Origin: Candidatus Neomarinimicrobiota bacterium
Lineage (GTDB): Bacteria > Fidelibacterota > Marinisomatia > Marinisomatales > TCS55
Direction of reading: 5' to 3'
Length of the DNA: 64,000 nucleotides
Assembly: GCA_018651745.1 (NCBI GenBank)
Contig: JABIDL010000027.1
Coordinates: forward strand, 1-64,000
This document shows positions 1-64,000 of the stretch, piece after piece. How positions within the stretch are numbered: position 1 is the first letter of the stretch; each line of letters starts with the position of its first letter. The notes beneath the pieces are model-generated. The model saw only the letters and a list, made by a program, of their open reading frames with translations, did no database searches and was not told where the DNA came from. A program made the position numbers and the translations under genes.

Positions 1-2400
1 TTGCCAACTCATTACTTTTGATCCATCTTCGATATAAACATATTCATTGGGGTTGGGTCGGTTCAAAATATTTATAATATCCCAAAATGCTACAAGATTT
101 ACTTTCTTAAAATTAAACCGCTGTTGAATCATAATATCCAATCGATTATAATTCCCATACCTTTCCGTATTCCAAGCATCATCGGAATTTGAATACCAAT
201 CTCTTGTTGTTGGGTCAAAATGTTTTAAGGTAAAAGGCCGCCCTCCCATATATCGGTATTTAATACTGATTTCATATTCATCGCTTGGCATAAACGGGAG
301 CCAAGAAAACGCTTTCGCAACCCACGAATTTTTATAGGATTTATACCAACTAAAATTTGTGTACTGAATTTTATATCCACCCACAATGTTCATAACATCT
401 TTATAATCGTAATCCCAAGGATAAAGAGTGTTTGATCTTGGATCCACACCCTCGGCAATTGAATGAGACCAAGAAATTGAGCCATACCAATTGTCTGAAT
501 ACTTTTTTTGTATAAAAAATTCGATTCCATCTGATTGCCCTTCTCCAACATTGACTAAGTTTTCAAAGTTCAAACTGTCTTTGCCGGCGGAATTTTCCAA
601 TATTTCGAATGTCACCATATCATCATATTTTTTAACATAATATTCCAAAGTAATTCGTGTATCCGAAGCTGGGAAAAACTCGAACCCACCCACCAATTGG
701 TCAGCAAAATAATTTTTAAGGCTTTTTGGTGATCCGCTATTGGAATTCAACTGGATATTAAATGGTGATTGAAAATATCGCCCCGCAGATAAATTAAGTT
801 TTAATAGTGGGGTTAAATGATATTTCATTCCAAACCTTGGAGATAAACTTGATTCATCTGTGAATGAAATATAATCCAGTCGGGCACCAAGCGATATCTC
901 CATATTCGGAAAGGGAAGCGAATTGATTTGAAGAAATCCACCATATTTTTGATAATTCAAAACAGCTTTTGTTTTGAAAGTGTCTAATTCTCCAAAAGAC
1001 CCTATTTCGGTGATAATTGTATTGGGGTTATCAAAATATGTGGTATAAAAAACCTCTTCGCTAATAGATTGTGGGGATTCAGCGGAATCTAGTGAATAAC
1101 CATAAAGATTTTTCGGTCGATCTGCAAACCAATTTTCATAATCAAGATTTATAGATTTTGCGGATAATCCACCACTCAATTCAATTCCTTTTTTGAGCTT
1201 ATACACAATTTTGCTCCGAAAAGAAAGATCCCCTTCCAAATCTTTATTTTCGAAATAAATGTCTCGTTCTAAATCAGAATTAATCTCATAAACATCTGCA
1301 TTAAGGCTAATCCAAGATTTCCCAATCGAAGATATAAAGTAACCACTTTTAGAGAATAAATTTTTATAGGTCATTCCAAAGGTAGATTGCCAAGAAGAAT
1401 AATCAACATTTTCTGCACCACGCAATTGGGGATTGTTTTCACCTTCTATTGTGATGTTGTCAATACCTCCAATAAAATTAACATAGACTTTTTGTGTTGG
1501 CGATATATGATACACAATTTTCCCTTGGCTTGACCAATACTTTGGTATGGCTTGTAATCCAGAAGATGAAATGACAAGGTCCAAAAAGGAGCGTTTTAAT
1601 GAATAAATATAGGATGAATTTTCGGCGATTGGGCCCTCAGCAGTTAATCCGAAACCTGCCATGTTTAAATCCATTTGCTGAAGGTGGTTTTCGCGATTTC
1701 CATCTCGAAGTGTTACATCCATCACAGAAGATAATTTTTCTCCATATCGAGCCGGAAATGCCCCGGCAAAAAAATCAATTCGTTCAATAAATTCAGTATC
1801 TACCATGGTGACAGGACCTCCGCCCTTTCCTTGTTCAGGATAATGGTTAGGGTAAGGTATCTCAAGAAAATCCATTATAAATAAATTTTCTCCAGGGGAA
1901 CCACCGCGGACGATTATTTCATTTGTCTGATCTGATCCCGATACGACAGAAGGTAACGATTGCATCATAGCCATAATATCGTAAGCGCCGATTGGGTCAG
2001 AACGAATTTCCTCAATATCAACGGTTCGGCTACTTGTGACTGCATCTTTTGTTTTTTCAAAATATGTTACTGTTACCTCAACACTTTTGCCCTGCAAAAC
2101 TTGAGGATGTAAATCAAAATTTGTGATTGTATTCCGTTTTGGCACAATATGAATATTCGCCCGTTTCACCTGTTCATATCCAATCATGGAAACATGGATT
2201 ACATAAGATCCAACAGGAAGATTTTCAATTCTGAAATTTCCTCCTTCATCTGTTGCAGCGCCGATTTCCGTTTCGCTTACAATGACATTCACCCCGATTA
2301 ATGGTTGGTGTGTGAACACATCGCGAATCAGTCCCGTAAGTGTGCCTGTTTGGCCGAATACTAATCCCAAATACAAGGGAACTAATTGCAATTTATTCAT
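1..2400 (-). CDS. TonB-dependent outer membrane receptor with carboxypeptidase-regulatory-like N-terminal domain (C-terminus off the left edge)
   Basis: The frame is open from an ATG at 2400 down to base 1, about 800 codons, so the C-terminus lies outside the window. The N-terminus is a short hydrophobic stretch ending near VFGQTG. A CarboxypepD_reg-like beta-sandwich follows (TGLIRDVFTHQPLIGVNV, then the DEGGNFRIENLPVGSY core, about residues 20-95). A TonB plug comes next (MQSLPSVV; EIIVRGGSPGENLFIMD), then a long barrel rich in aromatic strands. The family imports large or scarce substrates using TonB-ExbBD energy; the ligand cannot be read from sequence. The FGGY kinase ends 29 bases upstream on the same strand, so the two are probably co-transcribed, which would fit uptake plus phosphorylation of a sugar or polyol. 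That link is inference. Confidence 0.9.
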   Translation of the reverse strand, partial: MNKLQLVPLYLGLVFGQTGTLTGLIRDVFTHQPLIGVNVIVSETEIGAATDEGGNFRIENLPVGSYVIHVSMIGYEQVKRANIHIVPKRNTITNFDLHPQVLQGKSVEVTVTYFEKTKDAVTSSRTVDIEEIRSDPIGAYDIMAMMQSLPSVVSGSDQTNEIIVRGGSPGENLFIMDFLEIPYPNHYPEQGKGGGPVTMVDTEFIERIDFFAGAFPARYGEKLSSVMDVTLRDGNRENHLQQMDLNMAGFGLTAEGPIAENSSYIYSLKRSFLDLVISSSGLQAIPKYWSSQGKIVYHISPTQKVYVNFIGGIDNITIEGENNPQLRGAENVDYSSWQSTFGMTYKNLFSKSGYFISSIGKSWISLNADVYEINSDLERDIYFENKDLEGDLSFRSKIVYKLKKGIELSGGLSAKSINLDYENWFADRPKNLYGYSLDSAESPQSISEEVFYTTYFDNPNTIITEIGSFGELDTFKTKAVLNYQKYGGFLQINSLPFPNMEISLGARLDYISFTDESSLSPRFGMKYHLTPLLKLNLSAGRYFQSPFNIQLNSNSGSPKSLKNYFADQLVGGFEFFPASDTRITLEYYVKKYDDMVTFEILENSAGKDSLNFENLVNVGEGQSDGIEFFIQKKYSDNWYGSISWSHSIAEGVDPRSNTLYPWDYDYKDVMNIVGGYKIQYTNFSWYKSYKNSWVAKAFSWLPFMPSDEYEISIKYRYMGGRPFTLKHFDPTTRDWYSNSDDAWNTERYGNYNRLDIMIQQRFNFKKVNLVAFWDIINILNRPNPNEYVYIEDGSKVMSWQ

Positions 2401-2429
2401 TGTTAAATATTGGTTTAATTCAATATCAA

Positions 2430-3884
2430 TTATTGTGAAATAGTTGGCTGAATCCCCTCGGAAATCAATACCTTTCTCCAGCTTTCGAGTTTTTTCATTC
2501 TATCTACCTTATTCATTTTTGGATTCAAAATAGTGCTACAAGAAGTTGGGCTTGGTTTCCAATTCACATCCTCCGAGATTTTTAATAAATTAAAAACACC
2601 CATTGCTGTTTTATCTTTCATTGATGACACCCCGATTGGAATCTGCAAAATATCTGATATGAATTGTAAAAGTGGTGTCCTCGCCCCACCACCACTGACA
2701 GTGATAAAATCTGGACTTAACGATTGAACATGGTTTACTGTGGAAAAAATATCATGTATTAAAAATCCAATTGATTCCATTCCGGCTCTAATAATTTCAT
2801 TCTTTTCAGGATTGGCTGGGAACCCATGAAGTGAATTTGATTTACCGGACACCCAGTACGGTGCTGCTATTCCCCAAAAACCTGGGAAAAACACTCCAGA
2901 TGATTCTGTTTTGCTGCATCGTTCTTCCCACACCATTTCTCGGTGAGGAATACCAAGATCTGTTTCCAACCAATAAAAAAGAGAATTACATGCGTTAATT
3001 GTCCCCTCTAAAATATAGTAACGCTCAGATTGCGATGACCAAAGCACGCTACTTAATAATCCATTTATTCTTGTTGGATTCTCACCAGAATTGATTTGAA
3101 GTGAACCTGATGTTCCAAGGTTGATTGCAACTGACTCTTCCGCCCACCCACCTTGTCCGATTAATGCGGCTTGTTGATCGCCAATGACGCAATAGAGCGG
3201 AATTGCATCATCGTTGATTTCAACCAACCCAAAATCATGTAAGGTTGGTTTTACTTCTGGCAGAACATCGGAAGTTGCCCCAAAAAGGGAACAAAGATCG
3301 TCGTCCCATTCTAACGATTCCAACCCCATCATAATGGATCGGCATGCAATGGACCCATCTACAAAACATTTTCCTGTAAGCGAATGTGTCAAAAAGGAAC
3401 TGAGTGGACCAAACCATGCAGACTTATTTTCAATTGCTGAAGCTAAAAAAGGATTATTCCTGATAAGATGTAGAAATTTAGGTCCTCCAAAATGTCCGCT
3501 TAATGGTTGTCCGGTTTTTTCAAAAATTGTATTTTTTAATGACTGAAGTTCATTTTCAATGTTTTTTGCTCTATTGTCTTGCCAGCTGATTGCAGGTGTA
3601 AGTGGTTTCAAATTTTGTTTATCCCAAAATAGAAATGTGGATCTTTGTACTGCAAGCCCCATGCACTTTATTGTTTCACTTATAGATTTTGAAAATTTGA
3701 TAGCTTCAGAAATAAGCGTAACACATGCGGTTGCAATATCAATCGGATCTGATTCTACATGATGAAGTTTGGGACGGTGTAGCAGATGCTTAATTCTATT
3801 TGAATACAGCACATCGCCAACTGCATTAAACAAAAAAGCTTTTGTAGAAGATGTACCTTGGTCTAAAACTAGATAGAGAGACAA
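2430..3884 (-). CDS. FGGY-family carbohydrate kinase (glycerol kinase/xylulokinase-like)
   Basis: This 484-residue protein has the FGGY fold. The N-terminal phosphate loop is LDQGTSSTKAF (about residues 7-17). SWQDNRA resembles the WQDRR substrate loop of glycerol kinases. GDQQAALIGQ and NLGTSGSL make up the second phosphate loop, and SGGGARTPLLQF is the adenosine-site motif. It should phosphorylate a sugar or polyol with ATP in the cytoplasm; GDQQAAL favours glycerol kinase, but substrate assignment within FGGY from motifs is unreliable. The start is TTG at 3884. The reading frame is shared with the upstream ferredoxin, whose TGA lies five codons earlier, and TTG is the only usual start codon between them. 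It sits between the ferredoxin and a TonB receptor on the same strand. Confidence 0.85.
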   Translation of the reverse strand: MSLYLVLDQGTSSTKAFLFNAVGDVLYSNRIKHLLHRPKLHHVESDPIDIATACVTLISEAIKFSKSISETIKCMGLAVQRSTFLFWDKQNLKPLTPAISWQDNRAKNIENELQSLKNTIFEKTGQPLSGHFGGPKFLHLIRNNPFLASAIENKSAWFGPLSSFLTHSLTGKCFVDGSIACRSIMMGLESLEWDDDLCSLFGATSDVLPEVKPTLHDFGLVEINDDAIPLYCVIGDQQAALIGQGGWAEESVAINLGTSGSLQINSGENPTRINGLLSSVLWSSQSERYYILEGTINACNSLFYWLETDLGIPHREMVWEERCSKTESSGVFFPGFWGIAAPYWVSGKSNSLHGFPANPEKNEIIRAGMESIGFLIHDIFSTVNHVQSLSPDFITVSGGGARTPLLQFISDILQIPIGVSSMKDKTAMGVFNLLKISEDVNWKPSPTSCSTILNPKMNKVDRMKKLESWRKVLISEGIQPTISQ

Positions 3885-3896
3885 TGCTCTAAAGCG

Positions 3897-4232
3897 TCAA
3901 TCCGCTACGGTAATATTGTAGAGAGTTTCAAATTCTTCCGTCGGAAGCATTTGGATGGCATCCCAGGTAAGCTTAGTGCAGACTTTAGCACAAATTTGGC
4001 AGCCAATACATTCGTCGAAACGAATTTGAACAGGAGGAATAGGAATATTATATTTTTGCGCTGGAACAGGTTGAATACAATCCACCGGACAAAAAGGAAC
4101 ACAGACTTGACATCCTGTGCAATTGTCCTCGTCAACTACGGCTATTAATCTAGGTTTTTTCTTTTTCTTATTGATCTTTTCCGCTGGATCGGGAACAGTT
4201 TTGTAATGATCGTAATTATATGTGTCTGGCAT
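3897..4232 (-). CDS. 4Fe-4S dicluster ferredoxin-like protein
   Basis: This 111-residue protein has a basic N-terminal tail (INKKKKKPR). Two cysteine motifs follow: CTGCQVCVPFCPVDC (about residues 38-52) and CIGCQICAKVCTKLTWDA (about 75-92). Each has the CxxCxxC...CP/CT spacing of 4Fe-4S binding, although the second has CT rather than CP. It is probably a soluble low-potential electron carrier. The basic tail and C-terminal extension (FETLYNITVAD) are longer than in minimal clostridial ferredoxins. It is the first gene of a minus-strand run leading into the FGGY kinase and TonB receptor, and is divergent from the second ferredoxin at 4409. The redox partner is unknown. Confidence 0.85.
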   Translation of the reverse strand: MPDTYNYDHYKTVPDPAEKINKKKKKPRLIAVVDEDNCTGCQVCVPFCPVDCIQPVPAQKYNIPIPPVQIRFDECIGCQICAKVCTKLTWDAIQMLPTEEFETLYNITVAD

Positions 4233-4353
4233 GATTTAAGTTAAAAGTATCTTGGAAATTTAGGAAAAAGTTTTGGATAAGGACAAGAAACCAATCTTAT
4301 TTAATCTCAAATTTCTTTTGATGAAAAAAAAATCCATGTAAATTCGAAAACGT

Positions 4354-4383
4354 TTGACAGGCAATGTAATCTGCCATTACTAA
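4354..4383 (+). promoter_or_regulatory. Candidate sigma-70-type promoter for the 4409 ferredoxin
   Basis: A consensus -35 TTGACA lies at 4354-4359. A TACTAA -10-like hexamer lies at 4378-4383 with an 18-base spacer. The gene start follows 25 bases later, with an AGGAG ribosome-binding site just before the A-rich leader. The -10 matches only partly, so this is a candidate. Confidence 0.45.
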
Positions 4384-4408
4384 AAACTTTACAATTAGGA
4401 GCAAAAAA

Positions 4409-4714
4409 ATGACATACATCATAGCAGAACCTTGTGTAGGAGTTTGCGATACAGCTTGTGTTGAAGTCTGTCCAGTTGATTGTATCCATCACACCCAAGA
4501 TGATGCAGGCGAAGTGGTAAAACAAAAATTAGAAGCTGGTGAAGATATTGAAGGACTTACACTTTATATAAATCCTGAGGAATGTATTGATTGCGGAGCA
4601 TGTGAACCGGAATGTCCGGTTGAAGCTATTTTTGAAGAAAGCGAAACTCCCGAAGAGTGGCATAAATTCATTGCAATGAATTATGAACACTTTGGGCAAA
4701 CACCGCCAAGCTAA
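4409..4714 (+). CDS. Ferredoxin, 7Fe/FdxA-like (3Fe-4S plus 4Fe-4S or dicluster)
   Basis: The protein has 101 residues and starts MTYIIAEPCVGVCDTACVEV, which matches the FdxA pattern in which the first cluster is built by C-x3-C-x3-C...CPVDC. The second motif is CIDCGACEPECPVEAI (about residues 60-75), a 4Fe-4S site. The acidic linker and tail (EESETPEEWHKFIAMNYEHF) resemble 7Fe ferredoxins. Function: single-electron carrier. The ATG at 4409 has an AGGAG site 7-12 bases upstream. A strong hairpin terminator directly follows, so this is a stand-alone transcript. Whether the first cluster is 3Fe or 4Fe cannot be decided from sequence alone. Confidence 0.9.
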   Translation: MTYIIAEPCVGVCDTACVEVCPVDCIHHTQDDAGEVVKQKLEAGEDIEGLTLYINPEECIDCGACEPECPVEAIFEESETPEEWHKFIAMNYEHFGQTPPS

Positions 4715-4732
4715 TTAATTAACCAGCTCCTG

Positions 4733-4769
4733 AAAAAACGGTTGTTGGATTTGCAACAACCGTTTTTTT
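4733..4769 (+). terminator. Rho-independent terminator after the FdxA-like gene
   Basis: A near-perfect hairpin has arms ACGGTTGTTG and CAACAACCGT around a six-base loop, and is followed by seven T. The A-run before the stem would let it act from the other strand too, but no minus-strand gene reaches it. Confidence 0.9.
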
Positions 4770-4788
4770 CTATACTATCATCTAAATT

Positions 4789-5904
4789 ATGAACCAGTCC
4801 CAAGTTATTGACATTCTGAAATCTGTACTCTATCCCGGATTTAGTAGGGATATTGTTTCGTTTGGGATGGTTGATAATATACATATCGATGATAAATCAA
4901 TTGTCATCACATTAAAATTGTCAACCCAGCAAGATGATAAAAAAGAAGCTGTGGTAAAGCTTGTGCAAGAAAAACTGGATTCCACGGGGGAGTTCGATAC
5001 CATTCAGATTGAATCATCCGAAGGGGCACCCAATGCTTCTACCACACAATCCTCTAATCAAATTGCTCCGGAACCCCTTGCTGAAGTTGAACATATTTTG
5101 GCAGTTGCCAGCGGAAAAGGTGGAGTGGGAAAATCAACCATTGCTACCAATCTCGCATGCTCACTAAAAAATCTTGGTTATAAAGTTGGCTTGTTAGATC
5201 TTGATATTTATGGGCCTTCTCTTCCAATTATTTTAGGTATTTCTGAACAACCTGAGCTCACTCAAGACAAAAAACTTGTTCCAATTGATTATCATGGAAT
5301 AAAAGTAATGAGTTTTGGATTTATCAGTGGCAATGACACTCCAACAATTTGGCGAGGTCCATTAATTGCAAGAATGACCGAACAGTTTTTCCGTGATGTT
5401 ACGTGGGGCGTTCTTGACTTTCTTGTATTAGATCTTCCGCCTGGAACCGGTGATGTCCACCTTACTTTGACCCAAAAGTTAAGGATAAGTGGAGCTTTAA
5501 TTGTAACAACGCCACAGGATATTGCTCTTGCAGATGTTAGAAAGGGCGCAGATATGTTTCGAAAGGTTCAGGCACCTGTGCTCGGCGTGATTGAAAATAT
5601 GTCAGGTCTTGATATAACGGGAGAAATTCGCGGCGATATTCAGTCTTTAACAATAGATGGCAATCAAATTGAGGTGGATAAAGCAGGTAAATTTTCGTAC
5701 AAAATAAATTTATTTAAAATGGGTGGTGGTGAAAAAGAAAGCGAGAGACTTGATGTTCCGCTATTGGCAAAAATTCCAATATCCAAGGAATTAATGGATT
5801 CAACAGATAGCGGAACGCCAATTACACTCATAAAACCAGATTCTTCTGTAAGTAGTATTTTTAGTGAAGTTGCCAATAAGGTTGTTTCGCATCTGCAGGG
5901 TTAA
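4789..5904 (+). CDS. mrp: Mrp/NBP35-family P-loop ATPase (Fe-S cluster carrier)
   Basis: The protein has 371 residues. An N-terminal MIP18/DUF59 domain spans about residues 1-80 (LKSVLYPGFSRDIVSFGMV). The deviant Walker A is ASGKGGVGKST at 107-117, then DLDIYGPSLP, a Walker B-like LDLPPGTGDVHLTL and VTTPQDIALADV. Family members carry and transfer Fe-S clusters in the cytoplasm. The CxxC pair that holds the bridging cluster in ApbC/NBP35 is absent: after VIENMSG (about residue 271) there is an insert of roughly 40 residues without cysteine, followed by GGGEKESERL. Loss of this CxxC also occurs in other Mrp-like proteins, so the ATPase call stands but cluster binding is doubtful. The gene follows a ferredoxin and its terminator. 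Confidence 0.92.
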   Translation: MNQSQVIDILKSVLYPGFSRDIVSFGMVDNIHIDDKSIVITLKLSTQQDDKKEAVVKLVQEKLDSTGEFDTIQIESSEGAPNASTTQSSNQIAPEPLAEVEHILAVASGKGGVGKSTIATNLACSLKNLGYKVGLLDLDIYGPSLPIILGISEQPELTQDKKLVPIDYHGIKVMSFGFISGNDTPTIWRGPLIARMTEQFFRDVTWGVLDFLVLDLPPGTGDVHLTLTQKLRISGALIVTTPQDIALADVRKGADMFRKVQAPVLGVIENMSGLDITGEIRGDIQSLTIDGNQIEVDKAGKFSYKINLFKMGGGEKESERLDVPLLAKIPISKELMDSTDSGTPITLIKPDSSVSSIFSEVANKVVSHLQG

Positions 5905-5915
5905 TCCTGCTTTCA

Positions 5916-6707
5916 ATGACATCTAATTTTTCAGAGATTTTAGTGCTGATGTTTTTGGGATTTAGCACATTTTTTCCAATCTTTTTCATTTTAATTCCAC
6001 GACATAAAATTGATTCCGGGTTTTATAATTTTAATCTTGGGTTATCTGGGATAGTAGCAAGTTTTGCACTGATGCTCTTATGGATTGCAAACATAGAAAT
6101 GTCCGTACTTATTTATGTATTCGGTTGGCTTGCAGTTCATTTAATAATAACATCTATTTATTGGAACTCTGAATCTATTTCGTTTATTCCTTTACTTGTT
6201 TCTTCTCTTTTAGGATTGGTAGTTTTTTGGATTATTTTTATTCACTTTCATCCAGAACTCGCATCCCCACGTTCTGGATTTATTACTCTGATTGGAAATG
6301 GAATTTTGTCAGGAGTGTTTTTTGCGATGATTCTTGGACATTGGTATTTGAATGTTATCAGATTACCTATTCGTTTATTAAGAAATGTTACCATTGTATT
6401 GTTTATACTTGTTGGGATTCGTGTAGGAATTGATTTATACGGATTAATAACACAAACAGTTCTAACTCCAATCGGGACGCCCATTCCATTGTATATATTC
6501 GTAACGACTTTTGGAGGGTTTTTTATTTCCCTGGCATTGTTTTTCGGTCTTATCGTACCGGTAATTGTATTGGCCATGGTTTGGAAGACGATTCAAATTC
6601 AATCCACCCAGAGTGCGACCGGACTGTTGTATGTATCATGCGTTTCTGTGTTATTTGGTGATTTATTTTACAGGTATTGTCTAATGCAGTACGGATTGGT
6701 GTTGTGA
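5916..6707 (+). CDS. Polytopic membrane protein of unknown function
   Basis: The 263-residue protein is almost entirely hydrophobic, with about seven or eight predicted membrane helices (for example around residues 5-27, 35-57, 63-80, 85-108, 125-145, 150-175, 190-222). A few charged loops separate them. I recognise no family and no catalytic motif. The ATG at 5916 lies 11 bases after mrp. The C-terminus overlaps the start of the following zinc-ribbon protein (GTGA overlap), so the two are probably translationally coupled and may act together in the inner membrane. Confidence 0.75.
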   Translation: MTSNFSEILVLMFLGFSTFFPIFFILIPRHKIDSGFYNFNLGLSGIVASFALMLLWIANIEMSVLIYVFGWLAVHLIITSIYWNSESISFIPLLVSSLLGLVVFWIIFIHFHPELASPRSGFITLIGNGILSGVFFAMILGHWYLNVIRLPIRLLRNVTIVLFILVGIRVGIDLYGLITQTVLTPIGTPIPLYIFVTTFGGFFISLALFFGLIVPVIVLAMVWKTIQIQSTQSATGLLYVSCVSVLFGDLFYRYCLMQYGLVL

Positions 6708-7099
6708 TCAACCGCATACTTGATTGTGAAAAATGTAATAAGGTTAAAACTCTTCCCGAGGATGGTTTTTCATGTGATAGGTGCGAAAACCCTGATTTAA
6801 TAAATCGTTCATTTGATTTTAAAGAATGCCCAGTTTGCGGAGGAAAACAATTTTATAAACGTAAAGATTTTAATTCTGCACTTGGCTGCATTATGGTTCT
6901 TATAGGTGCGCTATTTGTTCCACTCACTTATGGATTGAGTTTATTGGTTGTAGCGATTTTAGACTGGGCGCTTTACAGAAAAATATCCAATTCTGTTGTC
7001 TGCTATTTATGTAAAGCCGAATTTAAGAAATTTGGAAACATTCCTGAGTTTATCAATGTTTTTGATCATCATACTGCCGAACTTTATGAGGAACCATAA
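6704..7099 (+). CDS. Small zinc-ribbon membrane protein of unknown function
   Basis: This protein has about 131 residues when started at GTG 6704, which overlaps the previous stop as GTGA; a TTG at 6677 would add nine residues upstream of the first motif. Cysteine pairs CEKC (residues 7-10), CDRC, CPVCGG and a later CYLC look like one or two zinc ribbons. Between the third and fourth pairs lies a hydrophobic block of about 35 residues (CIMVLIGALFVPLTYGLSLL), enough for one or two membrane spans. No specific family recognised. Tight coupling to the polytopic protein upstream suggests a joint role; the function is unknown. Confidence 0.7.
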   Translation: MINRILDCEKCNKVKTLPEDGFSCDRCENPDLINRSFDFKECPVCGGKQFYKRKDFNSALGCIMVLIGALFVPLTYGLSLLVVAILDWALYRKISNSVVCYLCKAEFKKFGNIPEFINVFDHHTAELYEEP

Positions 7100-7204
7100 A
7101 GTGGGCTTGTTGTATATAGAAAAACTGAAGGAGTCCCCTGTTGATTCCGTAAGTGCAAAATGGTAACTTCGCGTGCTTTTTTGATGCAAGAATAATTAGG
7201 TATA

Positions 7205-7957
7205 ATGACTTTACAAAATACAAACAATACACAATTTGACCAGGATCATCTTCCACGCCATATTGCGATTATTATGGACGGGAACGGTCGTTGGGCTAAA
7301 AGCCGTGGGCTACCTAGGATAACGGGTCACGCAGAAGGTATTAATTCTGTACGAGAAATAACACGCGTAGCCGGCGAAATTGGTATAATGCATCTGACGC
7401 TTTATACCTTCTCTCAGGAAAATTGGTCGCGTCCGGCAACAGAAGTATCCGCCTTAATGAAGCTTCTTTTAAAAACAATACGAAAAGAAGTTGAAAACTT
7501 AAATGAAAACAATGTCCGGCTAACTACGATAGGCAATGTAAGCGATTTACCCGATGGTGCAAGAAAAGAGATTGAAGAGGGGATCGAGCTAACAAAACAT
7601 AACTCTGGGTTGAATTTGAATCTTGCCTTGAGTTATGGCGGACGACAAGAATTAATAGCTGCGATTATACAAATTGGGAAAAAATTAAAAGATGGTAGTT
7701 TAAAACCTGAAGATGTGGATGAATCTCTTGTCGCGTCAATGCTATATACTTCGGATATCCCCGATCCAGATTTATTGATTCGCACTGGCGGAGAATATAG
7801 AGTAAGCAATTTTCTATTGTGGCAAATAGCATACACTGAAATGGTTGTAACCCAAAACTATTGGCCTGAATTCCGAGAAAATGATTTATTAGAAGCTATC
7901 AAGATTTATCAGGATAGAGATCGCCGGTTTGGGAAAGTCAGCGGTCAGGTAGCATAA
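7205..7957 (+). CDS. uppS: Isoprenyl transferase (undecaprenyl diphosphate synthase)
   Basis: The 250-residue length fits the family. The first motif HIAIIMDGNGRWAKSRGLPR (about residues 18-37) carries the catalytic Asp. Further matches are TLYTFSQENWSRP, LNLALSYGGRQEL and PDLLIRTGGEYRVSNFLLWQ near the C-terminus, where family members bind diphosphate and magnesium. It extends farnesyl diphosphate with cis-isopentenyl units to the C55 carrier lipid used for peptidoglycan and O-antigen. Its stop overlaps the bamA start by one base (TAATG), and it heads the envelope cluster running to rseP. Confidence 0.97.
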   Translation: MTLQNTNNTQFDQDHLPRHIAIIMDGNGRWAKSRGLPRITGHAEGINSVREITRVAGEIGIMHLTLYTFSQENWSRPATEVSALMKLLLKTIRKEVENLNENNVRLTTIGNVSDLPDGARKEIEEGIELTKHNSGLNLNLALSYGGRQELIAAIIQIGKKLKDGSLKPEDVDESLVASMLYTSDIPDPDLLIRTGGEYRVSNFLLWQIAYTEMVVTQNYWPEFRENDLLEAIKIYQDRDRRFGKVSGQVA

Positions 7958-10362
7958 TGAAAAAAACAATCCAATTCGCTTTAAGCATTCTTATGATTTG
8001 CATTTCATTTGCCATGGGACAGGAACTTCAGGAAGTAACCCTCAAAGCTGTAAGCGTGGAGGGCAATATCACCACTTCTGACAATATGATTCGATATACA
8101 GCTGGATTGAAAGCCGAGCAGACCGTACGATTAAAAGATTTCTCGAATGCGGTTGACAGATTGTGGAAGCTGGGGTTATTTAAAAATATTCAAATTAAGG
8201 TGGAAGAAGATTCGCCGGATGGAATGTCTATACGAATTGAAGTGGAAGAGAACCCCATTCTTGGAGAAGTTGTATATAAAGAAAATAAAAAGATTAAGGA
8301 CCGCACCTTTCGCGATGAATTGGAATTTCGTAAAGGTCAACGGATTAAACCAGATTTGATCGCAAAATCTATCCGCTCTATTCAAAACCTATATGATGAA
8401 AAAGGATATTTAAACGCAGTTGTTTCTGCCGAACTGACCATACCAGAAAATATCTCTGCAGATGCAAGTACTTCAGAAAAAAATACACGGAATCTTATTT
8501 TCACTATTAAAGAGAATAAAAAAGTTAAAACGAGGAGAATTATTTTTGATGGTAATTCAGCATTTTCTGATCTCAGATTGCGCCGGGTTCTTTCAGAAAC
8601 AAAACAACAAAGATGGTATTTATTTTGGCGTCCTAGTTTTGATGAAGAAAAATTTGAAGAAGATAAACTAGCTTTAACTGGGTTTTACCGTAATAGAGGT
8701 TACCGTGATTTTAATATCTTGAGCGATTCGGTTTACTTTGATGATTCTGGAAAAAGATTGTATTTGCAAATAAATGTGCACGAAGGACCCAGATACAAAT
8801 ATCGAAACTTTACTTGGGATGGCCAATCTCTTTTTACTAGGGATATTTTGGAAAGTGCTCTTGGATTAGAAAAAGGCGATTTTTTCAGCGAAGAAGATTT
8901 AAACTTAGCGGTATTAGAAAAAGTTCAGTCGCTTTATCTTGATAAAGGTTACATCTATAGTCAAATTGAACCTCAAATTACTCCTGCAGGTGAAGACTCC
9001 CTGGATATTCATTTTGTGATAATTGAAAACCATCAAGTAAAAGTTCGAAACATATATGTTTATGGGAATACAAAAACGAGAGAAAATGTTATTCGAAGAG
9101 AATTAAAGATTTATCCGGGCGATATATTTAATCGTAAAACATTACAGCGAAGTGTTAGAGATTTGTTTGTACTGAATTTTTTCGAAAATGTTGTTCCCGA
9201 TGTTTCTCGAGTAAATGAAGATGAAGTAGATCTTGAATTTACAGTGGCTGAGAAACCTACAGACGAAATTACGGCTAGCGTTGGTATTACCGGTGCATAC
9301 GGAATGGAAGGCGGCGGAAGTGTTAATATGAAAAATTTCCGAGGGTTAGGCCAACAATTTGGGATATTTTTTAAAGTGGGGTCTCAATATAGTGTGTATA
9401 ACCAAGACCCGGGGAAATACCAGTCATTCAGCCTTCGATTTGTTGACCCAATGATTTTTGATTCACCCAATAGGATTGGCTTTAGTTTAAGTTATTCATA
9501 TCGCGGATCTGCAACTCAATATTATTTCCCCCTAGACATTCTTGTACGAGGTGGATCTATAGAATGGGGTCGAAGATTCAAATGGCCCGACGATTATTTT
9601 AGTGGATATTGGATTTTTCGAACGCAAAAGAAGGATTATCAAGGTACCGATGAGGATCTTGAAACTTATTTAAATGGAATTACTAGCACAGTTGGATTAA
9701 ATATAACCCAAGTTTTATCCCGGAATAGCCATGACAGAGCAGAATTTCCGACACGAGGATCAAAGCTATCCCTAGTTTCAACCTTATCTGGAGGCATTCT
9801 TGGAGGGAACGAAGACTTTCATAAACATGTTTTGAATTTAGAATGGTATACACCTACATTCTGGAAATTCGTATTAATGAGCTCTTTCAAAATGGGCGTT
9901 ATCCGTCCTATGGGGTCTTCAGGAGATGAGGTTTCTATTGTGCCCTTTGATGAAAAATTTATCATGGGCGGCAATGGAATACCCTATGGTACAATGTTAA
10001 GAGGATATCGTGACAATGCGGTTGGGCCAAGAACTTCAAGTGGGTCTCCTTTAGGTGGTAGTGCTATGCTTAAATTCACCTCTGAATTCAGGATTCCTAT
10101 TTCTGAAAGTCCTGTAGTATATGGATTAGCTTTTGCAGAAATGGGGAATGTTTGGGATGATCAAAATATGTCAGAACCATATTATTTAGATCGTTCTGGA
10201 GCATTAGATTTGAAGAGATCTGTTGGCGTAGGAATCCGATTTTTTATGCCAATGATTGGTATGCTTGGTTTTGATTACGGATATGGTTTTGATGACGCCG
10301 ATGGAGATGGTAATAAAGAAGGCTGGATGGCAACCATTATTTTTGGACAAGGGAATTATTAA
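7957..10362 (+). CDS. bamA: Outer membrane protein assembly factor BamA
   Basis: The 801-residue protein has a signal peptide (MKKTIQFALSILMICISFAM...). A string of POTRA domains spans roughly residues 27-430, visible as repeats such as VKTRRIIFDGNSAFSDLRLR, VKVRNIYVYGNTKTRENVIR and a VLNFFENV-type end. A surface-antigen (Omp85) barrel follows, with the expected loop-6 region (GTMLRGYRDNAVGP) and the final strand FDYGYGFDDADGD...TIIFGQGNY. It inserts beta-barrel proteins into the outer membrane. One-base overlap with uppS and immediate proximity to ompH and lpxD match the conserved envelope operon. Confidence 0.96.
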   Translation: MKKTIQFALSILMICISFAMGQELQEVTLKAVSVEGNITTSDNMIRYTAGLKAEQTVRLKDFSNAVDRLWKLGLFKNIQIKVEEDSPDGMSIRIEVEENPILGEVVYKENKKIKDRTFRDELEFRKGQRIKPDLIAKSIRSIQNLYDEKGYLNAVVSAELTIPENISADASTSEKNTRNLIFTIKENKKVKTRRIIFDGNSAFSDLRLRRVLSETKQQRWYLFWRPSFDEEKFEEDKLALTGFYRNRGYRDFNILSDSVYFDDSGKRLYLQINVHEGPRYKYRNFTWDGQSLFTRDILESALGLEKGDFFSEEDLNLAVLEKVQSLYLDKGYIYSQIEPQITPAGEDSLDIHFVIIENHQVKVRNIYVYGNTKTRENVIRRELKIYPGDIFNRKTLQRSVRDLFVLNFFENVVPDVSRVNEDEVDLEFTVAEKPTDEITASVGITGAYGMEGGGSVNMKNFRGLGQQFGIFFKVGSQYSVYNQDPGKYQSFSLRFVDPMIFDSPNRIGFSLSYSYRGSATQYYFPLDILVRGGSIEWGRRFKWPDDYFSGYWIFRTQKKDYQGTDEDLETYLNGITSTVGLNITQVLSRNSHDRAEFPTRGSKLSLVSTLSGGILGGNEDFHKHVLNLEWYTPTFWKFVLMSSFKMGVIRPMGSSGDEVSIVPFDEKFIMGGNGIPYGTMLRGYRDNAVGPRTSSGSPLGGSAMLKFTSEFRIPISESPVVYGLAFAEMGNVWDDQNMSEPYYLDRSGALDLKRSVGVGIRFFMPMIGMLGFDYGYGFDDADGDGNKEGWMATIIFGQGNY

Positions 10363-10381
10363 ACATTACAAGGAGATAAAT

Positions 10382-10927
10382 GTGATTAAATCAATAAAAC
10401 AAACGCTGCTGGTTCTGGGGTTTTTATTAATCCCCGTATTTGCAAATGCTCAAATGCAAATTGGTTTTGTACAATCTGATCGTATTCGTGCTGAATATGA
10501 GGAATTCAAGGATGCAGAATCCCAATTGCAGATGGAGTATCAAAAAGTGCAGGAAGAATATAGATTAATGCTTACCCAGCTTGACAGCATGAACCAAGCA
10601 TTTGAGGCTCAAAGGCTTATGAGTTCACCTGAGTGGCGTCGTGAAAAGGAGCAAGAGGTTCAAGACGCAGAAAGAATGATCCAAGTTTTTCAAGCGCAAA
10701 AAATTGGTCCTGAAGGTGAATTATATCGCCGTCAAGCCCAGTTGGAATTTGAGATATTAACAAAGGTTAAAAGGGCAGTTGATAAAGTTGCCGCCACTAA
10801 GAAGTTTGATTATATCATTGATGGCTCTGTTGCCCTCTTGTATGGGAACCCCACTCATGATTTAACCGACGATGTCCTCTTTGAATTGAGAAAATATAGT
10901 CTACCGGAATCTTCTGATTCTAAGTAA
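10382..10927 (+). CDS. OmpH/Skp-family periplasmic chaperone
   Basis: This protein has about 181 residues. I place the start at GTG 10382, because AAGGAG lies just upstream and a good signal peptide begins there (SIKQTLLVLGFLLIPVFANA). The longer frame from 10256 would run inside bamA. The mature protein begins QMQIGFVQSDRIRAEYEEF, the usual OmpH opening, followed by long charged helical stretches (residues about 45-140) that form the coiled tentacles of Skp. It holds unfolded outer membrane proteins on their way to BamA, the adjacent upstream gene. Confidence 0.93.
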   Translation: MIKSIKQTLLVLGFLLIPVFANAQMQIGFVQSDRIRAEYEEFKDAESQLQMEYQKVQEEYRLMLTQLDSMNQAFEAQRLMSSPEWRREKEQEVQDAERMIQVFQAQKIGPEGELYRRQAQLEFEILTKVKRAVDKVAATKKFDYIIDGSVALLYGNPTHDLTDDVLFELRKYSLPESSDSK

Positions 10928-10939
10928 GTAGCACTCGGC

Positions 10940-11941
10940 GTGTTTACTCTCAAGGAAATAGCGACCTTGGTTAACGGAGAAGTTGTAGGAGATGGCGATG
11001 TACTTATTACAGGAGTTTCTGACATTCGCAATTCAAAACCCGGAACCATTACCTTTTTAAATGGACGGAAATACATGGAATATTCCTATTCGTCCAAAGC
11101 ATCAGCAATAGTTACGAATGAAAAAGAGATTCTAGGAAATATGGATGGAATCTTCGTGGATGATGTACGCATTTGTATGGCTAAAATAATTAAACAATTT
11201 GCTCCTGAGTTAAAAGTAAAACCCGGTTTAAATAAAACTGCCAAAATTGCTTCAAGCGCAACCATAGGAAAAAATGTATCGGTTGGACCTTTTGCCGTTA
11301 TTGAAACTGACGTTCAAATTGGCGACAATACGAACATAGGTGCACAAGCGGTTATTGAAGAAGGTGTAATTATAGGTTCAAATGTTAGTATACATTCAGG
11401 AGTGAAAGTATATAAAAATTGTAAGATTGGCAGTCAAGTCACCATTTTTTCAGGTACGGTAATTGGAGCTGACGGATTCGGATTTGTGACAGAAAATGAT
11501 TATCCATTTAGAATCCCTCAAATTGGTCGGGTGATAATCCGAGATAAAGTAGAAATTGGTCCCAATTGTTCAATTGATCGAGGAACAATAGGAGATACAA
11601 TTATCGGAGAGGGATCAAAATTTGATGGCCAAATACATATTGGACACAATGTTCAAATTGGCAAGGGGTGTCTTTTTGCCGGACATTCTGCTATTGGAGG
11701 TAGTACAATTATAGGGGATTACTGTATGTTCGGCGGAAAAAGCACAGCAACAGATCATATTACAGTTGGGGACAAATCTATGGTTGCTGCAGTATCAGCG
11801 GTAATGAAATCTGTGCCAGGCGGAGAGATTTATAGCGGGCGCCCTGCACGAAAACTTCGCGATCAACAGAAAAAAGATGCTGTATTAACTCAAATTTCAG
11901 GATTGAAAAAACGACTTAGAAAGTTGGAGGAGAATTCCTAA
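10940..11941 (+). CDS. lpxD: UDP-3-O-(3-hydroxyacyl)glucosamine N-acyltransferase LpxD
   Basis: The 333-residue protein has the LpxD N-terminal domain (FTLKEIATLVNGEVVGDGDV, residues 2-21). A left-handed beta-helix of hexapeptide repeats follows (about 105-310), including DGFGFV and the HIGHNVQIG segment with the catalytic His. A short coiled C-terminus (LKKRLRKLEE) ends the protein. It catalyses the third step of lipid A synthesis. The start is GTG at 10940, 12 bases after ompH. lpxC follows 17 bases later. Confidence 0.97.
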   Translation: MFTLKEIATLVNGEVVGDGDVLITGVSDIRNSKPGTITFLNGRKYMEYSYSSKASAIVTNEKEILGNMDGIFVDDVRICMAKIIKQFAPELKVKPGLNKTAKIASSATIGKNVSVGPFAVIETDVQIGDNTNIGAQAVIEEGVIIGSNVSIHSGVKVYKNCKIGSQVTIFSGTVIGADGFGFVTENDYPFRIPQIGRVIIRDKVEIGPNCSIDRGTIGDTIIGEGSKFDGQIHIGHNVQIGKGCLFAGHSAIGGSTIIGDYCMFGGKSTATDHITVGDKSMVAAVSAVMKSVPGGEIYSGRPARKLRDQQKKDAVLTQISGLKKRLRKLEENS

Positions 11942-11958
11942 CATTCGGAAGGTAGAAT

Positions 11959-12888
11959 ATGGAAAGAAACCAGAAAACAATAGCTAAATCTGCTTCTTGT
12001 ATTGGTGTCGGTCTTCATACCGGAGTTGAGAGTACAATAACCTTTAAACCAGCGCCAGAGGATTATGGTATTCGATTTGCTAGAACAGATGTTACGGGTT
12101 GTCCTGAGATCAGAGCTGATATTGAACATGTAGTCGATATTTCACGGGGGACGACCATCGAAGAAAATGGAGTTAGAATCCAAACTGTAGAGCATGCTCT
12201 TGCCGCAGTTACCGGTCTTAGAATTGATAATATTCTAATTGAGCTAACCGAAAAAGAAGCCCCCGTTATGGATGGAAGTGCAAAAGATTTTGTTGATGTA
12301 ATTATGGATGCTGGCATTGTTGAACAATCGAAGTCTCGATCTGTTCTCGTTATTGATAAACCTGTTATGTATTCTGACCCTAAAAAAGAAATTGATATTC
12401 ATGTTGTTCCTTCAGATCGCTTTAGAATTACGTTTATGGTTGACTATTCTCTTCCTCAATTAGGTACACAGTACGAAGCAATCTATAATATGGCTGAAGA
12501 TTTTGCAGAAGAAGTAGCACCCGCTAGAACGTTTTGTTTTTTAAGCGAAGTGGAAATGTTGAAAGAAAAAGGGCTTATTAAAGGTGGTAGTTTGGATAAT
12601 GCTATTGTAATTGTTGATAAAGAAATTGATATAAAAGAAGTGAATAGTTTGCAAAAAGAGTTTGGTGTCCAAGAAGCGATAAGTTTAGGAGCCAATGGTA
12701 TCCTGAATGGAAAAGTTTTAAGATTCAAAAATGAACCAGTGAGGCATAAAGCGTTGGATTTAATAGGTGATCTAGCATTACTTGGTAGACCCATCCAAGG
12801 GCATGTAACCGCCGCCAGAAGTGGTCATGCGAGCAATGTTGAGTTTGTAAAAATGATCCGCAGTCAATACCTGTCAGTATTTAATTAA
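11959..12888 (+). CDS. lpxC: UDP-3-O-acyl-N-acetylglucosamine deacetylase LpxC
   Basis: The protein has 309 residues. Zinc and catalytic motifs are present: QTVEHALAAVTGL (His), MDGSAKDFVD, RTFCFLSEVE, KGGSLDNAIV, RHKALDLIGDLALLG (His and Asp) and GHVTAARSGHASN (catalytic His). LpxC performs the committed deacetylation of lipid A synthesis in the cytosol. In many Bacteroidetes LpxC is fused to FabZ. Here it ends on its own stop, and a separate fabZ starts 20 bases later with a GGAGG site. Confidence 0.97.
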   Translation: MERNQKTIAKSASCIGVGLHTGVESTITFKPAPEDYGIRFARTDVTGCPEIRADIEHVVDISRGTTIEENGVRIQTVEHALAAVTGLRIDNILIELTEKEAPVMDGSAKDFVDVIMDAGIVEQSKSRSVLVIDKPVMYSDPKKEIDIHVVPSDRFRITFMVDYSLPQLGTQYEAIYNMAEDFAEEVAPARTFCFLSEVEMLKEKGLIKGGSLDNAIVIVDKEIDIKEVNSLQKEFGVQEAISLGANGILNGKVLRFKNEPVRHKALDLIGDLALLGRPIQGHVTAARSGHASNVEFVKMIRSQYLSVFN

Positions 12889-12907
12889 ATTTATATAGGA
12901 GGATAAG

Positions 12908-13363
12908 ATGGGGAATAACAATACCCTTGATATCAACGAAATCCTCCGGTTAATTCCACATCGATATCCTTTTGTTTTTATTGATAAGATTGTCGAGATG
13001 GTTCCGGGGAAACAAATTGTTGCTATAAAAAATGTCACAATAAATGAACCATATTTCCAAGGGCATTTCCCAGGATCGCCGATTGTTCCAGGTGTATTGA
13101 TTTTAGAAGCTATGTGTCAGGCGGGATGTTTTGCTTTATTGTACAATCTGAAAGACCCGTTAAAAACAAATTTACATTTATCTCAGGTTGAAAAACTCAA
13201 ACTCAGAAAACCAGTTGTCCCGGGAGACCAAATGAAATTTGTTGTTCAATTGCTTAAAAGAAAACTCGGAGCATGTAAATTTTATGGTGAAGTTTTTGTC
13301 GATGACACGTTGGTTGCAGAAGCTTCCTTTATGGCCAATCTAACCGAGCGCGCAGGTACCTAA
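12908..13363 (+). CDS. fabZ: 3-hydroxyacyl-ACP dehydratase FabZ
   Basis: The protein has 151 residues and a hot-dog fold. LIPHRYPFVFIDKI is the family opener. FQGHFPGSPIVPGVLILEAM holds the catalytic His and, further on, Glu. It dehydrates 3-hydroxyacyl-ACP in fatty acid elongation and competes with LpxA/LpxD for the 3-hydroxyacyl-ACP pool, which explains its place between lpxC and lpxA. GGAGG precedes the ATG. Its stop is only 13 bases before the probable N-terminal segment of LpxA. Confidence 0.97.
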   Translation: MGNNNTLDINEILRLIPHRYPFVFIDKIVEMVPGKQIVAIKNVTINEPYFQGHFPGSPIVPGVLILEAMCQAGCFALLYNLKDPLKTNLHLSQVEKLKLRKPVVPGDQMKFVVQLLKRKLGACKFYGEVFVDDTLVAEASFMANLTERAGT

Positions 13364-13391
13364 TATTTCATCTTTAATTCATTCCACAGCA

Positions 13392-14138
13392 TTGATTCAT
13401 TCCAATGCTGAGCTTGGAAACAATGTTTCTATTGGTCCTTATTCCATAGTAGAGGAAGGTGTACAAATTGGGGATGATACTGTAGTTGGTAATTATACAA
13501 CGATAAAAAATGGAACTTCAATAGGAAAACAATGCAATATTTTTCATAATTGCAGTATTGGTGAAATCCCTCAAGATCTCAAGTTTAAAGGGGAAGAAAC
13601 ACAGGTTGAAATTGGCGATAATGTTATTATTCGTGAATCAGTAACTATTAATCGAGGGACAGTAGAGCGCGGGAAAACATCAATCGGGAATAATGTATTG
13701 TTAATGGCAACTGTTCATATTGCTCATGACTGCATTATTGAAGACAATGTTATTATGTCCAATTTAACAACTTTGGGAGGACATGTGACAATTGAAGAAT
13801 GGGCGGTTTTAGGAGGGTGTGTTCTTGTGCATCAATTTACCACAATCGGAGCACATGCTTTTGTTGGTGGCGGTTTTCGAACCGTCCAGGATGTGCCACC
13901 ATTTATTCTCGTGGCAGGAGAGCCACTTAAGTTTAAGGGCCTAAACAAAATAGGGCTTAAAAGACGAGGATTTAATGATCAAACTATTGCAAGTATAAAA
14001 AAAGCTTATCAAATGATTTATAAATCTAAATTATCGAGAAAAGAATCCGTTGAATTATTACGAAATGATATGAATAATATACCGGAAGTAATGCAGGTGG
14101 TTGAATTTATAGAATCAAGTGACCGTGGAATTATTTAA
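13392..14138 (+). CDS. lpxA: UDP-N-acetylglucosamine O-acyltransferase LpxA
   Basis: The protein has 248 residues from TTG 13392. The beta-helix repeats (GNNVSIGPYSIVEEGVQIGD), GEIPQDLKF, IRESVTINRGT, AHIAHDCII-type catalytic His region, HQFTTIGAHAFVGGG and the C-terminal helical part (GLKRRGF...SDRGII) all match LpxA. It adds the first acyl chain to UDP-GlcNAc. The start is uncertain: upstream in frame, codons read SLIHSTA before LIHSNAELG, resembling the normal LpxA N-terminus, but no ATG, GTG or TTG exists before 13392. A rare ATT start at 13377 or 13365 is possible. Confidence 0.95.
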   Translation: MIHSNAELGNNVSIGPYSIVEEGVQIGDDTVVGNYTTIKNGTSIGKQCNIFHNCSIGEIPQDLKFKGEETQVEIGDNVIIRESVTINRGTVERGKTSIGNNVLLMATVHIAHDCIIEDNVIMSNLTTLGGHVTIEEWAVLGGCVLVHQFTTIGAHAFVGGGFRTVQDVPPFILVAGEPLKFKGLNKIGLKRRGFNDQTIASIKKAYQMIYKSKLSRKESVELLRNDMNNIPEVMQVVEFIESSDRGII

Positions 14139-14159
14139 TTAAAAGCGTGGATATATTTA

Positions 14160-14876
14160 ATGATCATAAAAAATTATTTATTTTCCATAATTTTATCTCA
14201 ATCTCTGACCTTTTCGCAATGGATTTCCTTTGATTTAAGTTCTATTCCTGTCTCTCTTTTTCAAGAACAAGTGGAACCTTTTACTCGGAGTATATCCTTT
14301 ATGATTGGGCATCCCGTTACCTCTACTATTTCTGAAAATAATCGATTTCAAGGAGGGGTTTCTTTTGGTATGGCATTGGATCTATCTAACAAGACATTTA
14401 ATACAAATCCACTTTCCGGATTTCCCTCGCTACATGGATCATTTCTAGTTACCGAAAATTTGAGATTAAATGGAGCAATCAGCGGGTTTAGTTCAGGGAA
14501 TGATATGGTTCAGGTATCAAGTTACGGATTGGATTTACTGCTTAGTAAAGAAAACAATAATTCTATTAACATGTTAATGAATTTCGGGTATTTAGATGGA
14601 CCCTCAGATTTCCGGTGTCGCACTATTCATAGCTCTATTAACAGAATGATTGAAACACGATTTATTCCAATTGAATATGGGGTTGGTATAAATTTTTATA
14701 GTGCTCATATTTCCCAAACACTCTCAAATGAGATTCCGAATAAAATAAAAGGACAAACCAATTTTGTATTTGTTGGATTAAAATGGCCGATAAACAAATG
14801 GGAAATTGGTACAAATGTAATTTTTCATCCGAATACAATATTTATTTCAATTGATTTGTTAAAGGGCTTCAGATGA
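14160..14876 (+). CDS. Exported protein of unknown function, probably a small outer membrane barrel
   Basis: The 238-residue protein begins with a hydrophobic signal-like segment (MIIKNYLFSIILSQSLTFSQ). The rest alternates short amphipathic strands and turns (SFGMALDLSN; LRLNGAISGF; INMLMNFGYLD; FVFVGLKWPI), which suggests an 8-10 strand barrel. I do not recognise a family. It sits between lpxA and dxr and overlaps dxr by four bases (ATGA), so it is expressed with the lipid A and isoprenoid genes. Most envelope clusters lack a gene here, so a lineage-specific envelope role is plausible but unproven. Confidence 0.7.
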   Translation: MIIKNYLFSIILSQSLTFSQWISFDLSSIPVSLFQEQVEPFTRSISFMIGHPVTSTISENNRFQGGVSFGMALDLSNKTFNTNPLSGFPSLHGSFLVTENLRLNGAISGFSSGNDMVQVSSYGLDLLLSKENNNSINMLMNFGYLDGPSDFRCRTIHSSINRMIETRFIPIEYGVGINFYSAHISQTLSNEIPNKIKGQTNFVFVGLKWPINKWEIGTNVIFHPNTIFISIDLLKGFR

Positions 14877-16024
14877 TGCCCAAAAGAATTACAATTTTGG
14901 GCTCAACAGGGTCTATCGGTATTAATGCAATACAAGTCATTGATGCTCTGGGCGAAGAATATCGTATCGATTATTTGTCTGCTAATACCAATTCAGAAAA
15001 ACTAATCGAACAGGCTTTGTTATTAAGACCGAAAGCTGTTTGCATTGTTGATGAAGATTCATCGACAATTGTTCAGAGCCGGTTACATAATGAATCTATT
15101 GAAGTGTTAACAGGTCGAGATGGTCTGCTACATGTAGCAACTCAAAAAGTTGATATTCTGTTAAATGGATTGGTAGGGTCAGCGGGAATGGAACCGACTT
15201 TGAAAGCAGTTGAAGCAGGTACTAATGTTGCATTGAGTAATAAGGAAAGTCTTGTCATGGCAGGGCAGCTAATTGAAAACGCAAAAACGAAATCCGGCGC
15301 TGAAATTTTCCCGGTTGATAGTGAACATTCTGCTATTTGGCAATGTCTAAAAGGCGAATTAATGGCTGATGTAAATAAGTTGATTCTTACAGGAAGCGGA
15401 GGTCCGTTTAGAGAAAGGGACATCAATACTTTTTCTAATATTTCGCCCGAAGAAGCGCTTAATCATCCAAACTGGGATATGGGAAAAAAAATAACCATTG
15501 ATTCGGCTACAATGATGAATAAAGGACTTGAAGTCATTGAAGCACATTGGTTGTTTGGTACAAAACCGGATGATATAGACATTATCGTCCACCCTCAATC
15601 AATTATTCATTCGATGGTGGAATTTTCTGACGGCTCAGTAAAAGCACAAATGGGTGTTCCCGATATGAAAATACCAATTCAATATGCCATTACCTATCCA
15701 CGGCATAAACCATCAAGTTGGGAATCTTTGGATTTGCTTTCAAATCAAAATTTAACATTTCAAGCTAAAGATATTGTAAGATTTCCATGCATTCAGTTAG
15801 CATACGATGCATTGCATAAAGGCGGCACAGCACAGGCTGTTTTAAATGTGGCAAATGAACATGCTGTCTATCGGTTTTTAGATGGTAGCATATCATTTAC
15901 GGATATTCCCAGGATTGTGGAAGGTGCATGTGAATTACACGAATATTCAGAAAATCCGGACCTTGACAACATTATTCAATTAGAACGGTGGACTAAAAAT
16001 TTTGTTGTAAACTTCCGCCCATGA
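14873..16024 (+). CDS. dxr: 1-deoxy-D-xylulose 5-phosphate reductoisomerase
   Basis: The protein has 383 residues. The NADPH loop is ILGSTGSIGINAIQVID near the N-terminus. Active-site segments are NKESLVMAGQ, FPVDSEHSAIWQCL, LTGSGGPFRERD, ATMMNKGLEVIEAHWLF and VHPQSIIHSMVEF. It commits carbon to the non-mevalonate isoprenoid pathway, feeding UppS at the head of the same cluster. It starts four bases inside the preceding gene. rseP follows after 19 bases. Confidence 0.97.
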   Translation: MMPKRITILGSTGSIGINAIQVIDALGEEYRIDYLSANTNSEKLIEQALLLRPKAVCIVDEDSSTIVQSRLHNESIEVLTGRDGLLHVATQKVDILLNGLVGSAGMEPTLKAVEAGTNVALSNKESLVMAGQLIENAKTKSGAEIFPVDSEHSAIWQCLKGELMADVNKLILTGSGGPFRERDINTFSNISPEEALNHPNWDMGKKITIDSATMMNKGLEVIEAHWLFGTKPDDIDIIVHPQSIIHSMVEFSDGSVKAQMGVPDMKIPIQYAITYPRHKPSSWESLDLLSNQNLTFQAKDIVRFPCIQLAYDALHKGGTAQAVLNVANEHAVYRFLDGSISFTDIPRIVEGACELHEYSENPDLDNIIQLERWTKNFVVNFRP

Positions 16025-16043
16025 TTTTGGAGAAAAACATAAT

Positions 16044-17213
16044 ATGACAACACTTTGGGCAACAATTTTTGTGTTAGGGATTTTGGTCCTCGTACACGAG
16101 CTAGGTCATTATTTAGCCGCACGATCCGTGGGAGTTCGTGTTGATAGATTTTCAATCGGCTTCCCTCCTAGACTGATAACATTTACATCTGTTGATAACG
16201 GGTGGAATTTCAATATATTTTTCTATAAACGAGATGAATCCGGCAAACTAATTTGGTCGCCAATTATAGAAAAGTTCATAGCGTCTAATCAAAAAATTGG
16301 TAGCGGTACCGAATATTGTTTGGCCCTTATTCCATTTGGAGGATACGTAAAAATGGCTGGAACAATTGATGAAAGTCTTGATTCAGAAATTGAAAATAAA
16401 CCCTATGAATTAATGAGCAAATCTCATCTAGCTCAAACGTGGGTAATGAGTGCGGGGATATTGATGAATATATTACTGGCATTTATTTTATTTACAGGTG
16501 TGAGTTGGCACACAGGCTTACCGGAAGCAATTGATGCGCCTGTTGTTCATGAGGTTATTTCAAATTTACCGGCAGAAAAAGCTGGTTTGCTCATTGGTGA
16601 CAAAATTACAGCGATTGATGATGCAGAGATTAATTCTTGGTCAGATCTTTCTGAGGTTATTCACTTATTGCCAAATACGGAAATTTCATTAGAATGGGAA
16701 CGAGATGGATCAATCCTGACCAAACAAATAACCACCTCTTTTCAAGTAAATCCTGCTACAGGAGACACCTTGGGCGCAATCGGTATTCTTCCTGAAATAA
16801 TCTATAATCCAATAAATTTTCAGACAGCAGCATCGTTAGGATTTCTTTCCACGGTTAACGGGTTTGGGATGATTATTAATACTCTTAGGATGCTGTTTTC
16901 CGGTCAGGCATCACCCAAAGAATTGGGCGGACCTATTATGATTGCTAAACTTGCTGGAAAATTCGCAGAGAGAGGATGGGTAGATTTACTTGTTTTTATG
17001 GCGCTTATATCAGTGAATTTAGCTTTTATAAATATTCTACCAATTCCTGGGTTGGATGGCGGACATATTTTGATTACTATAATTGAAGTGGTAATACGAA
17101 GACCATTGACCATTAAAACACGTATGCTTATTCAGCAGGTTGGAATGGTATTTCTTTTATTGCTTATGGCAACTGTATTCTTTAATGATTTTTCTCGCCT
17201 TTTGGGTAACTGA
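16044..17213 (+). CDS. rseP: RIP site-2 zinc metalloprotease RseP
   Basis: The protein has 389 residues. The first membrane helix carries HELGH (His18, Glu19, His22). A PDZ domain lies around residues 170-245 (VISNLPAEKAGLLIGDKITA). The third zinc ligand is in NILPIPGLDGGHI near the C-terminus. It cuts membrane-anchored anti-sigma factors and signal-peptide remnants within the inner membrane. There is an insert between helix 1 and helix 2 (about residues 50-80, KRDESGKLIWSP) longer than in the E. coli protein. The last 32 bases overlap, in antisense, the end of the DUF3108 gene. Confidence 0.95.
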   Translation: MTTLWATIFVLGILVLVHELGHYLAARSVGVRVDRFSIGFPPRLITFTSVDNGWNFNIFFYKRDESGKLIWSPIIEKFIASNQKIGSGTEYCLALIPFGGYVKMAGTIDESLDSEIENKPYELMSKSHLAQTWVMSAGILMNILLAFILFTGVSWHTGLPEAIDAPVVHEVISNLPAEKAGLLIGDKITAIDDAEINSWSDLSEVIHLLPNTEISLEWERDGSILTKQITTSFQVNPATGDTLGAIGILPEIIYNPINFQTAASLGFLSTVNGFGMIINTLRMLFSGQASPKELGGPIMIAKLAGKFAERGWVDLLVFMALISVNLAFINILPIPGLDGGHILITIIEVVIRRPLTIKTRMLIQQVGMVFLLLLMATVFFNDFSRLLGN

Positions 17214-17913
17214 TTTTTTTCAATTTCATTGTCATAGTACCAAATTTCAATTTTACCACCACTTGAACCGGGAAACGATTTAGGTCATCGCTAAACCATA
17301 TTTGCATATCCCCCTTATTTTTTAACAATGTTTTTCCATCTTGATATGGTTTAACAACAAAACAAAAATAATCACCGGATTTTGTCTTAATAAATTCTTT
17401 TCCAGTCACTTTCAATTTTAACTCAGTAGTTTTATTTGACTCAAATGTTAAAAATGAAAACACCTCCCCAACCGATAAAGGGATGGTTCTTAAATAGTAA
17501 AAAAGTGAATAAGGGTCCCGGACTTTTCCTGAAATGTGTACTGTATCATTATTCGAGATGGAAATATGTTTCTTATAATCAATTTGTGTATCTATATCTT
17601 TTATAAATGATCCTTCCCTAATTTTTTTGGAAAGACGATGGGTATAAAGTTCTGATTTGTCTAACCACATATCTACTTGGTCACGAATTTTAAAAAATCG
17701 ATCTGCTACTTTACCTGTATTTGCTTTATAAGCTATGTGATAAACCGGATGACCATAAAGAGTATCGATAGATACAAATTCCAAGGATGATTCTCCAGCT
17801 GGAATAAAATTAAATTGTGCTGTATAATCTAATTTTTCACCCAATTGAAATGGGGAATTTGCGGTTGCTGTTGCAAAGAAAAATATAATCAAGAATAAGT
17901 ACTTATAAATCAT
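17182..17913 (-). CDS. DUF3108 family exported protein
   Basis: The 243-residue protein has a signal peptide (MIYKYLFLIIFFFATATANS). The start of the mature part, FQLGEKLDYTAQFNFIPAGE, is typical of DUF3108, as are the repeated beta-strands of a lipocalin-like or LolA-like fold and the motif for dimers near the C-terminus (LNRFPVQVVVKLKFGTMTM). The biochemical function is not established; members are periplasmic in Gram-negatives. It overlaps tsaC by four bases and is the last gene of the minus-strand lpxL-tsaC-DUF3108 operon, running convergently into rseP. Confidence 0.85.
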   Translation of the reverse strand: MIYKYLFLIIFFFATATANSPFQLGEKLDYTAQFNFIPAGESSLEFVSIDTLYGHPVYHIAYKANTGKVADRFFKIRDQVDMWLDKSELYTHRLSKKIREGSFIKDIDTQIDYKKHISISNNDTVHISGKVRDPYSLFYYLRTIPLSVGEVFSFLTFESNKTTELKLKVTGKEFIKTKSGDYFCFVVKPYQDGKTLLKNKGDMQIWFSDDLNRFPVQVVVKLKFGTMTMKLKKISYPKGEKNH

Positions 17914-18479
17914 TGACGAATAATAGTAAGTGAATTGTTTTTAAAATGGTAAATAGTAGATCCTTTGGATGCAAGCTTCCCGTCATCAATAATGAGGTCA
18001 ATTTCTTTCCCGAAATTTTGTTTGATCTGCTTAGGTTCATTCAAGGGGAATTCTCCTTTAAGATTCACACTTGTTGTCGTTATGGGATAACCTAAGGTAG
18101 AAACCAAATTGGTAGAGAATGAATGATTTGGTATTCTGATGCCCAGGGTTTGATTGGGACCTAAAATAGTTGATGAAACGAAATTTTTTTTCACTGGTAA
18201 TATTATAGTGGTTTTGCCACCCAACTTATTCTCAATTGATTCCCAATATTTATTATGAATAGAAGACCAACTTTTTACAGTCCTAACATTGGGGGCAATG
18301 ACACTAATAGGGCCCTCACGTTTTTTAATAAAATTGAGTTTTTGAATGGCAGCGTCATTTCTTGCGTCAACACCGAAACCGTATAGGGTATCTGTAGGGT
18401 ACACAATAATTCCACCTTTTTGAATTACGTTTGCTGCTAGCGAATTTGCATCAGGATGATTTACGGAAATTATCTTCAT
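17910..18479 (-). CDS. tsaC: L-threonylcarbamoyladenylate synthase (Sua5/YrdC family)
   Basis: The 189-residue protein is the single-domain TsaC form, without the Sua5 C-terminal domain. Motifs: GGIIVYPTDTLYGFGVDARN (about residues 23-42), KKREGPISVIAP, TLGIRIPNH and ITTTSVNLKGEFP. It makes threonylcarbamoyl-AMP from threonine, bicarbonate and ATP for t6A modification of tRNAs reading ANN codons. The gene overlaps both neighbours by four bases (ATGA-type coupling). Confidence 0.93.
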   Translation of the reverse strand: MKIISVNHPDANSLAANVIQKGGIIVYPTDTLYGFGVDARNDAAIQKLNFIKKREGPISVIAPNVRTVKSWSSIHNKYWESIENKLGGKTTIILPVKKNFVSSTILGPNQTLGIRIPNHSFSTNLVSTLGYPITTTSVNLKGEFPLNEPKQIKQNFGKEIDLIIDDGKLASKGSTIYHFKNNSLTIIRQ

Positions 18480-19342
18480 TTAACATGTTGTTTTTCAGAA
18501 GATTTCCATCTTCTATGAAACCAGAAATACTGTGCAGGATATTGTTTGATTTTGTTTTCTAGCATTGTGGTAAACGTTTGAGTAATTGTGTCTATATCGT
18601 AGGTTTTTGGATGTAATTCCTGGAATTGAATATGGTAGGTGTTATTCCCTTGGTAGAAAGCGGATCCAAAAACCAAAGGTGCGCCAGTTTTCAAATGAAA
18701 AACAGCTGGCCCTTTTGGTGTGGATGCATTTTTCCCGAAAAATGAAACGAAAATACCTTTTTCTCCGGCGTCCTGATCAGAAACTAATCCAAGAATTTTT
18801 TTGTTTCTTAATGCATTGAACATTGTTCCAATTGATTCAGAACGGAAGATATGTTCTACACCGAAAAAATCCCGTTGATCCTGAAAATGTTTATTCGAGC
18901 CAAGATTTTTCTGTACTGCTGCGACTCCGGCAAATGGGTATTTATTTGATCCAAGCCAAGAAATTAACACTTCCCATGCACCACAATGACCTGTGATGAA
19001 AATTACTCCTTCGTCTTTGGCTATTGCGTGGTCTAAAATTTCTTTTCCATCAATAAGAAATTCATAATTATGATACGAATTAGGATATGCTAAAAAGTGG
19101 ACTGCATTTTTCATAAAATATCGATAGCATTTTTTTAAAATTTTGATTTGAGAAACAATAGATTTATTTGGAAAAGCAATTTGTATATTTTTTAGAGCTT
19201 CTTTTTGTCGAATTGGAATCCACCGATACACTATTCTAGCTAACAGATCACCAATTTTATTTCTATTTTGGTGTGACAAAGCCCTGAACCATTTTGATAA
19301 TAGTTTCAGGAACACATAAGTTAATGTTTCAGTTTTGGACAT
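18476..19342 (-). CDS. Lauroyl/myristoyl lipid A acyltransferase, LpxL/HtrB-like
   Basis: The protein has 288 residues. GVIFITGHCGAWEVLISWLG (about residues 108-127) contains the H-x4-E catalytic motif; SDQDAGEKGIFVSFFGK and STPKGPAVFHLKTGAPLVFG are further LpxL signatures. The N-terminus is only weakly hydrophobic and should bind the inner face of the inner membrane. The enzyme adds secondary acyl chains to the lipid A precursor, so it completes the pathway started by the lpx genes upstream. It is the first gene of its minus-strand operon, in a region divergent from nfeD. Confidence 0.9.
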   Translation of the reverse strand: MSKTETLTYVFLKLLSKWFRALSHQNRNKIGDLLARIVYRWIPIRQKEALKNIQIAFPNKSIVSQIKILKKCYRYFMKNAVHFLAYPNSYHNYEFLIDGKEILDHAIAKDEGVIFITGHCGAWEVLISWLGSNKYPFAGVAAVQKNLGSNKHFQDQRDFFGVEHIFRSESIGTMFNALRNKKILGLVSDQDAGEKGIFVSFFGKNASTPKGPAVFHLKTGAPLVFGSAFYQGNNTYHIQFQELHPKTYDIDTITQTFTTMLENKIKQYPAQYFWFHRRWKSSEKQHVK

Positions 19343-19403
19343 GATTGGTTTTAGTTATGTATGCTATATGTATCAAATCTAAGTTAAATTCATCGCCACA
19401 GAA

Positions 19404-20789
19404 ATGAATTTTGGTATTAAACCACAGCGAATAAATAGCATCTTAATTTGCTTTTTAGTAATGATGTCTTTAGCGTTCTCAAAGAATGCCGTCTATAAAA
19501 TTACAATATCTGGAATTATTGACCTTGGATTGCCACCTTATATAGAGCGAGTAATAGAAACGGCAGAAAAAGATAGTGCAGATGCAATTATTTTTGATAT
19601 AGAGACTCCGGGTGGAAGGGTTGATGCAGCAACTCAAATAAAAGATGCAATACTCGGAACTGATATTTTAACAATTGCATTTATAAATCGCCGCGCAATT
19701 TCAGCAGGAGCCTTGATTTCATTATCCTGTGAAAAAATTTATATGACCGGTGGCGGAACTATTGGAGCAGCAACGGCAGTAGATATGCAAGGAAATAAGG
19801 CGTCTGAAAAAGTCATCAGTTATATGCGCGAAGAAATGGCATCGACCGCAGAAATAAGAGGAAAGGATGTGACTATTGCCCGTGGAATGGTTGATGATAG
19901 TTTGAGCTTCACTCATCTTGTGATAGATGGCGATTCATTGGAAGTCAACGATATTGAAGGCAGGAAAAAAGGAAAACTCATTACTCTTACTACAAACCTA
20001 GCGCTTAAATATAAAATTGCTGATGGAGAGGCAGAGTCAATTGAAGAAGTGCTAAATAAGATTGGGTTAACAAACGCAATTATAAAATCTTCCAAAGAAA
20101 ACTGGTCCGAAAATTTGGTTCGTTTTTTGACGAATCCCATTGTTGCTTCGCTGTTAATGACATTTGGGTTTTTAGGAATTTTATTTGAATTACAAAGTTC
20201 CGGCTGGGGAGTTCCCGGTACCTTTGGTGGTGTCTGTCTTCTGTTGTCTTTAAGCGCTTCGTATATTGCAAAATTAGCAACCGCTACAGATTTCATTATC
20301 ATTATAGTTGGCGTTCTTCTACTTCTCGCAGAAATTCTTTTTATTCCAGGATTCGGAATTGCAGGTGTTTCAGGAATTGTCATTATATTTTGGGGTATTT
20401 ATGAACTATTATTACCAGATATTCCTGTGGGTGCAGAGGCTATGTCCGATGCCATTACGGGGCTGACTATTGGGATTATCGGCGGACTAATTGGTCTCGC
20501 ACTTCTATTTAGATTGGTTATCAAAACAAAATTTTGGGAAAATTTGACTGCTCCTGGATCTGAAAATCGAAAAGAAGGTTACTCAACCTCAATCGGGTTG
20601 GAAAGTTATGCTGGTCAAAACGGAATTGCTGATACAGATCTACGCCCTTCGGGTTGGATATTAGTTCAAGAAGAACGCATTTTTGTGATAACGGAAGGCA
20701 CATTTATTAATAAAGGTGACTCTGTAAAGATTCTATCAGTTGATGGAAACAGAGTTTTGGTAAGACAATTAAATACAGAGGAGAAGTAG
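19404..20789 (+). CDS. NfeD-family membrane-bound ClpP-class serine protease
   Basis: The 461-residue long-form NfeD (NfeD1b) starts with a signal or anchor segment. A ClpP/crotonase-fold protease domain lies at about residues 30-215, with [18 protein letters not shown] and [20 protein letters not shown] (Ser nucleophile in the ISAGA segment). Four to five membrane helices follow (about 235-375), then a C-terminal OB-like NfeD domain ([19 protein letters not shown]). Long NfeD proteins occur beside SPFH proteins, as here with FloA two bases downstream, and are linked to membrane-protein quality control. Confidence 0.93.
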
Positions 20790-20790
20790 C

Positions 20791-21804
20791 ATGAACCCCG
20801 CATCAATTATATTATTATCATTAGTATTAGTATTTGTTATACTCTTGTTTTATTTCGTTCCGATAGGAATGTGGATTCAATCAGTGGTCAGTTTGGGAAT
20901 AGGCAAAATTACCATTATTGATCTTATTAGAATGAGATTACGAAAAATTCAACCACGGCTTATTGTAGATGCTGTAATTAATCTTCAAAAAGCTGGGCTT
21001 GCAAATATCAAAACTGATATGCTTGAAACCCATTTTATGGCTGGAGGAAATATTGTAAATATCGTCCATGCTCTCATTTCAGCTGATAAGGCAAATATCC
21101 CGCTGACATATGAAACAGCAACAGCAATTGATCTTGCAGGGCGAGATGTAAAAACCGCAGTTGAAACGAGTGTCTATCCAAAAGTAATAGATGCACCGCG
21201 GGAAGGTTTTTTATCAGCGGTAGCGAAAGATGGAATTGAATTAAAGGCAAGAGCCAGAGTTACAGTGCGAACTAATATTCCCGGTCTTATTGGCGGCGCA
21301 ACGGACGATACAATTATCGCTAGAGTAGGAGAAGGCATAGTGAGCGCAATTGGATCCTCTGTGAGTTATGGAGGAGTTTTGGAAAACCCAGATAATATTT
21401 CTCGCGCTGTTTTGAATAAAGGATTGGATGCCGGCACAGCTTTTGAAATTCTCTCGATTGATATCGCAGATTTGGATGTTGGGAAAAATGTTGGGGCACA
21501 ACTTCAAGCAGATCAGGCTGAAGCAGATTTGAGAGTTGCCCAAGCTCGAGCTGAAACTCGTCGTGCTATGGCAGTGGCAGAAGAACAGGAAATGAAAGCC
21601 CGAACACAAGAAATGCAAGCAAAAGTGGTTGCATCTGAGGCAGAGGTTCCCTTGGCAATGGCACAAGCCTTTAGAGAAGGTAAATTGGGCGTATTTGACT
21701 ATGTAAATATGAAAAACATTCAAGCTGATACTTCTATGCGAGAATCCATTTCTGGTGGATCAGAATCCAAAACCGATCAACATCCCGATAAAAATCCTGA
21801 TTAG
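20791..21804 (+). CDS. floA: Flotillin-like protein FloA (SPFH family)
   Basis: The protein has 337 residues. The N-terminal membrane hairpin ([20 protein letters not shown]) is followed by the FloA signature [19 protein letters not shown] and an SPFH core ([33 protein letters not shown]). A long Ala/Glu/Gln-rich helix follows (about residues 235-300, [20 protein letters not shown]). It scaffolds functional membrane microdomains at the cytoplasmic face. It begins one base after the nfeD stop, and the next gene starts directly after its TAG. Confidence 0.95.
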
Positions 21805-22284
21805 ATGGAAGGAATAGGCTACTGGCTGTTTATTGCGGTTTTTTACCTGCTGTCGTTTCTAAAGAAGAGACGACAGCAGCAAGCCGCCCTCCAAAACATG
21901 GATGATGAAATTGGCTCAGAAGAAAAACCTCAAGACACATTCAAATTTGATTATTTGAAAAACATGTTTAATGAGGACCAAGAATTAATAGATGATGATT
22001 TAGTTGAAGTTGAGACCGGATTAAACCAAGATGATTTGGAAGAAGAATGGGTGGAATCTAATCCTGAAATTGCGGATACAAGCGATAAGGTTATTATTGG
22101 TCCTAAGCGTGTTATTAAACCCGGGCTTACTCATTTGAAAAAGCGGTTTAATTCCAATAAAAAAGCCCGGCATGAAGATTATTTGAATCATACAATGTTC
22201 AAAAATATCCACGATTTAAAACGTGCAATCATTTTCAAAGAAATACTAGACAAACCGCGAGCTTTGCGGCGTGCAATTCGATGA
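21805..22284 (+). CDS. Membrane-anchored acidic protein of unknown function, NfeD-FloA cluster
   Basis: The 159-residue protein has a single N-terminal membrane segment (YWLFIAVFYLLSFL) followed by a basic stop-transfer KKRRQQQ. An acidic low-complexity middle (about residues 35-90) and a basic C-terminus end in HDLKRAIIFKEILDKPRALR. The last motif resembles the AVIWSEILGPPRALR-type tail seen in short anchored proteins of other bacteria, but I cannot name the family. It starts at the base after the floA stop, so it is co-translated, and it may be an accessory to the FloA/NfeD assembly. Confidence 0.8.
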   Translation: MEGIGYWLFIAVFYLLSFLKKRRQQQAALQNMDDEIGSEEKPQDTFKFDYLKNMFNEDQELIDDDLVEVETGLNQDDLEEEWVESNPEIADTSDKVIIGPKRVIKPGLTHLKKRFNSNKKARHEDYLNHTMFKNIHDLKRAIIFKEILDKPRALRRAIR

Positions 22285-22285
22285 T

Positions 22286-22879
22286 TTATACAAGTTTTTG
22301 GAAAATGGCCATTATATTATTATTGAGATCTTTTTCAGTAGTTTCATTGTAAACGATAAAATCAGCCATTCCGGTTTTTTCTTCCTCTGACCATTGAAGA
22401 TCTATCCGCTTTAGAATTTCATCTCGACTTAATGTCCTCCGACTCATTGCTCTTGAAAGCCTAGTTTTCAATTGAGCGGTGATGATGATTACATAATCCA
22501 AATGTTGATCATAGCCTGATTCAAAAATCATGGCACCATCAACTACAAATAGTGGAAATGAGTTTTCTTTTTCAATTTTTCTATAAACTGAATCAATTTT
22601 ATCAAACACAAACGGATGAATGACAATATTTAATCTGGATTGATGGTCTTCATCCTGAAATGCAATTCGACCAAGTTTCTTTTTATCAATTGTATTCCTC
22701 GCTCCCAATATATCGGTTCCAAATTCTGAAATGAGTTCGTTTTGGACTTGTATGTTTTTATCAATTAGAAGCTTTGCTTCTTTGTCTGCTTGGAATATAT
22801 AACACCCTGCCTTTTCTAAAATTTTACTGGCAGTACTTTTCCCACTACCAATTCCCCCGGTAACACCAACTCGAAGCAT
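22286..22879 (-). CDS. coaE: Dephospho-CoA kinase
   Basis: The protein has 197 residues. The P-loop GVTGGIGSGKSTASKILEK starts at residue 5. ADKEAKLLID matches the DADxxxH region with the final His replaced. FVVDGAMIFESGYDQHLDYV and RLSRAMSRRTLSRDEILKRI match the CoaE lid. It phosphorylates dephospho-CoA at the ribose 3' position, the last CoA synthesis step. Last gene of the minus-strand nucleoside operon, one base after adk. Confidence 0.95.
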   Translation of the reverse strand: MLRVGVTGGIGSGKSTASKILEKAGCYIFQADKEAKLLIDKNIQVQNELISEFGTDILGARNTIDKKKLGRIAFQDEDHQSRLNIVIHPFVFDKIDSVYRKIEKENSFPLFVVDGAMIFESGYDQHLDYVIIITAQLKTRLSRAMSRRTLSRDEILKRIDLQWSEEEKTGMADFIVYNETTEKDLNNNIMAIFQKLV

Positions 22880-22880
22880 A

Positions 22881-23441
22881 TTACAACACTCCTAAAATCC
22901 TGTCCGTAATATGCTCAATAGAACCTATGCCATCTACTGATTTAAGCAGATTGTTATCCTCATAATATTGAATTAAAGGTGCTGTTTGATTCCAATAAAC
23001 TTTCTGTCGCTCCTGAATAACTGATTCAGTATCATCGCTCCTGCCGGAATCCTTTGCTCGGATAACCAGCCTCCTCACCAATTCATCTTGGTCGGCAGTA
23101 ATGCTGATAACAGCATTAAGTTTATGACCTAATTCCATTAAAATATTTTCTAATCCTTTTGCCTGCGGGATAGTGCGAGGGAAGCCATCTAAAATATATC
23201 CCGACTTACATTCCGATTCTCGTAATCGATTATTCATCATCTTTAATAGGATTTCGTCCGGAACGAGTTTTCCCGCATTAATGAATTCCTTTGCCTGAAT
23301 TCCGATGGAGGAAGATTTCGCCATTTCTCCTCGTAAAATTACTCCGGTTGATAAATGAATAATATTAAAATGATCCTTTAGCCTTATTGCTTGGGTCCCT
23401 TTTCCAACTCCCGGCGGTCCTAATAATATTAATTTCAACAT
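22881..23441 (-). CDS. adk: Adenylate kinase (short-lid form)
   Basis: The protein has 186 residues. The P-loop is LLGPPGVGKGTQAIRL, with LSTGVILRGEM and YILDGFPRTIPQAKGLE (NMP binding). RLVIRAKDSGRSDDTESVI is a short lid without the four-cysteine zinc insert. It interconverts AMP, ADP and ATP. It lies between nupC and coaE with one-base gaps, so it shares a message with nucleoside uptake and salvage genes. Confidence 0.95.
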   Translation of the reverse strand: MLKLILLGPPGVGKGTQAIRLKDHFNIIHLSTGVILRGEMAKSSSIGIQAKEFINAGKLVPDEILLKMMNNRLRESECKSGYILDGFPRTIPQAKGLENILMELGHKLNAVISITADQDELVRRLVIRAKDSGRSDDTESVIQERQKVYWNQTAPLIQYYEDNNLLKSVDGIGSIEHITDRILGVL

Positions 23442-23442
23442 G

Positions 23443-24663
23443 TTATATCAACATTCCCGCAATGGTAGCGGTGAGCCAAGAAGCAAGGGCACCACCAATC
23501 ATTGCTTTACCAACTATTTTAGCTAAATCTTTTCTTCTTTCGGGCGCCATTCCGCCTATGCCACCAAGCTGAATTCCAATGGATCCGAAATTTGCAAAAC
23601 CGCACAGGGCGTAACTGGCGATAATTGCTGTTCTGTCAGATATTTGTCCTGATGCAAGCAAATCCTTTAAATCTCCATAAGCTATGAGTTCTGTGAAAGC
23701 TATTTTTTCTCCCATAAGCATTCCCATGATTCCCGCTTCTTTCCAAGGAACTCCCATTGTCCATGCGAGAGGTTTGAATACAAACGCGAAAATTTCTTCC
23801 AATGAAGTTCCCCCAATTGCAAGTAGGTAATTTATCATGGAAACAATTGAAACAAAAGCAATCAGCATGGCGCCAACATTTGCTGCTAATTTTAATCCTT
23901 CGGTTGCTCCACGTCCGAGAGCATCCATTGAATTCGCATCAACTTTCTTAACTTTTATATTTATTTCACCGGCAGTTTCCGAAAGTTCAGTTTCGGGATA
24001 AATTATTTTAGCGATGGCAAGTGCTGCAGGTGCCGACATCACTGAAGCCGCCAATAAATGTCCCGCAATTCCCGGAATATCTCCTAACCAGGTTACATAT
24101 AATGCCAAAACTCCGCCGGCAACCGTAGCAAATCCTCCCGTCATTACAGTCATAAGCTCCGATTGGGTCATGTTTTTAATGAATGGTCGTACCAATAATG
24201 GAGCTTCTGTTTGCCCCACAAAAATATTGGCAGAAACACTTAAGGTTTCTGAACCGCTTGTTTTCATAGTTTTTTGCATAGCACGCGCAATCCATTTTAT
24301 GACAAATTGGATTATTCCAAAGTGGTACATTACAGTCATAAGTGCGGAAAAAAATATAATGGTTGGTAATGCCCGGAAAGCAAAATTCACCATCGCTTCA
24401 TGATATCCAACCCCGGGAACAAATGACTCAAAAAGAAAGTCGCCTCCTGCATCAGAAAAACTAATTAGTTTTTTAACTACTTTATCAAGGAATGCAAACA
24501 GAGGTTCGCCGACCGGTGTTTTAAGAATAAAAAGTGCAAATAAAAGCTGTAACCCCAAACCCCATCCTACTACTCTCAGATTAATTTTTTTTCTATTATT
24601 CGACATTGCAAAAGCAATTCCCAATAATACGATTACTCCGATAAGTCCCACGAATTTTCCCAT
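23443..24663 (-). CDS. NupC/CNT-family concentrative nucleoside transporter
   Basis: This protein has 406 residues starting at ATG 24663 (MGKFVGLIGVIVLLGIAFAM), whose A is the last base of the tdk stop. A longer frame from 24795 would run inside tdk and lacks membrane character. CNT features are GWGLGLQLLFALFILKTPVG, VFVGQTEAPLLVRP-type substrate motif (FVGQTEAPLLVRPFI), AVIMGGFATVAGG-like MTGGFATVAGG, and SYALCGFANFGSIGIQLGG near the C-terminus. It imports nucleosides with sodium or protons, feeding the Tdk, Udk and Cdd enzymes encoded upstream. Confidence 0.95.
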   Translation of the reverse strand: MGKFVGLIGVIVLLGIAFAMSNNRKKINLRVVGWGLGLQLLFALFILKTPVGEPLFAFLDKVVKKLISFSDAGGDFLFESFVPGVGYHEAMVNFAFRALPTIIFFSALMTVMYHFGIIQFVIKWIARAMQKTMKTSGSETLSVSANIFVGQTEAPLLVRPFIKNMTQSELMTVMTGGFATVAGGVLALYVTWLGDIPGIAGHLLAASVMSAPAALAIAKIIYPETELSETAGEINIKVKKVDANSMDALGRGATEGLKLAANVGAMLIAFVSIVSMINYLLAIGGTSLEEIFAFVFKPLAWTMGVPWKEAGIMGMLMGEKIAFTELIAYGDLKDLLASGQISDRTAIIASYALCGFANFGSIGIQLGGIGGMAPERRKDLAKIVGKAMIGGALASWLTATIAGMLI

Positions 24664-25226
24664 CAGGATTTTCCAGGTGGCTGATAACATCCACGACAAC
24701 GTGCTTCGTAAATATCCGTCTCGCCAATGATGACTTGCTCGGTATCTTTTGACAGACGTTGTGTGAAATTTGCGGGATCCCCGCAGGCAACACAAATTGC
24801 TCTTAATTTAGTAACATAATCTGCCTCGCACATGAGATTTGGCATGATTCCGAATGGTTTCCCCTTATAGTCTTTATCTAATCCAGCAACAACTACTCGA
24901 GCTGAATTTGAAGCAAGGATTTTACAAATGTTTACAATTTCTTCATCAAAAAATTGAGCCTCATCTATACCAATTACATCAGCATTTTTTGTAAGCGGAA
25001 TAATATCAGCTGCTTTTTCAACCGTATAGGATTTGAGCTTTGATTGATTATGAGATACAATATGTTCTTTTTCATATCGATTATCAATTGCAGGCCTAAA
25101 TATAGCTGTTTTCATTTTTGCTATTTCTGCTCTTTTTAACCTCCGAATAAGTTCTTCGGTTTTTCCGCTGAACATACTTCCGCATATCACTTCAATCCAT
25201 CCTGAATATTTTGGGGAAAGTGTCAT
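24663..25226 (-). CDS. tdk: Thymidine kinase
   Basis: The protein has 187 residues. ICGSMFSGKTEELIRRLKRA is the P-loop. DVIGIDEAQFFDEEIV holds the catalytic Glu and Walker B. Two cysteine pairs (CVACGDPANFTQR and CRGC at the C-terminus) form the lid zinc site. Type II (cellular-type) thymidine kinase, converting thymidine to dTMP for DNA synthesis. Its TGA overlaps the nupC ATG by one base; udk ends eight bases upstream. Confidence 0.96.
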   Translation of the reverse strand: MTLSPKYSGWIEVICGSMFSGKTEELIRRLKRAEIAKMKTAIFRPAIDNRYEKEHIVSHNQSKLKSYTVEKAADIIPLTKNADVIGIDEAQFFDEEIVNICKILASNSARVVVAGLDKDYKGKPFGIMPNLMCEADYVTKLRAICVACGDPANFTQRLSKDTEQVIIGETDIYEARCRGCYQPPGKS

Positions 25227-25234
25227 AATTGTTA

Positions 25235-25858
25235 TTAATTAGGAATAATCGAAGAAATTTTGGTTCTAATTAAATCAATTGCCACGGGATTTTCTCCACC
25301 TTCTGGAATAATAATATCAGCAAAAAGTTTGGAAGGTTCTACAAATTGGGAATGCATGGAGCGAACGGTGGAAAGATACTGATCAATCACGGACTGAGTT
25401 GAGCGTTCACGTTCGACTCTGTCGCGCGTCAATCTTCGAATAAATCGAATGTCTGTGGGCGTCTCGATGTAAATTTTAATGTTCATTAAATTTCGTAATG
25501 CAGTATTAGCCAAAACCATGATGCCTTCTATCACAATGACGTGATGTGGTTTAATTGTACGTTTTTCGCTCAGACGAGAATGAGTTGAAAAATCATAAAT
25601 AGGAATTTGAACCATTCCCCAGTTTATCAAGGATTTCAAGTCTTGTTTCATCAGTTCAAACTCAAACGCATCCGGATGATCAAAATTTTGCTGATTCCGT
25701 TTTTCCAAAGGCATGGTTGACAAATCTCGATAATAAGAATCCTGTTCAATCACTACAACTTCACCCGGCCCATATTCTTTGAGCAATGCTCGTGCTAACG
25801 AAGTTTTTCCAGATCCCGTTCCTCCTGCGATTCCAATTAGAATTGTTTTATGCTTCAT
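25235..25858 (-). CDS. udk: Uridine kinase
   Basis: The protein has 207 residues. The P-loop is IGIAGGTGSGKTSLARALL; further matches are IEQDSYYRDLSTMPLEKR, NFDHPDAFEFELM, YDFSTHSRL and VIVIEGIMVLANTALRNLMN. It phosphorylates uridine and cytidine to UMP and CMP. It overlaps cdd by four bases. Cytidine imported by the CNT transporter can be deaminated by Cdd and then phosphorylated here. Confidence 0.96.
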   Translation of the reverse strand: MKHKTILIGIAGGTGSGKTSLARALLKEYGPGEVVVIEQDSYYRDLSTMPLEKRNQQNFDHPDAFEFELMKQDLKSLINWGMVQIPIYDFSTHSRLSEKRTIKPHHVIVIEGIMVLANTALRNLMNIKIYIETPTDIRFIRRLTRDRVERERSTQSVIDQYLSTVRSMHSQFVEPSKLFADIIIPEGGENPVAIDLIRTKISSIIPN

Positions 25859-26238
25859 GGCAAATTTCCACCATCAAAGGCATCAGGTAATAAATCCGAA
25901 GAATTTTTAGTAATAACAGATCCGTCTAGTTTTGCAATGTGCACGGGAATATCACCACATAAATCCCAGATAACTTGTCGGCACGCTCCACATGGCGGAG
26001 CGCCTAAATTGGAAACAACAGCGATAGCAATAAATGATTTATATCCTTCAGAGATTGCGCGGAAAAGAGCAGTCCTTTCTGCACAGTTTGTAAGACCATA
26101 ACTGCTGGATTCTACATTGCATCCGCTAATAATTTCTCCGGATGATGTTTGTACGGCAGCCCCCACTTTGAATTGAGAATAAGGAGCGTGAGAATTTTTT
26201 CTCACTTCTATAGCACTTTGTATCAATTTATGCATCAC
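25855..26238 (-). CDS. cdd: Cytidine deaminase
   Basis: The protein has 127 residues, the small tetrameric form. HAPYSQFKVGAAVQTSSGEI is the substrate-side motif. NCAERTALF carries the first zinc Cys and the catalytic Glu. GAPPCGACRQVIWDL provides the other two zinc cysteines. It deaminates cytidine and deoxycytidine. One-base contact with the rhomboid gene upstream and a four-base overlap with udk. Confidence 0.96.
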   Translation of the reverse strand: MMHKLIQSAIEVRKNSHAPYSQFKVGAAVQTSSGEIISGCNVESSSYGLTNCAERTALFRAISEGYKSFIAIAVVSNLGAPPCGACRQVIWDLCGDIPVHIAKLDGSVITKNSSDLLPDAFDGGNLP

Positions 26239-26894
26239 TACACCTTTTCAAATTTAAGGAAGCGACTCATTCGTTCAAATCCAATCCCGGCAATAAACCC
26301 ACCAATATGAGCAAACCAAGCAACACCGCCGGTTGCGTCCGGCCCCAGAGTTCCGAGTCCGCTTGTGAGTTGCATGAGAAACCAAAAGCCGAGTACATAA
26401 AAAGCAGGGATTTGAATGGTTGTTATAAAGATAAATATGAAAACAAAGACATGGACTCTTGCGCGTGGATACCGAATCATATAAGCGCCTAACACACCGG
26501 CAATTGCACCGCTAGCTCCAACCATTGGGATTGAAGAGGATGGGTCAATCATAACTTGCAAAAGAGCCGCAGCAATTCCACAAACAAAATAAAAAATAAT
26601 GTACCGAACATGTCCGAGGGCGCTTTCTACATTATCTCCAAAAATCCAAAGAAACCACATATTTCCGATGATGTGAGCAAATCCCCCATGGATAAACATA
26701 GAAGTAAAAATATTCATTACCCCAAAATCAGAGGGGATGAGTCCAAAAGTATTTATAAATGATCGCACGGCCATTGGGCTTGATACTTCCATTCCCATTT
26801 GAAGTAAGAATAAAAAGGAATTAATTGCAATAATTCCATAGGTAACATAGGGTGTTAAAATGTGTGGATTGTCGTCTCGGTAGGGGAAAAACAT
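26238..26894 (-). CDS. Rhomboid-family intramembrane serine protease
   Basis: The protein has 218 residues and about six membrane helices. The opening MFFPYRDDNPHILTPYVTYG is common in FCB rhomboids. MFIHGGFAHIIGNMWFLWIF has the conserved His and Asn of helix 2. MVGASGAIAGVLGAYMIRYP holds the catalytic Ser (GASG). WFAHIGGFIAG supplies the catalytic His. It cleaves membrane proteins within or near the bilayer; the substrate is unknown. It overlaps one base with both the M23 gene (26894) and cdd (26238), a compact operon. Confidence 0.93.
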   Translation of the reverse strand: MFFPYRDDNPHILTPYVTYGIIAINSFLFLLQMGMEVSSPMAVRSFINTFGLIPSDFGVMNIFTSMFIHGGFAHIIGNMWFLWIFGDNVESALGHVRYIIFYFVCGIAAALLQVMIDPSSSIPMVGASGAIAGVLGAYMIRYPRARVHVFVFIFIFITTIQIPAFYVLGFWFLMQLTSGLGTLGPDATGGVAWFAHIGGFIAGIGFERMSRFLKFEKV

Positions 26895-29146
26895 CAGTCG
26901 ATAATAAAGTTAAGAGTTTCTTCGGTTTTGTTACCAGCTTTATCCGAGCACGAAACAACTATCGAATGTGAACCGAGACTTAAAGGTTCATCAAGATAGT
27001 ATGCTAATTCTTGAAGAATTGGTTGATAGGCGAATCTGATTTGTTCACCATCTAAGGCTAGAGACATTGATGTTTCACTAGGGTCAATATCTGATAATTT
27101 ATCCTGAAAAGAAACCCGGATTTTTTCAACGAAGTAAGATTTATATTTCCCGCCATTCCCCGGGAAAGAATCCACTAACTTTGGCGGAATTTCATCTTGA
27201 ATGATTGCGATAGCTTCTAAACTCGTAATAGAACCGGTGATGACTTTACGTTTTTTGCTAACCACGTTATTGACAAAAGTCCATCCATCGTCTTTATCAT
27301 AATAATATAAATCTATATGATCTTTCCCTTTAATTTTTTCTCCAAAGCGAATGCCTACATGGATCGAATCTTTTAATGGAATTTCGAATGGTTGCAACTG
27401 GTACACATTTGAAAGGCGAACTCCTCCGACTACCTCAACCGGATTATCAATTGTTTCAATCCACATAACGGTTGGGAAATACGTTGATTTATTTTTCGTT
27501 CTAATGGAACATTGATTATCTTGAGATAATATTGTAGTTGGGTTGCCTTCAACGACAACTTGAGGTTGGATAGCAAACCGAATATCCCTTTGAGTTTTAT
27601 CTGAAACTGTAACATTGATTCCTTTTATTCCATTAAATAAATTTGGATCAAGCATTTTAGTTAAATAAACATTTGGATGGGTTTGCTCAAGTGAAATTGG
27701 CATGAGCGAAGAACCCTGATTTATTGCAAGCGCCAGTTTTGCCTCTATAACCTGTTTAGTTTCTACCTGAATGAAAACTCCAGCCTCAGAATGTGAAATA
27801 TCTAAATCTATTTTTGTTTCAAAGGCAGAAGCATCAAGTATTTCGCCATTCCAATGAATTGGTTTTGAATACGCACCAAGTTTATTAATACCAATGAACT
27901 GGATTGCTTTCCGTTTGATCTCTTTTTTTGGGAGTGTGAGTAGAATCCCATCTTTTGATGAAGTTTGATTTAAAATGTTGATTCTCTGATCTGCAAATCC
28001 ATACGATGTAAAACTGTATGCTATTACTTCTTTAATGGGGACTAATATTTTTTTTGGCTGAACTGTGAATTGTATTTCACTTTGATGTAGCATTACATCA
28101 GAAATCTTCATATCAAAAGGAGGATTGCCAAATATTGTACCAACAACTTTTGACATATTTCCTGAGGAATCAAATCCCTTTATTTCAATCCTGTGAAACC
28201 CAGGCGTTATGTGTAAAGGCCTTCCGTTTTGATTTTTAGCAACCGTGACATCTGAATACGAATTTAACCGGTACAGCTTTGAGTATTCTCCGAGATTTAA
28301 GCGGTCAAAACTATAATCTCTGACCGTATGTACTTTTTTCCCTTGTGAATAATCAAGTGTATCAAACTGAAGTGTATAATAATTTTCGTCATCTACCCAC
28401 AGCTCAATTTTTTGCAACTGATATTCGTTATTCGAACCCTCACGCTTGTCAACAACATTGACAGCCAATCCTATTTTACCCAAACAATTTAATGTATCTG
28501 GGAATCGGAAAATTCCTCCTTTATTTTTAAGTAATGGAAAAGATTGTGGTAGGCGAGCTCCATTTATCCAAGTGTCTGCTGAGAGTGGGATAATGGCCAC
28601 TTCACGGAAAATCGGTGGAATTCTATCCTGTACGATGAATCCATGAGTTAACGGATTTATTGGCTGCTCTTTATCATTTCTTAATTCAAAATGCAGGTGA
28701 GGACCAAAAGAGGCACCCGTATTTCCGGTTTGTCCGATAACATCGCCTTTTTTAACTCGAAAATCACTTGGATTAAAATATTCGTTTACAATGTAAGATT
28801 TTTTTTCTTTTTGAACTTTTCTTGAAACAGCCTCTAATAGTGGCGTAAACTGACTAAGATGAGCATAAACTGCAGTCTTTCCGTCGGAAGTTGTAAGATA
28901 AAGTGCCTTTCCGAATCCGGTATAATTGGCAACCATTCGAGAAACATAGCCATCGCTAATCGCAATAACTGAGGCACCTTCTTGTTCGCTGGTTTTAATG
29001 TCAATTCCCATGTGAAAGTGGTTATCACGATATTCACCAAAATTAGACGAATACATAGTTCCAGCATCTGTCGGCCACGTGTAGTCTTGTGCAATCATGA
29101 TTGTCACAATAAGAAAAAATGTAAGAAGGGATGTTATGATTTTCAT
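26894..29146 (-). CDS. M23-family peptidase-domain exported protein
   Basis: The 750-residue protein has a signal peptide (KIITSLLTFFLIVTIMIAQ). The LytM/M23 domain is at about residues 25-175: HFHMGIDIKT (His45, Asp49), YAHLSQF and GASFGPHLHFELRN provide the zinc ligands and catalytic His. The remaining 570 residues are beta-sandwich-like and probably Ig-type, with no motif I can name. It probably cuts or binds peptidoglycan in the periplasm, with the C-terminal part giving partner contacts. The gene lies downstream of a terminator at 29203-29234, so a promoter must lie in the 56 bases between. Confidence 0.88.
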   Translation of the reverse strand: MKIITSLLTFFLIVTIMIAQDYTWPTDAGTMYSSNFGEYRDNHFHMGIDIKTSEQEGASVIAISDGYVSRMVANYTGFGKALYLTTSDGKTAVYAHLSQFTPLLEAVSRKVQKEKKSYIVNEYFNPSDFRVKKGDVIGQTGNTGASFGPHLHFELRNDKEQPINPLTHGFIVQDRIPPIFREVAIIPLSADTWINGARLPQSFPLLKNKGGIFRFPDTLNCLGKIGLAVNVVDKREGSNNEYQLQKIELWVDDENYYTLQFDTLDYSQGKKVHTVRDYSFDRLNLGEYSKLYRLNSYSDVTVAKNQNGRPLHITPGFHRIEIKGFDSSGNMSKVVGTIFGNPPFDMKISDVMLHQSEIQFTVQPKKILVPIKEVIAYSFTSYGFADQRINILNQTSSKDGILLTLPKKEIKRKAIQFIGINKLGAYSKPIHWNGEILDASAFETKIDLDISHSEAGVFIQVETKQVIEAKLALAINQGSSLMPISLEQTHPNVYLTKMLDPNLFNGIKGINVTVSDKTQRDIRFAIQPQVVVEGNPTTILSQDNQCSIRTKNKSTYFPTVMWIETIDNPVEVVGGVRLSNVYQLQPFEIPLKDSIHVGIRFGEKIKGKDHIDLYYYDKDDGWTFVNNVVSKKRKVITGSITSLEAIAIIQDEIPPKLVDSFPGNGGKYKSYFVEKIRVSFQDKLSDIDPSETSMSLALDGEQIRFAYQPILQELAYYLDEPLSLGSHSIVVSCSDKAGNKTEETLNFIID

Positions 29147-29202
29147 ATTTCAGGATGCTTCTTCAAGCAATTTAGGAAAAGGTACCCCCCGGATTCAACG
29201 GA

Positions 29203-29234
29203 TAAAAAAACAGGCCGGTTATCCGGCCTGTTTT
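29203..29234 (-). terminator. Rho-independent terminator of the PDZ gene
   Basis: Perfect GC-rich hairpin: ACAGGCCGG and CCGGCCTGT around a four-base TTAT loop. On the minus strand a run of seven T follows the stem. It separates the PDZ protein gene from the M23 gene. Confidence 0.92.
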
Positions 29235-29259
29235 AAAAAAGATGCTTTGAGTTTTTTGT

Positions 29260-30099
29260 TTATTGGTTTTTTAGCATTTCAATTTCTTTCTTTAAAGCTT
29301 CCAACTCCTGGCGAAGTGATTTCAGATCTTCTTGTAGTTCACCTCTTCCACCCTCATGCTTTTTCATTATTTTGAAATGTTTTTTTACAGGATCATCAAA
29401 ATCATGGTTATCTCTTTCCATGTCAAAAAACATCATTTTATGATCATCACCAGGAATTGCTTGTCTCCAGCTGAAGGTATTTTCCTGCTCTCCCAAAGTT
29501 ATAGATATAGTTTTTTTTCTTCCATTACGCTTTAGAGTTAATTTGACTTTATCTTTAGGCTTATAGCTTCTGATAATTCTCTGAAGACTCCTTGGTCCAT
29601 CAATGGGCTGATCTTCTACCTTTATGATAATATCACCAGCTTTAACTTTTCCTTTTTCGGCAGGGCTGTCTTCAACAACCTCCGATACTAAAACACCAGA
29701 CTCGTCTTCCACTTTAAAATATTTTCGTAATTGTTCCGTTAAATCCTGGATATGCACACCAAGAAAGGCAGCGTCCGAACTTCCGGCATCAATGATGAAT
29801 TTACTGTCTTCACCAAATGCCAATGCTTTTACATGAACGTCTATTCCCATGGCTTCGATTTTTTCTTCAATTTCTGAAATTGCGTTTTCATCTTCAATAT
29901 CAAAGGAAAATTCAGATGTCTCTCCGTCTCTGGTGATTACAATTGTGCAAACACCGTCTTCCACTTGGGCATCCACATTAATATTAATATCTTCTGACTG
30001 GTCGCCAACAATGACCTTTTTTACGATTACTTTTTTGTCATGTTCGCCCGCAAAAGCAGATGAAGCTAGCAATAGGGCACTTAAAACCAAGTTAATCAT
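29260..30099 (-). CDS. Exported PDZ-domain protein with C-terminal coiled coil
   Basis: This protein has about 279 residues from ATG 30099, chosen because AGGAG lies nine bases upstream and a signal peptide starts there (INLVLSALLLASSAFA). A longer frame from 30150 would put 17 residues before the signal. An acidic beta-rich domain of about 90 residues comes first, then a PDZ domain (about 110-205; FLGVHIQDLTEQLRKYF, SPAEKGKVKAGDIIIKVEDQ). A Lys/Glu-rich helix ends LRQELEALKKEIEML, a likely trimer or dimer coil. No protease domain is present, so it is probably a periplasmic adaptor. Confidence 0.85.
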   Translation of the reverse strand: MINLVLSALLLASSAFAGEHDKKVIVKKVIVGDQSEDININVDAQVEDGVCTIVITRDGETSEFSFDIEDENAISEIEEKIEAMGIDVHVKALAFGEDSKFIIDAGSSDAAFLGVHIQDLTEQLRKYFKVEDESGVLVSEVVEDSPAEKGKVKAGDIIIKVEDQPIDGPRSLQRIIRSYKPKDKVKLTLKRNGRKKTISITLGEQENTFSWRQAIPGDDHKMMFFDMERDNHDFDDPVKKHFKIMKKHEGGRGELQEDLKSLRQELEALKKEIEMLKNQ

Positions 30100-30239
30100 G
30101 ATTGTTACTCCTATATGTTTTATATCAGATGGTACAGATTGGGATAACATTTGTTCCGGCCTAGAAAAACATTTTATGTGTTCCTCTCAAAACTTTCCGT
30201 TAAATTTACGTTAGAAAATAAAGCGAAAAGGATAATTCC

Positions 30240-30929
30240 ATGAAATTAAGAAATACAGTACTCATCGTACTTTTTAGTCAAATTATGTTTGTGGGCACGG
30301 CACAGGCAATTGGTGGATTGGGTTTGCAGTTAGGCCAGGCGACCGCGTCAATACCGGCGTTTTCAATTCCAAGTGGACCTGCTACGCTTACGACAACGGC
30401 ATTTTCAAATCCTATCACAATTGGAGGGTATTTTTATATTGATGCAATTCCTTTTGTTGACTTAGAAGCAGATATTTTAATTAAGGGTCAGGAATATGAC
30501 TTCAATTTTGTGAATGCTTTAGGGACTATCGGACCTTTCACTTTTGGCTGGGGCAGCATATCAACATATCTATCGTTCCGAAAAAAACTAATGAGTCTTA
30601 GTCTTCCATTACTTGCAAAAGCAAAGCTGTATTATGGAGGTGGTTACAATATGCATAAGGTTACACCACTAATGACTGTCGATTTAATGAAAGAATTTAT
30701 GGATGGGGATATTGAGTCATCACCCACAGGATTCACTGAAAAAGACTTGATAAATAAATTGGAAGAAAACTTGGTGGATGCTAGCGGGTTTCACGTTCAA
30801 GCTGGTCTTCAATTTAAATTATTTATGTTAGATTCGTTTTTGTTCTACCGCTATACTTTGACTAAGGATGTAATCCCTGATAATGATGGATTTGGTAGTA
30901 TCAACCTTAGGGTTGGAATTGGAATCTAA
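30240..30929 (+). CDS. Exported protein of unknown function, probably outer membrane barrel
   Basis: The 229-residue protein has a clear signal peptide (NTVLIVLFSQIMFVGTAQA). The mature protein begins with Gly/Ala/Pro-rich strands and continues with alternating patterns (IGGYFYIDAIPFVDLEADIL; KAKLYYGGGYNMHKVTP; FHVQAGLQFKLFMLDSFLFY). It ends INLRVGIGI, a typical barrel terminal strand. No family recognised; it resembles generic FCB outer membrane proteins of about 230 residues. It is a single gene followed by a palindromic terminator that lies inside the next gene. Confidence 0.75.
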   Translation: MKLRNTVLIVLFSQIMFVGTAQAIGGLGLQLGQATASIPAFSIPSGPATLTTTAFSNPITIGGYFYIDAIPFVDLEADILIKGQEYDFNFVNALGTIGPFTFGWGSISTYLSFRKKLMSLSLPLLAKAKLYYGGGYNMHKVTPLMTVDLMKEFMDGDIESSPTGFTEKDLINKLEENLVDASGFHVQAGLQFKLFMLDSFLFYRYTLTKDVIPDNDGFGSINLRVGIGI

Positions 30930-30951
30930 TAAAAATAATAAATTTGGGTTT

Positions 30952-31692
30952 ATGAAAAGGGGCAGAATTCTGCCCCTTTTCTATTTCTGCGCATGGCTCT
31001 CGGCGCAACAATCTATATCTTTGTCGGATATCCCAACCGGTGAAAATGTAAAACAGTCGGGGAAGAAACTGATGAAATTCGATGACGGTTTCATTGAAAT
31101 TATCGCTGGAGAATCCGCAGACTTAGACACGGTTTATGTGGCCGTACATGGATATGGATCTAGAGGATATGAATGGGTGGATGCACTTCGAACCATGGCT
31201 GAAACCGGAAAGAAAACATTGTTTTACCGGTATGACTGGAACCTTTGTCCGAAAGTCATATCTGATAAGTTGTCCGCTGATCTTGCAGCATGGCTAAAAC
31301 AAAATGAATCCAGCCCGTATCTTATTATTTTTTCCCACAGTTACGGCGGAACTGTTACGACATCTTTTTCTGGGACTTATTCTCTAGACGTGTCTGCCGA
31401 AATCCATTCCATCGCCGCACCGCTCGGACATCACATAAGGTTTTCTGAAAAATGCGGTTACGAAAATGGGATACTTTTTGACAGTACTTTCACTTTGGCA
31501 AATGGAATAAAACATATTCAATGGAGAACCTCTCATTCGGCTGATGGCGCTTTCCGGAATTTGGAAATTGATCCGCAGATTGTTCAAATTAAGGGAAGTA
31601 CAGTTCATGAGCTTCCTGCCACATTTCGAGGTGGAAAAAGACTCGGGCATAATTGGTCTGTTACCTACGTTATTGAACAGGTTTTTCGCTAA
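30952..31692 (+). CDS. Exported alpha/beta hydrolase-like protein
   Basis: This protein has about 246 residues from ATG 30952, beginning with a short signal (RILPLFYFCAWLSAQ). DTVYVAVHGYGSRGYEWVDA is the oxyanion HG motif, and LIIFSHSYGGTVTTSF carries GHSxG-like SHSYGG with the nucleophile Ser. A C-terminal His is present (KRLGHNWSV). The substrate is unknown; lipase or esterase folds of this kind act on acyl esters. The first codons lie within a perfect palindrome with the look of a terminator. A start further down at the MKFDDGF Met would remove the signal. Confidence 0.72.
   Translation: MKRGRILPLFYFCAWLSAQQSISLSDIPTGENVKQSGKKLMKFDDGFIEIIAGESADLDTVYVAVHGYGSRGYEWVDALRTMAETGKKTLFYRYDWNLCPKVISDKLSADLAAWLKQNESSPYLIIFSHSYGGTVTTSFSGTYSLDVSAEIHSIAAPLGHHIRFSEKCGYENGILFDSTFTLANGIKHIQWRTSHSADGAFRNLEIDPQIVQIKGSTVHELPATFRGGKRLGHNWSVTYVIEQVFR
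30955..30980 (+). terminator. Palindromic terminator for the 30240 gene, overlapping the hydrolase start
   Basis: A perfect 26-base palindrome (arms of AAAAGGGGCAGAA and its complement) lies 26 bases after the stop of the 30240 gene and is followed by a T-rich stretch. It occupies codons 2 to 10 of the hydrolase, so it may act as an attenuator between the two genes or hide the hydrolase start in a hairpin. Confidence 0.7.
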
Positions 31693-31697
31693 AAGGA

Positions 31698-32396
31698 TTA
31701 TTCCGAATGCTGTTTAATGAAACGGTTGTTAAAAATCCCCACCATTCCGGTGCCAAGAATAAGATATATCACAATAAACTTCTGGGAAATAACGTCGGGT
31801 TTAAATGTATCTGTATAAAAAAGTCCACCTAAATTGAAATCCGAAAACAAAATATAAATACTTGTAGAAAGAGAGATTAATCCAAATCCAATTGCATGTT
31901 TTATAGTAGAAGAATCCATTCGAAAAAATGCTATAGTATGAAACAGGGCTGCAAAAAATACTAGTCGAAAAAACCACACTGCAAAAAATATATGAAAGTT
32001 TAAAGTAATATTTGCCGGAGTAAACCCAACGCCTAATAGAAAGATAAAACTCAAAATAAAAAGCACTGTACCTATTCCAAGGGTAATATCACCTGTTGGA
32101 AATATCCCTTTAAAATAGCGAAAGCTTCCGTAAAAAAATCCAATCATTGAAAGACTGATACTTGCCAAAGCACATATAAACAAAACCATGGATTTCATAT
32201 TATTTTCTTCGGATGGGGTTATGGTTTTACCCAAATCGCTCAAATAATTTTCAGAAAAAGTATATCCTTCGGTTCGGTGTTGTTTAATGGTTCCTCCTGG
32301 GTAAAGTGAAATGGATAAAACGATTAATAATAGGAAACTAATCATCCCTATTATTGGAAGTTTTATCAAAATGAAGTGTGGATTTTTGAATAACAT
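31698..32396 (-). CDS. DUF998-like membrane protein
   Basis: The 232-residue protein has about six membrane helices (near residues 10-30, 65-90, 100-125, 130-155, 160-185, 200-222). The loop after helix 1 contains TEGYTFSENYLSDLGKT, which matches the Y-x-x-N-x-LSDLG feature of DUF998 proteins. Function unknown; the family may be membrane sensors or transport-associated. It follows the lamin-tail protein after three bases, so the two are one transcription unit. It converges with the hydrolase gene, five bases apart. Confidence 0.72.
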   Translation of the reverse strand: MLFKNPHFILIKLPIIGMISFLLLIVLSISLYPGGTIKQHRTEGYTFSENYLSDLGKTITPSEENNMKSMVLFICALASISLSMIGFFYGSFRYFKGIFPTGDITLGIGTVLFILSFIFLLGVGFTPANITLNFHIFFAVWFFRLVFFAALFHTIAFFRMDSSTIKHAIGFGLISLSTSIYILFSDFNLGGLFYTDTFKPDVISQKFIVIYLILGTGMVGIFNNRFIKQHSE

Positions 32397-32399
32397 GTT

Positions 32400-35300
32400 C
32401 TATAGTGGTTTTGCCAATACGACTGTTTGTACATCTTCCCAAAGCTGTCCGGATGATCCATCCCGCGCAGTGGTTTTTACAATATAAATACCAATTCTTG
32501 CAGTTTGACCATTATTTTTGGTGCCATCCCATTTCAAAATACTTTCTTGGGCAGAGTAAACATTCCAATAAGGAGTAGCGATGCTACGGCCAACCACATC
32601 AAATATCTCAATTTTGATTACCGCTGTCTCGAACGGAAGCTTGTATTTTAAATACAAAATATCATCATGACCGTCGCCATTAGGAGAAAACGGATTGGGT
32701 TCAAAAATGATATTGCCTGCATTTGCCAATTCTTCAAAATATACACTGTTTTGCTTTCCGGGGGTCATCCCAGTGTCATTCACCGCAATGGCCCACCGGG
32801 AAGAATCATTAGATGAAAACTCCGGACGAAGTTTTTCAGTAGACCTAGATTCAAAAAGGGGCCAGTCCTCCGAATAAATAAGTGAATCAATAATGAATCC
32901 GGTCATATCATAAAGAAAGATAGCATCGGACGTATTATTCAATGCTGGAAATCCATCAGGAACTGATGAAATCGTGCCGACAGGATAAAGATTCATCAGC
33001 AAACTATCATTATCAGCGATAATGATATATTCGGCACGTTTACCATTATCCCCTGAAAAAGAAAGTGTTTTTTTAGAATTTGTATTGTCGCTGATAGACC
33101 ATCCTTCCAAACTGATATTATTTGCATTAAATAGTTCTATAAATTCAGTTTGTGTTGTTTCAGGTTGGGATAAAAATTCATTTATAAAAACTGTTTCAAA
33201 CGGATATGAAATTAAGAGTGTATCAAATCCGATGTTGTTGGTAGAGTTTTCATCCCCGGAAATACTGAGGGTGATGACGATTGGGTGTTCCCCTGATTGT
33301 AGTTCAGGGATAGAGACTTCAATTTGGGAAGTATCGCGAAATGCAATGGAAGAAATACTTTGACTTCCAATTTCTTCGTCATTTTCTTCGACCGAAACTG
33401 ACCCACCAATTGCTTGCACTCCCGCATTCATTATTTTAATGAACAAGATTGATGTTTCGTTAGCGGTCGGATATACCGGATATAAAAAATTGGAATCCTG
33501 AACCAATCCGCCATCTGTATCAAACAAAGTTACAGAGTTTCCATATCCGGGGGTCATGCCACCGATTTCTGTTGATAACGCCCAATTATCAATAACAGAA
33601 GACTCAAATTCCGGTCGAATTTTTTCCGATGAAATTTCGGACTCAATTCCCCAAGCTGAAGAATAAATGAGCGAATCGACGACTGTGCCGGTGGCATCAA
33701 ATATAAAAATTGCATCGCCGGAATTGTTAAGTGTGGAAAATCCTGTTGTTGGAACTACAACGGTAGCACCCGTTGGAGCGTAGGAAGCGATATTAGAATC
33801 TGCTGCAATCACCACATATTCACCAGATATAATCTCGATCGCTGGAAGAAATTGAATATTAAGAGTGTTATCAGAAATACCCCAACCATAGAGCGAGATA
33901 GAATCAAAAGCGACTATTTCAACGAATTCGGTTTGATTGTTATTTGGCATAGCCATGAATTCATTTATCTGAATTGTCCCAAAAGGATAGCTAACATTTA
34001 TAGTGTCAACCATCAAATTATCTGTTGAATCCAAATCATTGCTAACGATTAGTTCAATCGTAACAACAGACTTGCCTGAATTCATTGGCTCAATAGAAAC
34101 GGTTACAATAGTAGTATCAAATTTTGCCAGCGATGAAAAGGATCCTCCTCCGATTTGAGAATCATCTTTTGTAATGGAAACAGTTCCGGAAATATTTTGT
34201 AGCCCGGAGTTTAGCACTGGTATAGAAAAGTTGATTGAATCCGTTGAAGTTGGCGGCAACGGTGAATAACTAATCTGATCCTCTAAAAGTGCGCCGTCAA
34301 TGTTTCTAGGTGTAACAGAATTGACGAATCCTGGCGTCATTCCATTTATATGTTCAGTGGTTTTCCAGTTACTGCTATTGTCGGAGGAGCTGTCCGGGAA
34401 TATTTTTTCCGCCGATACGCCTGAGGAATATCCCCAGTCAGAATCGTAACGGATGGAATCAATCAATGTGCCGAATGGATCAAAAATCCTAACCTGATCC
34501 GGAGTGGTATTATTCAGATTTGGAAAACCGCTGTTCGGGACGATGAATAAAACGGAATCCGGGATGAATGATATAATTGAGGAATCTTCTGCTGCTACAA
34601 AATATTCTGAAGAATTCAAAGTAAGGTCAGGGAAAATGTAATTTCCACTTTCTGTAGCATCAGCAATCCGCCAGTTTTCTAGATTAAGCGAATCGGTTCC
34701 GTGGTAAATAAACTCAACAAATTCTGCCATTCCTGAAGATGGGGCTGGCATGAATTCATTGATAGTCAAAGTACCTTCTGAGTATCGTACACCGGCGCTT
34801 ACCGTTCCCAAGTTGTTCGTGGTATCTTCATCATTTGACACCTGAAAATGGGCGGTAATTGAATGATTGCCGGAGCTGAAAGGTCCGAGATCAGTTTCAA
34901 AACTAACCGTGTCTAGTTCTGCCAAATTGGAAACATCAATATTTTCCAAATCCTCCCGATCGGTAGATATAATTATTTCCCCGGAAATTGTCTGTGTTCC
35001 ATTATTGATAACTTTTCCCTTGAGTGAAATAAGTTCTGAAGATGAAACAATGTTTGGCGTAAGCGTAAGGGAATCTGAAAGCAGTTTGCCGTCAACGGTG
35101 AATGGAAGGACGCTGTTCGCCTTTCCGGGCGTTCCCAACGAATCCTTGCTTACATCCCAATTTTCCGGTGCATTTGAAAATGTCAGCCTCACCTTTTCTA
35201 GTGAAAATCCATCAGGCGCAACGTCTGTCCACCCGAGTGAGTCAATCACAATACCGGAACTATCCATCAGGTAAAGAGAATCCGCAGTAGACAAGCCGTT

Positions 35301-35645
35301 TCCGATGCTCGAATCATCAACTTTTATCAAGATCGTGTTGCTAGGGATTGAATCTGCATAAATTCCGTTGGTCAGAGAATAATCACCTTCAAATATTATT
35401 GCATATGATTGCGGAGGAATGCTGATCCCAAATCCGGAATCAACGAGTGCATCTTCGGATGATTTATCCATAATACTATATCCGCTTAAGTCTGCAGTAT
35501 CCGTTTGAGAAAGATTAAATAGCTCGACGAATTCGTTGGGAGAGTCGGTACCTACAAGGTCGTACATTATTTCTGTCATGATGACTTGGGCACAAGAAAA
35601 TGAAACTAAAAAATAAATGGTAAGAAGATATTTTTTATAATTCAA
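32400..35645 (-). CDS. Large secreted protein with four lamin-tail domains and a FlgD-like C-terminal module
   Basis: The 1081-residue protein has a signal peptide (YLLTIYFLVSFSCAQ). Lamin-tail domains begin near residues 20, 297, 560 and 820, each opening with (I/T)(N/T)E(F/I)M and an EFVEL/I segment and containing a GW-x-I-(S/A)D core. They alternate with three CARDB-like Ig domains (DSLTLTPNIVSSSELISL) that share STDNL-type ends. The last 100 residues (from about 977, FEPNPFSPNGDGHDDILYLK) form an outer membrane-associated FlgD/gliding C-terminal module. The protein is extracellular or surface bound. It may bind nucleic acid or polymers, but this is not shown here. Confidence 0.88.
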   Translation of the reverse strand: MNYKKYLLTIYFLVSFSCAQVIMTEIMYDLVGTDSPNEFVELFNLSQTDTADLSGYSIMDKSSEDALVDSGFGISIPPQSYAIIFEGDYSLTNGIYADSIPSNTILIKVDDSSIGNGLSTADSLYLMDSSGIVIDSLGWTDVAPDGFSLEKVRLTFSNAPENWDVSKDSLGTPGKANSVLPFTVDGKLLSDSLTLTPNIVSSSELISLKGKVINNGTQTISGEIIISTDREDLENIDVSNLAELDTVSFETDLGPFSSGNHSITAHFQVSNDEDTTNNLGTVSAGVRYSEGTLTINEFMPAPSSGMAEFVEFIYHGTDSLNLENWRIADATESGNYIFPDLTLNSSEYFVAAEDSSIISFIPDSVLFIVPNSGFPNLNNTTPDQVRIFDPFGTLIDSIRYDSDWGYSSGVSAEKIFPDSSSDNSSNWKTTEHINGMTPGFVNSVTPRNIDGALLEDQISYSPLPPTSTDSINFSIPVLNSGLQNISGTVSITKDDSQIGGGSFSSLAKFDTTIVTVSIEPMNSGKSVVTIELIVSNDLDSTDNLMVDTINVSYPFGTIQINEFMAMPNNNQTEFVEIVAFDSISLYGWGISDNTLNIQFLPAIEIISGEYVVIAADSNIASYAPTGATVVVPTTGFSTLNNSGDAIFIFDATGTVVDSLIYSSAWGIESEISSEKIRPEFESSVIDNWALSTEIGGMTPGYGNSVTLFDTDGGLVQDSNFLYPVYPTANETSILFIKIMNAGVQAIGGSVSVEENDEEIGSQSISSIAFRDTSQIEVSIPELQSGEHPIVITLSISGDENSTNNIGFDTLLISYPFETVFINEFLSQPETTQTEFIELFNANNISLEGWSISDNTNSKKTLSFSGDNGKRAEYIIIADNDSLLMNLYPVGTISSVPDGFPALNNTSDAIFLYDMTGFIIDSLIYSEDWPLFESRSTEKLRPEFSSNDSSRWAIAVNDTGMTPGKQNSVYFEELANAGNIIFEPNPFSPNGDGHDDILYLKYKLPFETAVIKIEIFDVVGRSIATPYWNVYSAQESILKWDGTKNNGQTARIGIYIVKTTARDGSSGQLWEDVQTVVLAKPL

Positions 35646-35648
35646 TTC

Positions 35649-36068
35649 TTATTTATCGCTTGAAATGAAGTCATGAAGTTTCATCTTTAATAATTCACGG
35701 CAATCACGAAATCCAACCAATTGACTTTGGTCAAGTTTCCACCCTAAAAATGGGTCTGGGATGCTCCAATGTATGTGTTCCGCCCCTCCCGGAAAGGTAG
35801 GGCAAGATTGATTGGCATTATCACAGACTGTAATAACAATATCCATTCCAAGATCAAGATATTGTTTAATTCCGTCTGACGAATGTCCGGAAATATCAAT
35901 CCCAATTTCGTCCATAACAGAAATGGCATTGGGATGAACGATGGAAGGATGGGTTCCAGCGCTATACACTTCGAATCGATCACCTGCACTATCGCGAAGC
36001 AGTCCTTCTGCCATTTGGGATCTACAAGAATTTCCGGTGCAGATAAATATCACTTTTTCCTTATTCAT
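35649..36068 (-). CDS. arsC: Arsenate reductase, low-molecular-weight phosphatase fold (thioredoxin-coupled type)
   Basis: The protein has 139 residues. The P-loop is CTGNSCRS with Cys10 and Arg16. SIPDPF holds the general-acid Asp. Cys82 and Cys89 lie in ITVCDNANQSC, the same positions as the redox relay Cys82/Cys89 of the thioredoxin-coupled ArsC of Staphylococcus. It reduces arsenate to arsenite in the cytosol, which then needs export. No arsenic efflux gene is adjacent; a transporter of the ArsB/NhaD type occurs far away at 59.4 kb. It is divergent from the methyltransferase. Confidence 0.92.
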   Translation of the reverse strand: MNKEKVIFICTGNSCRSQMAEGLLRDSAGDRFEVYSAGTHPSIVHPNAISVMDEIGIDISGHSSDGIKQYLDLGMDIVITVCDNANQSCPTFPGGAEHIHWSIPDPFLGWKLDQSQLVGFRDCRELLKMKLHDFISSDK

Positions 36069-36158
36069 ACTATTGGAAGTTTACATGTGGCTGGATATAT
36101 GTCAAATAGTGAATGTGGATTCGTTTTTTGTTATCGCTATGAAGTTCTAAATTTTCAT

Positions 36159-36950
36159 ATGTCAGATTACGAAAAAGAATCATTTAGTCCACTTTTTACT
36201 CATTCGCTGGAACCTGTTGCGGGTCTTACCGTTGAGGATTTAAACCGATACCTTGCAGCAGTACAATCTGTTGAGGATATAAAGCTGGATGAAGGAGAGT
36301 TATCCGAGGGATTATATCACGGAGATGCAATTGCAGGATTGAAAAAATTACCAAACGAATCCATTGATCTCATTATCACAGAACCGCCAACTAAACCCAG
36401 CGGTTCTGCTGTAACATCCGGTAAACGACTGACACTTCAGGAATATTATGATTGGAATGCATCTTGGCTAAATGAGGCTTACAGGGTTTTAAAAAACACG
36501 GGATCAATTTATCTTTTATGCGGATGGCGCTTATCAGGAATGTATCATGGGTTATTGAGCAATCAATATAAAGTTCAAACGCGGTTAACTTGGAAGAACC
36601 AAAAAGCGAGTTCTGATTCTGAAAATTACAAAAACCAACTTGGTGATATCTGGTTTGCAACTAAATCTAATTCTTTCCAATTTTGCATGGATGAAAAATC
36701 TAGGGAAGAAAACAAAACAAATTTTTGGCCGGAAAATTTAGGATCGGACAATTCTGGCTCAAACCCGGCCGGGGTTTATGAACGATTAATAAAGAATAGT
36801 TCTTTTAAATTAAATTGGATTTTAGACCCATTTATGGGGAAGGGAACTTCGGGGAAAATGGCAAAAATTTTAGGACGACGATTTATTGGAATTGATGCAG
36901 ATAAAGACTGCGTTATTATTGCAATGAAGCAAATTGAAACATCTCAATAA
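36159..36950 (+). CDS. DNA methyltransferase-like protein (beta-class N4/N6) with atypical motif IV
   Basis: This protein has about 263 residues from ATG 36159. An ORF open from 35883 runs opposite to arsC, and the first 90 codons there look non-coding. Order of motifs: GLYHGDAIAGLKKLPNESID then LIITEPPTKPSG (motif IV, about residue 74), YYDWNASWLNEAYRVLKNTG, SIYLLCGWRLSGMYHGLL, and finally LDPFMGKGTSGKMAKILGRR (motif I, about residue 222) with FIGIDAD. The order IV then I indicates a beta-class enzyme. Motif IV reads EPPT instead of SPPY or DPPY, so activity is uncertain. No restriction endonuclease gene is nearby. Confidence 0.85.
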   Translation: MSDYEKESFSPLFTHSLEPVAGLTVEDLNRYLAAVQSVEDIKLDEGELSEGLYHGDAIAGLKKLPNESIDLIITEPPTKPSGSAVTSGKRLTLQEYYDWNASWLNEAYRVLKNTGSIYLLCGWRLSGMYHGLLSNQYKVQTRLTWKNQKASSDSENYKNQLGDIWFATKSNSFQFCMDEKSREENKTNFWPENLGSDNSGSNPAGVYERLIKNSSFKLNWILDPFMGKGTSGKMAKILGRRFIGIDADKDCVIIAMKQIETSQ

Positions 36951-36961
36951 AGGAGAAAAAC

Positions 36962-37405
36962 ATGGATTTATTTGATCAATTAAAAACAGATATGTATGCT
37001 GCCATGAAATCTGGCGAAAAAGAAAAAGCATCGGCACTTCGAATTGTTATATCAAAATTGAAGGATAGACAAATTGAAAAAAGAGAAGATCTAAACAAAG
37101 AAGAGATATTGAAGGTACTCCGAACACTTGAAAAGCAAAGGAAAGAATCGGTGGAACAATATCGATCGGCAGGGCGAGATGAACTTGCCGATGCCGAACA
37201 AATAGAAGCTGATTTAATCAATACCTACCTTCCGAAAATGATGGATGAGATGACAATTCGAACTATTGTTGAAGACGTTATTAAAGAAACAGGCGCAGAA
37301 TCCATGAGCGATGTTGGAAAAGTAATGCCGGTAGTAATGAAAAGAGGTGCGAACCAAATTGATGGGAAGCAAGCCCAAACTATTTTACGGGAATTACTCG
37401 ACTGA
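36962..37405 (+). CDS. yqeY: GatB/YqeY domain protein
   Basis: The protein has 147 residues. MDLFDQLKTDMYAAMKSGEK and later ALRIVISKLKDRQIEKREDL, LRTLEKQRKESVEQYRSAGR and IEADLINTYLPKMM are YqeY signatures. The fold is related to the tail domain of GatB; function is not firmly known. It starts with a GGAGA site 11 bases after the methyltransferase. It is next to cvpA and dnaG, a common neighbour pair in bacteria. Confidence 0.93.
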   Translation: MDLFDQLKTDMYAAMKSGEKEKASALRIVISKLKDRQIEKREDLNKEEILKVLRTLEKQRKESVEQYRSAGRDELADAEQIEADLINTYLPKMMDEMTIRTIVEDVIKETGAESMSDVGKVMPVVMKRGANQIDGKQAQTILRELLD

Positions 37406-37408
37406 ACA

Positions 37409-37960
37409 ATGGAATGGTATTTGGATGCATTGGCTGTATTTTTTATGATTGGGCTCGGATTAATCGGATATAAACGCGGATTAATTGAAGAGCTTGGTCG
37501 TTTATTGGGCTTGGTTTTAGCAATGATATTCGGTTTTAAATATTATGTAAAAATTTCTGCGCTATTTCTAACTTGGTTATCATTAGATGGTGGAGTGATA
37601 TTGGTTTTAAGTTTTGCGCTAGTTTTTGTTAGCACATTATTGGTTGTTCGAATTGTGACAAGAATGATCCATTTATTGCTGATGTCAAAAGGTACAAAAT
37701 GGCTAAATAGAACGATGGGATTTGCATTTGGATTAATTAAAGGCGGAGTTGTCCTAACAGCATTGTTGTGGATGACAGAAATATTTTCTGATTCGAAATG
37801 GTCTGAATTAATTATGTCTGAATCAAGATTTGCCGGGGTAATGCAAAATACGCGAATTAAAACTATCCGGATATTTCATTGGGAAGACCCGGTGGAAATG
37901 GGAAAATTGTTTATCCAATCTCTGGTAGAAGAATCCACTGAAAACCAAAGTAAACCATAA
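37409..37960 (+). CDS. cvpA: CvpA-family membrane protein
   Basis: The 183-residue protein has four membrane helices. WYLDALAVFFMIGLGLIGYKRGLIEELGRLLGLVLA matches CvpA's N-terminal hairpin in several short motifs, with the conserved GYKRGLIEE. The helices end near residue 125, and the C-terminal helix is soluble. CvpA proteins are required for colicin V production and envelope integrity in other species. The gene ends one base before dnaG. Confidence 0.88.
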   Translation: MEWYLDALAVFFMIGLGLIGYKRGLIEELGRLLGLVLAMIFGFKYYVKISALFLTWLSLDGGVILVLSFALVFVSTLLVVRIVTRMIHLLLMSKGTKWLNRTMGFAFGLIKGGVVLTALLWMTEIFSDSKWSELIMSESRFAGVMQNTRIKTIRIFHWEDPVEMGKLFIQSLVEESTENQSKP

Positions 37961-39709
37961 ATGGCGCGAATACCACCAGATGTAATTGACCAAGTTCGAG
38001 ACTCTGCTGATATTTTGGATGTTGTAAACCAATATGTTGATTTAAAACGTAGAGGTCGAAATTATTTTGGTCTTTGTCCTTTTCATCAAGAAAAAACACC
38101 CTCTTTCAGTGTTGCTCCTGACAAAGGTATTTATCACTGTTTTGGGTGCGGCGCTGGCGGGAACTCGATCAATTTTATTATGGAACACGAAAAGCTGAGT
38201 TTTGTGGAATCCGTAAAATCGCTTGGAGAAAAGTATGGAGTACAAGTCAATTTTGAAGAAGGCGCCGGCTCCAGCGAATTTTTCAGTGGTCTGTATGAAA
38301 TCCACGAAAAAGCAGCAGACTTATACCACGGTGTTCTTTTATCGGAACGGGGATCGGCGGCGCTGTCTTATCTGAATGAAAGAGGACTTACGGTTGAAAC
38401 ACTGAAATTGTTTCGGGTCGGATTCGCTCCGGAATCCGGCGATGTGCTCCTCAATACATGCCGAGGAGTTTATTCCGAAGAAATTCTAGAAAAGAGCGGA
38501 TTATTTAATAGAGGACAATCCGGATTTTTTGATCGCTTCCGTTCACGGATAATGTTTCCAATCGCAAAGCCGTCAGGGAAAATAATTGCATTCGGCGGAC
38601 GAATATTCTCTATTGATGATCCTGCAAAATATCTGAATTCCCCCGAAACGCCGCTTTACAAGAAAAGCGATATTCTCTATGGAATGGATACAACCAAATC
38701 AGATATCCGCGAAGAGCGAAATGCTATTTTGGTGGAGGGATACACAGATTTACTTCAGATATATCAGTCTGGAATAAAAAATGTTGTAGCAGTTTCTGGA
38801 ACCGCTTTAACGCAAAATCATGTAAATCAGCTCGGAAAATTCACGAAGAAGGTATCGGTTTTATATGACGGTGATGAAGCCGGAATTCGCGCAGCAATTA
38901 GAGCTGGTTATATTTTATTACGAGGATCGGTAGAACCCGCCATGGTAGAGATTCCGGACGGAATTGATCCCGACGACTGGATACAGGCTGAAGGCGCAAA
39001 GCCTATAGAGTCTGCCATTAAACACGCGAGCTCATTGTTAAAATTTCACCTCAATTCAGTTTCTATGGACACTATGTCCGCAGCAGAGAGATCTGAATTG
39101 ATTAAGGATATTCTTAGGGAAATTTCCGGGATTAAAGATCCCGTGGTTAGAGATGATTTTTTGAAATCACTTGCATCCTCTGCCAAATTAGATGATATAG
39201 AAATCATTCGAATGTTTAAAAGCCAAATAAAAAGGAAACGTGCTCCAAATATGTCGCAGGAAAAATTGGATGAACCAGATTTATTTACTACCGTGGAAAC
39301 AAAAGCCCAAGCAGAAATAGTTAAAATTATCGCCACACAGGATAGCAAGTTTATCGAAAATTTTACAACACTATTTGACATTAATATCTTTACAAATCCT
39401 CTTTTAAAAAAACTCGCTGATTTTATTATAGCCCAAAAAGGCGAGGTTGATATTCCTGAATTATTAGATCAACTTGATGAAAAAAATGAAAGGGAAAAAA
39501 TATCGGCCCTCTTCATGGAAGACATGGATCTTATGGATTCTGACCAAGCTCTAAAAGAATGTATTCGTACGTTAAAAAGACAAAAATTGAAAGAGCAAAT
39601 TAAATCTTCCAGAATAGCATTAAGGGATGTTGAATCTTCTGGGGGAGATGGATCTGAATACTTGAACAAAATTGCACGGTTACAGAAGGAATTGGATGAT
39701 TTAGTATGA
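37961..39709 (+). CDS. dnaG: DNA primase
   Basis: The protein has 582 residues. The CHC2 zinc ribbon is LCPFHQEKTPSFSVAPDKG and HCFGCGAGG (Cys39 with His42, Cys60 and Cys63 nearby). The primase core has YLNERGLTVETLKLFRVG. The TOPRIM domain has ILVEGYTDLLQIYQSG, SGTALTQNHV and VLYDGDEAGIRAA. A C-terminal helicase-binding domain spans roughly 430-582. It makes RNA primers for replication. It overlaps the PEGA gene by four bases; rpoD, a frequent neighbour, is absent. Confidence 0.97.
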   Translation: MARIPPDVIDQVRDSADILDVVNQYVDLKRRGRNYFGLCPFHQEKTPSFSVAPDKGIYHCFGCGAGGNSINFIMEHEKLSFVESVKSLGEKYGVQVNFEEGAGSSEFFSGLYEIHEKAADLYHGVLLSERGSAALSYLNERGLTVETLKLFRVGFAPESGDVLLNTCRGVYSEEILEKSGLFNRGQSGFFDRFRSRIMFPIAKPSGKIIAFGGRIFSIDDPAKYLNSPETPLYKKSDILYGMDTTKSDIREERNAILVEGYTDLLQIYQSGIKNVVAVSGTALTQNHVNQLGKFTKKVSVLYDGDEAGIRAAIRAGYILLRGSVEPAMVEIPDGIDPDDWIQAEGAKPIESAIKHASSLLKFHLNSVSMDTMSAAERSELIKDILREISGIKDPVVRDDFLKSLASSAKLDDIEIIRMFKSQIKRKRAPNMSQEKLDEPDLFTTVETKAQAEIVKIIATQDSKFIENFTTLFDINIFTNPLLKKLADFIIAQKGEVDIPELLDQLDEKNEREKISALFMEDMDLMDSDQALKECIRTLKRQKLKEQIKSSRIALRDVESSGGDGSEYLNKIARLQKELDDLV

Positions 39710-40164
39710 AAAATGCCACGCTGATATTTCTTGCGTTAATTTTGAGTCATGAATACAGCTTTTCCCAGGAAATACAATGGAAGAATGCACCCAAACGTAC
39801 CGCTATTTCCATTGGTTGTGATTCACCAAATGTGCCTATTTACCTTGATGATCATTTCATTGGAAAATCCCCCCTTGAAAACCCCATTAACGTTACTCCG
39901 GGTTGGCATAGAGTGAGCATTTTCCCAAATATGAAAAATGAATCTATACGTACAATATCAAAAAGCAGAAGAATTAGAGACATTGTAAAAATGGGTTTTC
40001 AGGATATTTATGTTGAAGAAGGCAAAATCGAAAATGTAGCTCTAACTTATAACCGCATTGAAGCCGAAGTTGATGTTTATGATAAAAAAATGAAGAGCGC
40101 GAAAACTATTGGATTTTCTGTGATGCTTCTTTTTGTCAGCCTTGTTGGATGGGCGCTTTCATAA
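39706..40164 (+). CDS. PEGA-domain protein with signal peptide and C-terminal membrane helix
   Basis: The 152-residue protein has a signal (ATLIFLALILSHEYSFSQ). A PEGA-like beta-sandwich lies near 30-80 (NVPIYLDDHFIGKSPLENPI, WHRVSIFPN), then a hydrophobic C-terminal helix (IGFSVMLLFVSLVGWAL). PEGA domains are small Ig-like surface or periplasmic modules. It is located on the external side of a membrane. Translationally coupled to dnaG and to the unknown protein downstream, but no functional tie to replication is implied. Confidence 0.85.
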   Translation: MKNATLIFLALILSHEYSFSQEIQWKNAPKRTAISIGCDSPNVPIYLDDHFIGKSPLENPINVTPGWHRVSIFPNMKNESIRTISKSRRIRDIVKMGFQDIYVEEGKIENVALTYNRIEAEVDVYDKKMKSAKTIGFSVMLLFVSLVGWALS

Positions 40165-40167
40165 AAC

Positions 40168-41052
40168 ATGCGGTCTGCAATTATTCTTTGGGTTGGATTA
40201 AACGCGTTATCTGGGCAAGCAGATACGACAACTATAAAATATTTCAAAACAAGCCTACTTCGATCTGCTATTCTTAGAAATGAAATAGATGCTAAAGACG
40301 TTCGGAAAAATCCTCATTTTAAGGCAGTTTATGACGGAAATGGGAAATTGCTGAATATTGAATATATACCCGCGCCATGGGATAAACCCGGCCGGAGGAA
40401 ATCTGTAAAATCCAAAAACTTGAAACTATATTATAAAACCTGGAATCCCAGAAGGACAGAACTTGCAGAAGGCCTTACACGTAAAGAAGCGAGAGGGAAG
40501 AAATATTTTGAAGCTTTGTTAAACCGGGACGGTAAGGTTGTTTCGGTAACTGAAATTCACCCATCCGGCCGTAGAAAGTGGACGTATCATTTACAACCCG
40601 AATCCAATGACTATTCGATTGAATTTCATTCAAACGGGACCATACTTGCTCTAGATAATTTATTGTTTGCCGATGCGGTTAGCGAAGTTCGGCGAGGATG
40701 GAATGCGTTATATAAAACAAGAAAAGATGGTCGACCAAAACAAGTGCATGTTCAAGATCGTTTAGGCCAACGAGTGTATTATTATACAATTACTTTTGGC
40801 GCATCACGCAATCAGGAGTTCTCAGGAAAGACGATTAAATCTGAATATTTTAAGGATGATAAATCAAAAGTTGGACACCATGAAATGATCTTTGATAAAA
40901 AACGTCGTCTTACCAAAGTTGAATATTTTGATAGAAAGGATAATCTAATTCAATCTTTTATCCATGAATACCGAGATGCTTTAAAGGAAAAAGTGATTAG
41001 CACTATCAATGAGAAGGGTAAAATGGTGGAACGGAAAATTGTCCCTTATTGA
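40168..41052 (+). CDS. Exported protein of unknown function with repeated strand-turn motifs
   Basis: The 294-residue protein has a short signal (SAIILWVGLNALSGQA). Several segments share an F/Y-x-x-x-x-G-K-x-x-x-x-E-Y pattern (YDGNGKLLNIEYIPAP; NRDGKVVSVTEIHPSG; FDKKRRLTKVEYFDRKDNL), like the extended beta-hairpins of wrapping repeat proteins. Very basic overall. I cannot identify the family. It starts three bases after the PEGA gene and is closed by a strong terminator, ending the dnaG transcription unit. Confidence 0.7.
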   Translation: MRSAIILWVGLNALSGQADTTTIKYFKTSLLRSAILRNEIDAKDVRKNPHFKAVYDGNGKLLNIEYIPAPWDKPGRRKSVKSKNLKLYYKTWNPRRTELAEGLTRKEARGKKYFEALLNRDGKVVSVTEIHPSGRRKWTYHLQPESNDYSIEFHSNGTILALDNLLFADAVSEVRRGWNALYKTRKDGRPKQVHVQDRLGQRVYYYTITFGASRNQEFSGKTIKSEYFKDDKSKVGHHEMIFDKKRRLTKVEYFDRKDNLIQSFIHEYRDALKEKVISTINEKGKMVERKIVPY

Positions 41053-41074
41053 TTATTATGAAATGAAGAGAAAT

Positions 41075-41102
41075 AAAAAACCCCGCAAATGCGGGGTTTT
41101 TT
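41075..41102 (+). terminator. Bidirectional rho-independent terminator
   Basis: The stem is CCCCGC and GCGGGG around AAAT, flanked by A6 and T6. It lies between the convergent 40168 gene and TonB receptor and should act on both strands. Confidence 0.93.
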
Positions 41103-41130
41103 ATTATTAAGAAGTCCTAATATTCCTTAA

Positions 41131-44061
41131 CTAGAAAGCGATTGAAACACCTGCATTGATGGACATGGGTAATCCAAAAAATACTTCGGCGTCATCAGCA
41201 TCGTGATCTTGGTCATACGAATTATATTCACTGTTGTCTGCAGCATCTTGAATATATTTTTCATCAAGAGCATTGAACACATGTAAAAATAACTTGGGTT
41301 TTGTTGGCCCTAGTTTGATAGGCAAATTGTAATAAGCGTGAATATCTAAAATACCAAAATCAGGCGATTTCCACGATTGCTTTCTATCGAAGAAAGCATC
41401 ACCGGGCGTGTATTCACGGCTTGTTGGGTCCCAATCAGCATAATGGTTCATGTAATGTCGGTACAATAACTGAATTGAAGCACCTTCTATCGGGGAAATT
41501 GTAAGCCCAGCAATCATATTAGATTGAGGCATATCTCCAACTTTCAAACCTTCCAAAGCATATGAATAGGATTTTTCAGTACCAGAAGAATCACTACGAT
41601 AGGTTCCCGAAGCATCATCAAGATAAGACCAATCTCCAATCCCCGCTCCGAGATCAAGACGTATGGATGGTGAAAACTGGTAAGCAATTTGGGCCTCAAC
41701 GCCTGTATGTTTTTGATTGATTCCAGTCAAGTAAATGATATTATCGTCACCTTCAAGGTTTTGGACATATTTAGTCGCAATTCTATCTTGCCAAAGCGTG
41801 TTGTATGCGTTGATACTTACAGCCATATTGCCTTGTGTGGAGTTAATACCAACCTCGTATGAAGTAAATTTTTCATTGGTTGGATCTTCGGCATATTTTG
41901 AATCCCAGTCTTGAATAACCTGATCAAAAATTGGCGCTTTATCTACTAAGCCAAAGTTGGCCCAAACATCCACTCCAGAGCCGAGGTCCATCATTAATCC
42001 ACCTTTTACCTGAAAGGTTGTGATTGGGGTTGCTTCAATGTAAAGCTGCCCGCCACCGCTGACACCAATTCGATTTGCTCCCCACCATGTTGAAGGTTCA
42101 TCTAGGTCTTTAGCTTGTATATAAGATCCAACATATGTGGATAAGGTGTCAACGTTATAAAGTGATGCTTTTTTAAAGTGGTTTAAATGAGTGTATTTCA
42201 CCGTCGTAGATCCAAACATACCATAAGCAGAAAGTGGTCCAGAATTCCACTCTGCTTGTGCGAATAAACCTAACCAATCAACTGTATTGGTAAAGTTGTA
42301 ATCAATCGGATCACCTAGGCCTTTTTGCTGGTCAGTACCATCATAGTCACTATCTTCATTGATAAAATATTCTCCACCAAGTAAATCCCGGATAGTTTTC
42401 ACATGATAGATCATTGCGGAACGCCAGTCAATTCCCACTTGTGTTTTCAGATTTTCATTAACATCGAAGTTAAGTTTTGAAATAGCACCGATGGTTGATT
42501 GACGGTTATTGCTATTACGCAAAATACCAATAGATTCTTTTCCTGCACGAGCAAATGTTTTTTTATAGGCGTAGACAGTATCACCATCGGATGCATTAGC
42601 AGCAATGGTAGCGTCCCAGTCTCTTACCCATGGTGAAGGTCCATAATAGTATTTGTACCAATTTGATTCTGCGGTACCTAAATCATTTTTCCCATTAGCA
42701 TCAGTAGTAACGATTGTTCCATATGTACCGGTTCCGCCACCCATTCCGCCAGACCAATACAAAATACTGGAAAGATGCATTTTTTCGTTCAATGTCCAAT
42801 AGTGGTTTAGACTGACCTGGGGTTTATGAAAGAAATTCTCACGTTCAGAAAGATTGCTGGATTCATGACGGGCTACACCATTTTCATTTGGTTTTCCGTA
42901 CATTTGCCAATGTTGCTGTCCTGTTGCTGCGTCCAGAATTGCCTGAGATGAAGCTGAAATATTTGCAACATTTTGGTTAAAAGATCTTCCAGTTTCTATG
43001 AACTCACCGCCATTTGAGGCTAAAGCATTCTCATCATACGTTGCTAGAGATAAGGCGTAATTAGAATCATAGACAGCGATATTTTGTTTGTATAGGCTTT
43101 GGCCGTGTCTCTGAGGAGCACCCAAAGCATACAATTCGAAGCGATGATTTTTTGATGCATTAAAACTTGCCCCAATATAATAAGCCCAAGCATCTGTCCA
43201 TGTGCCTTGTACATAACCTGTGCCCGTTTTTCTAACAACGGTTCCGCTTACGGCTAGCTTGTCATTCATGATGAGCCCGGAATGAAATGACCCCGTTGTT
43301 TTTAAAAATCCATCATTTCCTACTTCTTGTTTAAACAATCCTCTGCGTTCCTGAGCTGTGGGATCCGTGATGACATTCATTGATCCTCCAATTGAGGGGG
43401 TTGCCAAATTTACAGCACTTAAACCCTTTTGCATTTGAATGGAACTTGTTGCATCCGATACGCCGTCCCAATTAGACCAGTAAACCCATCCATTTTCCAT
43501 ATCGTTTACGGGAACACCGTTAATCATAATGGCAACATTTCGTTGGTTAAAACCGCGAACATTTATACGAGCATCACCGGCACCACCACCCTGTCCTGTA
43601 GAATAAACACTTGGGACCGTATTTAATATCAAAGGAATATCTCTAGACCCAAGCCGTAATTGTAAATCTTCTTTGCTGATATTTGAATATGCGACGGGAG
43701 AGTTTTCACCAGCTCTTGACGCTAATACTTCGAGCGCCGATAATGAAATCACGGTAGAAGCCAAAGAAAAATCTGCAGTTATTGCATCGTCAGAAACTGT
43801 TACCGGTTCACTGCTACTTTCATAACCTATTACAGATGCTGTGACTATGTATGTGCCGGCAGGTACATTATCTATGCTGTAGGTACCGCTTGCATTTGCT
43901 GCTGCACCCATGTTTGTTCCATCAACGACGACGTTTGCGCCTGCAAGTCCATTACCAGTAGATGCGTCTGTGACTGTTCCCGAAATTGATCCCTGTGCGT
44001 ATAGTGCCAAAGGCAATAGAAAGGTGAAGAGAAATGTATTCATTTGTGTGAGTTTACTCAT
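41131..44061 (-). CDS. TonB-dependent receptor with CarboxypepD-like N-terminal domain
   Basis: This protein has about 976 residues from ATG 44061, chosen for AAGGAG eight bases upstream and a signal (NTFLFTFLLPLALYAQG); the longer frame from 44133 is not needed. Residues 24-110 form a CarboxypepD_reg-like domain (GSISGTVTDASTGNGLAGAN). The plug follows (SRDIPLILNTVPSV, DARINVRGFNQRNVAIMING, VPVNDMENGWVYWSNWDGV). The barrel ends GLPMSINAGVSIAF. The plug motif NGWVYWSNWDG is a frequent feature in FCB receptors. Single gene, terminated at 41075; substrate unknown. Confidence 0.93.
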   Translation of the reverse strand: MSKLTQMNTFLFTFLLPLALYAQGSISGTVTDASTGNGLAGANVVVDGTNMGAAANASGTYSIDNVPAGTYIVTASVIGYESSSEPVTVSDDAITADFSLASTVISLSALEVLASRAGENSPVAYSNISKEDLQLRLGSRDIPLILNTVPSVYSTGQGGGAGDARINVRGFNQRNVAIMINGVPVNDMENGWVYWSNWDGVSDATSSIQMQKGLSAVNLATPSIGGSMNVITDPTAQERRGLFKQEVGNDGFLKTTGSFHSGLIMNDKLAVSGTVVRKTGTGYVQGTWTDAWAYYIGASFNASKNHRFELYALGAPQRHGQSLYKQNIAVYDSNYALSLATYDENALASNGGEFIETGRSFNQNVANISASSQAILDAATGQQHWQMYGKPNENGVARHESSNLSERENFFHKPQVSLNHYWTLNEKMHLSSILYWSGGMGGGTGTYGTIVTTDANGKNDLGTAESNWYKYYYGPSPWVRDWDATIAANASDGDTVYAYKKTFARAGKESIGILRNSNNRQSTIGAISKLNFDVNENLKTQVGIDWRSAMIYHVKTIRDLLGGEYFINEDSDYDGTDQQKGLGDPIDYNFTNTVDWLGLFAQAEWNSGPLSAYGMFGSTTVKYTHLNHFKKASLYNVDTLSTYVGSYIQAKDLDEPSTWWGANRIGVSGGGQLYIEATPITTFQVKGGLMMDLGSGVDVWANFGLVDKAPIFDQVIQDWDSKYAEDPTNEKFTSYEVGINSTQGNMAVSINAYNTLWQDRIATKYVQNLEGDDNIIYLTGINQKHTGVEAQIAYQFSPSIRLDLGAGIGDWSYLDDASGTYRSDSSGTEKSYSYALEGLKVGDMPQSNMIAGLTISPIEGASIQLLYRHYMNHYADWDPTSREYTPGDAFFDRKQSWKSPDFGILDIHAYYNLPIKLGPTKPKLFLHVFNALDEKYIQDAADNSEYNSYDQDHDADDAEVFFGLPMSINAGVSIAF

Positions 44062-44210
44062 GATTGTGCTCCTTGGGTTTGAAATGATAGACATTTTATT
44101 TACTTCAGGTAAATATCCATTATATACTAACAAAAATTAGAAACAGCCAGCCAGTATTTCAATGAGTTTGAAAAGAATTATTAGCATTCTGTATTTGAAA
44201 TGTTTTTTAC

Positions 44211-44888
44211 TTAAAATAAACCTTCGATTGACTGAATACACAGCTCAGAATTATTTTTTGGCGAATTTACAAAAGTAGAGACAGGATGGAATGCCAGTTT
44301 TTCAGAGTAAGGTTTTAGTAAATCTTTTGCCTCCCTTGCTGGGTGATTTTTTTGTTGAATCCAGCGGTCAATATCATATGATTTCAAGATCACCGGCATT
44401 CGATTATGAATAAAAGAAATTTTGTCTTGCGGTTCAGTCGTAATAACGGTATAGGATAAAGTTTTATTTCCTTCCAGTGATTTCCAGGTATCAAACAACC
44501 CTGCCATAGGAAGCAATTTTCGCCGCGGATGATGAATGTAATATGGCGTTTTTGTTTCCCCTTCGCGACGCCATTCATAATATCCATCGGCGATGACCAC
44601 GCAGCGATTCCGGGAAACAAGATCCCGAAAAGATGGTTTTTCTAGGATTGTTTCCGCTCTGGCATTAATCAGTTTTGGCCCGATTGACCTTTTTTTTGAC
44701 CATGATGGGATCAGTCCCCATTGCATCATTTTGACCACCCTTCTCCCGGGAAATCCAAGAATTGGGGTCATTTGAGTTGGGGCGATGTTGTAGCTTGGGG
44801 AATATCTTTCAGGATCCATCCATTCTTCTATTGCAAGTTCCTCGATGATGGATTGCATGTCCCGAGTTAATGTTTTTCGTCCGCACAT
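44211..44888 (-). CDS. SOS response-associated peptidase, SRAP/YedK (HMCES) family
   Basis: The 225-residue protein starts MCGRKTL with catalytic Cys2 after Met removal. SYNIAPTQ carries the Asn, GYYEWRREG the Glu and HNRMPVILKSYD the His of the active site. The family forms a thiazolidine crosslink to abasic sites in single-stranded DNA. It lies 137 bases downstream of dnaE2 in the same direction, so it might be in the same damage regulon. Two CGTAAG hexamers, which also occur twice before lexA, lie in that gap. Confidence 0.93.
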   Translation of the reverse strand: MCGRKTLTRDMQSIIEELAIEEWMDPERYSPSYNIAPTQMTPILGFPGRRVVKMMQWGLIPSWSKKRSIGPKLINARAETILEKPSFRDLVSRNRCVVIADGYYEWRREGETKTPYYIHHPRRKLLPMAGLFDTWKSLEGNKTLSYTVITTEPQDKISFIHNRMPVILKSYDIDRWIQQKNHPAREAKDLLKPYSEKLAFHPVSTFVNSPKNNSELCIQSIEGLF

Positions 44889-45025
44889 AATGTTGTTTAA
44901 TTTTTAACGTAAGGCGCAATGAATCAAGGAAAAGAAACTCTTAATGCGTAAGAAAATATTGAATTAATAACGATGGTTTGTTTTTCTATTCATATTAATC
45001 ACTCTACGTTTTTCTGGTAGAGAAT

Positions 45026-48000
45026 TTACGCCGTTTTCATCTTCTTTATCATAGTGCTTAAGCTTCCTAACTTTTCGATAGTAACTGAAATGACACCAAA
45101 TGACTCTTCAACCTTGCCTCTAAGAATAAATAGATTCTCCCATAATAGTAAGTCACCATATTTCTGAAAAGCTTCCGGAAAAAGAACACACTCATAAATA
45201 TCTGTTTCATCTTCTAATGTTAAAAATTCCATGGCGTCTCTATTCTTTACTGTCGCTGTTTCTTTTCTCGTGATATATACCCCGGCCAAGTGAATCGTTC
45301 GACCAATATAATTTGATAAGTCCCTTGCTTTACGCACACGATGATTAATCATTTCCAAATAAGGTTCTAATGGGTGTTCTGAAATCGGAAAGCCAAATGA
45401 TTCGATTTCTAATTGACGGCGATCTGCTTTGCTTAGCCTATTATACTGAAATTGACAGAGTGCGGTGTTTGAAGTAATATCACCATTTGCCATACTCAGG
45501 GTGGCGCCTGTATTGTTTTCTCCCAAACAATACCATACGGCACGGTAAGCAATTTCTTGATGAGATAATTCCGGTGCTAATGCAGAAAAACAACCCGCAT
45601 TTGTCAGAGCCATAACATCCGATAGATTGGGGTCAATGCGCATGAAAAAATCATCCAGAGAAGAAAAATAGCCAGCTTTTCGTTCATCTAATATTTCTTT
45701 GATTGTTTTTTCCTGCAGATTGCGAATACTCATAAATCCCATACGAATTTTATTTTTTCGACCTCGATATTCCATCCAACTTCTGTTTACATCCGGGGAC
45801 AAGATTTGAATTCCAAACCGACGTGCCTCACTGAGATATGCAAACGGCGAATAAAAACCGCCTTGATTTGAAATAACCGCCGCCAAAAACTCTGCTGGAA
45901 AATGGGCTTTGAGATATGCACACGTAAAAGAAAGCATGGCAAAAGATGCAGAATGGGGTTTGCAAAATGAATAACCCACAAAAGAACGAATCATACTCCA
46001 AATATCCTTAATAACGCCATCTTCATAACCGCGTTTTTTTGCACCTTGAAAAAACTTCTTTTCCCAATTTTTAATCAAGTGCTGCATTGCATCTCGGCTC
46101 ATGGTTTTACGCAAAGATTCTGCCTCCGCATACCCCATCCCCGCCATAACCTGGGCCGCCATGGATACTTGTTCTTCATATACCATAATGCCATAACTTT
46201 CTTTTAAAAAACCTAAATCTGGGTGTTTAATTTTCCATGGTTTTCCGTGGATTCTCTCCAGCATTATATGGGTAAAACGGTTCGCCGCCGGTCGAATAAT
46301 GGATGAATAAATCACCACATGTTCGAAATCCACTACACCGGCTTTGGCTAAGAGCTGCCGCGTAGCGGGACTTTCGATATAGAACACACCCATGGTTTTT
46401 CCACTCTTCATCAGTTCAGCTGTTTTTTCATCGTCAATCGGTTGGATTTTATGATAATCTAAATGTCGGTTTTTTGTTGCCGCTTCACCATAATTCAAAT
46501 TGATTTGTTTAATCGTATCCCGTACCACCGCCAGGCTGCGGTTGCCCAGAATATCAATTTTTAGAAGCCCCGAATCTTCCACCTGATCTTTTTCCCACTC
46601 TACAATTTGCACACCTTTGGGTGCCGTGAGTACCGGTACATATTTTCGGATTTCATCAGGAACAATCACCACGCCACCAGGATGGACAGATGGATGGCGA
46701 AAAGCACCCACTGCTTTTTCACTTTCCTTCAGGATTAATTCTAATGTTTCGTCCAGTTCTATATTTTCAAATCGAGGGTCGGTTTTTACCCAGTTCAGTA
46801 AATCCTTCCGGGATGCAACCCAACCAATCCGCTTGGTAATTGTATTAATTTCTTCATTGGATAGCCCATAGACTTTTGCCACTTCGCGAATCGCAGATCG
46901 TGGTTTCATAAAAACCTGACTACAGACCATTCCCGTTCGTTCGTTTCCATATTTTTTAAATACGTAATCCAAAATATCGTCTCGTTCATCCCATGGAAAA
47001 TCCACATCAATATCCGGCATATTACTTCGTTCGGGGTGGATAAAGCGTTCAAACTGAAGGTTATATTTAATGGGGTCCACCTGAGTGATTAATAAACAAT
47101 AACTCACAATGGATGCGGCGCCAGAACCCCGCCCGATGGTGGCGTGCGTTTGCTTCACAATATCTTCTACAACCAAAAAATATGGGGCAAATCCCTTGGC
47201 TGTAATCAACGCCAACTCATGGTCAATTCGTTTTTGAATTTCTGTCGTGACTTTTTTATAACGCTTTTGTGCGCCTGCCGCTACTTTTTCTTTCAATATT
47301 TGGTTGGACCGACGGGTATCTTTTAAGGATAAATAAGGGAAAATTGTATTCACAAACGACCAATCTCGTTTGCAGCGTTCCGCCAAATAGGCGCTGTTAT
47401 TGATGGCTTCCAAACTGTTGGGGAATCGTCGTACCATATCTTTCTCTGAGCAAAACCAGTGCTTGTCAGACTTGCAAGCATCTTCCGGAAGTTGGGATAA
47501 GGTTGTGTTCAAATCGATGGCACGTAATATGCGGTGTGTTGATCTATCTTCTTTTTTAAGAAAATACACATCGCCAGTAGCGATCATTTCTAATTTAAGT
47601 TTTTGAGATAATTCACCCATGGGTTTTTCTGCCATACCCGGACGTAATTCTACAAATAAGTGGCTATTGGGGATGTGTTGGCTCAAGGACGATAGTGTTA
47701 TTTTGTCATGAGATAATATAAATAACCCATCGGAATGTTTTTCTAAAACATCCGCTATAGATTGAGATGGGTTGTCGTGAACAGCCGAAGTGGCACGGCA
47801 GATGTTTTCATAGCCACCCTGGTTTTCTGCCAATAAAATAGCTTCGCCCTGATTGGTGATCAGGTTGACGCCGGCAAGGGGTTCTATCTCAGCGGCACGA
47901 GCGTGTTGGACAAAACGAATGAATCCCCATAAGCCATTGGTTTCTGTTAATGCCAGGTGGTTCATCCCTTGGTTGCGTGCCGCAGTGAGTAGCGCCGGTT

Positions 48001-48058
48001 GGGAAGCGGTTCCGGACATTCGGGAATAGTGGGAATGGACATTCAAATGCGTAAACAT
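45026..48058 (-). CDS. dnaE2: Error-prone DNA polymerase III alpha subunit, DnaE2/ImuC
   Basis: The protein has 1010 residues, about 150 shorter than replicative DnaE. The PHP domain (THLNVHSHYSRMSGTASQPA) has Asn at the first metal His position, unlike intact PHP domains. MPDIDVDFPWDERDDILDYV at about residue 346 gives two catalytic Asp; GYSFCKPHSASFAMLSF is a finger region, and an OB fold is at the C-terminus (GRTIHLAGVYITRKE). The context with LexA and an ImuB-like protein, rather than dnaB/dnaX, marks it as the mutagenic polymerase. imuB ends three bases upstream. Confidence 0.9.
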   Translation of the reverse strand: MFTHLNVHSHYSRMSGTASQPALLTAARNQGMNHLALTETNGLWGFIRFVQHARAAEIEPLAGVNLITNQGEAILLAENQGGYENICRATSAVHDNPSQSIADVLEKHSDGLFILSHDKITLSSLSQHIPNSHLFVELRPGMAEKPMGELSQKLKLEMIATGDVYFLKKEDRSTHRILRAIDLNTTLSQLPEDACKSDKHWFCSEKDMVRRFPNSLEAINNSAYLAERCKRDWSFVNTIFPYLSLKDTRRSNQILKEKVAAGAQKRYKKVTTEIQKRIDHELALITAKGFAPYFLVVEDIVKQTHATIGRGSGAASIVSYCLLITQVDPIKYNLQFERFIHPERSNMPDIDVDFPWDERDDILDYVFKKYGNERTGMVCSQVFMKPRSAIREVAKVYGLSNEEINTITKRIGWVASRKDLLNWVKTDPRFENIELDETLELILKESEKAVGAFRHPSVHPGGVVIVPDEIRKYVPVLTAPKGVQIVEWEKDQVEDSGLLKIDILGNRSLAVVRDTIKQINLNYGEAATKNRHLDYHKIQPIDDEKTAELMKSGKTMGVFYIESPATRQLLAKAGVVDFEHVVIYSSIIRPAANRFTHIMLERIHGKPWKIKHPDLGFLKESYGIMVYEEQVSMAAQVMAGMGYAEAESLRKTMSRDAMQHLIKNWEKKFFQGAKKRGYEDGVIKDIWSMIRSFVGYSFCKPHSASFAMLSFTCAYLKAHFPAEFLAAVISNQGGFYSPFAYLSEARRFGIQILSPDVNRSWMEYRGRKNKIRMGFMSIRNLQEKTIKEILDERKAGYFSSLDDFFMRIDPNLSDVMALTNAGCFSALAPELSHQEIAYRAVWYCLGENNTGATLSMANGDITSNTALCQFQYNRLSKADRRQLEIESFGFPISEHPLEPYLEMINHRVRKARDLSNYIGRTIHLAGVYITRKETATVKNRDAMEFLTLEDETDIYECVLFPEAFQKYGDLLLWENLFILRGKVEESFGVISVTIEKLGSLSTMIKKMKTA

Positions 48059-48061
48059 GGT

Positions 48062-49204
48062 TCATTGAGGACTTTCCATATTTGTATTATTGTACTTCTT
48101 TCTGAGAATATCCATGGCAAAGGAAATACGATCTTGTTCTGTATCTTTTTCAAACAATTCCATCTGGTTGGCGACCTGAGCAAAACCAGACAAATCTAAT
48201 AAAATGGATCGAATACGATTTCGGCGAATGTTTGCTTTTTCAAACAACTGCCATGATTCAGTTAAAATTGTTGCATCATTATTGTTTAAATATTGTCCAT
48301 GAGTTTCATATTTAAATCCATCTGTATAATGGATTTCTACCCGAACTTTTTTTGCAATCTGGGACCGTTGCCTGAGTTTAAATGCCACCTGATCTGATAG
48401 CCGTTTCACCTCCGACCATAATATACTTGTATCATTCGTATCTTCTGCCAAAACGACCTGCTCCACGATATGATCTTTCATAGCTGGGGGGCGCACCACG
48501 GATAAATCTTGTCCGTGGACTTCTCGGAAAAGAGGTAATGCATACCGTCCAAACAATCTCCGGGCATTGGCTGCTGAATTCACAAGTGATTGAATTTGTC
48601 TCACTTGGTTCAAAATCAAAAACTTGATCAGTTTCCAAATCGATGGCTCATGAACAATGGGAATGACCGGCGTATCCAAGGGGGATAAAAATTGAGCCTC
48701 ATTCCCTGCCATGATACGATAAATTGTATCGGGAACAACCGATGTAGAAATACGGCTCACCAGTTTGTTCTGACTGATACCCAAAATAGGATTAAGCCCA
48801 ACCTGATCTTGAACCAGTTTTGATATGTTTGACCCCGCTTGTTTATGACTTTTATAGATGCGTTCCATGCCAGTCATATCCATATAGAACTTGCCGTAGC
48901 CAGCGGGTTCTACAATAGGGGTAAATCGCTGAACAGTGGCATAGACATATTGATTCAGTCGTCCATAAAGCGATGGGTTGTATGGCAAAAACTGGGCACC
49001 ATGGCTCATTTTCCGGGCCAAAGAGACCTTCATCCCTCGACATAAACCTTCATCTTTTGCTTCTTTAGACACAGATACCACCGTACTATTTTGATGATGA
49101 GAAGAAATAATGGCAATGGGGCGCGTGCGTAGAGATGCATCCAGCCGGCGCTCGGCCTGCAGTTCAAAATCTTTTAGACGAAGGTGAAATACAGTGGGGT
49201 GCAT
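48062..49204 (-). CDS. imuB: ImuB-like, probably non-catalytic Y-family polymerase homologue
   Basis: The protein has 380 residues with palm-finger (1-170), thumb and little-finger (about 245-340) domains. Where DinB has HIDMDAFFA this protein has HLRLKDFELQAE, and where DinB has SVDEAFLDLTG it has GYGKFYMDMTG, so the three metal-binding acids are missing. ANQMELF at about 346-351 fits the clamp-binding consensus Q-x-x-L-F. The combination of no active site and a clamp peptide is the defining property of ImuB, which brings DnaE2 to the sliding clamp. No imuA lies between lexA and imuB. Confidence 0.85.
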   Translation of the reverse strand: MHPTVFHLRLKDFELQAERRLDASLRTRPIAIISSHHQNSTVVSVSKEAKDEGLCRGMKVSLARKMSHGAQFLPYNPSLYGRLNQYVYATVQRFTPIVEPAGYGKFYMDMTGMERIYKSHKQAGSNISKLVQDQVGLNPILGISQNKLVSRISTSVVPDTIYRIMAGNEAQFLSPLDTPVIPIVHEPSIWKLIKFLILNQVRQIQSLVNSAANARRLFGRYALPLFREVHGQDLSVVRPPAMKDHIVEQVVLAEDTNDTSILWSEVKRLSDQVAFKLRQRSQIAKKVRVEIHYTDGFKYETHGQYLNNNDATILTESWQLFEKANIRRNRIRSILLDLSGFAQVANQMELFEKDTEQDRISFAMDILRKKYNNTNMESPQ

Positions 49205-49279
49205 ACTTTAAACACGAAGCGCACCAAGTATACATTTTTCAACCAAAGTATCCGGACGCAGTTCTATATTTATGTTTCA

Positions 49280-49882
49280 TTAATATTCCCGAAAGGAATA
49301 GAGAAGCACGCCGTTAATTTTGAAATGATCTGTTTTATGAACCATAATCACAGGGTAATTCGGATTACGGGGATGAAGTTCCACATGTCCATTGGTGGGT
49401 TGATAACGCTTGAGCGTGGCCTCACCATTAATAAGGGCCACAACAATCTGCCCCGGATTTGCTTCCGCAGATTTCCGCACAATAATATAATCGCCATCTT
49501 CAATGTGATCTCCCACCATAGAATCACCTTTGACCTGAAGTACAAAATTATCCGGGTGAATAAAAGGCGTTGGCACAGAAATCGATTCTGCATTTTCCAG
49601 CGCTTCGATGGGTTCCCCTGCAGCAATTAAACCCAACAATGGCAGGCGGGCCGGTGTGGCGTGATCCTCATGAGTGAGGGCTAAAGCCCGCTTGCCGTTA
49701 GGTCCTTTGGAACGATCAAGATGGCCGTTGTGAGTCAGGGCATTGACATACCAGTGAACCGTCCCCAAAGATGCAAATCCCATGCCATTCATAATTTCTT
49801 CATAAGAAGGGGCTTGGCCGTATTCAACAGTATAACGTTGAACAAAGCTCAAAAACTTTTGCTGTTTGAATGATAAAGTCAT
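49280..49882 (-). CDS. lexA: LexA repressor
   Basis: The 200-residue protein begins with a winged helix (SFKQQKFLSFVQRYTVEYGQ; PSYEEIMNGMGFASLGTVHW). The self-cleavage site is the Ala-Gly bond of IAAGEPIEAL (about residue 88). Ser of QVKGDSMVGDHIEDGDYIIV and Lys of GEATLKRYQ are the catalytic pair. RecA filament on ssDNA stimulates self-cleavage, releasing SOS genes. It is the first gene of lexA-imuB-dnaE2 in one direction, 75 bases before imuB, and probably represses itself via the palindrome at 49903-49934. Confidence 0.95.
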   Translation of the reverse strand: MTLSFKQQKFLSFVQRYTVEYGQAPSYEEIMNGMGFASLGTVHWYVNALTHNGHLDRSKGPNGKRALALTHEDHATPARLPLLGLIAAGEPIEALENAESISVPTPFIHPDNFVLQVKGDSMVGDHIEDGDYIIVRKSAEANPGQIVVALINGEATLKRYQPTNGHVELHPRNPNYPVIMVHKTDHFKINGVLLYSFREY

Positions 49883-49902
49883 TTGATTATTTAATCTTTA
49901 AT

Positions 49903-49934
49903 TCCCGTAAGTTACTCGTAAGTATATTACGGGA
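49903..49934. promoter_or_regulatory. Candidate LexA operator (inverted repeat with GTAA/TTAC half-sites)
   Basis: Eight-base perfect arms TCCCGTAA and TTACGGGA are separated by 16 bases. The interior adds TTAC and GTAA copies, so GTAA/TTAC half-sites occur five times in 32 bases. It begins 21 bases upstream of the lexA start. It does not match the E. coli or B. subtilis SOS boxes. Function as an operator is inferred from position. Confidence 0.5.
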
Positions 49935-50023
49935 TAAAAAAAATATATACAAGTATTTTTTCTTTTTCTACTTTCGGATACCGTCATTCTAATCGAACTT
50001 CTACATCAAGTTTGAGATCAAAA

Positions 50024-50770
50024 ATGACTACGCTCGTACTACTTCGTCATGGCGAGAGCCAATGGAATCTGGAAAATCGTTTTACCGGTTGGACTGATGT
50101 AGGTCTAACTCTGCGCGGGCAAGACGAAGCAAAATCCTCCGGGCGAATCTTGAAAGAGGATGGATATAAATTTGATGTGATTCACACATCTGTTTTGACG
50201 CGCGCAATCCGCACGATGGAATTATGTTTGGACGCAATGAATCTGAAAGATATTCCAATTTATTATCATTGGCGTCTGAATGAACGGCATTACGGCGCAC
50301 TCCAAGGACTTAACAAAGCTGAGACCGCTGAAGAATACGGCGAAGAGCAAGTCCATATATGGCGCCGAAGTTATACCACATCGCCTCCAAAACTGGATTT
50401 TGATGATGAGCGCCATCCGCGGTTTGCCGATCTTTACAAAAATTTTGCGCCTGAAGAATTGCCGGCATCAGAGTGCCTTAAAGATACAGTAGAACGATTT
50501 TTGCCTTACTGGCACGACCAGATTGCACCCGATGTTAAATCCGGGAAACGAATATTAATTGTGGCTCATGGGAATTCGCTTCGAGCTCTGGTAAAATACT
50601 TGGATAATATTTCGGATGAAGAAATTGTTGACTTAAATATCCCGACCGGCGTTCCGTTGGTATATGAGCTTGCTGAAGATTTGAAACCCATCAATCATTA
50701 TTATTTAGGGGATCAGGATGCTATTGCTGAAAAAGCCGCCGCCGTTGCTGCGCAGGGAAAAACGAGGTAA
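50024..50770 (+). CDS. gpmA: 2,3-bisphosphoglycerate-dependent phosphoglycerate mutase
   Basis: The protein has 248 residues from ATG 50024; an in-frame TTG at 50012 would only add four residues. [19 protein letters not shown] has the phospho-His, [16 protein letters not shown] the substrate site with Glu, and [16 protein letters not shown] the second His. It interconverts 3- and 2-phosphoglycerate in glycolysis/gluconeogenesis. It is divergent from lexA and ends 11 bases from the end of the rhodanese gene. Confidence 0.96.
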
Positions 50771-50781
50771 CCAACTAGATA

Positions 50782-51402
50782 TCAACACCCTCCCTCTGGC
50801 GCTTTCTTTTTCTTTCTTTGTTTAATTTTTGGCTTGGTTATTTTTGTTTTTGTTGAAGTTGTTTTAGATATTCCTCCACTCCCAAAATACTGACTGGCCC
50901 CTTTTCTGAATTCATATTTTGCAATTTCATCATCCGGCGATGTGGACTTCGGTTTATTGGGATTTAAAATTGTTTCTGTCCAATAATTCAATCCGCCCAT
51001 TAATACCGTATTGTTTTCATAGCCAAGTTGTCGAGATATCATCCAAGCTTCGTGGGCCCGTGTTGTACCATTAGAATAAAGAATGTTCATTTTAATATCC
51101 TGATCTAAAAAATCAACCCATTCATCATCCAATAATTGATTTAGCGGAATATTAATCGCACCATCTAAATGAAAATTTTGAAATTCATCTCTAGATCGTA
51201 TATCGATAAGTTGAATGGATGGATCATTGTTGATTAACCATTCTGCAAGCTCATCCGGATGAATAAGTTCAGACCCATATTGTACCTCATTCAACATTTC
51301 TGAAGCTGTAAGTCGAAATGGTTTTGTGGTATTTTCCGGCACAAATGCAATGATAAGTCCAAATCCTAATAGCACGGCCGTAAGTTTATTTCGAGGTGTC
51401 AT
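50782..51402 (-). CDS. Membrane-anchored rhodanese-like protein, active-site Cys replaced by Ser, C-terminal Gly-Gly-Cys
   Basis: The 206-residue protein has an N-terminal membrane anchor or signal (KLTAVLLGFGLIIAFV). The rhodanese fold (about residues 45-145) shows LIDIRSRDEFQNFHLDGAIN and GGLNYW. The catalytic loop reads YSNGTTRA, with Ser110 where sulfurtransferases have Cys. A basic tail of about 40 residues (KTKITKPKIKQRKKKKAPEG) ends in GGC, the only Cys I see. It probably faces the periplasm. It is last in the sulfur operon. A Cys-ended flexible tail is reminiscent of the SoxY GGCGG arm, so a sulfur-carrier role is possible but inferred. Confidence 0.85.
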   Translation of the reverse strand: MTPRNKLTAVLLGFGLIIAFVPENTTKPFRLTASEMLNEVQYGSELIHPDELAEWLINNDPSIQLIDIRSRDEFQNFHLDGAINIPLNQLLDDEWVDFLDQDIKMNILYSNGTTRAHEAWMISRQLGYENNTVLMGGLNYWTETILNPNKPKSTSPDDEIAKYEFRKGASQYFGSGGISKTTSTKTKITKPKIKQRKKKKAPEGGC

Positions 51403-51404
51403 GG

Positions 51405-51995
51405 TTAATACTCCTCTCTTGGAAATTTTTTCTCAGCAATTTCAGCAATCCAAAACATAATTAAAGCCGCAATAATTACGAAAAAAGTCAGGAATCCTTG
51501 AGAAATACCCAAAATTTTAGATAGTTTTATCTGACCAAGGTATTCCGCCATATAGAGTGATTTGATCATGGGATAAAATTCGCCAAAAACGAAAATTCCT
51601 ATAAAAATACCACCGACAAACACCATGGCATCAATTTTACCAATGGCTGCTGCACATACACTTGTTCCCGGGCAGAATCCACCTATGATAAATCCAGCGC
51701 CCATAATAATGCCGCCAACTATCGCTGACCATAAGTATGTGGGGTTGACCCATACCAAGTTCAAATCAATCCAGTCAAACAAGCTAAAATAGAGCAACCC
51801 AAGCATGCCTGTAACTGCAGCGGTAAAAAATACTTTTAAAACAACAGCATCATATCCGTAAAAAACACCTGCAAGTTTTCGGCTTGAGGAGAACCCTGCT
51901 TGTTCTAATATAAACCCAAATCCAATTCCTACAGCAAAGGCTATAAAAAAATTCCATCCCTCACCAATAACTTCTTGGGGTATTAAAGGTCCCAT
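51405..51995 (-). CDS. YeeE/YedE-family sulfur-transport membrane protein (second copy)
   Basis: This protein has about 196 residues from ATG 51995 with GGAG upstream; the longer frame to 52055 would overlap the neighbouring gene. About five membrane helices. The GFCPGTSVCAAAIGKIDA segment holds the conserved Cys of the family in a membrane-reentrant site (about residues 106-123). An earlier conserved motif is GFGFILEQAGFSSSRKLAGV. Relatives such as TsuA carry thiosulfate. With the upstream gene it makes a pair of half-size proteins that could form one transporter. It follows ten bases after the other copy, before the rhodanese gene. Confidence 0.88.
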   Translation of the reverse strand: MGPLIPQEVIGEGWNFFIAFAVGIGFGFILEQAGFSSSRKLAGVFYGYDAVVLKVFFTAAVTGMLGLLYFSLFDWIDLNLVWVNPTYLWSAIVGGIIMGAGFIIGGFCPGTSVCAAAIGKIDAMVFVGGIFIGIFVFGEFYPMIKSLYMAEYLGQIKLSKILGISQGFLTFFVIIAALIMFWIAEIAEKKFPREEY

Positions 51996-52005
51996 AATTA
52001 ATCTC

Positions 52006-52515
52006 CTAAATCCAATTTTTTCTAAAAAAGTATGCCAATGCGAAAGCAGTGCCAAAAATAGCCATCATCGTTACAAACCCCGCCAAAGACAGAACAGCCA
52101 TCCCAGTAAGAGCGGAACCGCTTGTGCAGCCGCGACCCAATTGACTACCGAATCCAAAAAGAATACCGCCAATGCCGGCCAACATAAGGCGCTTATTTGA
52201 TGTAATTTTAGGACTATGCTCTACTTTCAATTTCAATCTACCCGCCAAAGCGCCTGATAGGAATCCCCCTACAATCACACCCAATATTTCATATACCAAC
52301 CAAGAATTTAGTGGATTCTTTCCTTCGCCCGTATATTTACTATAATATTCAGAATTGGATGCATGATCAGAGGCAACCATTTCTACTGCTGTAACCACAA
52401 CGCTTTTTACAGCACCACTGGCACCCAAGCCTCGCCCTGAAAAATAAAATGCAGATAGGAGGACCAGCCCCAATAGGACACCTGCAAGGTAGGGATTCAT
52501 ATATTTTGTTTTCAT
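52006..52515 (-). CDS. YeeE/YedE-family sulfur-transport membrane protein (first copy)
   Basis: The 169-residue protein has four to five membrane helices (about 8-28, 70-92, 108-125, 130-150). LFGFGSQLGRGCTSGSALTG carries the family cysteine. A periplasmic loop of about 40 residues (ASDHASNSEYYSKYTGEG) follows the first helix. It probably pairs with the downstream copy to import or export a sulfur species, e.g. thiosulfate or sulfide-derived sulfur. It sits ten bases after the NrfD gene. Confidence 0.87.
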   Translation of the reverse strand: MKTKYMNPYLAGVLLGLVLLSAFYFSGRGLGASGAVKSVVVTAVEMVASDHASNSEYYSKYTGEGKNPLNSWLVYEILGVIVGGFLSGALAGRLKLKVEHSPKITSNKRLMLAGIGGILFGFGSQLGRGCTSGSALTGMAVLSLAGFVTMMAIFGTAFALAYFFRKNWI

Positions 52516-52525
52516 ACTTTTCTCC

Positions 52526-53464
52526 TTAATAGAGCCAGCGACTTGCTTGACCCGCTTCGACTACAATAAACCGAAGCATAATGCTTCCAAATAATATCAA
52601 TAGTGCCGGTATATAGGCAGGTACTGTCTTTTTCTTTAATTCTATAACTTCAAGGATTACAGGTACAATCAATCCAAAACCAACAACAAAAACCCAAAAA
52701 CGAACTGTATATTCCCCACCTAAAAAGAGTTTTGCTGCTTCAATATGCACCTGCGTGCCCGCTAATAATCCCATAAATAAATGAGTAATTAAAAACAACT
52801 CTACTCCAATTAACATAAGATCTATTCTTGTAAACAAATGTCGTTCTTTTGATTTTGAAAAAAGAATAATGAAAGCCGTTCCTGCTGATAATCCAGATGT
52901 AAGGAAAAGGGGGCCCATTATGGCTGAATTCCAAAATGGCCTCGCGTTGAATGCCGATAATAATATACCCGTGTAAAGCCCCAATACAATTGCCAATACC
53001 ATCATTATCCAGGCAATAATATTTCGAAATGATATAAATTTATCTATTATTATTTGTAACCATTGGTATTTCCAATCCCAATTAGGGAAAGCCTCTTCGA
53101 CCCAACTGGCTGACCAAATCACAGATAGTGGCGTTATAACGAGCAATGTCCACGCGCCCCAACTCATAGGCGACTCCCAACGAATATTTGTATATAATTG
53201 CCAAAAATAAAGCTTATGGCTTAAATCAAGAAAAAGTGCAAATAACCCAACACCAAGCAAAATGGGTGTAATCATCGGCGCAATCATAACAGCAATTGGA
53301 AATTCTTTTGATTTTCCTCGAATGGCATAAAGAGCGGAAAAAAATAAAATCCCAGCCACTAACCCCCCAATAAAAAGATAGAGCGGAATTTCCCAATGCC
53401 AAACATGCAACACTGGATCAATCTCCGGATTCATTCTACCGCTTACAATTATTTCTTCTATCAT
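52526..53464 (-). CDS. NrfD/PsrC-family membrane subunit
   Basis: The 312-residue protein has eight or nine membrane helices. Typical features: VWHWEIPLYLFIGGLVAGIL at residues 23-42, FWNSAIMGPLFLTSGLSAGT, and the GLIVPVILEVIEL segment. Family members bind quinone and anchor the catalytic subunits of polysulfide or thiosulfate reductases. In this gene order (molybdopterin subunit, Fe-S subunit, NrfD) it should carry electrons between the quinone pool and the periplasmic enzyme; the direction is not fixed by sequence. Confidence 0.92.
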   Translation of the reverse strand: MIEEIIVSGRMNPEIDPVLHVWHWEIPLYLFIGGLVAGILFFSALYAIRGKSKEFPIAVMIAPMITPILLGVGLFALFLDLSHKLYFWQLYTNIRWESPMSWGAWTLLVITPLSVIWSASWVEEAFPNWDWKYQWLQIIIDKFISFRNIIAWIMMVLAIVLGLYTGILLSAFNARPFWNSAIMGPLFLTSGLSAGTAFIILFSKSKERHLFTRIDLMLIGVELFLITHLFMGLLAGTQVHIEAAKLFLGGEYTVRFWVFVVGFGLIVPVILEVIELKKKTVPAYIPALLILFGSIMLRFIVVEAGQASRWLY

Positions 53465-53468
53465 AATA

Positions 53469-54002
53469 TTATATCAAATAGTATATGTTTGGTTCAGTCC
53501 CGGCTTCTGGAATAAGTGTTTTCCATTTTCGTTTTTTCAATAATTTTGAAATATCACTATTGGGGTCATCAGTATCTCCAAAATACATACATTTTGTAGG
53601 GCAGACCTCAACGCAAGCAGGATCTTCTCCTTTTTCAACTTTATGAATACAAAAGGTGCATTTATCCACATGCCCTTCTGGGTGAATATATCTTGCATCA
53701 TATGGGCAAGAGGCAATGCACGCCTTACATCCAATACACTGGTCAGGATCGACAAGAACTATCCCACCTTCAACTATATGGCTTGCTTCCGTTGGACAGC
53801 AACGTACACAAGGCGCATTGGTACAATGGTTACATCGTTCACTCCGCATCTCCATCGATAAATCAGGATATGTTCCAGAAGTCGCTTCCACGACCCAATC
53901 TCGACAAAAACCATCTGGCACATTATTTTCAATTTGGCATGCTACAACACAATCGCTACACCCAACACATTTTTTCGTATCGATGGCCATGGCATAACGC
54001 AT
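53469..54002 (-). CDS. 4Fe-4S ferredoxin-type electron-transfer subunit (PsrB/PhsB/NrfC-like)
   Basis: The protein has 177 residues and 16 cluster cysteines in four motifs: CVGCSDCVVAC, CNHCTNAPCVRCCP, CIGCKACIASCPY and CTFCIHKVEKGEDPACVEVC. This is the usual four-cluster layout of PsrB-type subunits. It has no signal peptide and is expected to be exported with the Tat-bearing partner. It passes electrons between the NrfD quinone site and the molybdopterin subunit. Its ATG overlaps the stop of that partner by one base. Confidence 0.96.
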   Translation of the reverse strand: MRYAMAIDTKKCVGCSDCVVACQIENNVPDGFCRDWVVEATSGTYPDLSMEMRSERCNHCTNAPCVRCCPTEASHIVEGGIVLVDPDQCIGCKACIASCPYDARYIHPEGHVDKCTFCIHKVEKGEDPACVEVCPTKCMYFGDTDDPNSDISKLLKKRKWKTLIPEAGTEPNIYYLI

Positions 54003-56242
54003 TAGACACCACCTTGAACTGGCATTTCAGTATGAAATGTCACAAAGTTCCCCCGCATACCAGTACCACCCATTTCAGGATCAATGTGTACCTTTGTGAT
54101 TAATTCTGCATCGCTTGCACCTTTGCCATGAGCTCGGGAAAGATTTTTATTCGTATGACCAAACCCATGAACCATATAAATTGAATCCCATCGAATTCGC
54201 TCTGTAACTCGAACCTTGATGGGGAATGAAGAAATAACACCATCCTGATTTTCTAACCAAATTTTCTGATCGTTTTTTAATCCCCACTCTTTAGCAACTT
54301 TCGGATTAATCCATACAGAATTTTCATCCATTAGATTGGTTAAGTTTGGATTGTTAGCTGTTCGGCTAAACGTGTGCATGGGCGCCCGACCGTAAATCAA
54401 TCTATAAAATCCATCGGGTGGTTCTTCGTGAGCCGTATATTTTGGTAAAGGATCATATCCTTCGTCTTCCATTGATGTTGAATACAATTCAATTTTACCC
54501 GTATTGGTATTGAATTCATATTCTTCAAGGTTTTCTAAGGGATAAAGATCATCAAATTCACGAGCATATTTCTTGAGACCAATCTTTTTCATTTCCTTTA
54601 ACGAAGAACCAATTTGTTTTAACTGCCAATCTAATTCTTCTTCTATTGTTTCAAATGGAAAGTATTCATCCAAACCAAGGCGACCGGCCAACTCTTTTGC
54701 CATCCACCATGCCGGTTTTGAATTATACTTTGGCTCAGCAGCAGGGGCTCTCAATGCCACTGTTGGTTCACGATGGCTACTCACTCTCAAATTATCATAT
54801 CGTTCCAAATAGGTACATTCCGGTAAAACTACATCTGCCCATCCTGTTATTTCCATGGGCATCGTATCAATGGCAACCATTAGGTCTAAATTTTGAATAG
54901 CTTTTAAAGTATTCTTCTGATCAGGTAAGGTGGAAATAAGATTTGTACCATTAACAAACCAACCCTTGAATGAACAATCTCTCTCAACAGTAGGTATCGT
55001 GGCATCACAAATCCCCGATGCCAATGCAAGGCCTGCTAATTTATACTGTCCCGGAAATGCATCCCGCCATGTTTTAGTTGGTTTTGGATATTTTGGTAGC
55101 TTCAATTTGGCAACTTTATATTTTTCCGGGTTATAAAAGCCTCCACGTCGCCCCCAGCTGCCCAATAAAGCATTTAGGATTGAAACAGCGCGCAAACGCT
55201 GAGTATCGTCACCATACCAGGTGACATGTCGTCCTGGATGAACAATTACAGATGGTGAGGCATTGGCCATTTCTTTGGCAGTTTTACGAATGACATTTGG
55301 TTTAATTGTGGTAATACCATAGGCCCACTCTGGTGTAAAATCTTTTACATGCGATTTTAGCTCTTCAAAGCCAAATGTATATTTTTCCACATATTTCTTA
55401 TCATACCATTCTTCTTTAATAATCACATGTATCCATGCAAGAAGAAGAGCCATATCGGTCGCCGGTTTTATGGGTAGCCAATAATCTGATTTACTAGCGG
55501 CAGTGGAAAAACGGGGGTCCACAGTTATAATGGTTGCGTCTTTATCTATGGCATCAGACATTTCTTGAACTTGCCCATTATGCATATTTTCACCAATATG
55601 AGATCCAATCAATACCAAGCAATCCGTATCGCGAATATCTACTCGTTCTGGTGATCCAATTCCTTCGCCATAGGTTGCAAAAAATGCAACTTCTCTAGGC
55701 CCCCTACATTGTGCATAAGATGGGGCCGTTATATTGGGAGAGCCAAATGCTTTTAGCATGCGCCCAAAGTGTTTACCCCCTGAACCGTGAGAAAATAGGG
55801 CTATACATTCCGGGCCATATTTTTCTGAAATTTTTTGCATTTTTTCCGCAATATAATCAAATGCCTCATCCCATGTGGCTTCACGAAATGTTTGACTGCC
55901 TCTTTTTCCTGTACGAATTAAAGGTGTCTTTAACCTGTCATCATCATAATACATTCCAACGCCACCGGTACCACGTGGACATAACCGCCCATTACAATGG
56001 GGATCATTATCATGGCCAGTTAATTTCCAGATATCACCCTTTTCGTTTAAATGGGCCCAACCTGCACATTTCCAAAAACATACTTCGCAATAGGTAGGGA
56101 TTTTATTGAATGTTTGCTGAAGATCGGCTTCGGTTAAAACCGCGCCAGTTGCCCAATCAAAAATGGGATTTGCCATCGCTAGGCCGCCTAAACCGGCAGT
56201 TGATATTTTAATGAAATCTCTTCTGTTAAATTGTTTTGACAT
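54002..56242 (-). CDS. Tat-exported molybdopterin oxidoreductase, polysulfide/thiosulfate reductase type (PsrA/PhsA-like)
   Basis: This protein has about 746 residues from ATG 56242, where the Tat signal starts (FNRRDFIKISTAGLGG). The longer frame to 56302 would lie inside the regulator. The N-terminal Fe-S motif has Cys52, Cys55, Cys59 and Cys88 (NGRLCPRG). Cys179 in APSYAQCRGPREVAF is the candidate Mo ligand, as in PsrA/PhsA. C-terminal molydopterin-binding segments follow (VLPECTYLERYDNLRVSSHR). It acts in the periplasm on polysulfide, thiosulfate, tetrathionate or arsenic species; sulfur is favoured by the neighbours. Respiratory arsenate reductase is an alternative since arsC occurs elsewhere. 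Confidence 0.9.
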   Translation of the reverse strand: MSKQFNRRDFIKISTAGLGGLAMANPIFDWATGAVLTEADLQQTFNKIPTYCEVCFWKCAGWAHLNEKGDIWKLTGHDNDPHCNGRLCPRGTGGVGMYYDDDRLKTPLIRTGKRGSQTFREATWDEAFDYIAEKMQKISEKYGPECIALFSHGSGGKHFGRMLKAFGSPNITAPSYAQCRGPREVAFFATYGEGIGSPERVDIRDTDCLVLIGSHIGENMHNGQVQEMSDAIDKDATIITVDPRFSTAASKSDYWLPIKPATDMALLLAWIHVIIKEEWYDKKYVEKYTFGFEELKSHVKDFTPEWAYGITTIKPNVIRKTAKEMANASPSVIVHPGRHVTWYGDDTQRLRAVSILNALLGSWGRRGGFYNPEKYKVAKLKLPKYPKPTKTWRDAFPGQYKLAGLALASGICDATIPTVERDCSFKGWFVNGTNLISTLPDQKNTLKAIQNLDLMVAIDTMPMEITGWADVVLPECTYLERYDNLRVSSHREPTVALRAPAAEPKYNSKPAWWMAKELAGRLGLDEYFPFETIEEELDWQLKQIGSSLKEMKKIGLKKYAREFDDLYPLENLEEYEFNTNTGKIELYSTSMEDEGYDPLPKYTAHEEPPDGFYRLIYGRAPMHTFSRTANNPNLTNLMDENSVWINPKVAKEWGLKNDQKIWLENQDGVISSFPIKVRVTERIRWDSIYMVHGFGHTNKNLSRAHGKGASDAELITKVHIDPEMGGTGMRGNFVTFHTEMPVQGGV

Positions 56243-56247
56243 ATGAT

Positions 56248-56724
56248 CTAGTAGAGGCCTTCGTCCAAAATATTTTTGTAAAGATGCTTTATATCCGTGC
56301 ATTTATTCGCCAGTTGATACACCTTACATTCACGGCAATCCACATCCACGCAATCCATTCCTTTTGGATTTGCTTTCCAACAGGGTTTTGTTGAGACGGT
56401 ATATGCTTCGCAAGAATTTCGACTGGATTTACTGCATGGCTTAATGATCCAACACGGAACAAGGGCAAGCAAACTTTTGATGCCGGCAATGTTGAGTCCT
56501 TCTTCATCTAGATGCTTTCGAATGCAAAGAATCCGGTTGATGTCTACATCAGAGTAGAGTCGTCTTTTTGTTTTAGTTTTATGGGGAAGTATGAGCCCTC
56601 TATCTTCGTACATACGTAAAGTAGAAATGGCTGTATTGGTAAGTTTTGCGGCTATAGATATCGTATATAAAGGCCGGGAGTCATTGTTGGGAATATTCGA
56701 ATTTTGTGATTCGCTAGTATTCAT
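56248..56724 (-). CDS. MerR-family regulator with cysteine-rich C-terminus
   Basis: The 158-residue protein has an N-terminal winged helix (ISIAAKLTNTAISTLRMYED, residues about 23-42; GLILPHKTKTKRRLYSDVDI). After a short coil (EEGLNIAGIKSLLAL) come eight cysteines in about 55 residues: VPCWIIKPC, NSC, KPCW, MDCVDVDCREC and NKC. Such a layout suggests binding of a metal, Fe-S cluster or reactive sulfur; SoxR-type CxxCxC is not matched. It lies five bases before the molybdopterin gene in the same direction, so it is likely to regulate that operon. Confidence 0.9.
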   Translation of the reverse strand: MNTSESQNSNIPNNDSRPLYTISIAAKLTNTAISTLRMYEDRGLILPHKTKTKRRLYSDVDINRILCIRKHLDEEGLNIAGIKSLLALVPCWIIKPCSKSSRNSCEAYTVSTKPCWKANPKGMDCVDVDCRECKVYQLANKCTDIKHLYKNILDEGLY

Positions 56725-56941
56725 TATCTATATCCAGTGCAGTAGATTATCTCATTTCTATAGTAAAGTTAACATATAATAAATTACACTACAAGAAAAC
56801 AAGATCAGCATGTCTGATATAAATAATTTTTTTACGAATAGCCAATCTTTCAACTTTTGTTCTAAATTAATAAATTACCGAATTGCGAACATCTGTGTTA
56901 ACACATTCGCTAAGATGGTGTGGTAACTCAAATATACATAA
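56725..56941. promoter_or_regulatory. Upstream region of the MerR/sulfur operon, AT-rich, candidate promoter
   Basis: These 217 bases lie between the merR start and the end of the fetB-like gene. On the minus strand a TTGTTT (56797-56802) and TATATG (56773-56778) with 18 bases between form a weak -35/-10 pair. An imperfect inverted repeat TAGTAAAG...TTACACTA (56761-56791) overlaps it, the sort of place a MerR protein would bind. No gene seen. Confidence 0.25.
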
Positions 56942-57667
56942 TCATTCTTCTGACGCTAACTCAGATAATTGTGGTTTTATCAGCATTAAAAACATGGCGG
57001 TTGAAAACCCAACAGCACTAAAGATCATGCACATTACCATAATTTGATACCGAACTGCAATGAGAGGAGAAATCCCTGATAAAATTTGGCCGGTCATCAT
57101 CCCCGGCAGAGACACCAAGCCTACTGCAAAAAGAGAATTAGTGATGGGAATCAATGCTGCTCTCAAGGCAATTCCCCGGGCTTTAAAATAGCTCACATCC
57201 CTAGTCATTTCTGATTCTAACCGTTCCGCAGCAAGGCTCACGCCATTCATAGAGCTGGCGAAAATCATTCCGGCTAGAGGAATCATGTAGCGGGGCATAA
57301 ACCAAGGATCCAATTGTAAAACGAATTGAGTTACCAAAAGCAATGTTAAGCCGCCTCCAACCAATATAGATAAAAGGGCAAATTGGTAAAACGCCCTTCT
57401 TTTATGTTGGATGGACCCAAGGGCGATCCAGCTAGCTGCAAAAACCATCACCGATAAAACGCCCACCGTTATGGAAGCATCTTCAGATTCGAAAATGTAA
57501 GATAGGAAATAGCCGATTAACAGTAATTGGATCAACATTCTGAGTATCGCATAAATGGCATTTTTCCATTCTAAAGACCATGTATGCAGAAGGCCTATAA
57601 CGACTGCAACCGGAAGGAAAACCAACACAAGGCTAGAAAAGGGGATGGTTGTTATGGTTTCATTCAT
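56942..57667 (-). CDS. FetB/YbbM-like permease (UPF0014)
   Basis: The 241-residue protein has seven hydrophobic helices. Conserved segments are LEWKNAIYAILRMLIQLLLI, RYMIPLAGMIFASSMNGVSL, and PITNSLFAVGLVSLPGMMTG followed by QILSGISP. These are UPF0014/FetB signatures; E. coli FetAB exports iron. The ATPase partner FetA is not in this window. It overlaps the DUF971 gene by four bases. Confidence 0.85.
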   Translation of the reverse strand: MNETITTIPFSSLVLVFLPVAVVIGLLHTWSLEWKNAIYAILRMLIQLLLIGYFLSYIFESEDASITVGVLSVMVFAASWIALGSIQHKRRAFYQFALLSILVGGGLTLLLVTQFVLQLDPWFMPRYMIPLAGMIFASSMNGVSLAAERLESEMTRDVSYFKARGIALRAALIPITNSLFAVGLVSLPGMMTGQILSGISPLIAVRYQIMVMCMIFSAVGFSTAMFLMLIKPQLSELASEE

Positions 57668-57972
57668 GTGGTGAGAATTTCCAGCGTTTCAGATGAAAAA
57701 ATGCCTGTACTGTGTTTATCTCCCCAGAGCGGACGAAGACCGTAGTATCCAACGGACTCAATACCGATAAGTTGGTAGCTTGTGTCTGATTTTTCTGTTT
57801 CCGGACCTTTGTACACGGTTCCGAAAACATCCTTTTCACCGGCACAGTTTGCGCACGGACAGGCGTCTCGCAATGATGTTAATTCAATCATCGCTTCGGA
57901 TTCATCATCCCACTTAATAAGTAAATAATTATTTACAACCTCATAATGATTGATCTTTTTTTCTTGCGCCAT
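57664..57972 (-). CDS. DUF971 domain protein
   Basis: The protein has 102 residues. LRDACPCANCAGEKD is the CxCxxC motif, then IESVGYYGLRPLWGDKHSTG near the C-terminus; both are DUF971 hallmarks, the domain also found at the N-terminus of gamma-butyrobetaine hydroxylase. The domain probably binds a metal such as zinc or an Fe-S cluster. Coupled by a four-base overlap to the FetB-like permease, whose family is linked to iron. Confidence 0.88.
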   Translation of the reverse strand: MAQEKKINHYEVVNNYLLIKWDDESEAMIELTSLRDACPCANCAGEKDVFGTVYKGPETEKSDTSYQLIGIESVGYYGLRPLWGDKHSTGIFSSETLEILTT

Positions 57973-58043
57973 GGGTCTTGTCCTGCCTCAATTGAACGCC
58001 TAAATTTGCGCCACGTCTTTTTGATTAAAAAGGAAAATAGTTT

Positions 58044-58117
58044 GGGCGATTAGCTCAGTTGGTTAGAGCGCTGCCTTCACATGGCAGAAGTCGGGGGTTC
58101 AAATCCCTCATCGCCCA
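58044..58117 (+). tRNA. tRNA-Val (anticodon CAC)
   Basis: The 74-base cloverleaf has acceptor GGGCGAT paired with ATCGCCC, D-arm GCTCAGTTGGTTAGAGC, anticodon stem CTGCC/GGCAG around TTCACAT (anticodon CAC), and T-arm GGGGGTTCAAATCCCTC. The discriminator base is A and CCA is not encoded. It decodes GTG. No integrase or repeat flanks its 3' end. Confidence 0.97.
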
Positions 58118-58251
58118 CGTATCATAAGCCCTCGTTTTACAACCTGTGTCTAGATCTATCCAGCCATGAATCCATTTATATTCCGTATTGATATGTATCA
58201 AAAAAGAGATACATTCCATCAAGTAATTTTAACAGCATAAGGAACAGACCA

Positions 58252-58449
58252 ATGCAAGAAGGAAAAGTAAAGTTTTTCAATCAAATGAAAAACTTTGGTT
58301 TTATCACCGGTGATGACGGCAAAGATTACTTTGTCCACTCCAGTTCTCTGGCAGAAGGAATTTATATTCGCGAAGGCGATAAAGTTTCTTTTGAAGTCGA
58401 AGACGGTGAAAGAGGACCGAAAGCAGAAAAGGTTGAACTAATAGACTAA
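58252..58449 (+). CDS. Cold-shock domain protein (CspA family)
   Basis: The 65-residue protein carries RNP1-like KNFGFITGDDG and RNP2-like DYFVHSSSL. It binds single-stranded RNA or DNA as an RNA chaperone. The K-x-FGF motif is intact (KNFGF). It has 134 bases of upstream sequence after tRNA-Val, so a long 5' leader, as seen for cold-shock genes, is possible. A strong terminator follows at 58475. Confidence 0.96.
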   Translation: MQEGKVKFFNQMKNFGFITGDDGKDYFVHSSSLAEGIYIREGDKVSFEVEDGERGPKAEKVELID

Positions 58450-58474
58450 TTCAGGTCCGTTAATTCTCTTTTAT

Positions 58475-58503
58475 AAAAGGGCAGTGATTTCACTGCCCTT
58501 TTT
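58475..58503 (+). terminator. Rho-independent terminator after the cold-shock gene
   Basis: The stem AAAAGGGCAGTG pairs with CACTGCCCTTTT around a four-base ATTT loop, followed by T. It lies 26 bases after the stop. Confidence 0.92.
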
Positions 58504-58641
58504 CTTTTGGTGCTCTTTGAATGCCACAAACGAATAGAGCGAAACCAATTCAGAAAAAGGTTCAAAAGTGATTCATCTCGTCTTATTTTCGATCGCGAAA
58601 TATCGTAAAATGATTCAAACCATAACACTAAGGAAATAATT

Positions 58642-58902
58642 ATGGATTCAATTGCCATTATTGTCATTGTTTTTTTACTGCTTTTAATCGGAATCGGTTT
58701 TGCCTCTCGCTCTGGTGTGGCACCTGCGGAATCTCAGGATAAAATGCAGGAAGACATATCAGAGGAATCGGCAGAAGACCGACGCCAACTATCGTCGGAT
58801 CGTCGCCGTACCAACGAGCGTAGATTTAATGAGTTGGGTGTTGAGGAAGACAGGAGGTCGGGTGCAGAGCGCAGGCTCCAATCCGATCGCCGTCACGAAT
58901 AA
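58642..58902 (+). CDS. Small membrane-anchored protein with DRR/ERR repeats
   Basis: The 86-residue protein has an N-terminal helix (IAIIVIVFLLLLIGIGFAS) and a charged tail in which [DE]RR occurs six times within about 40 residues (EDRRQ, SDRRR, NERRF, EDRRS, AERRL, SDRRH). Such arginine-rich acidic-flanked tails are seen in small FCB proteins next to signalling genes, but I know no function. No family recognised. uspA follows 23 bases later. Confidence 0.65.
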   Translation: MDSIAIIVIVFLLLLIGIGFASRSGVAPAESQDKMQEDISEESAEDRRQLSSDRRRTNERRFNELGVEEDRRSGAERRLQSDRRHE

Positions 58903-58925
58903 TTAAATCGTTAACGGATTCTAAC

Positions 58926-59342
58926 ATGAGTTATAATACTATTCTAGTAGCATTGTGCGGTCGAGGCGACGAAGCGGATGTAATCGGGCAAGCTGTTACA
59001 ATCGCCGAAATGAATCATGCAAACCTTATCGCAGTTCATGTGAATGAACCTCACGCCGGAGAAATGTCCATGATGATGGACAGTCCGGGCCGCAAATTGG
59101 ATGAAGAAGATATTCGGGAGAGATTTCGGGCTGGCGGCTTTAATGAGATGGCAGATAAAGTGGTTGTCGAAATAATAAGCGATGAGAGAATTTCGAAAAT
59201 CCTCACCAAAATGACAGAAGATGCTGATTTGCTTGTGCTCGGCCACAGGCGGATGAGTACCTTTAAATCAAATCTAATGGATTCTATTGATGAAGGCATT
59301 GTGAATCACGCAAAATGTCCCGTTCTGGTAGTCCCCAAGTAA
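58926..59342 (+). CDS. Universal stress protein (UspA family)
   Basis: The 138-residue single-domain protein starts SYNTILVALCGRGDEADVIG. The C-terminal DADLLVLGHRRMSTFKSNLM then VNHAKCPVLVVPK is the UspA nucleotide-binding region; the usual G-x2-G-x9-GS motif is replaced by GHRRMSTFKSNLMDS, so ATP binding is uncertain. It lies 28 bases before a membrane transporter, a pairing common for Usp proteins that regulate transport. Confidence 0.9.
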   Translation: MSYNTILVALCGRGDEADVIGQAVTIAEMNHANLIAVHVNEPHAGEMSMMMDSPGRKLDEEDIRERFRAGGFNEMADKVVVEIISDERISKILTKMTEDADLLVLGHRRMSTFKSNLMDSIDEGIVNHAKCPVLVVPK

Positions 59343-59370
59343 CCCAAATCCTTCAAACTTCAGGCTAGTT

Positions 59371-60693
59371 ATGGATATTTTGGTCGAATTCAAATTGGTT
59401 TTAATCCCAATTGTAGTTTTCTTAGTCGTTTACGCGGCAATTACATTTGAGTTGGTAAATAAAGCTGTTGCCGCGATGTCTGGTGTGTCGGTGTTGGTTT
59501 TGCTTCATGTTGTTGGTGAACACCAAGCAGTTGAACTGATAGATATGGAAACCATCATGCTGCTCACCGGTATGATGATCATTGTCAGTATATTGAGACT
59601 TTCCGGGTTTTTTACCATTGTATCGGTGAAAATTGCAGAAGTTACTCAGGGTAGCCCAACCCGCATTCTTGTTTTGTTCTCTATCGTAACCGCTTTAATG
59701 TCGGCATTTTTAGATAATGTGACTACCGTTCTCATTATCATCCCCATTATCATTGAACTGACTCGAGGTATGGGATTAGATCCTAAAAAATATGTCTTAA
59801 GCCAAGCACTCATTTCAAATATCGGTGGAACAGCCACCTTAATTGGGGATCCACCTAATATCATCATTGGGTCCAAAGTCGGCCTTACGTTTAACCAGTT
59901 TATGTTCAATCTTGCACCGCTTGTTGTGATTGTATTTATCATTATTCTTTTTGCATTATGGATCAGCAATCGGGATGAATACAAACCCATTAACACCAAC
60001 CTAACTAAACTGCTTACGGTACAGCTTTTGATGGAAAAAATCCGCTTTGAATTTATGAATATTCGCATAGATCGAAGTATGATGCATAAAGGATTAATGT
60101 GTCTTTTTCTTGCCATTGCATTGTTTATGACGCAGACCATTACAAAACTTGCGCCGGGAGTGGTGGCCCTTTCGGTTGCGATGCTTCTGTTTATTATATC
60201 TAAAGCAGATGTCGAATATGTGCTTGAAGAAGTGGAGTGGTCCACGCTCATGTTTTTTGCAGGACTTTTTATTTTAGTTGGTGTTTTGGAAGAAACTGGC
60301 GTAATAGAATGGATTGCGCATCATGTGTTTGTAAAAGTGGGGGACAATCCTTATATAGCGGTCTTAATGGTGCTTTGGGTTTCAGGAATTATTTCCGGAT
60401 TTTTAGATAATATTCCCTTCACAATTACAATGATTCCAATTATTCATTTGATGCTGGAAACCAATCCAATCCCCAACAACATTTTATGGTGGGCGCTTGC
60501 TTTTGGCGCCTGCTTCGGTGGGAATATTACCATGATTGGATCTTCGGCGAATATTGTTTCAATTGGGATTGCTAAAAAACATGGTGTCAATATCAGTTTT
60601 ATGGATTTTATGAAAACCGGGGCATGGGTGACCTTTATTTCGCTTTCATTAGCATCAATTTATTTAACTTTTTTCCTGTGGATGTCACTATGA
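59371..60693 (+). CDS. ArsB/NhaD-type anion or sodium/proton transporter
   Basis: The 440-residue protein has about 11 membrane helices. LLTGMMIIVSILRLSGFFTI, ALMSAFLDNVTTVLIIIPII and QALISNIGGTATLIGDPPNI are highly conserved in the ArsB/NhaD superfamily, and a second FLDNIPFTITMIPIIH motif is near the C-terminus. The motif order suits arsenite export, Na+/H+ exchange or dicarboxylate transport. The stop overlaps the next gene's ATG (ATGA). uspA lies directly upstream. Confidence 0.88.
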   Translation: MDILVEFKLVLIPIVVFLVVYAAITFELVNKAVAAMSGVSVLVLLHVVGEHQAVELIDMETIMLLTGMMIIVSILRLSGFFTIVSVKIAEVTQGSPTRILVLFSIVTALMSAFLDNVTTVLIIIPIIIELTRGMGLDPKKYVLSQALISNIGGTATLIGDPPNIIIGSKVGLTFNQFMFNLAPLVVIVFIIILFALWISNRDEYKPINTNLTKLLTVQLLMEKIRFEFMNIRIDRSMMHKGLMCLFLAIALFMTQTITKLAPGVVALSVAMLLFIISKADVEYVLEEVEWSTLMFFAGLFILVGVLEETGVIEWIAHHVFVKVGDNPYIAVLMVLWVSGIISGFLDNIPFTITMIPIIHLMLETNPIPNNILWWALAFGACFGGNITMIGSSANIVSIGIAKKHGVNISFMDFMKTGAWVTFISLSLASIYLTFFLWMSL

Positions 60694-61589
60694 GCAATCA
60701 AGATCAAATGATCATGGATGGATTATTTCGAGATTTGGTTGAGGTCGTTTCCTCATCTAAAGCCAGCTTAATTACCCTCCGCTGTTTGAGCGAAGCTATT
60801 GATCAATTGGATTGCAGTCCAGATGATTTGGTTACCCAAATTGATGGAGCGACGGAAGTGATTTTAAAAAGTCGCCCGCGAATGTTTCCGCTGGATAACC
60901 AAATTCCTCTCTTTCAAATGAAGTTAAGGGAAAGTGGAATTACGGGTGATGGAAATAAAATCAAATTAGAAGCGAAAAAAATCTTGGGCGAATTGTCAAA
61001 CCAATTAAAGGAAGATTTGTTAATCCTAACTCAGCGAAGTACCGAATATATAGAGGACGGCGATATTATTATTATTCACTCCGTTGAAGAAACAGTGGAA
61101 ATGTTGTTGCCTGAGGCCAAAAGAGCAGGCAAAAATTTTGAAGTGTTGATTTTAAAACAAGACATTGTTAAAACTCGACAAGTCATAAAAACGATGGATC
61201 GCGAAGGCATTAAATACCGCATTATACCGGAATACGATCTAGTACATTATTTTAATGAAGCGACGAAATTATTTATTGGTGCTCAGGCTATTACATCGGA
61301 TAAAAAAGTTGTGGCCGATAGTGGCACTTCTAACATTGTAAGCGAATGCCATATTCATAAATTGCCCATCTATTTGTTTGCCCTTACACTTGAATTTTCA
61401 GGGAAAATTGCCGAAGAACAAAATATCTATTTGAAAAAACAATCCGATTTCGTTGGCGATCTAGAATTCAAAATCCAATCCCATTCTCACGATATATTTC
61501 AGCTGGATTTGGTGGATCTTCTCATTACAGAAAAAGGTGAAATCGCGATCGAGCAAGTTTTGGATTATGTTCCCCTAAATGATGATTAA
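60690..61589 (+). CDS. eIF2B-alpha/ribose-1,5-bisphosphate isomerase-like protein
   Basis: This protein has about 299 residues from ATG 60690; the longer frame to 60624 runs inside the transporter. A helical N-terminus (1-95) and a Rossmann-like C-terminal part (ITSDKKVVADSGTSNIVSEC; KLPIYLFALTLEFSG) match the IF-2B family. The family includes eIF2B subunits, MtnA and ribose-1,5-bisphosphate isomerase; the bacterial role is unclear. Its coupling to a transporter and UspA gives no obvious substrate. Confidence 0.82.
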   Translation: MSNQDQMIMDGLFRDLVEVVSSSKASLITLRCLSEAIDQLDCSPDDLVTQIDGATEVILKSRPRMFPLDNQIPLFQMKLRESGITGDGNKIKLEAKKILGELSNQLKEDLLILTQRSTEYIEDGDIIIIHSVEETVEMLLPEAKRAGKNFEVLILKQDIVKTRQVIKTMDREGIKYRIIPEYDLVHYFNEATKLFIGAQAITSDKKVVADSGTSNIVSECHIHKLPIYLFALTLEFSGKIAEEQNIYLKKQSDFVGDLEFKIQSHSHDIFQLDLVDLLITEKGEIAIEQVLDYVPLNDD

Positions 61590-61821
61590 TCTCCACCCAA
61601 TCGATCCAAATTTCTAATCTGTTTCGTAATAAAAATTCTTCTTCAGGGAAATGTGGAAAGTGTTAAAAATAAATAACGCCTTAAAATTTGCGTTATGTTT
61701 GTATAATACAAATAATAAGCAATAATGTGGTTATTCTGCAAAAATTTGATTATTTCGAACACGAGCAGTACATTCGATCTTGTTACAAACAACATAACAA
61801 CCAACCATCCGATAGAATAAA

Positions 61822-62535
61822 ATGAATCAATCCAAAAAAATTTCAAATTCAATGCTACGAAAAATTCGACAAAGTGGAGGGATGTTACTTGCTTTCTTCA
61901 TTGTCGGGTGTGTCATATTTAAACCACTAAAAATTGCAGTTCCTTCTGAATTATATGGTGTTGAAAGAATGAAGGTGGGCGGTGGTGAGAAATCTGTACT
62001 ATTTGATTTTGGTCCGTTTCATGTGTTTGATATAGGAGAAAGCACCGGGAGAGTCTTGTACTCCGATTTTAAAAGTTCATATTACGAAATAAAATCTTTT
62101 GAATTCAAATTGAACGATCCGTTGGGGAATGTGTGGGAATGTTGGTGTGAATACCCTCAAAGAAGTTTATTTGACGAACGGATTCGGTGTACATTCCAGG
62201 ACGATCGCAATCCTGCTATTCTCTGGAATCTGGTTGATTCCACGCTTACCCTAGATCAGGATATCTTAACCATTCGTCCCTATTTTAAAACGGTCGAAAA
62301 ACGAAGGATTGGCAGTACGTTAATGGGTTATACGTTCTCATCTTCCGATTCTGTACGAGCGATGGTTGATATTTCAAGTGCCAGAAGTGAAGCCATTTGG
62401 ATTAATCCAAATGTGAAAACAAACTCCGCATTAGCAATAGCAGCTACTTCATCGGCGTTTATTCTAAAACATCGCCAACTTCATTATAATCAGAAAATAG
62501 ATGACCAAAGTCCAGGATCAGATTTTGGAATGTAA
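61822..62535 (+). CDS. Probable lipoprotein of unknown function
   Basis: The 237-residue protein has a hydrophobic N-terminal segment ending in a lipobox-like IVGC (GMLLAFFIVGC, about residue 30). The rest is soluble and strand-rich, with no named motif (KVGGGEKSVLFDFGPFHVFD; YEIKSFEFKLNDPLGNVWEC). I recognise no family. It follows 232 bases after the eIF2B-like gene; in that gap an inverted repeat ATAACGC...GCGTTAT (61673-61696) and a TATAAT hexamer (61702-61707) are seen, with no gene. Confidence 0.68.
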   Translation: MNQSKKISNSMLRKIRQSGGMLLAFFIVGCVIFKPLKIAVPSELYGVERMKVGGGEKSVLFDFGPFHVFDIGESTGRVLYSDFKSSYYEIKSFEFKLNDPLGNVWECWCEYPQRSLFDERIRCTFQDDRNPAILWNLVDSTLTLDQDILTIRPYFKTVEKRRIGSTLMGYTFSSSDSVRAMVDISSARSEAIWINPNVKTNSALAIAATSSAFILKHRQLHYNQKIDDQSPGSDFGM

Positions 62536-62592
62536 TTTAGAAATTTTCGATCATTATATGAAATTTACTTATTTGATAACACCGATTATACC

Positions 62593-63165
62593 ATGATACA
62601 AAAACCAGTTACAGTTGCCGTAAATGATTTTGTCCGAAGACAAATAAAAGGCTCAGGCAAAACCTATTCCCCGACAATGAGTTTTGAAGAAATCGCAAAT
62701 GTGGCACAAGAACATTTACACAACGGGAATTACAGAGAAGGATATCGGGATGGTGTTCGAATCATTTCTGTTCGCAGTGAATTTAATCAATCCTTCGTCT
62801 GCCCTTTTATTAAACTGGAAAAATCTTCAATTCTAAATGCAACCGTAGTAAAGAGAAGACCGGAAGAAGAACCCTACATCCAAATTCGCGCAACCAAGGG
62901 TAAGCCACTACTAACGGGAAAAGTGGAACTAATCCTATACCGTCATGATGTTTTAGCGGAAAACAAGGAACACTCGACTGAAGAAGATTGGGAATTAATC
63001 AGCATGCATGCGCTACCGAAAGGCGTAGAAAAATTACCGATGGGTCCTGTGACCATGATGAGAAACCAGCTTGAACTTGCCGGCGGAACCAAAGCACATT
63101 ATTCATCGGAAGAATGGGCAGAAGCGGTACGGTTTTGGCAGCAATACGCTGCTTTGGAAATCTAG
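62593..63165 (+). CDS. DUF3228-like protein
   Basis: The protein has 190 residues. VAVNDFVRRQIKGSGKTYSP begins the domain. REGYRDGVRIISVRSEFNQS and VCPFIKLEKSS are conserved-looking and fit my memory of DUF3228. PKGVEKLPMGPVTMMRNQLE follows in the C-terminal half. Function unknown. It ends one base from the stop of the convergent sorting-domain protein. Confidence 0.72.
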   Translation: MIQKPVTVAVNDFVRRQIKGSGKTYSPTMSFEEIANVAQEHLHNGNYREGYRDGVRIISVRSEFNQSFVCPFIKLEKSSILNATVVKRRPEEEPYIQIRATKGKPLLTGKVELILYRHDVLAENKEHSTEEDWELISMHALPKGVEKLPMGPVTMMRNQLELAGGTKAHYSSEEWAEAVRFWQQYAALEI

Positions 63166-63166
63166 C

Positions 63167-64000
63167 TTATTTCAGGAACAGGATTTTCCGTGTAGCGATG
63201 CCGGAAGAAGATGAAAGCAACGCAAAATATAATCCGGCTGACTGATTTTGAGGATGCCAGACAATTGAGTGTGTCCCGGGCTGATAAGAACCATTAGACA
63301 ATCTTTGAACATGAGCGCCGGTAACATCAACAATATCAAGTGTAATAAACGTTTTCTCGTTGACTGAGAATATTATGGTTGTGGATGGATTAAACGGGTT
63401 CGGGGCAATGGTTTGTATCTCAAATTGTCTTGGGATAACCTGAGATTCAGGTTGCACGGCCAAATCTATTGGTATTTCCGCCGGATAAAGATTGAATTGT
63501 CCATTGGTAATAGTTTTAGCATAAAAAATATTGGTCGGAGTAACGAGACCGTTAAAAGATCCCGCCACAGAATCCGAATCGGAAGTGGCAAACGTAATAC
63601 CTCCGCTGACATTGACGTAAGCGTTGTTAACTAAAAGAGTAAGTATCTCAGCTAAAAGGCTATCTGTATTAATGGAATCCGGATTAACGATATCTGAGGA
63701 ATCAGGCAAAATGCTGAATAAATCTGCCGCAAATACGGAATCAATATTTTCTAACAAAATCATGGATGGAAACGGATCCTCAGGATTAAATATCGGAAAA
63801 GTAGCGTCCGTTATTCCATCCCCGGTTGTATCTCTCAGTAAAATTAGAAAAATATCTACCGAATCGTCGCCGGCTGGCTGAAAAGCACTGATAATAAGAG
63901 TGGTTGTATCTTCATCCGCAAATTGAATCGCTCCGGCACCCGAAGTAGTGTCCACGCTAAAATCACCGGAGAACGTTCCATTGCCGCCAAGGCCGCTATA
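63167..64000 (-). CDS. Secreted protein with C-terminal sorting domain (N-terminus off the right edge)
   Basis: The frame is open through base 64000, so the N-terminus is missing; the GTG at 63955 is not the start. What is present: about 278 codons, of strand-rich sequence and a C-terminal module IAPNPFNPSTTIIFSVNE followed by GLYFALLSSSSGIATRKILF. This NPFNPST pattern is typical of type IX secretion or similar C-terminal sorting domains in FCB bacteria. The first part has Asp/Ser/Gly-rich calcium-type repeats. The function of the missing part is unknown. Confidence 0.85.
   Translation of the reverse strand, partial: YSGLGGNGTFSGDFSVDTTSGAGAIQFADEDTTTLIISAFQPAGDDSVDIFLILLRDTTGDGITDATFPIFNPEDPFPSMILLENIDSVFAADLFSILPDSSDIVNPDSINTDSLLAEILTLLVNNAYVNVSGGITFATSDSDSVAGSFNGLVTPTNIFYAKTITNGQFNLYPAEIPIDLAVQPESQVIPRQFEIQTIAPNPFNPSTTIIFSVNEKTFITLDIVDVTGAHVQRLSNGSYQPGTHSIVWHPQNQSAGLYFALLSSSSGIATRKILFLK

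Follow-up and report, generated by a model that had tools for sequence, protein, structure and literature searches.

Members of a large, unnamed family of rhodanese-fold proteins, which was found in Marinimicrobia and Bacteroidota (the two phyla sampled), have lost the catalytic cysteine of the rhodanese domain and end in a basic tail tipped by a near-universal cysteine, or by a candidate selenocysteine in one clade. Two halves of a YeeE-type transporter are their near-constant genetic partner. On balance, the protein is probably a membrane-tethered periplasmic sulfur carrier, with a flexible arm that would move sulfane sulfur between a redox enzyme and the YeeE channel. The family was examined starting from one gene in the window, the whole 64,000-nucleotide stretch of DNA that was analyzed.

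The reading frame in question was confirmed as a real gene of a Marinimicrobia/SAR406 host (Table 1), with its nearest relatives, at 67 to 88% identity, encoded in Candidatus Neomarinimicrobiota (SAR406) MAGs. The Pfam rhodanese model PF00581 matched residues 49 to 143 at 53.9 bits (cut-off, 22.2; E = 2.6e-14). In HMM alignments, Ser110 fell on the catalytic cysteine of 3d1p (FYCASGKR) and 6mxv (FYCGGGFR); the cysteine of an active rhodanese sulfurtransferase is therefore absent from the window protein. The CxxGxR-type loop reads SNGTTR, and its arginine is not retained in relatives. Cys206 is the sole cysteine and the last residue, within the tail ...KQRKKKKAPEGGC, and the final 40 residues carry a net charge of +11. 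The first-pass annotation was thus correct in each of these details, namely the fold, the replacement of the catalytic cysteine by Ser110, the basic tail, and the GGC end with its only cysteine. Hydrophobic residues 7 to 25 and the positive charge preceding them predict a membrane anchor in N-in orientation with the domain on the periplasmic side, a placement made from hydropathy and charge; in 66 stand-alone members, Lys and Arg averaged 3.4 before this segment and 2.0 after it. The AlphaFold model was poor (pLDDT 53 overall and 32 to 42 in the tail, from a shallow alignment of 12 sequences) and was taken only as support for the fold and the disordered tail, not for the reach or docking of the arm; Foldseek matches to this low-confidence model were rhodaneses. 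When the window genome was searched for the GGC-end pattern, 21 matches were obtained against 23 in a reversed-pattern control, i.e., chance level, and among the 17 match loci read, only the window protein and one 53-codon reading frame ended in GGC.

Table 1. Features of the window operon and candidate selenocysteine sites in related loci
Feature	Position	Strand	Basis
GGC-tailed rhodanese-fold protein, 206 aa, ATG start	50782..51402	(-)	ORF, rhodanese PF00581 and family comparison
Stop TGA of the rhodanese-fold gene	50782-50784	(-)	Read from DNA
Terminal Gly-Gly-Cys codons GGA GGG TGT	50785..50793	(-)	Read from DNA
Lys/Arg-rich tail, predicted disordered, residues 174-206, end ...KKKKAPEGGC	50785..50883	(-)	Charge; pLDDT 32-42
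Rhodanese domain, residues 49-143	50974..51258	(-)	PF00581; low-confidence predicted fold; Foldseek
Ser110 codon at the catalytic-Cys position	51073..51075	(-)	HMM alignment to solved rhodaneses
Predicted transmembrane anchor at the N-terminus, residues 7-25; orientation N-in/C-out from positive charges	51328..51384	(-)	Hydropathy 1.63
YeeE C-half (PF04143)	51405..52055	(-)	Pfam match
YeeE N-half, TsuA-like (PF04143), conserved GRGCTSG cysteine	52006..52515	(-)	Pfam match
NrfD/PsrC-like quinone-linked membrane subunit	52526..53464	(-)	PF03916
PsrB-like 4Fe-4S subunit	53469..54002	(-)	Domain match
PsrA/PhsA-like molybdopterin oxidoreductase, RR (Tat-type) leader	54002..56302	(-)	PhsA model NF012032, 502 bits, under its cut-off of 694
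MerR-type regulator, Cys-rich C-terminal part	56248..56724	(-)	ORF and domain match
Candidate C-terminal Sec site, L194	2644-2679		TGA GGC stop
Candidate C-terminal Sec site, L199	7800-7835		TGA GGC stop
Candidate C-terminal Sec site, L200	reverse-complement position 7855	(-)	TGA GGC stop

The gene stands last in the minus-strand order MerR, PsrA/PhsA-like, 4Fe-4S, NrfD, YeeE N-half, YeeE C-half and rhodanese-fold protein, and the sulfur operon suspected in the first-pass annotation is real. The psrABC genes were already known in Marinimicrobia (PMC5688066, PMC8359478); in open-licence papers, no description was found of the tail or of the protein encoded downstream of psrABC. The listed TTG start of the YeeE C-half is probably wrong, since its homologues are about 199 aa long, often with a stop closely preceding them, and the true start is probably near 51995.

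Of 245 host-phylum genomes, 35 had a rhodanese-fold homologue, as did 42 of 395 sampled Bacteroidota. Searching with the YeeE C-half, the rhodanese not being used, recovered 39 host-phylum and 65 Bacteroidota genomes, and every clear match with a readable context carried the rhodanese, either separate or fused. The rhodanese was missing only from YeeE matches that were weak (E about 1e-14 to 1e-19) and that appear to be another YeeE group. The 108 nonredundant members analyzed below were chosen as lying beside or fused to a YeeE half.

The tail cysteine was the last or second-last residue in all 104 readable Cys-form members, the other four of the 108 being three TGA forms (L194, L199, and L200) and one masked sequence (L195). 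Among 103 tabulated members it was last in 93 and second-last in 10, preceded by GG (75), EG (18), MG (4), GS (2), GL (2), DG (1), or FQ (1), so that nearly all show the Gly-flanked C-terminal cysteine that is a feature of the SoxY type. It was also present in both copies at L067, in L073, and in L127. By comparison, none of 359 nonredundant products of neighboring genes (PsrA/B/C, YeeN/C, and MerR) ended in Cys, and the terminal cysteine is therefore not due to chance. True loss was ruled out: the three Cys-less members are TGA/Sec candidates, L195 is masked, and L258 has a frameshift, its tail ...KKKKREGC being read in the next frame and counted as a Cys form after correction.

The old catalytic position, in turn, was occupied by Ser in 60 members, Ala in 25, Gly in 20, Cys in 2, and Asp in 1. 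The expectation that orthologues near psr genes would keep the terminal cysteine and lack the catalytic one was therefore borne out (104/104 readable members against 2/108 with the old cysteine), and 87 of the 108 have no other cysteine in the part analyzed. Judged from these alignments, selection is acting on the tail and not on the rhodanese pocket, and position 110 is relaxed (S/A/G), Ser itself not being retained as a functional residue in the family at large. Of the suggested conservation at this site, the replacement of Cys held up, whereas the identity of the replacing residue carried no meaning. Ser110 as a new nucleophile was ruled out, the site being Ala or Gly in 45/108. It is accordingly very improbable that the protein is a degenerate rhodanese that still catalyzes, or a relic on which selection has been relaxed, using Ser110 as an alternative nucleophile; the fold is kept and Ser occupies the site in 60/108, but the site varies, the loop Arg is lost, and the tail is strongly constrained. 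Orthologues with Cys at position 110 or without the terminal Cys had been named in the first-pass annotation as speaking against its proposal. The only two of the first kind, L079 and L084, also retain the terminal cysteine, and the three of the second kind look like selenocysteine forms, which in substance leaves the proposal standing.

In the tandem duplicates at L066, L067, and L092/L093, the domains were only 21 to 29% identical, and the last 12 residues were identical or differed once. That 11 to 12 of 12 tail residues are shared despite such divergent domains argues that the tail meets a common partner. Copying onto paralogous domains is also a behavior of sorting tags, and the cysteine could instead serve as an attachment or tether (a disulfide to YeeE, a metal site, or a C-terminal sorting or modification signal), the rhodanese domain then being a structural component of the YeeE complex. 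Known sorting tags have a C-terminal transmembrane segment, however, whereas the rhodanese-fold protein has none there and already possesses an N-terminal anchor or a fusion to a membrane protein. The motif is strictly C-terminal and follows basic residues, and a role of C-terminal Cys or Sec in metal handling is seen in Cys-Cys-COOH and HgcB selenoproteins (PMC13188914); yet an extra last residue is tolerated in fusions (GGCS/A/G/T), and selenocysteine would be an unlikely choice for a structural link. A tethering role is thus considered a minor possibility.

The candidate selenocysteine forms L194, L199, and L200 are YeeE-rhodanese fusions from three Marinimicrobia species, 68 to 82% identical at the protein level. 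They seem to end at ...KKASGGG, but the DNA runs on as TGA-GGC-TAG/TGA-TAG, placing an in-frame TGA at the conserved cysteine position (GGG-TGA-GGC-stop, against GGC-G/S/A/T-stop in the Cys fusions). Read as Sec, the TGA gives the end GGU-G, matching GGCG, GGCS, GGCA, and GGCT of the Cys fusions; normal annotation would end these proteins too early, at GGG. A hairpin with a 6-bp stem and a 3-nt loop (GUU, GUU, and GGU) lies 18 nt after the TGA. At three of the six stem positions, L199 has different bases on both strands from L194 and L200, with pairing preserved in every case. With energies of -10.0, -7.9, and -10.0 kcal/mol in 24-nt windows, the three hairpins agree with the published bSECIS description (a 3- to 9-nt loop starting with G, a 4- to 16-bp stem, a spacing of 16 to 37 nt, and an MFE of -7.5 kcal/mol or below; PMC13188914), the isolated L199 hairpin being marginal on energy. 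The loop position agrees with that of E. coli fdhF as read from its genome. Since such hairpins also followed 18 of 338 (∼5%) TGA-ended ORFs in the fetched loci, 2 of the 18 being the candidates themselves, the hairpin alone is weak evidence, and the case is carried rather by the fixed position, the covariation, and the alignment with Cys forms. A transcription terminator was ruled out as the identity of the hairpin, a separate stem with a T-run occurring further downstream in all three. All three genomes (G235, G238, and G242) contain tRNA-Sec. SelB scored over the cut-off in two of them, G235 and G238; in G242, whose assembly is 63% complete, it was not detected. The Sec forms make up one clade inside the Cys forms on the tree, their exact sister group being subject to a long-branch warning. 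From these features, the three proteins appear to end in a terminal selenocysteine (GGU-G).

Exchange of Cys and Sec is typical of nucleophilic or redox residues, and a candidate Sec in place of Cys therefore indicates a reactive rather than a structural tail tip. It suits redox catalysis as well as sulfur transfer, so the tip might be a thiol-redox residue. In that role it would act on disulfides or persulfides of the YeeE halves or of the redox enzyme, by reduction or resolution, and maintain the channel cysteines in their thiol state. Both YeeE halves do have conserved cysteines, and DsbA/SoxS-type thiol proteins adjoin soxT in Hyphomicrobium (PMC11582611). However, a second, resolving cysteine is missing (87/108 members have no other in the part analyzed), as are a thioredoxin fold and an evident electron donor in the rhodanese-fold protein, which makes this role unlikely, if the most credible of the alternatives.

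SelB and tRNA-Sec are also encoded in the window genome, and selenium transport is the function of some YeeE/YedE relatives (similarity to TIGR04112 and NF033796; PMC5322559), which would fit a unit acting on selenium, or on a different chalcogen or metalloid (selenosulfide, selenite, tellurite, or mercury), in place of sulfane sulfur. This is improbable given that scores to the selenium YedE models were far under their cut-offs and that the partners belong to the Psr/Phs and octaheme tetrathionate-reductase families. As a separate observation, a TusA-family gene with an in-frame TGA was seen in the window genome (G000:C23:2050-2226) and in a relative (G028:C80:34866-35042), possibly a second selenoprotein of the sulfur-relay system.

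Two main arrangements were found. The separate gene with upstream psrABC-like genes, as in the window, occurred at 35 loci, and the fusion to the YeeE C-half, accompanied by an octaheme tetrathionate-reductase-family cytochrome and cytochrome b561, at 31 loci, the octaheme assignment resting on the family model TIGR04315 in two loci and on CxxCH motif counts in the rest. One cross-over was seen each way, and the fused/separate label requires five changes on the tree. At L126 and L132, the place of the respiratory enzyme is taken by a secreted sulfurtransferase of two domains whose Cys loop is intact; the tail protein beside the YeeE pair there ends in VRMGC, an ending shared by L257 and L259. 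Because the partners swap among Psr, the octaheme cytochrome, and the two-domain sulfurtransferase, the YeeE pair and the tail protein are, as far as gene content indicates, the core, with a redox enzyme that can be exchanged. A MerR/HspR-like regulator with a conserved Cys-rich C-terminal part (CRECKVYQL..C), encoded at the window position in Table 1 and at 3074-3601 in L134, precedes operons of both the Psr type and the octaheme type, which suggests a common regulator that senses sulfur or redox state. In L199 (3331-6018) and L200 (7932-10634), a fusion of about 900 aa, joining a multiheme cytochrome to a PhsC-like cytochrome b561 domain, sits between the octaheme cytochrome and the YeeE halves.

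With one exception, each member with a readable context lies next to YeeE halves. The exception is G543 (L107, G543:C4), where PsrABC and two tandem GGC-tailed rhodaneses lie beside a large multiheme cytochrome and no YeeE-family gene was found in the genome. Delivery to the transporter is thus not the whole story. The periplasmic carrier on a rhodanese scaffold envisaged in the first-pass annotation is still the best reading, as an inferred role, but its near-constant partner is the split YeeE rather than Psr, for which the octaheme cytochrome can substitute as the partner of the split YeeE and the tail protein.

For the proposed carrier, we infer the periplasmic location, the persulfide loading, and the direction and chemistry of transfer. 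The N-terminal helix would anchor the protein in the inner membrane, and the rhodanese fold, its own active-site cysteine lost, would serve as a noncatalytic docking or scaffold domain. The thiol at the tail tip (or the Sec in one clade) may accept sulfane sulfur in persulfide or thiosulfonate form, with the basic residues of the tail helping to attract anionic sulfur species. With PsrABC or the octaheme cytochrome at one end and the cysteine-lined channel of the paired YeeE halves at the other, the arm would then carry sulfur between the two, passing it to the YeeE cysteines or to or from the redox enzyme. Movement through the channel would more likely be import than export. Repeated fusion to the YeeE C-half on the tree favors such a carrier, and the lack of a cytoplasmic acceptor encoded in the operon speaks against it; a TusA gene is present elsewhere in the window genome (G000), outside the operon, and was not found in genomes G101 and G543.

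SoxY bears its substrate-binding cysteine on a C-terminal GGCGG arm (PMC6067878), and sulfur import from this cysteine to those of the YeeE-like SoxT has been proposed as conceivable (PMC11582611). The window family resembles SoxY as a predicted periplasmic carrier with a C-terminal Gly-flanked cysteine and a proposed YeeE-type recipient, but its cysteine occupies the last or second-last position after a long Lys-rich tail, and the protein is predicted to be membrane anchored. SoxY is not a rhodanese fold; in the window protein only PF00581 was matched and a SoxY domain was absent, and the operon has no Sox genes, with no SoxZ among the scanned operon genes. Sud, which has a rhodanese fold, carries polysulfide in Wolinella (PMC3397948, citing Klimmek 1998). 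Sud (1QXN) gave a weak sequence and structure match to the window protein, and as a sulfur carrier of polysulfide respiration it parallels a gene that is likewise encoded with psrABC-like genes. The sulfur-carrying cysteine of Sud lies within the rhodanese domain and Sud has no C-terminal arm, whereas the window family has lost the in-domain cysteine (Ser at position 110, with Cys206 the only cysteine). DsrC/TusE shares a flexible C-terminal arm with cysteine in its terminal region, but DsrC is cytoplasmic, has another fold, and uses two cysteines. On defining features, the protein is neither an active rhodanese, a Sud, nor a SoxY; by analogy, it would join a SoxY-like arm to the scaffold of Sud and plausibly works like both.

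On the transporter side, the two YeeE halves of the operon are PmpAB-like (PF04143) and comparable to TsuA/YeeE and PmpA/PmpB. TsuB/YeeD is a cytoplasmic TusA-type partner, whereas the near-constant partner here is the predicted periplasmic rhodanese-fold protein. Five rhodanese forms are in the list of prokaryotic selenoproteins (PMC13188914); these likewise pair a rhodanese domain with Sec, but their motifs are UxxS, UxxG, CxU, and UxxxxU, and none has the C-terminal Sec tail, in contrast to the candidate Sec in a terminal GGU arm found here.

From the comparisons above, the tail probably represents a novel type of arm that carries sulfur for a sulfur channel. More tentatively, at a little under even likelihood, the family may constitute an undescribed class of extracytoplasmic carriers in Marinimicrobia and Bacteroidota, with a rhodanese fold lacking the catalytic cysteine and a Cys- or Sec-tipped swinging arm that would load a two-subunit YeeE and work interchangeably with molybdenum or multiheme enzymes. 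Possible ways of presenting sulfane sulfur to YeeE-type transporters from outside have been discussed, the donor not having been demonstrated (PMC11582611), and the GGC-tailed family is a dedicated candidate donor, sometimes fused to the transporter itself. The evolutionary signal on the tail cysteine is unusually strong, and Cys206 is the one residue on which the proposed carrier role would hinge. With its TGA forms, the family also contributes a candidate selenoprotein whose Sec would sit in a terminal arm. The sulfur role of the Marinimicrobia of low-oxygen ocean waters is debated (PMC8359478, PMC5688066), and the GGC-tailed protein would add a function to the psr operons of these abundant bacteria.
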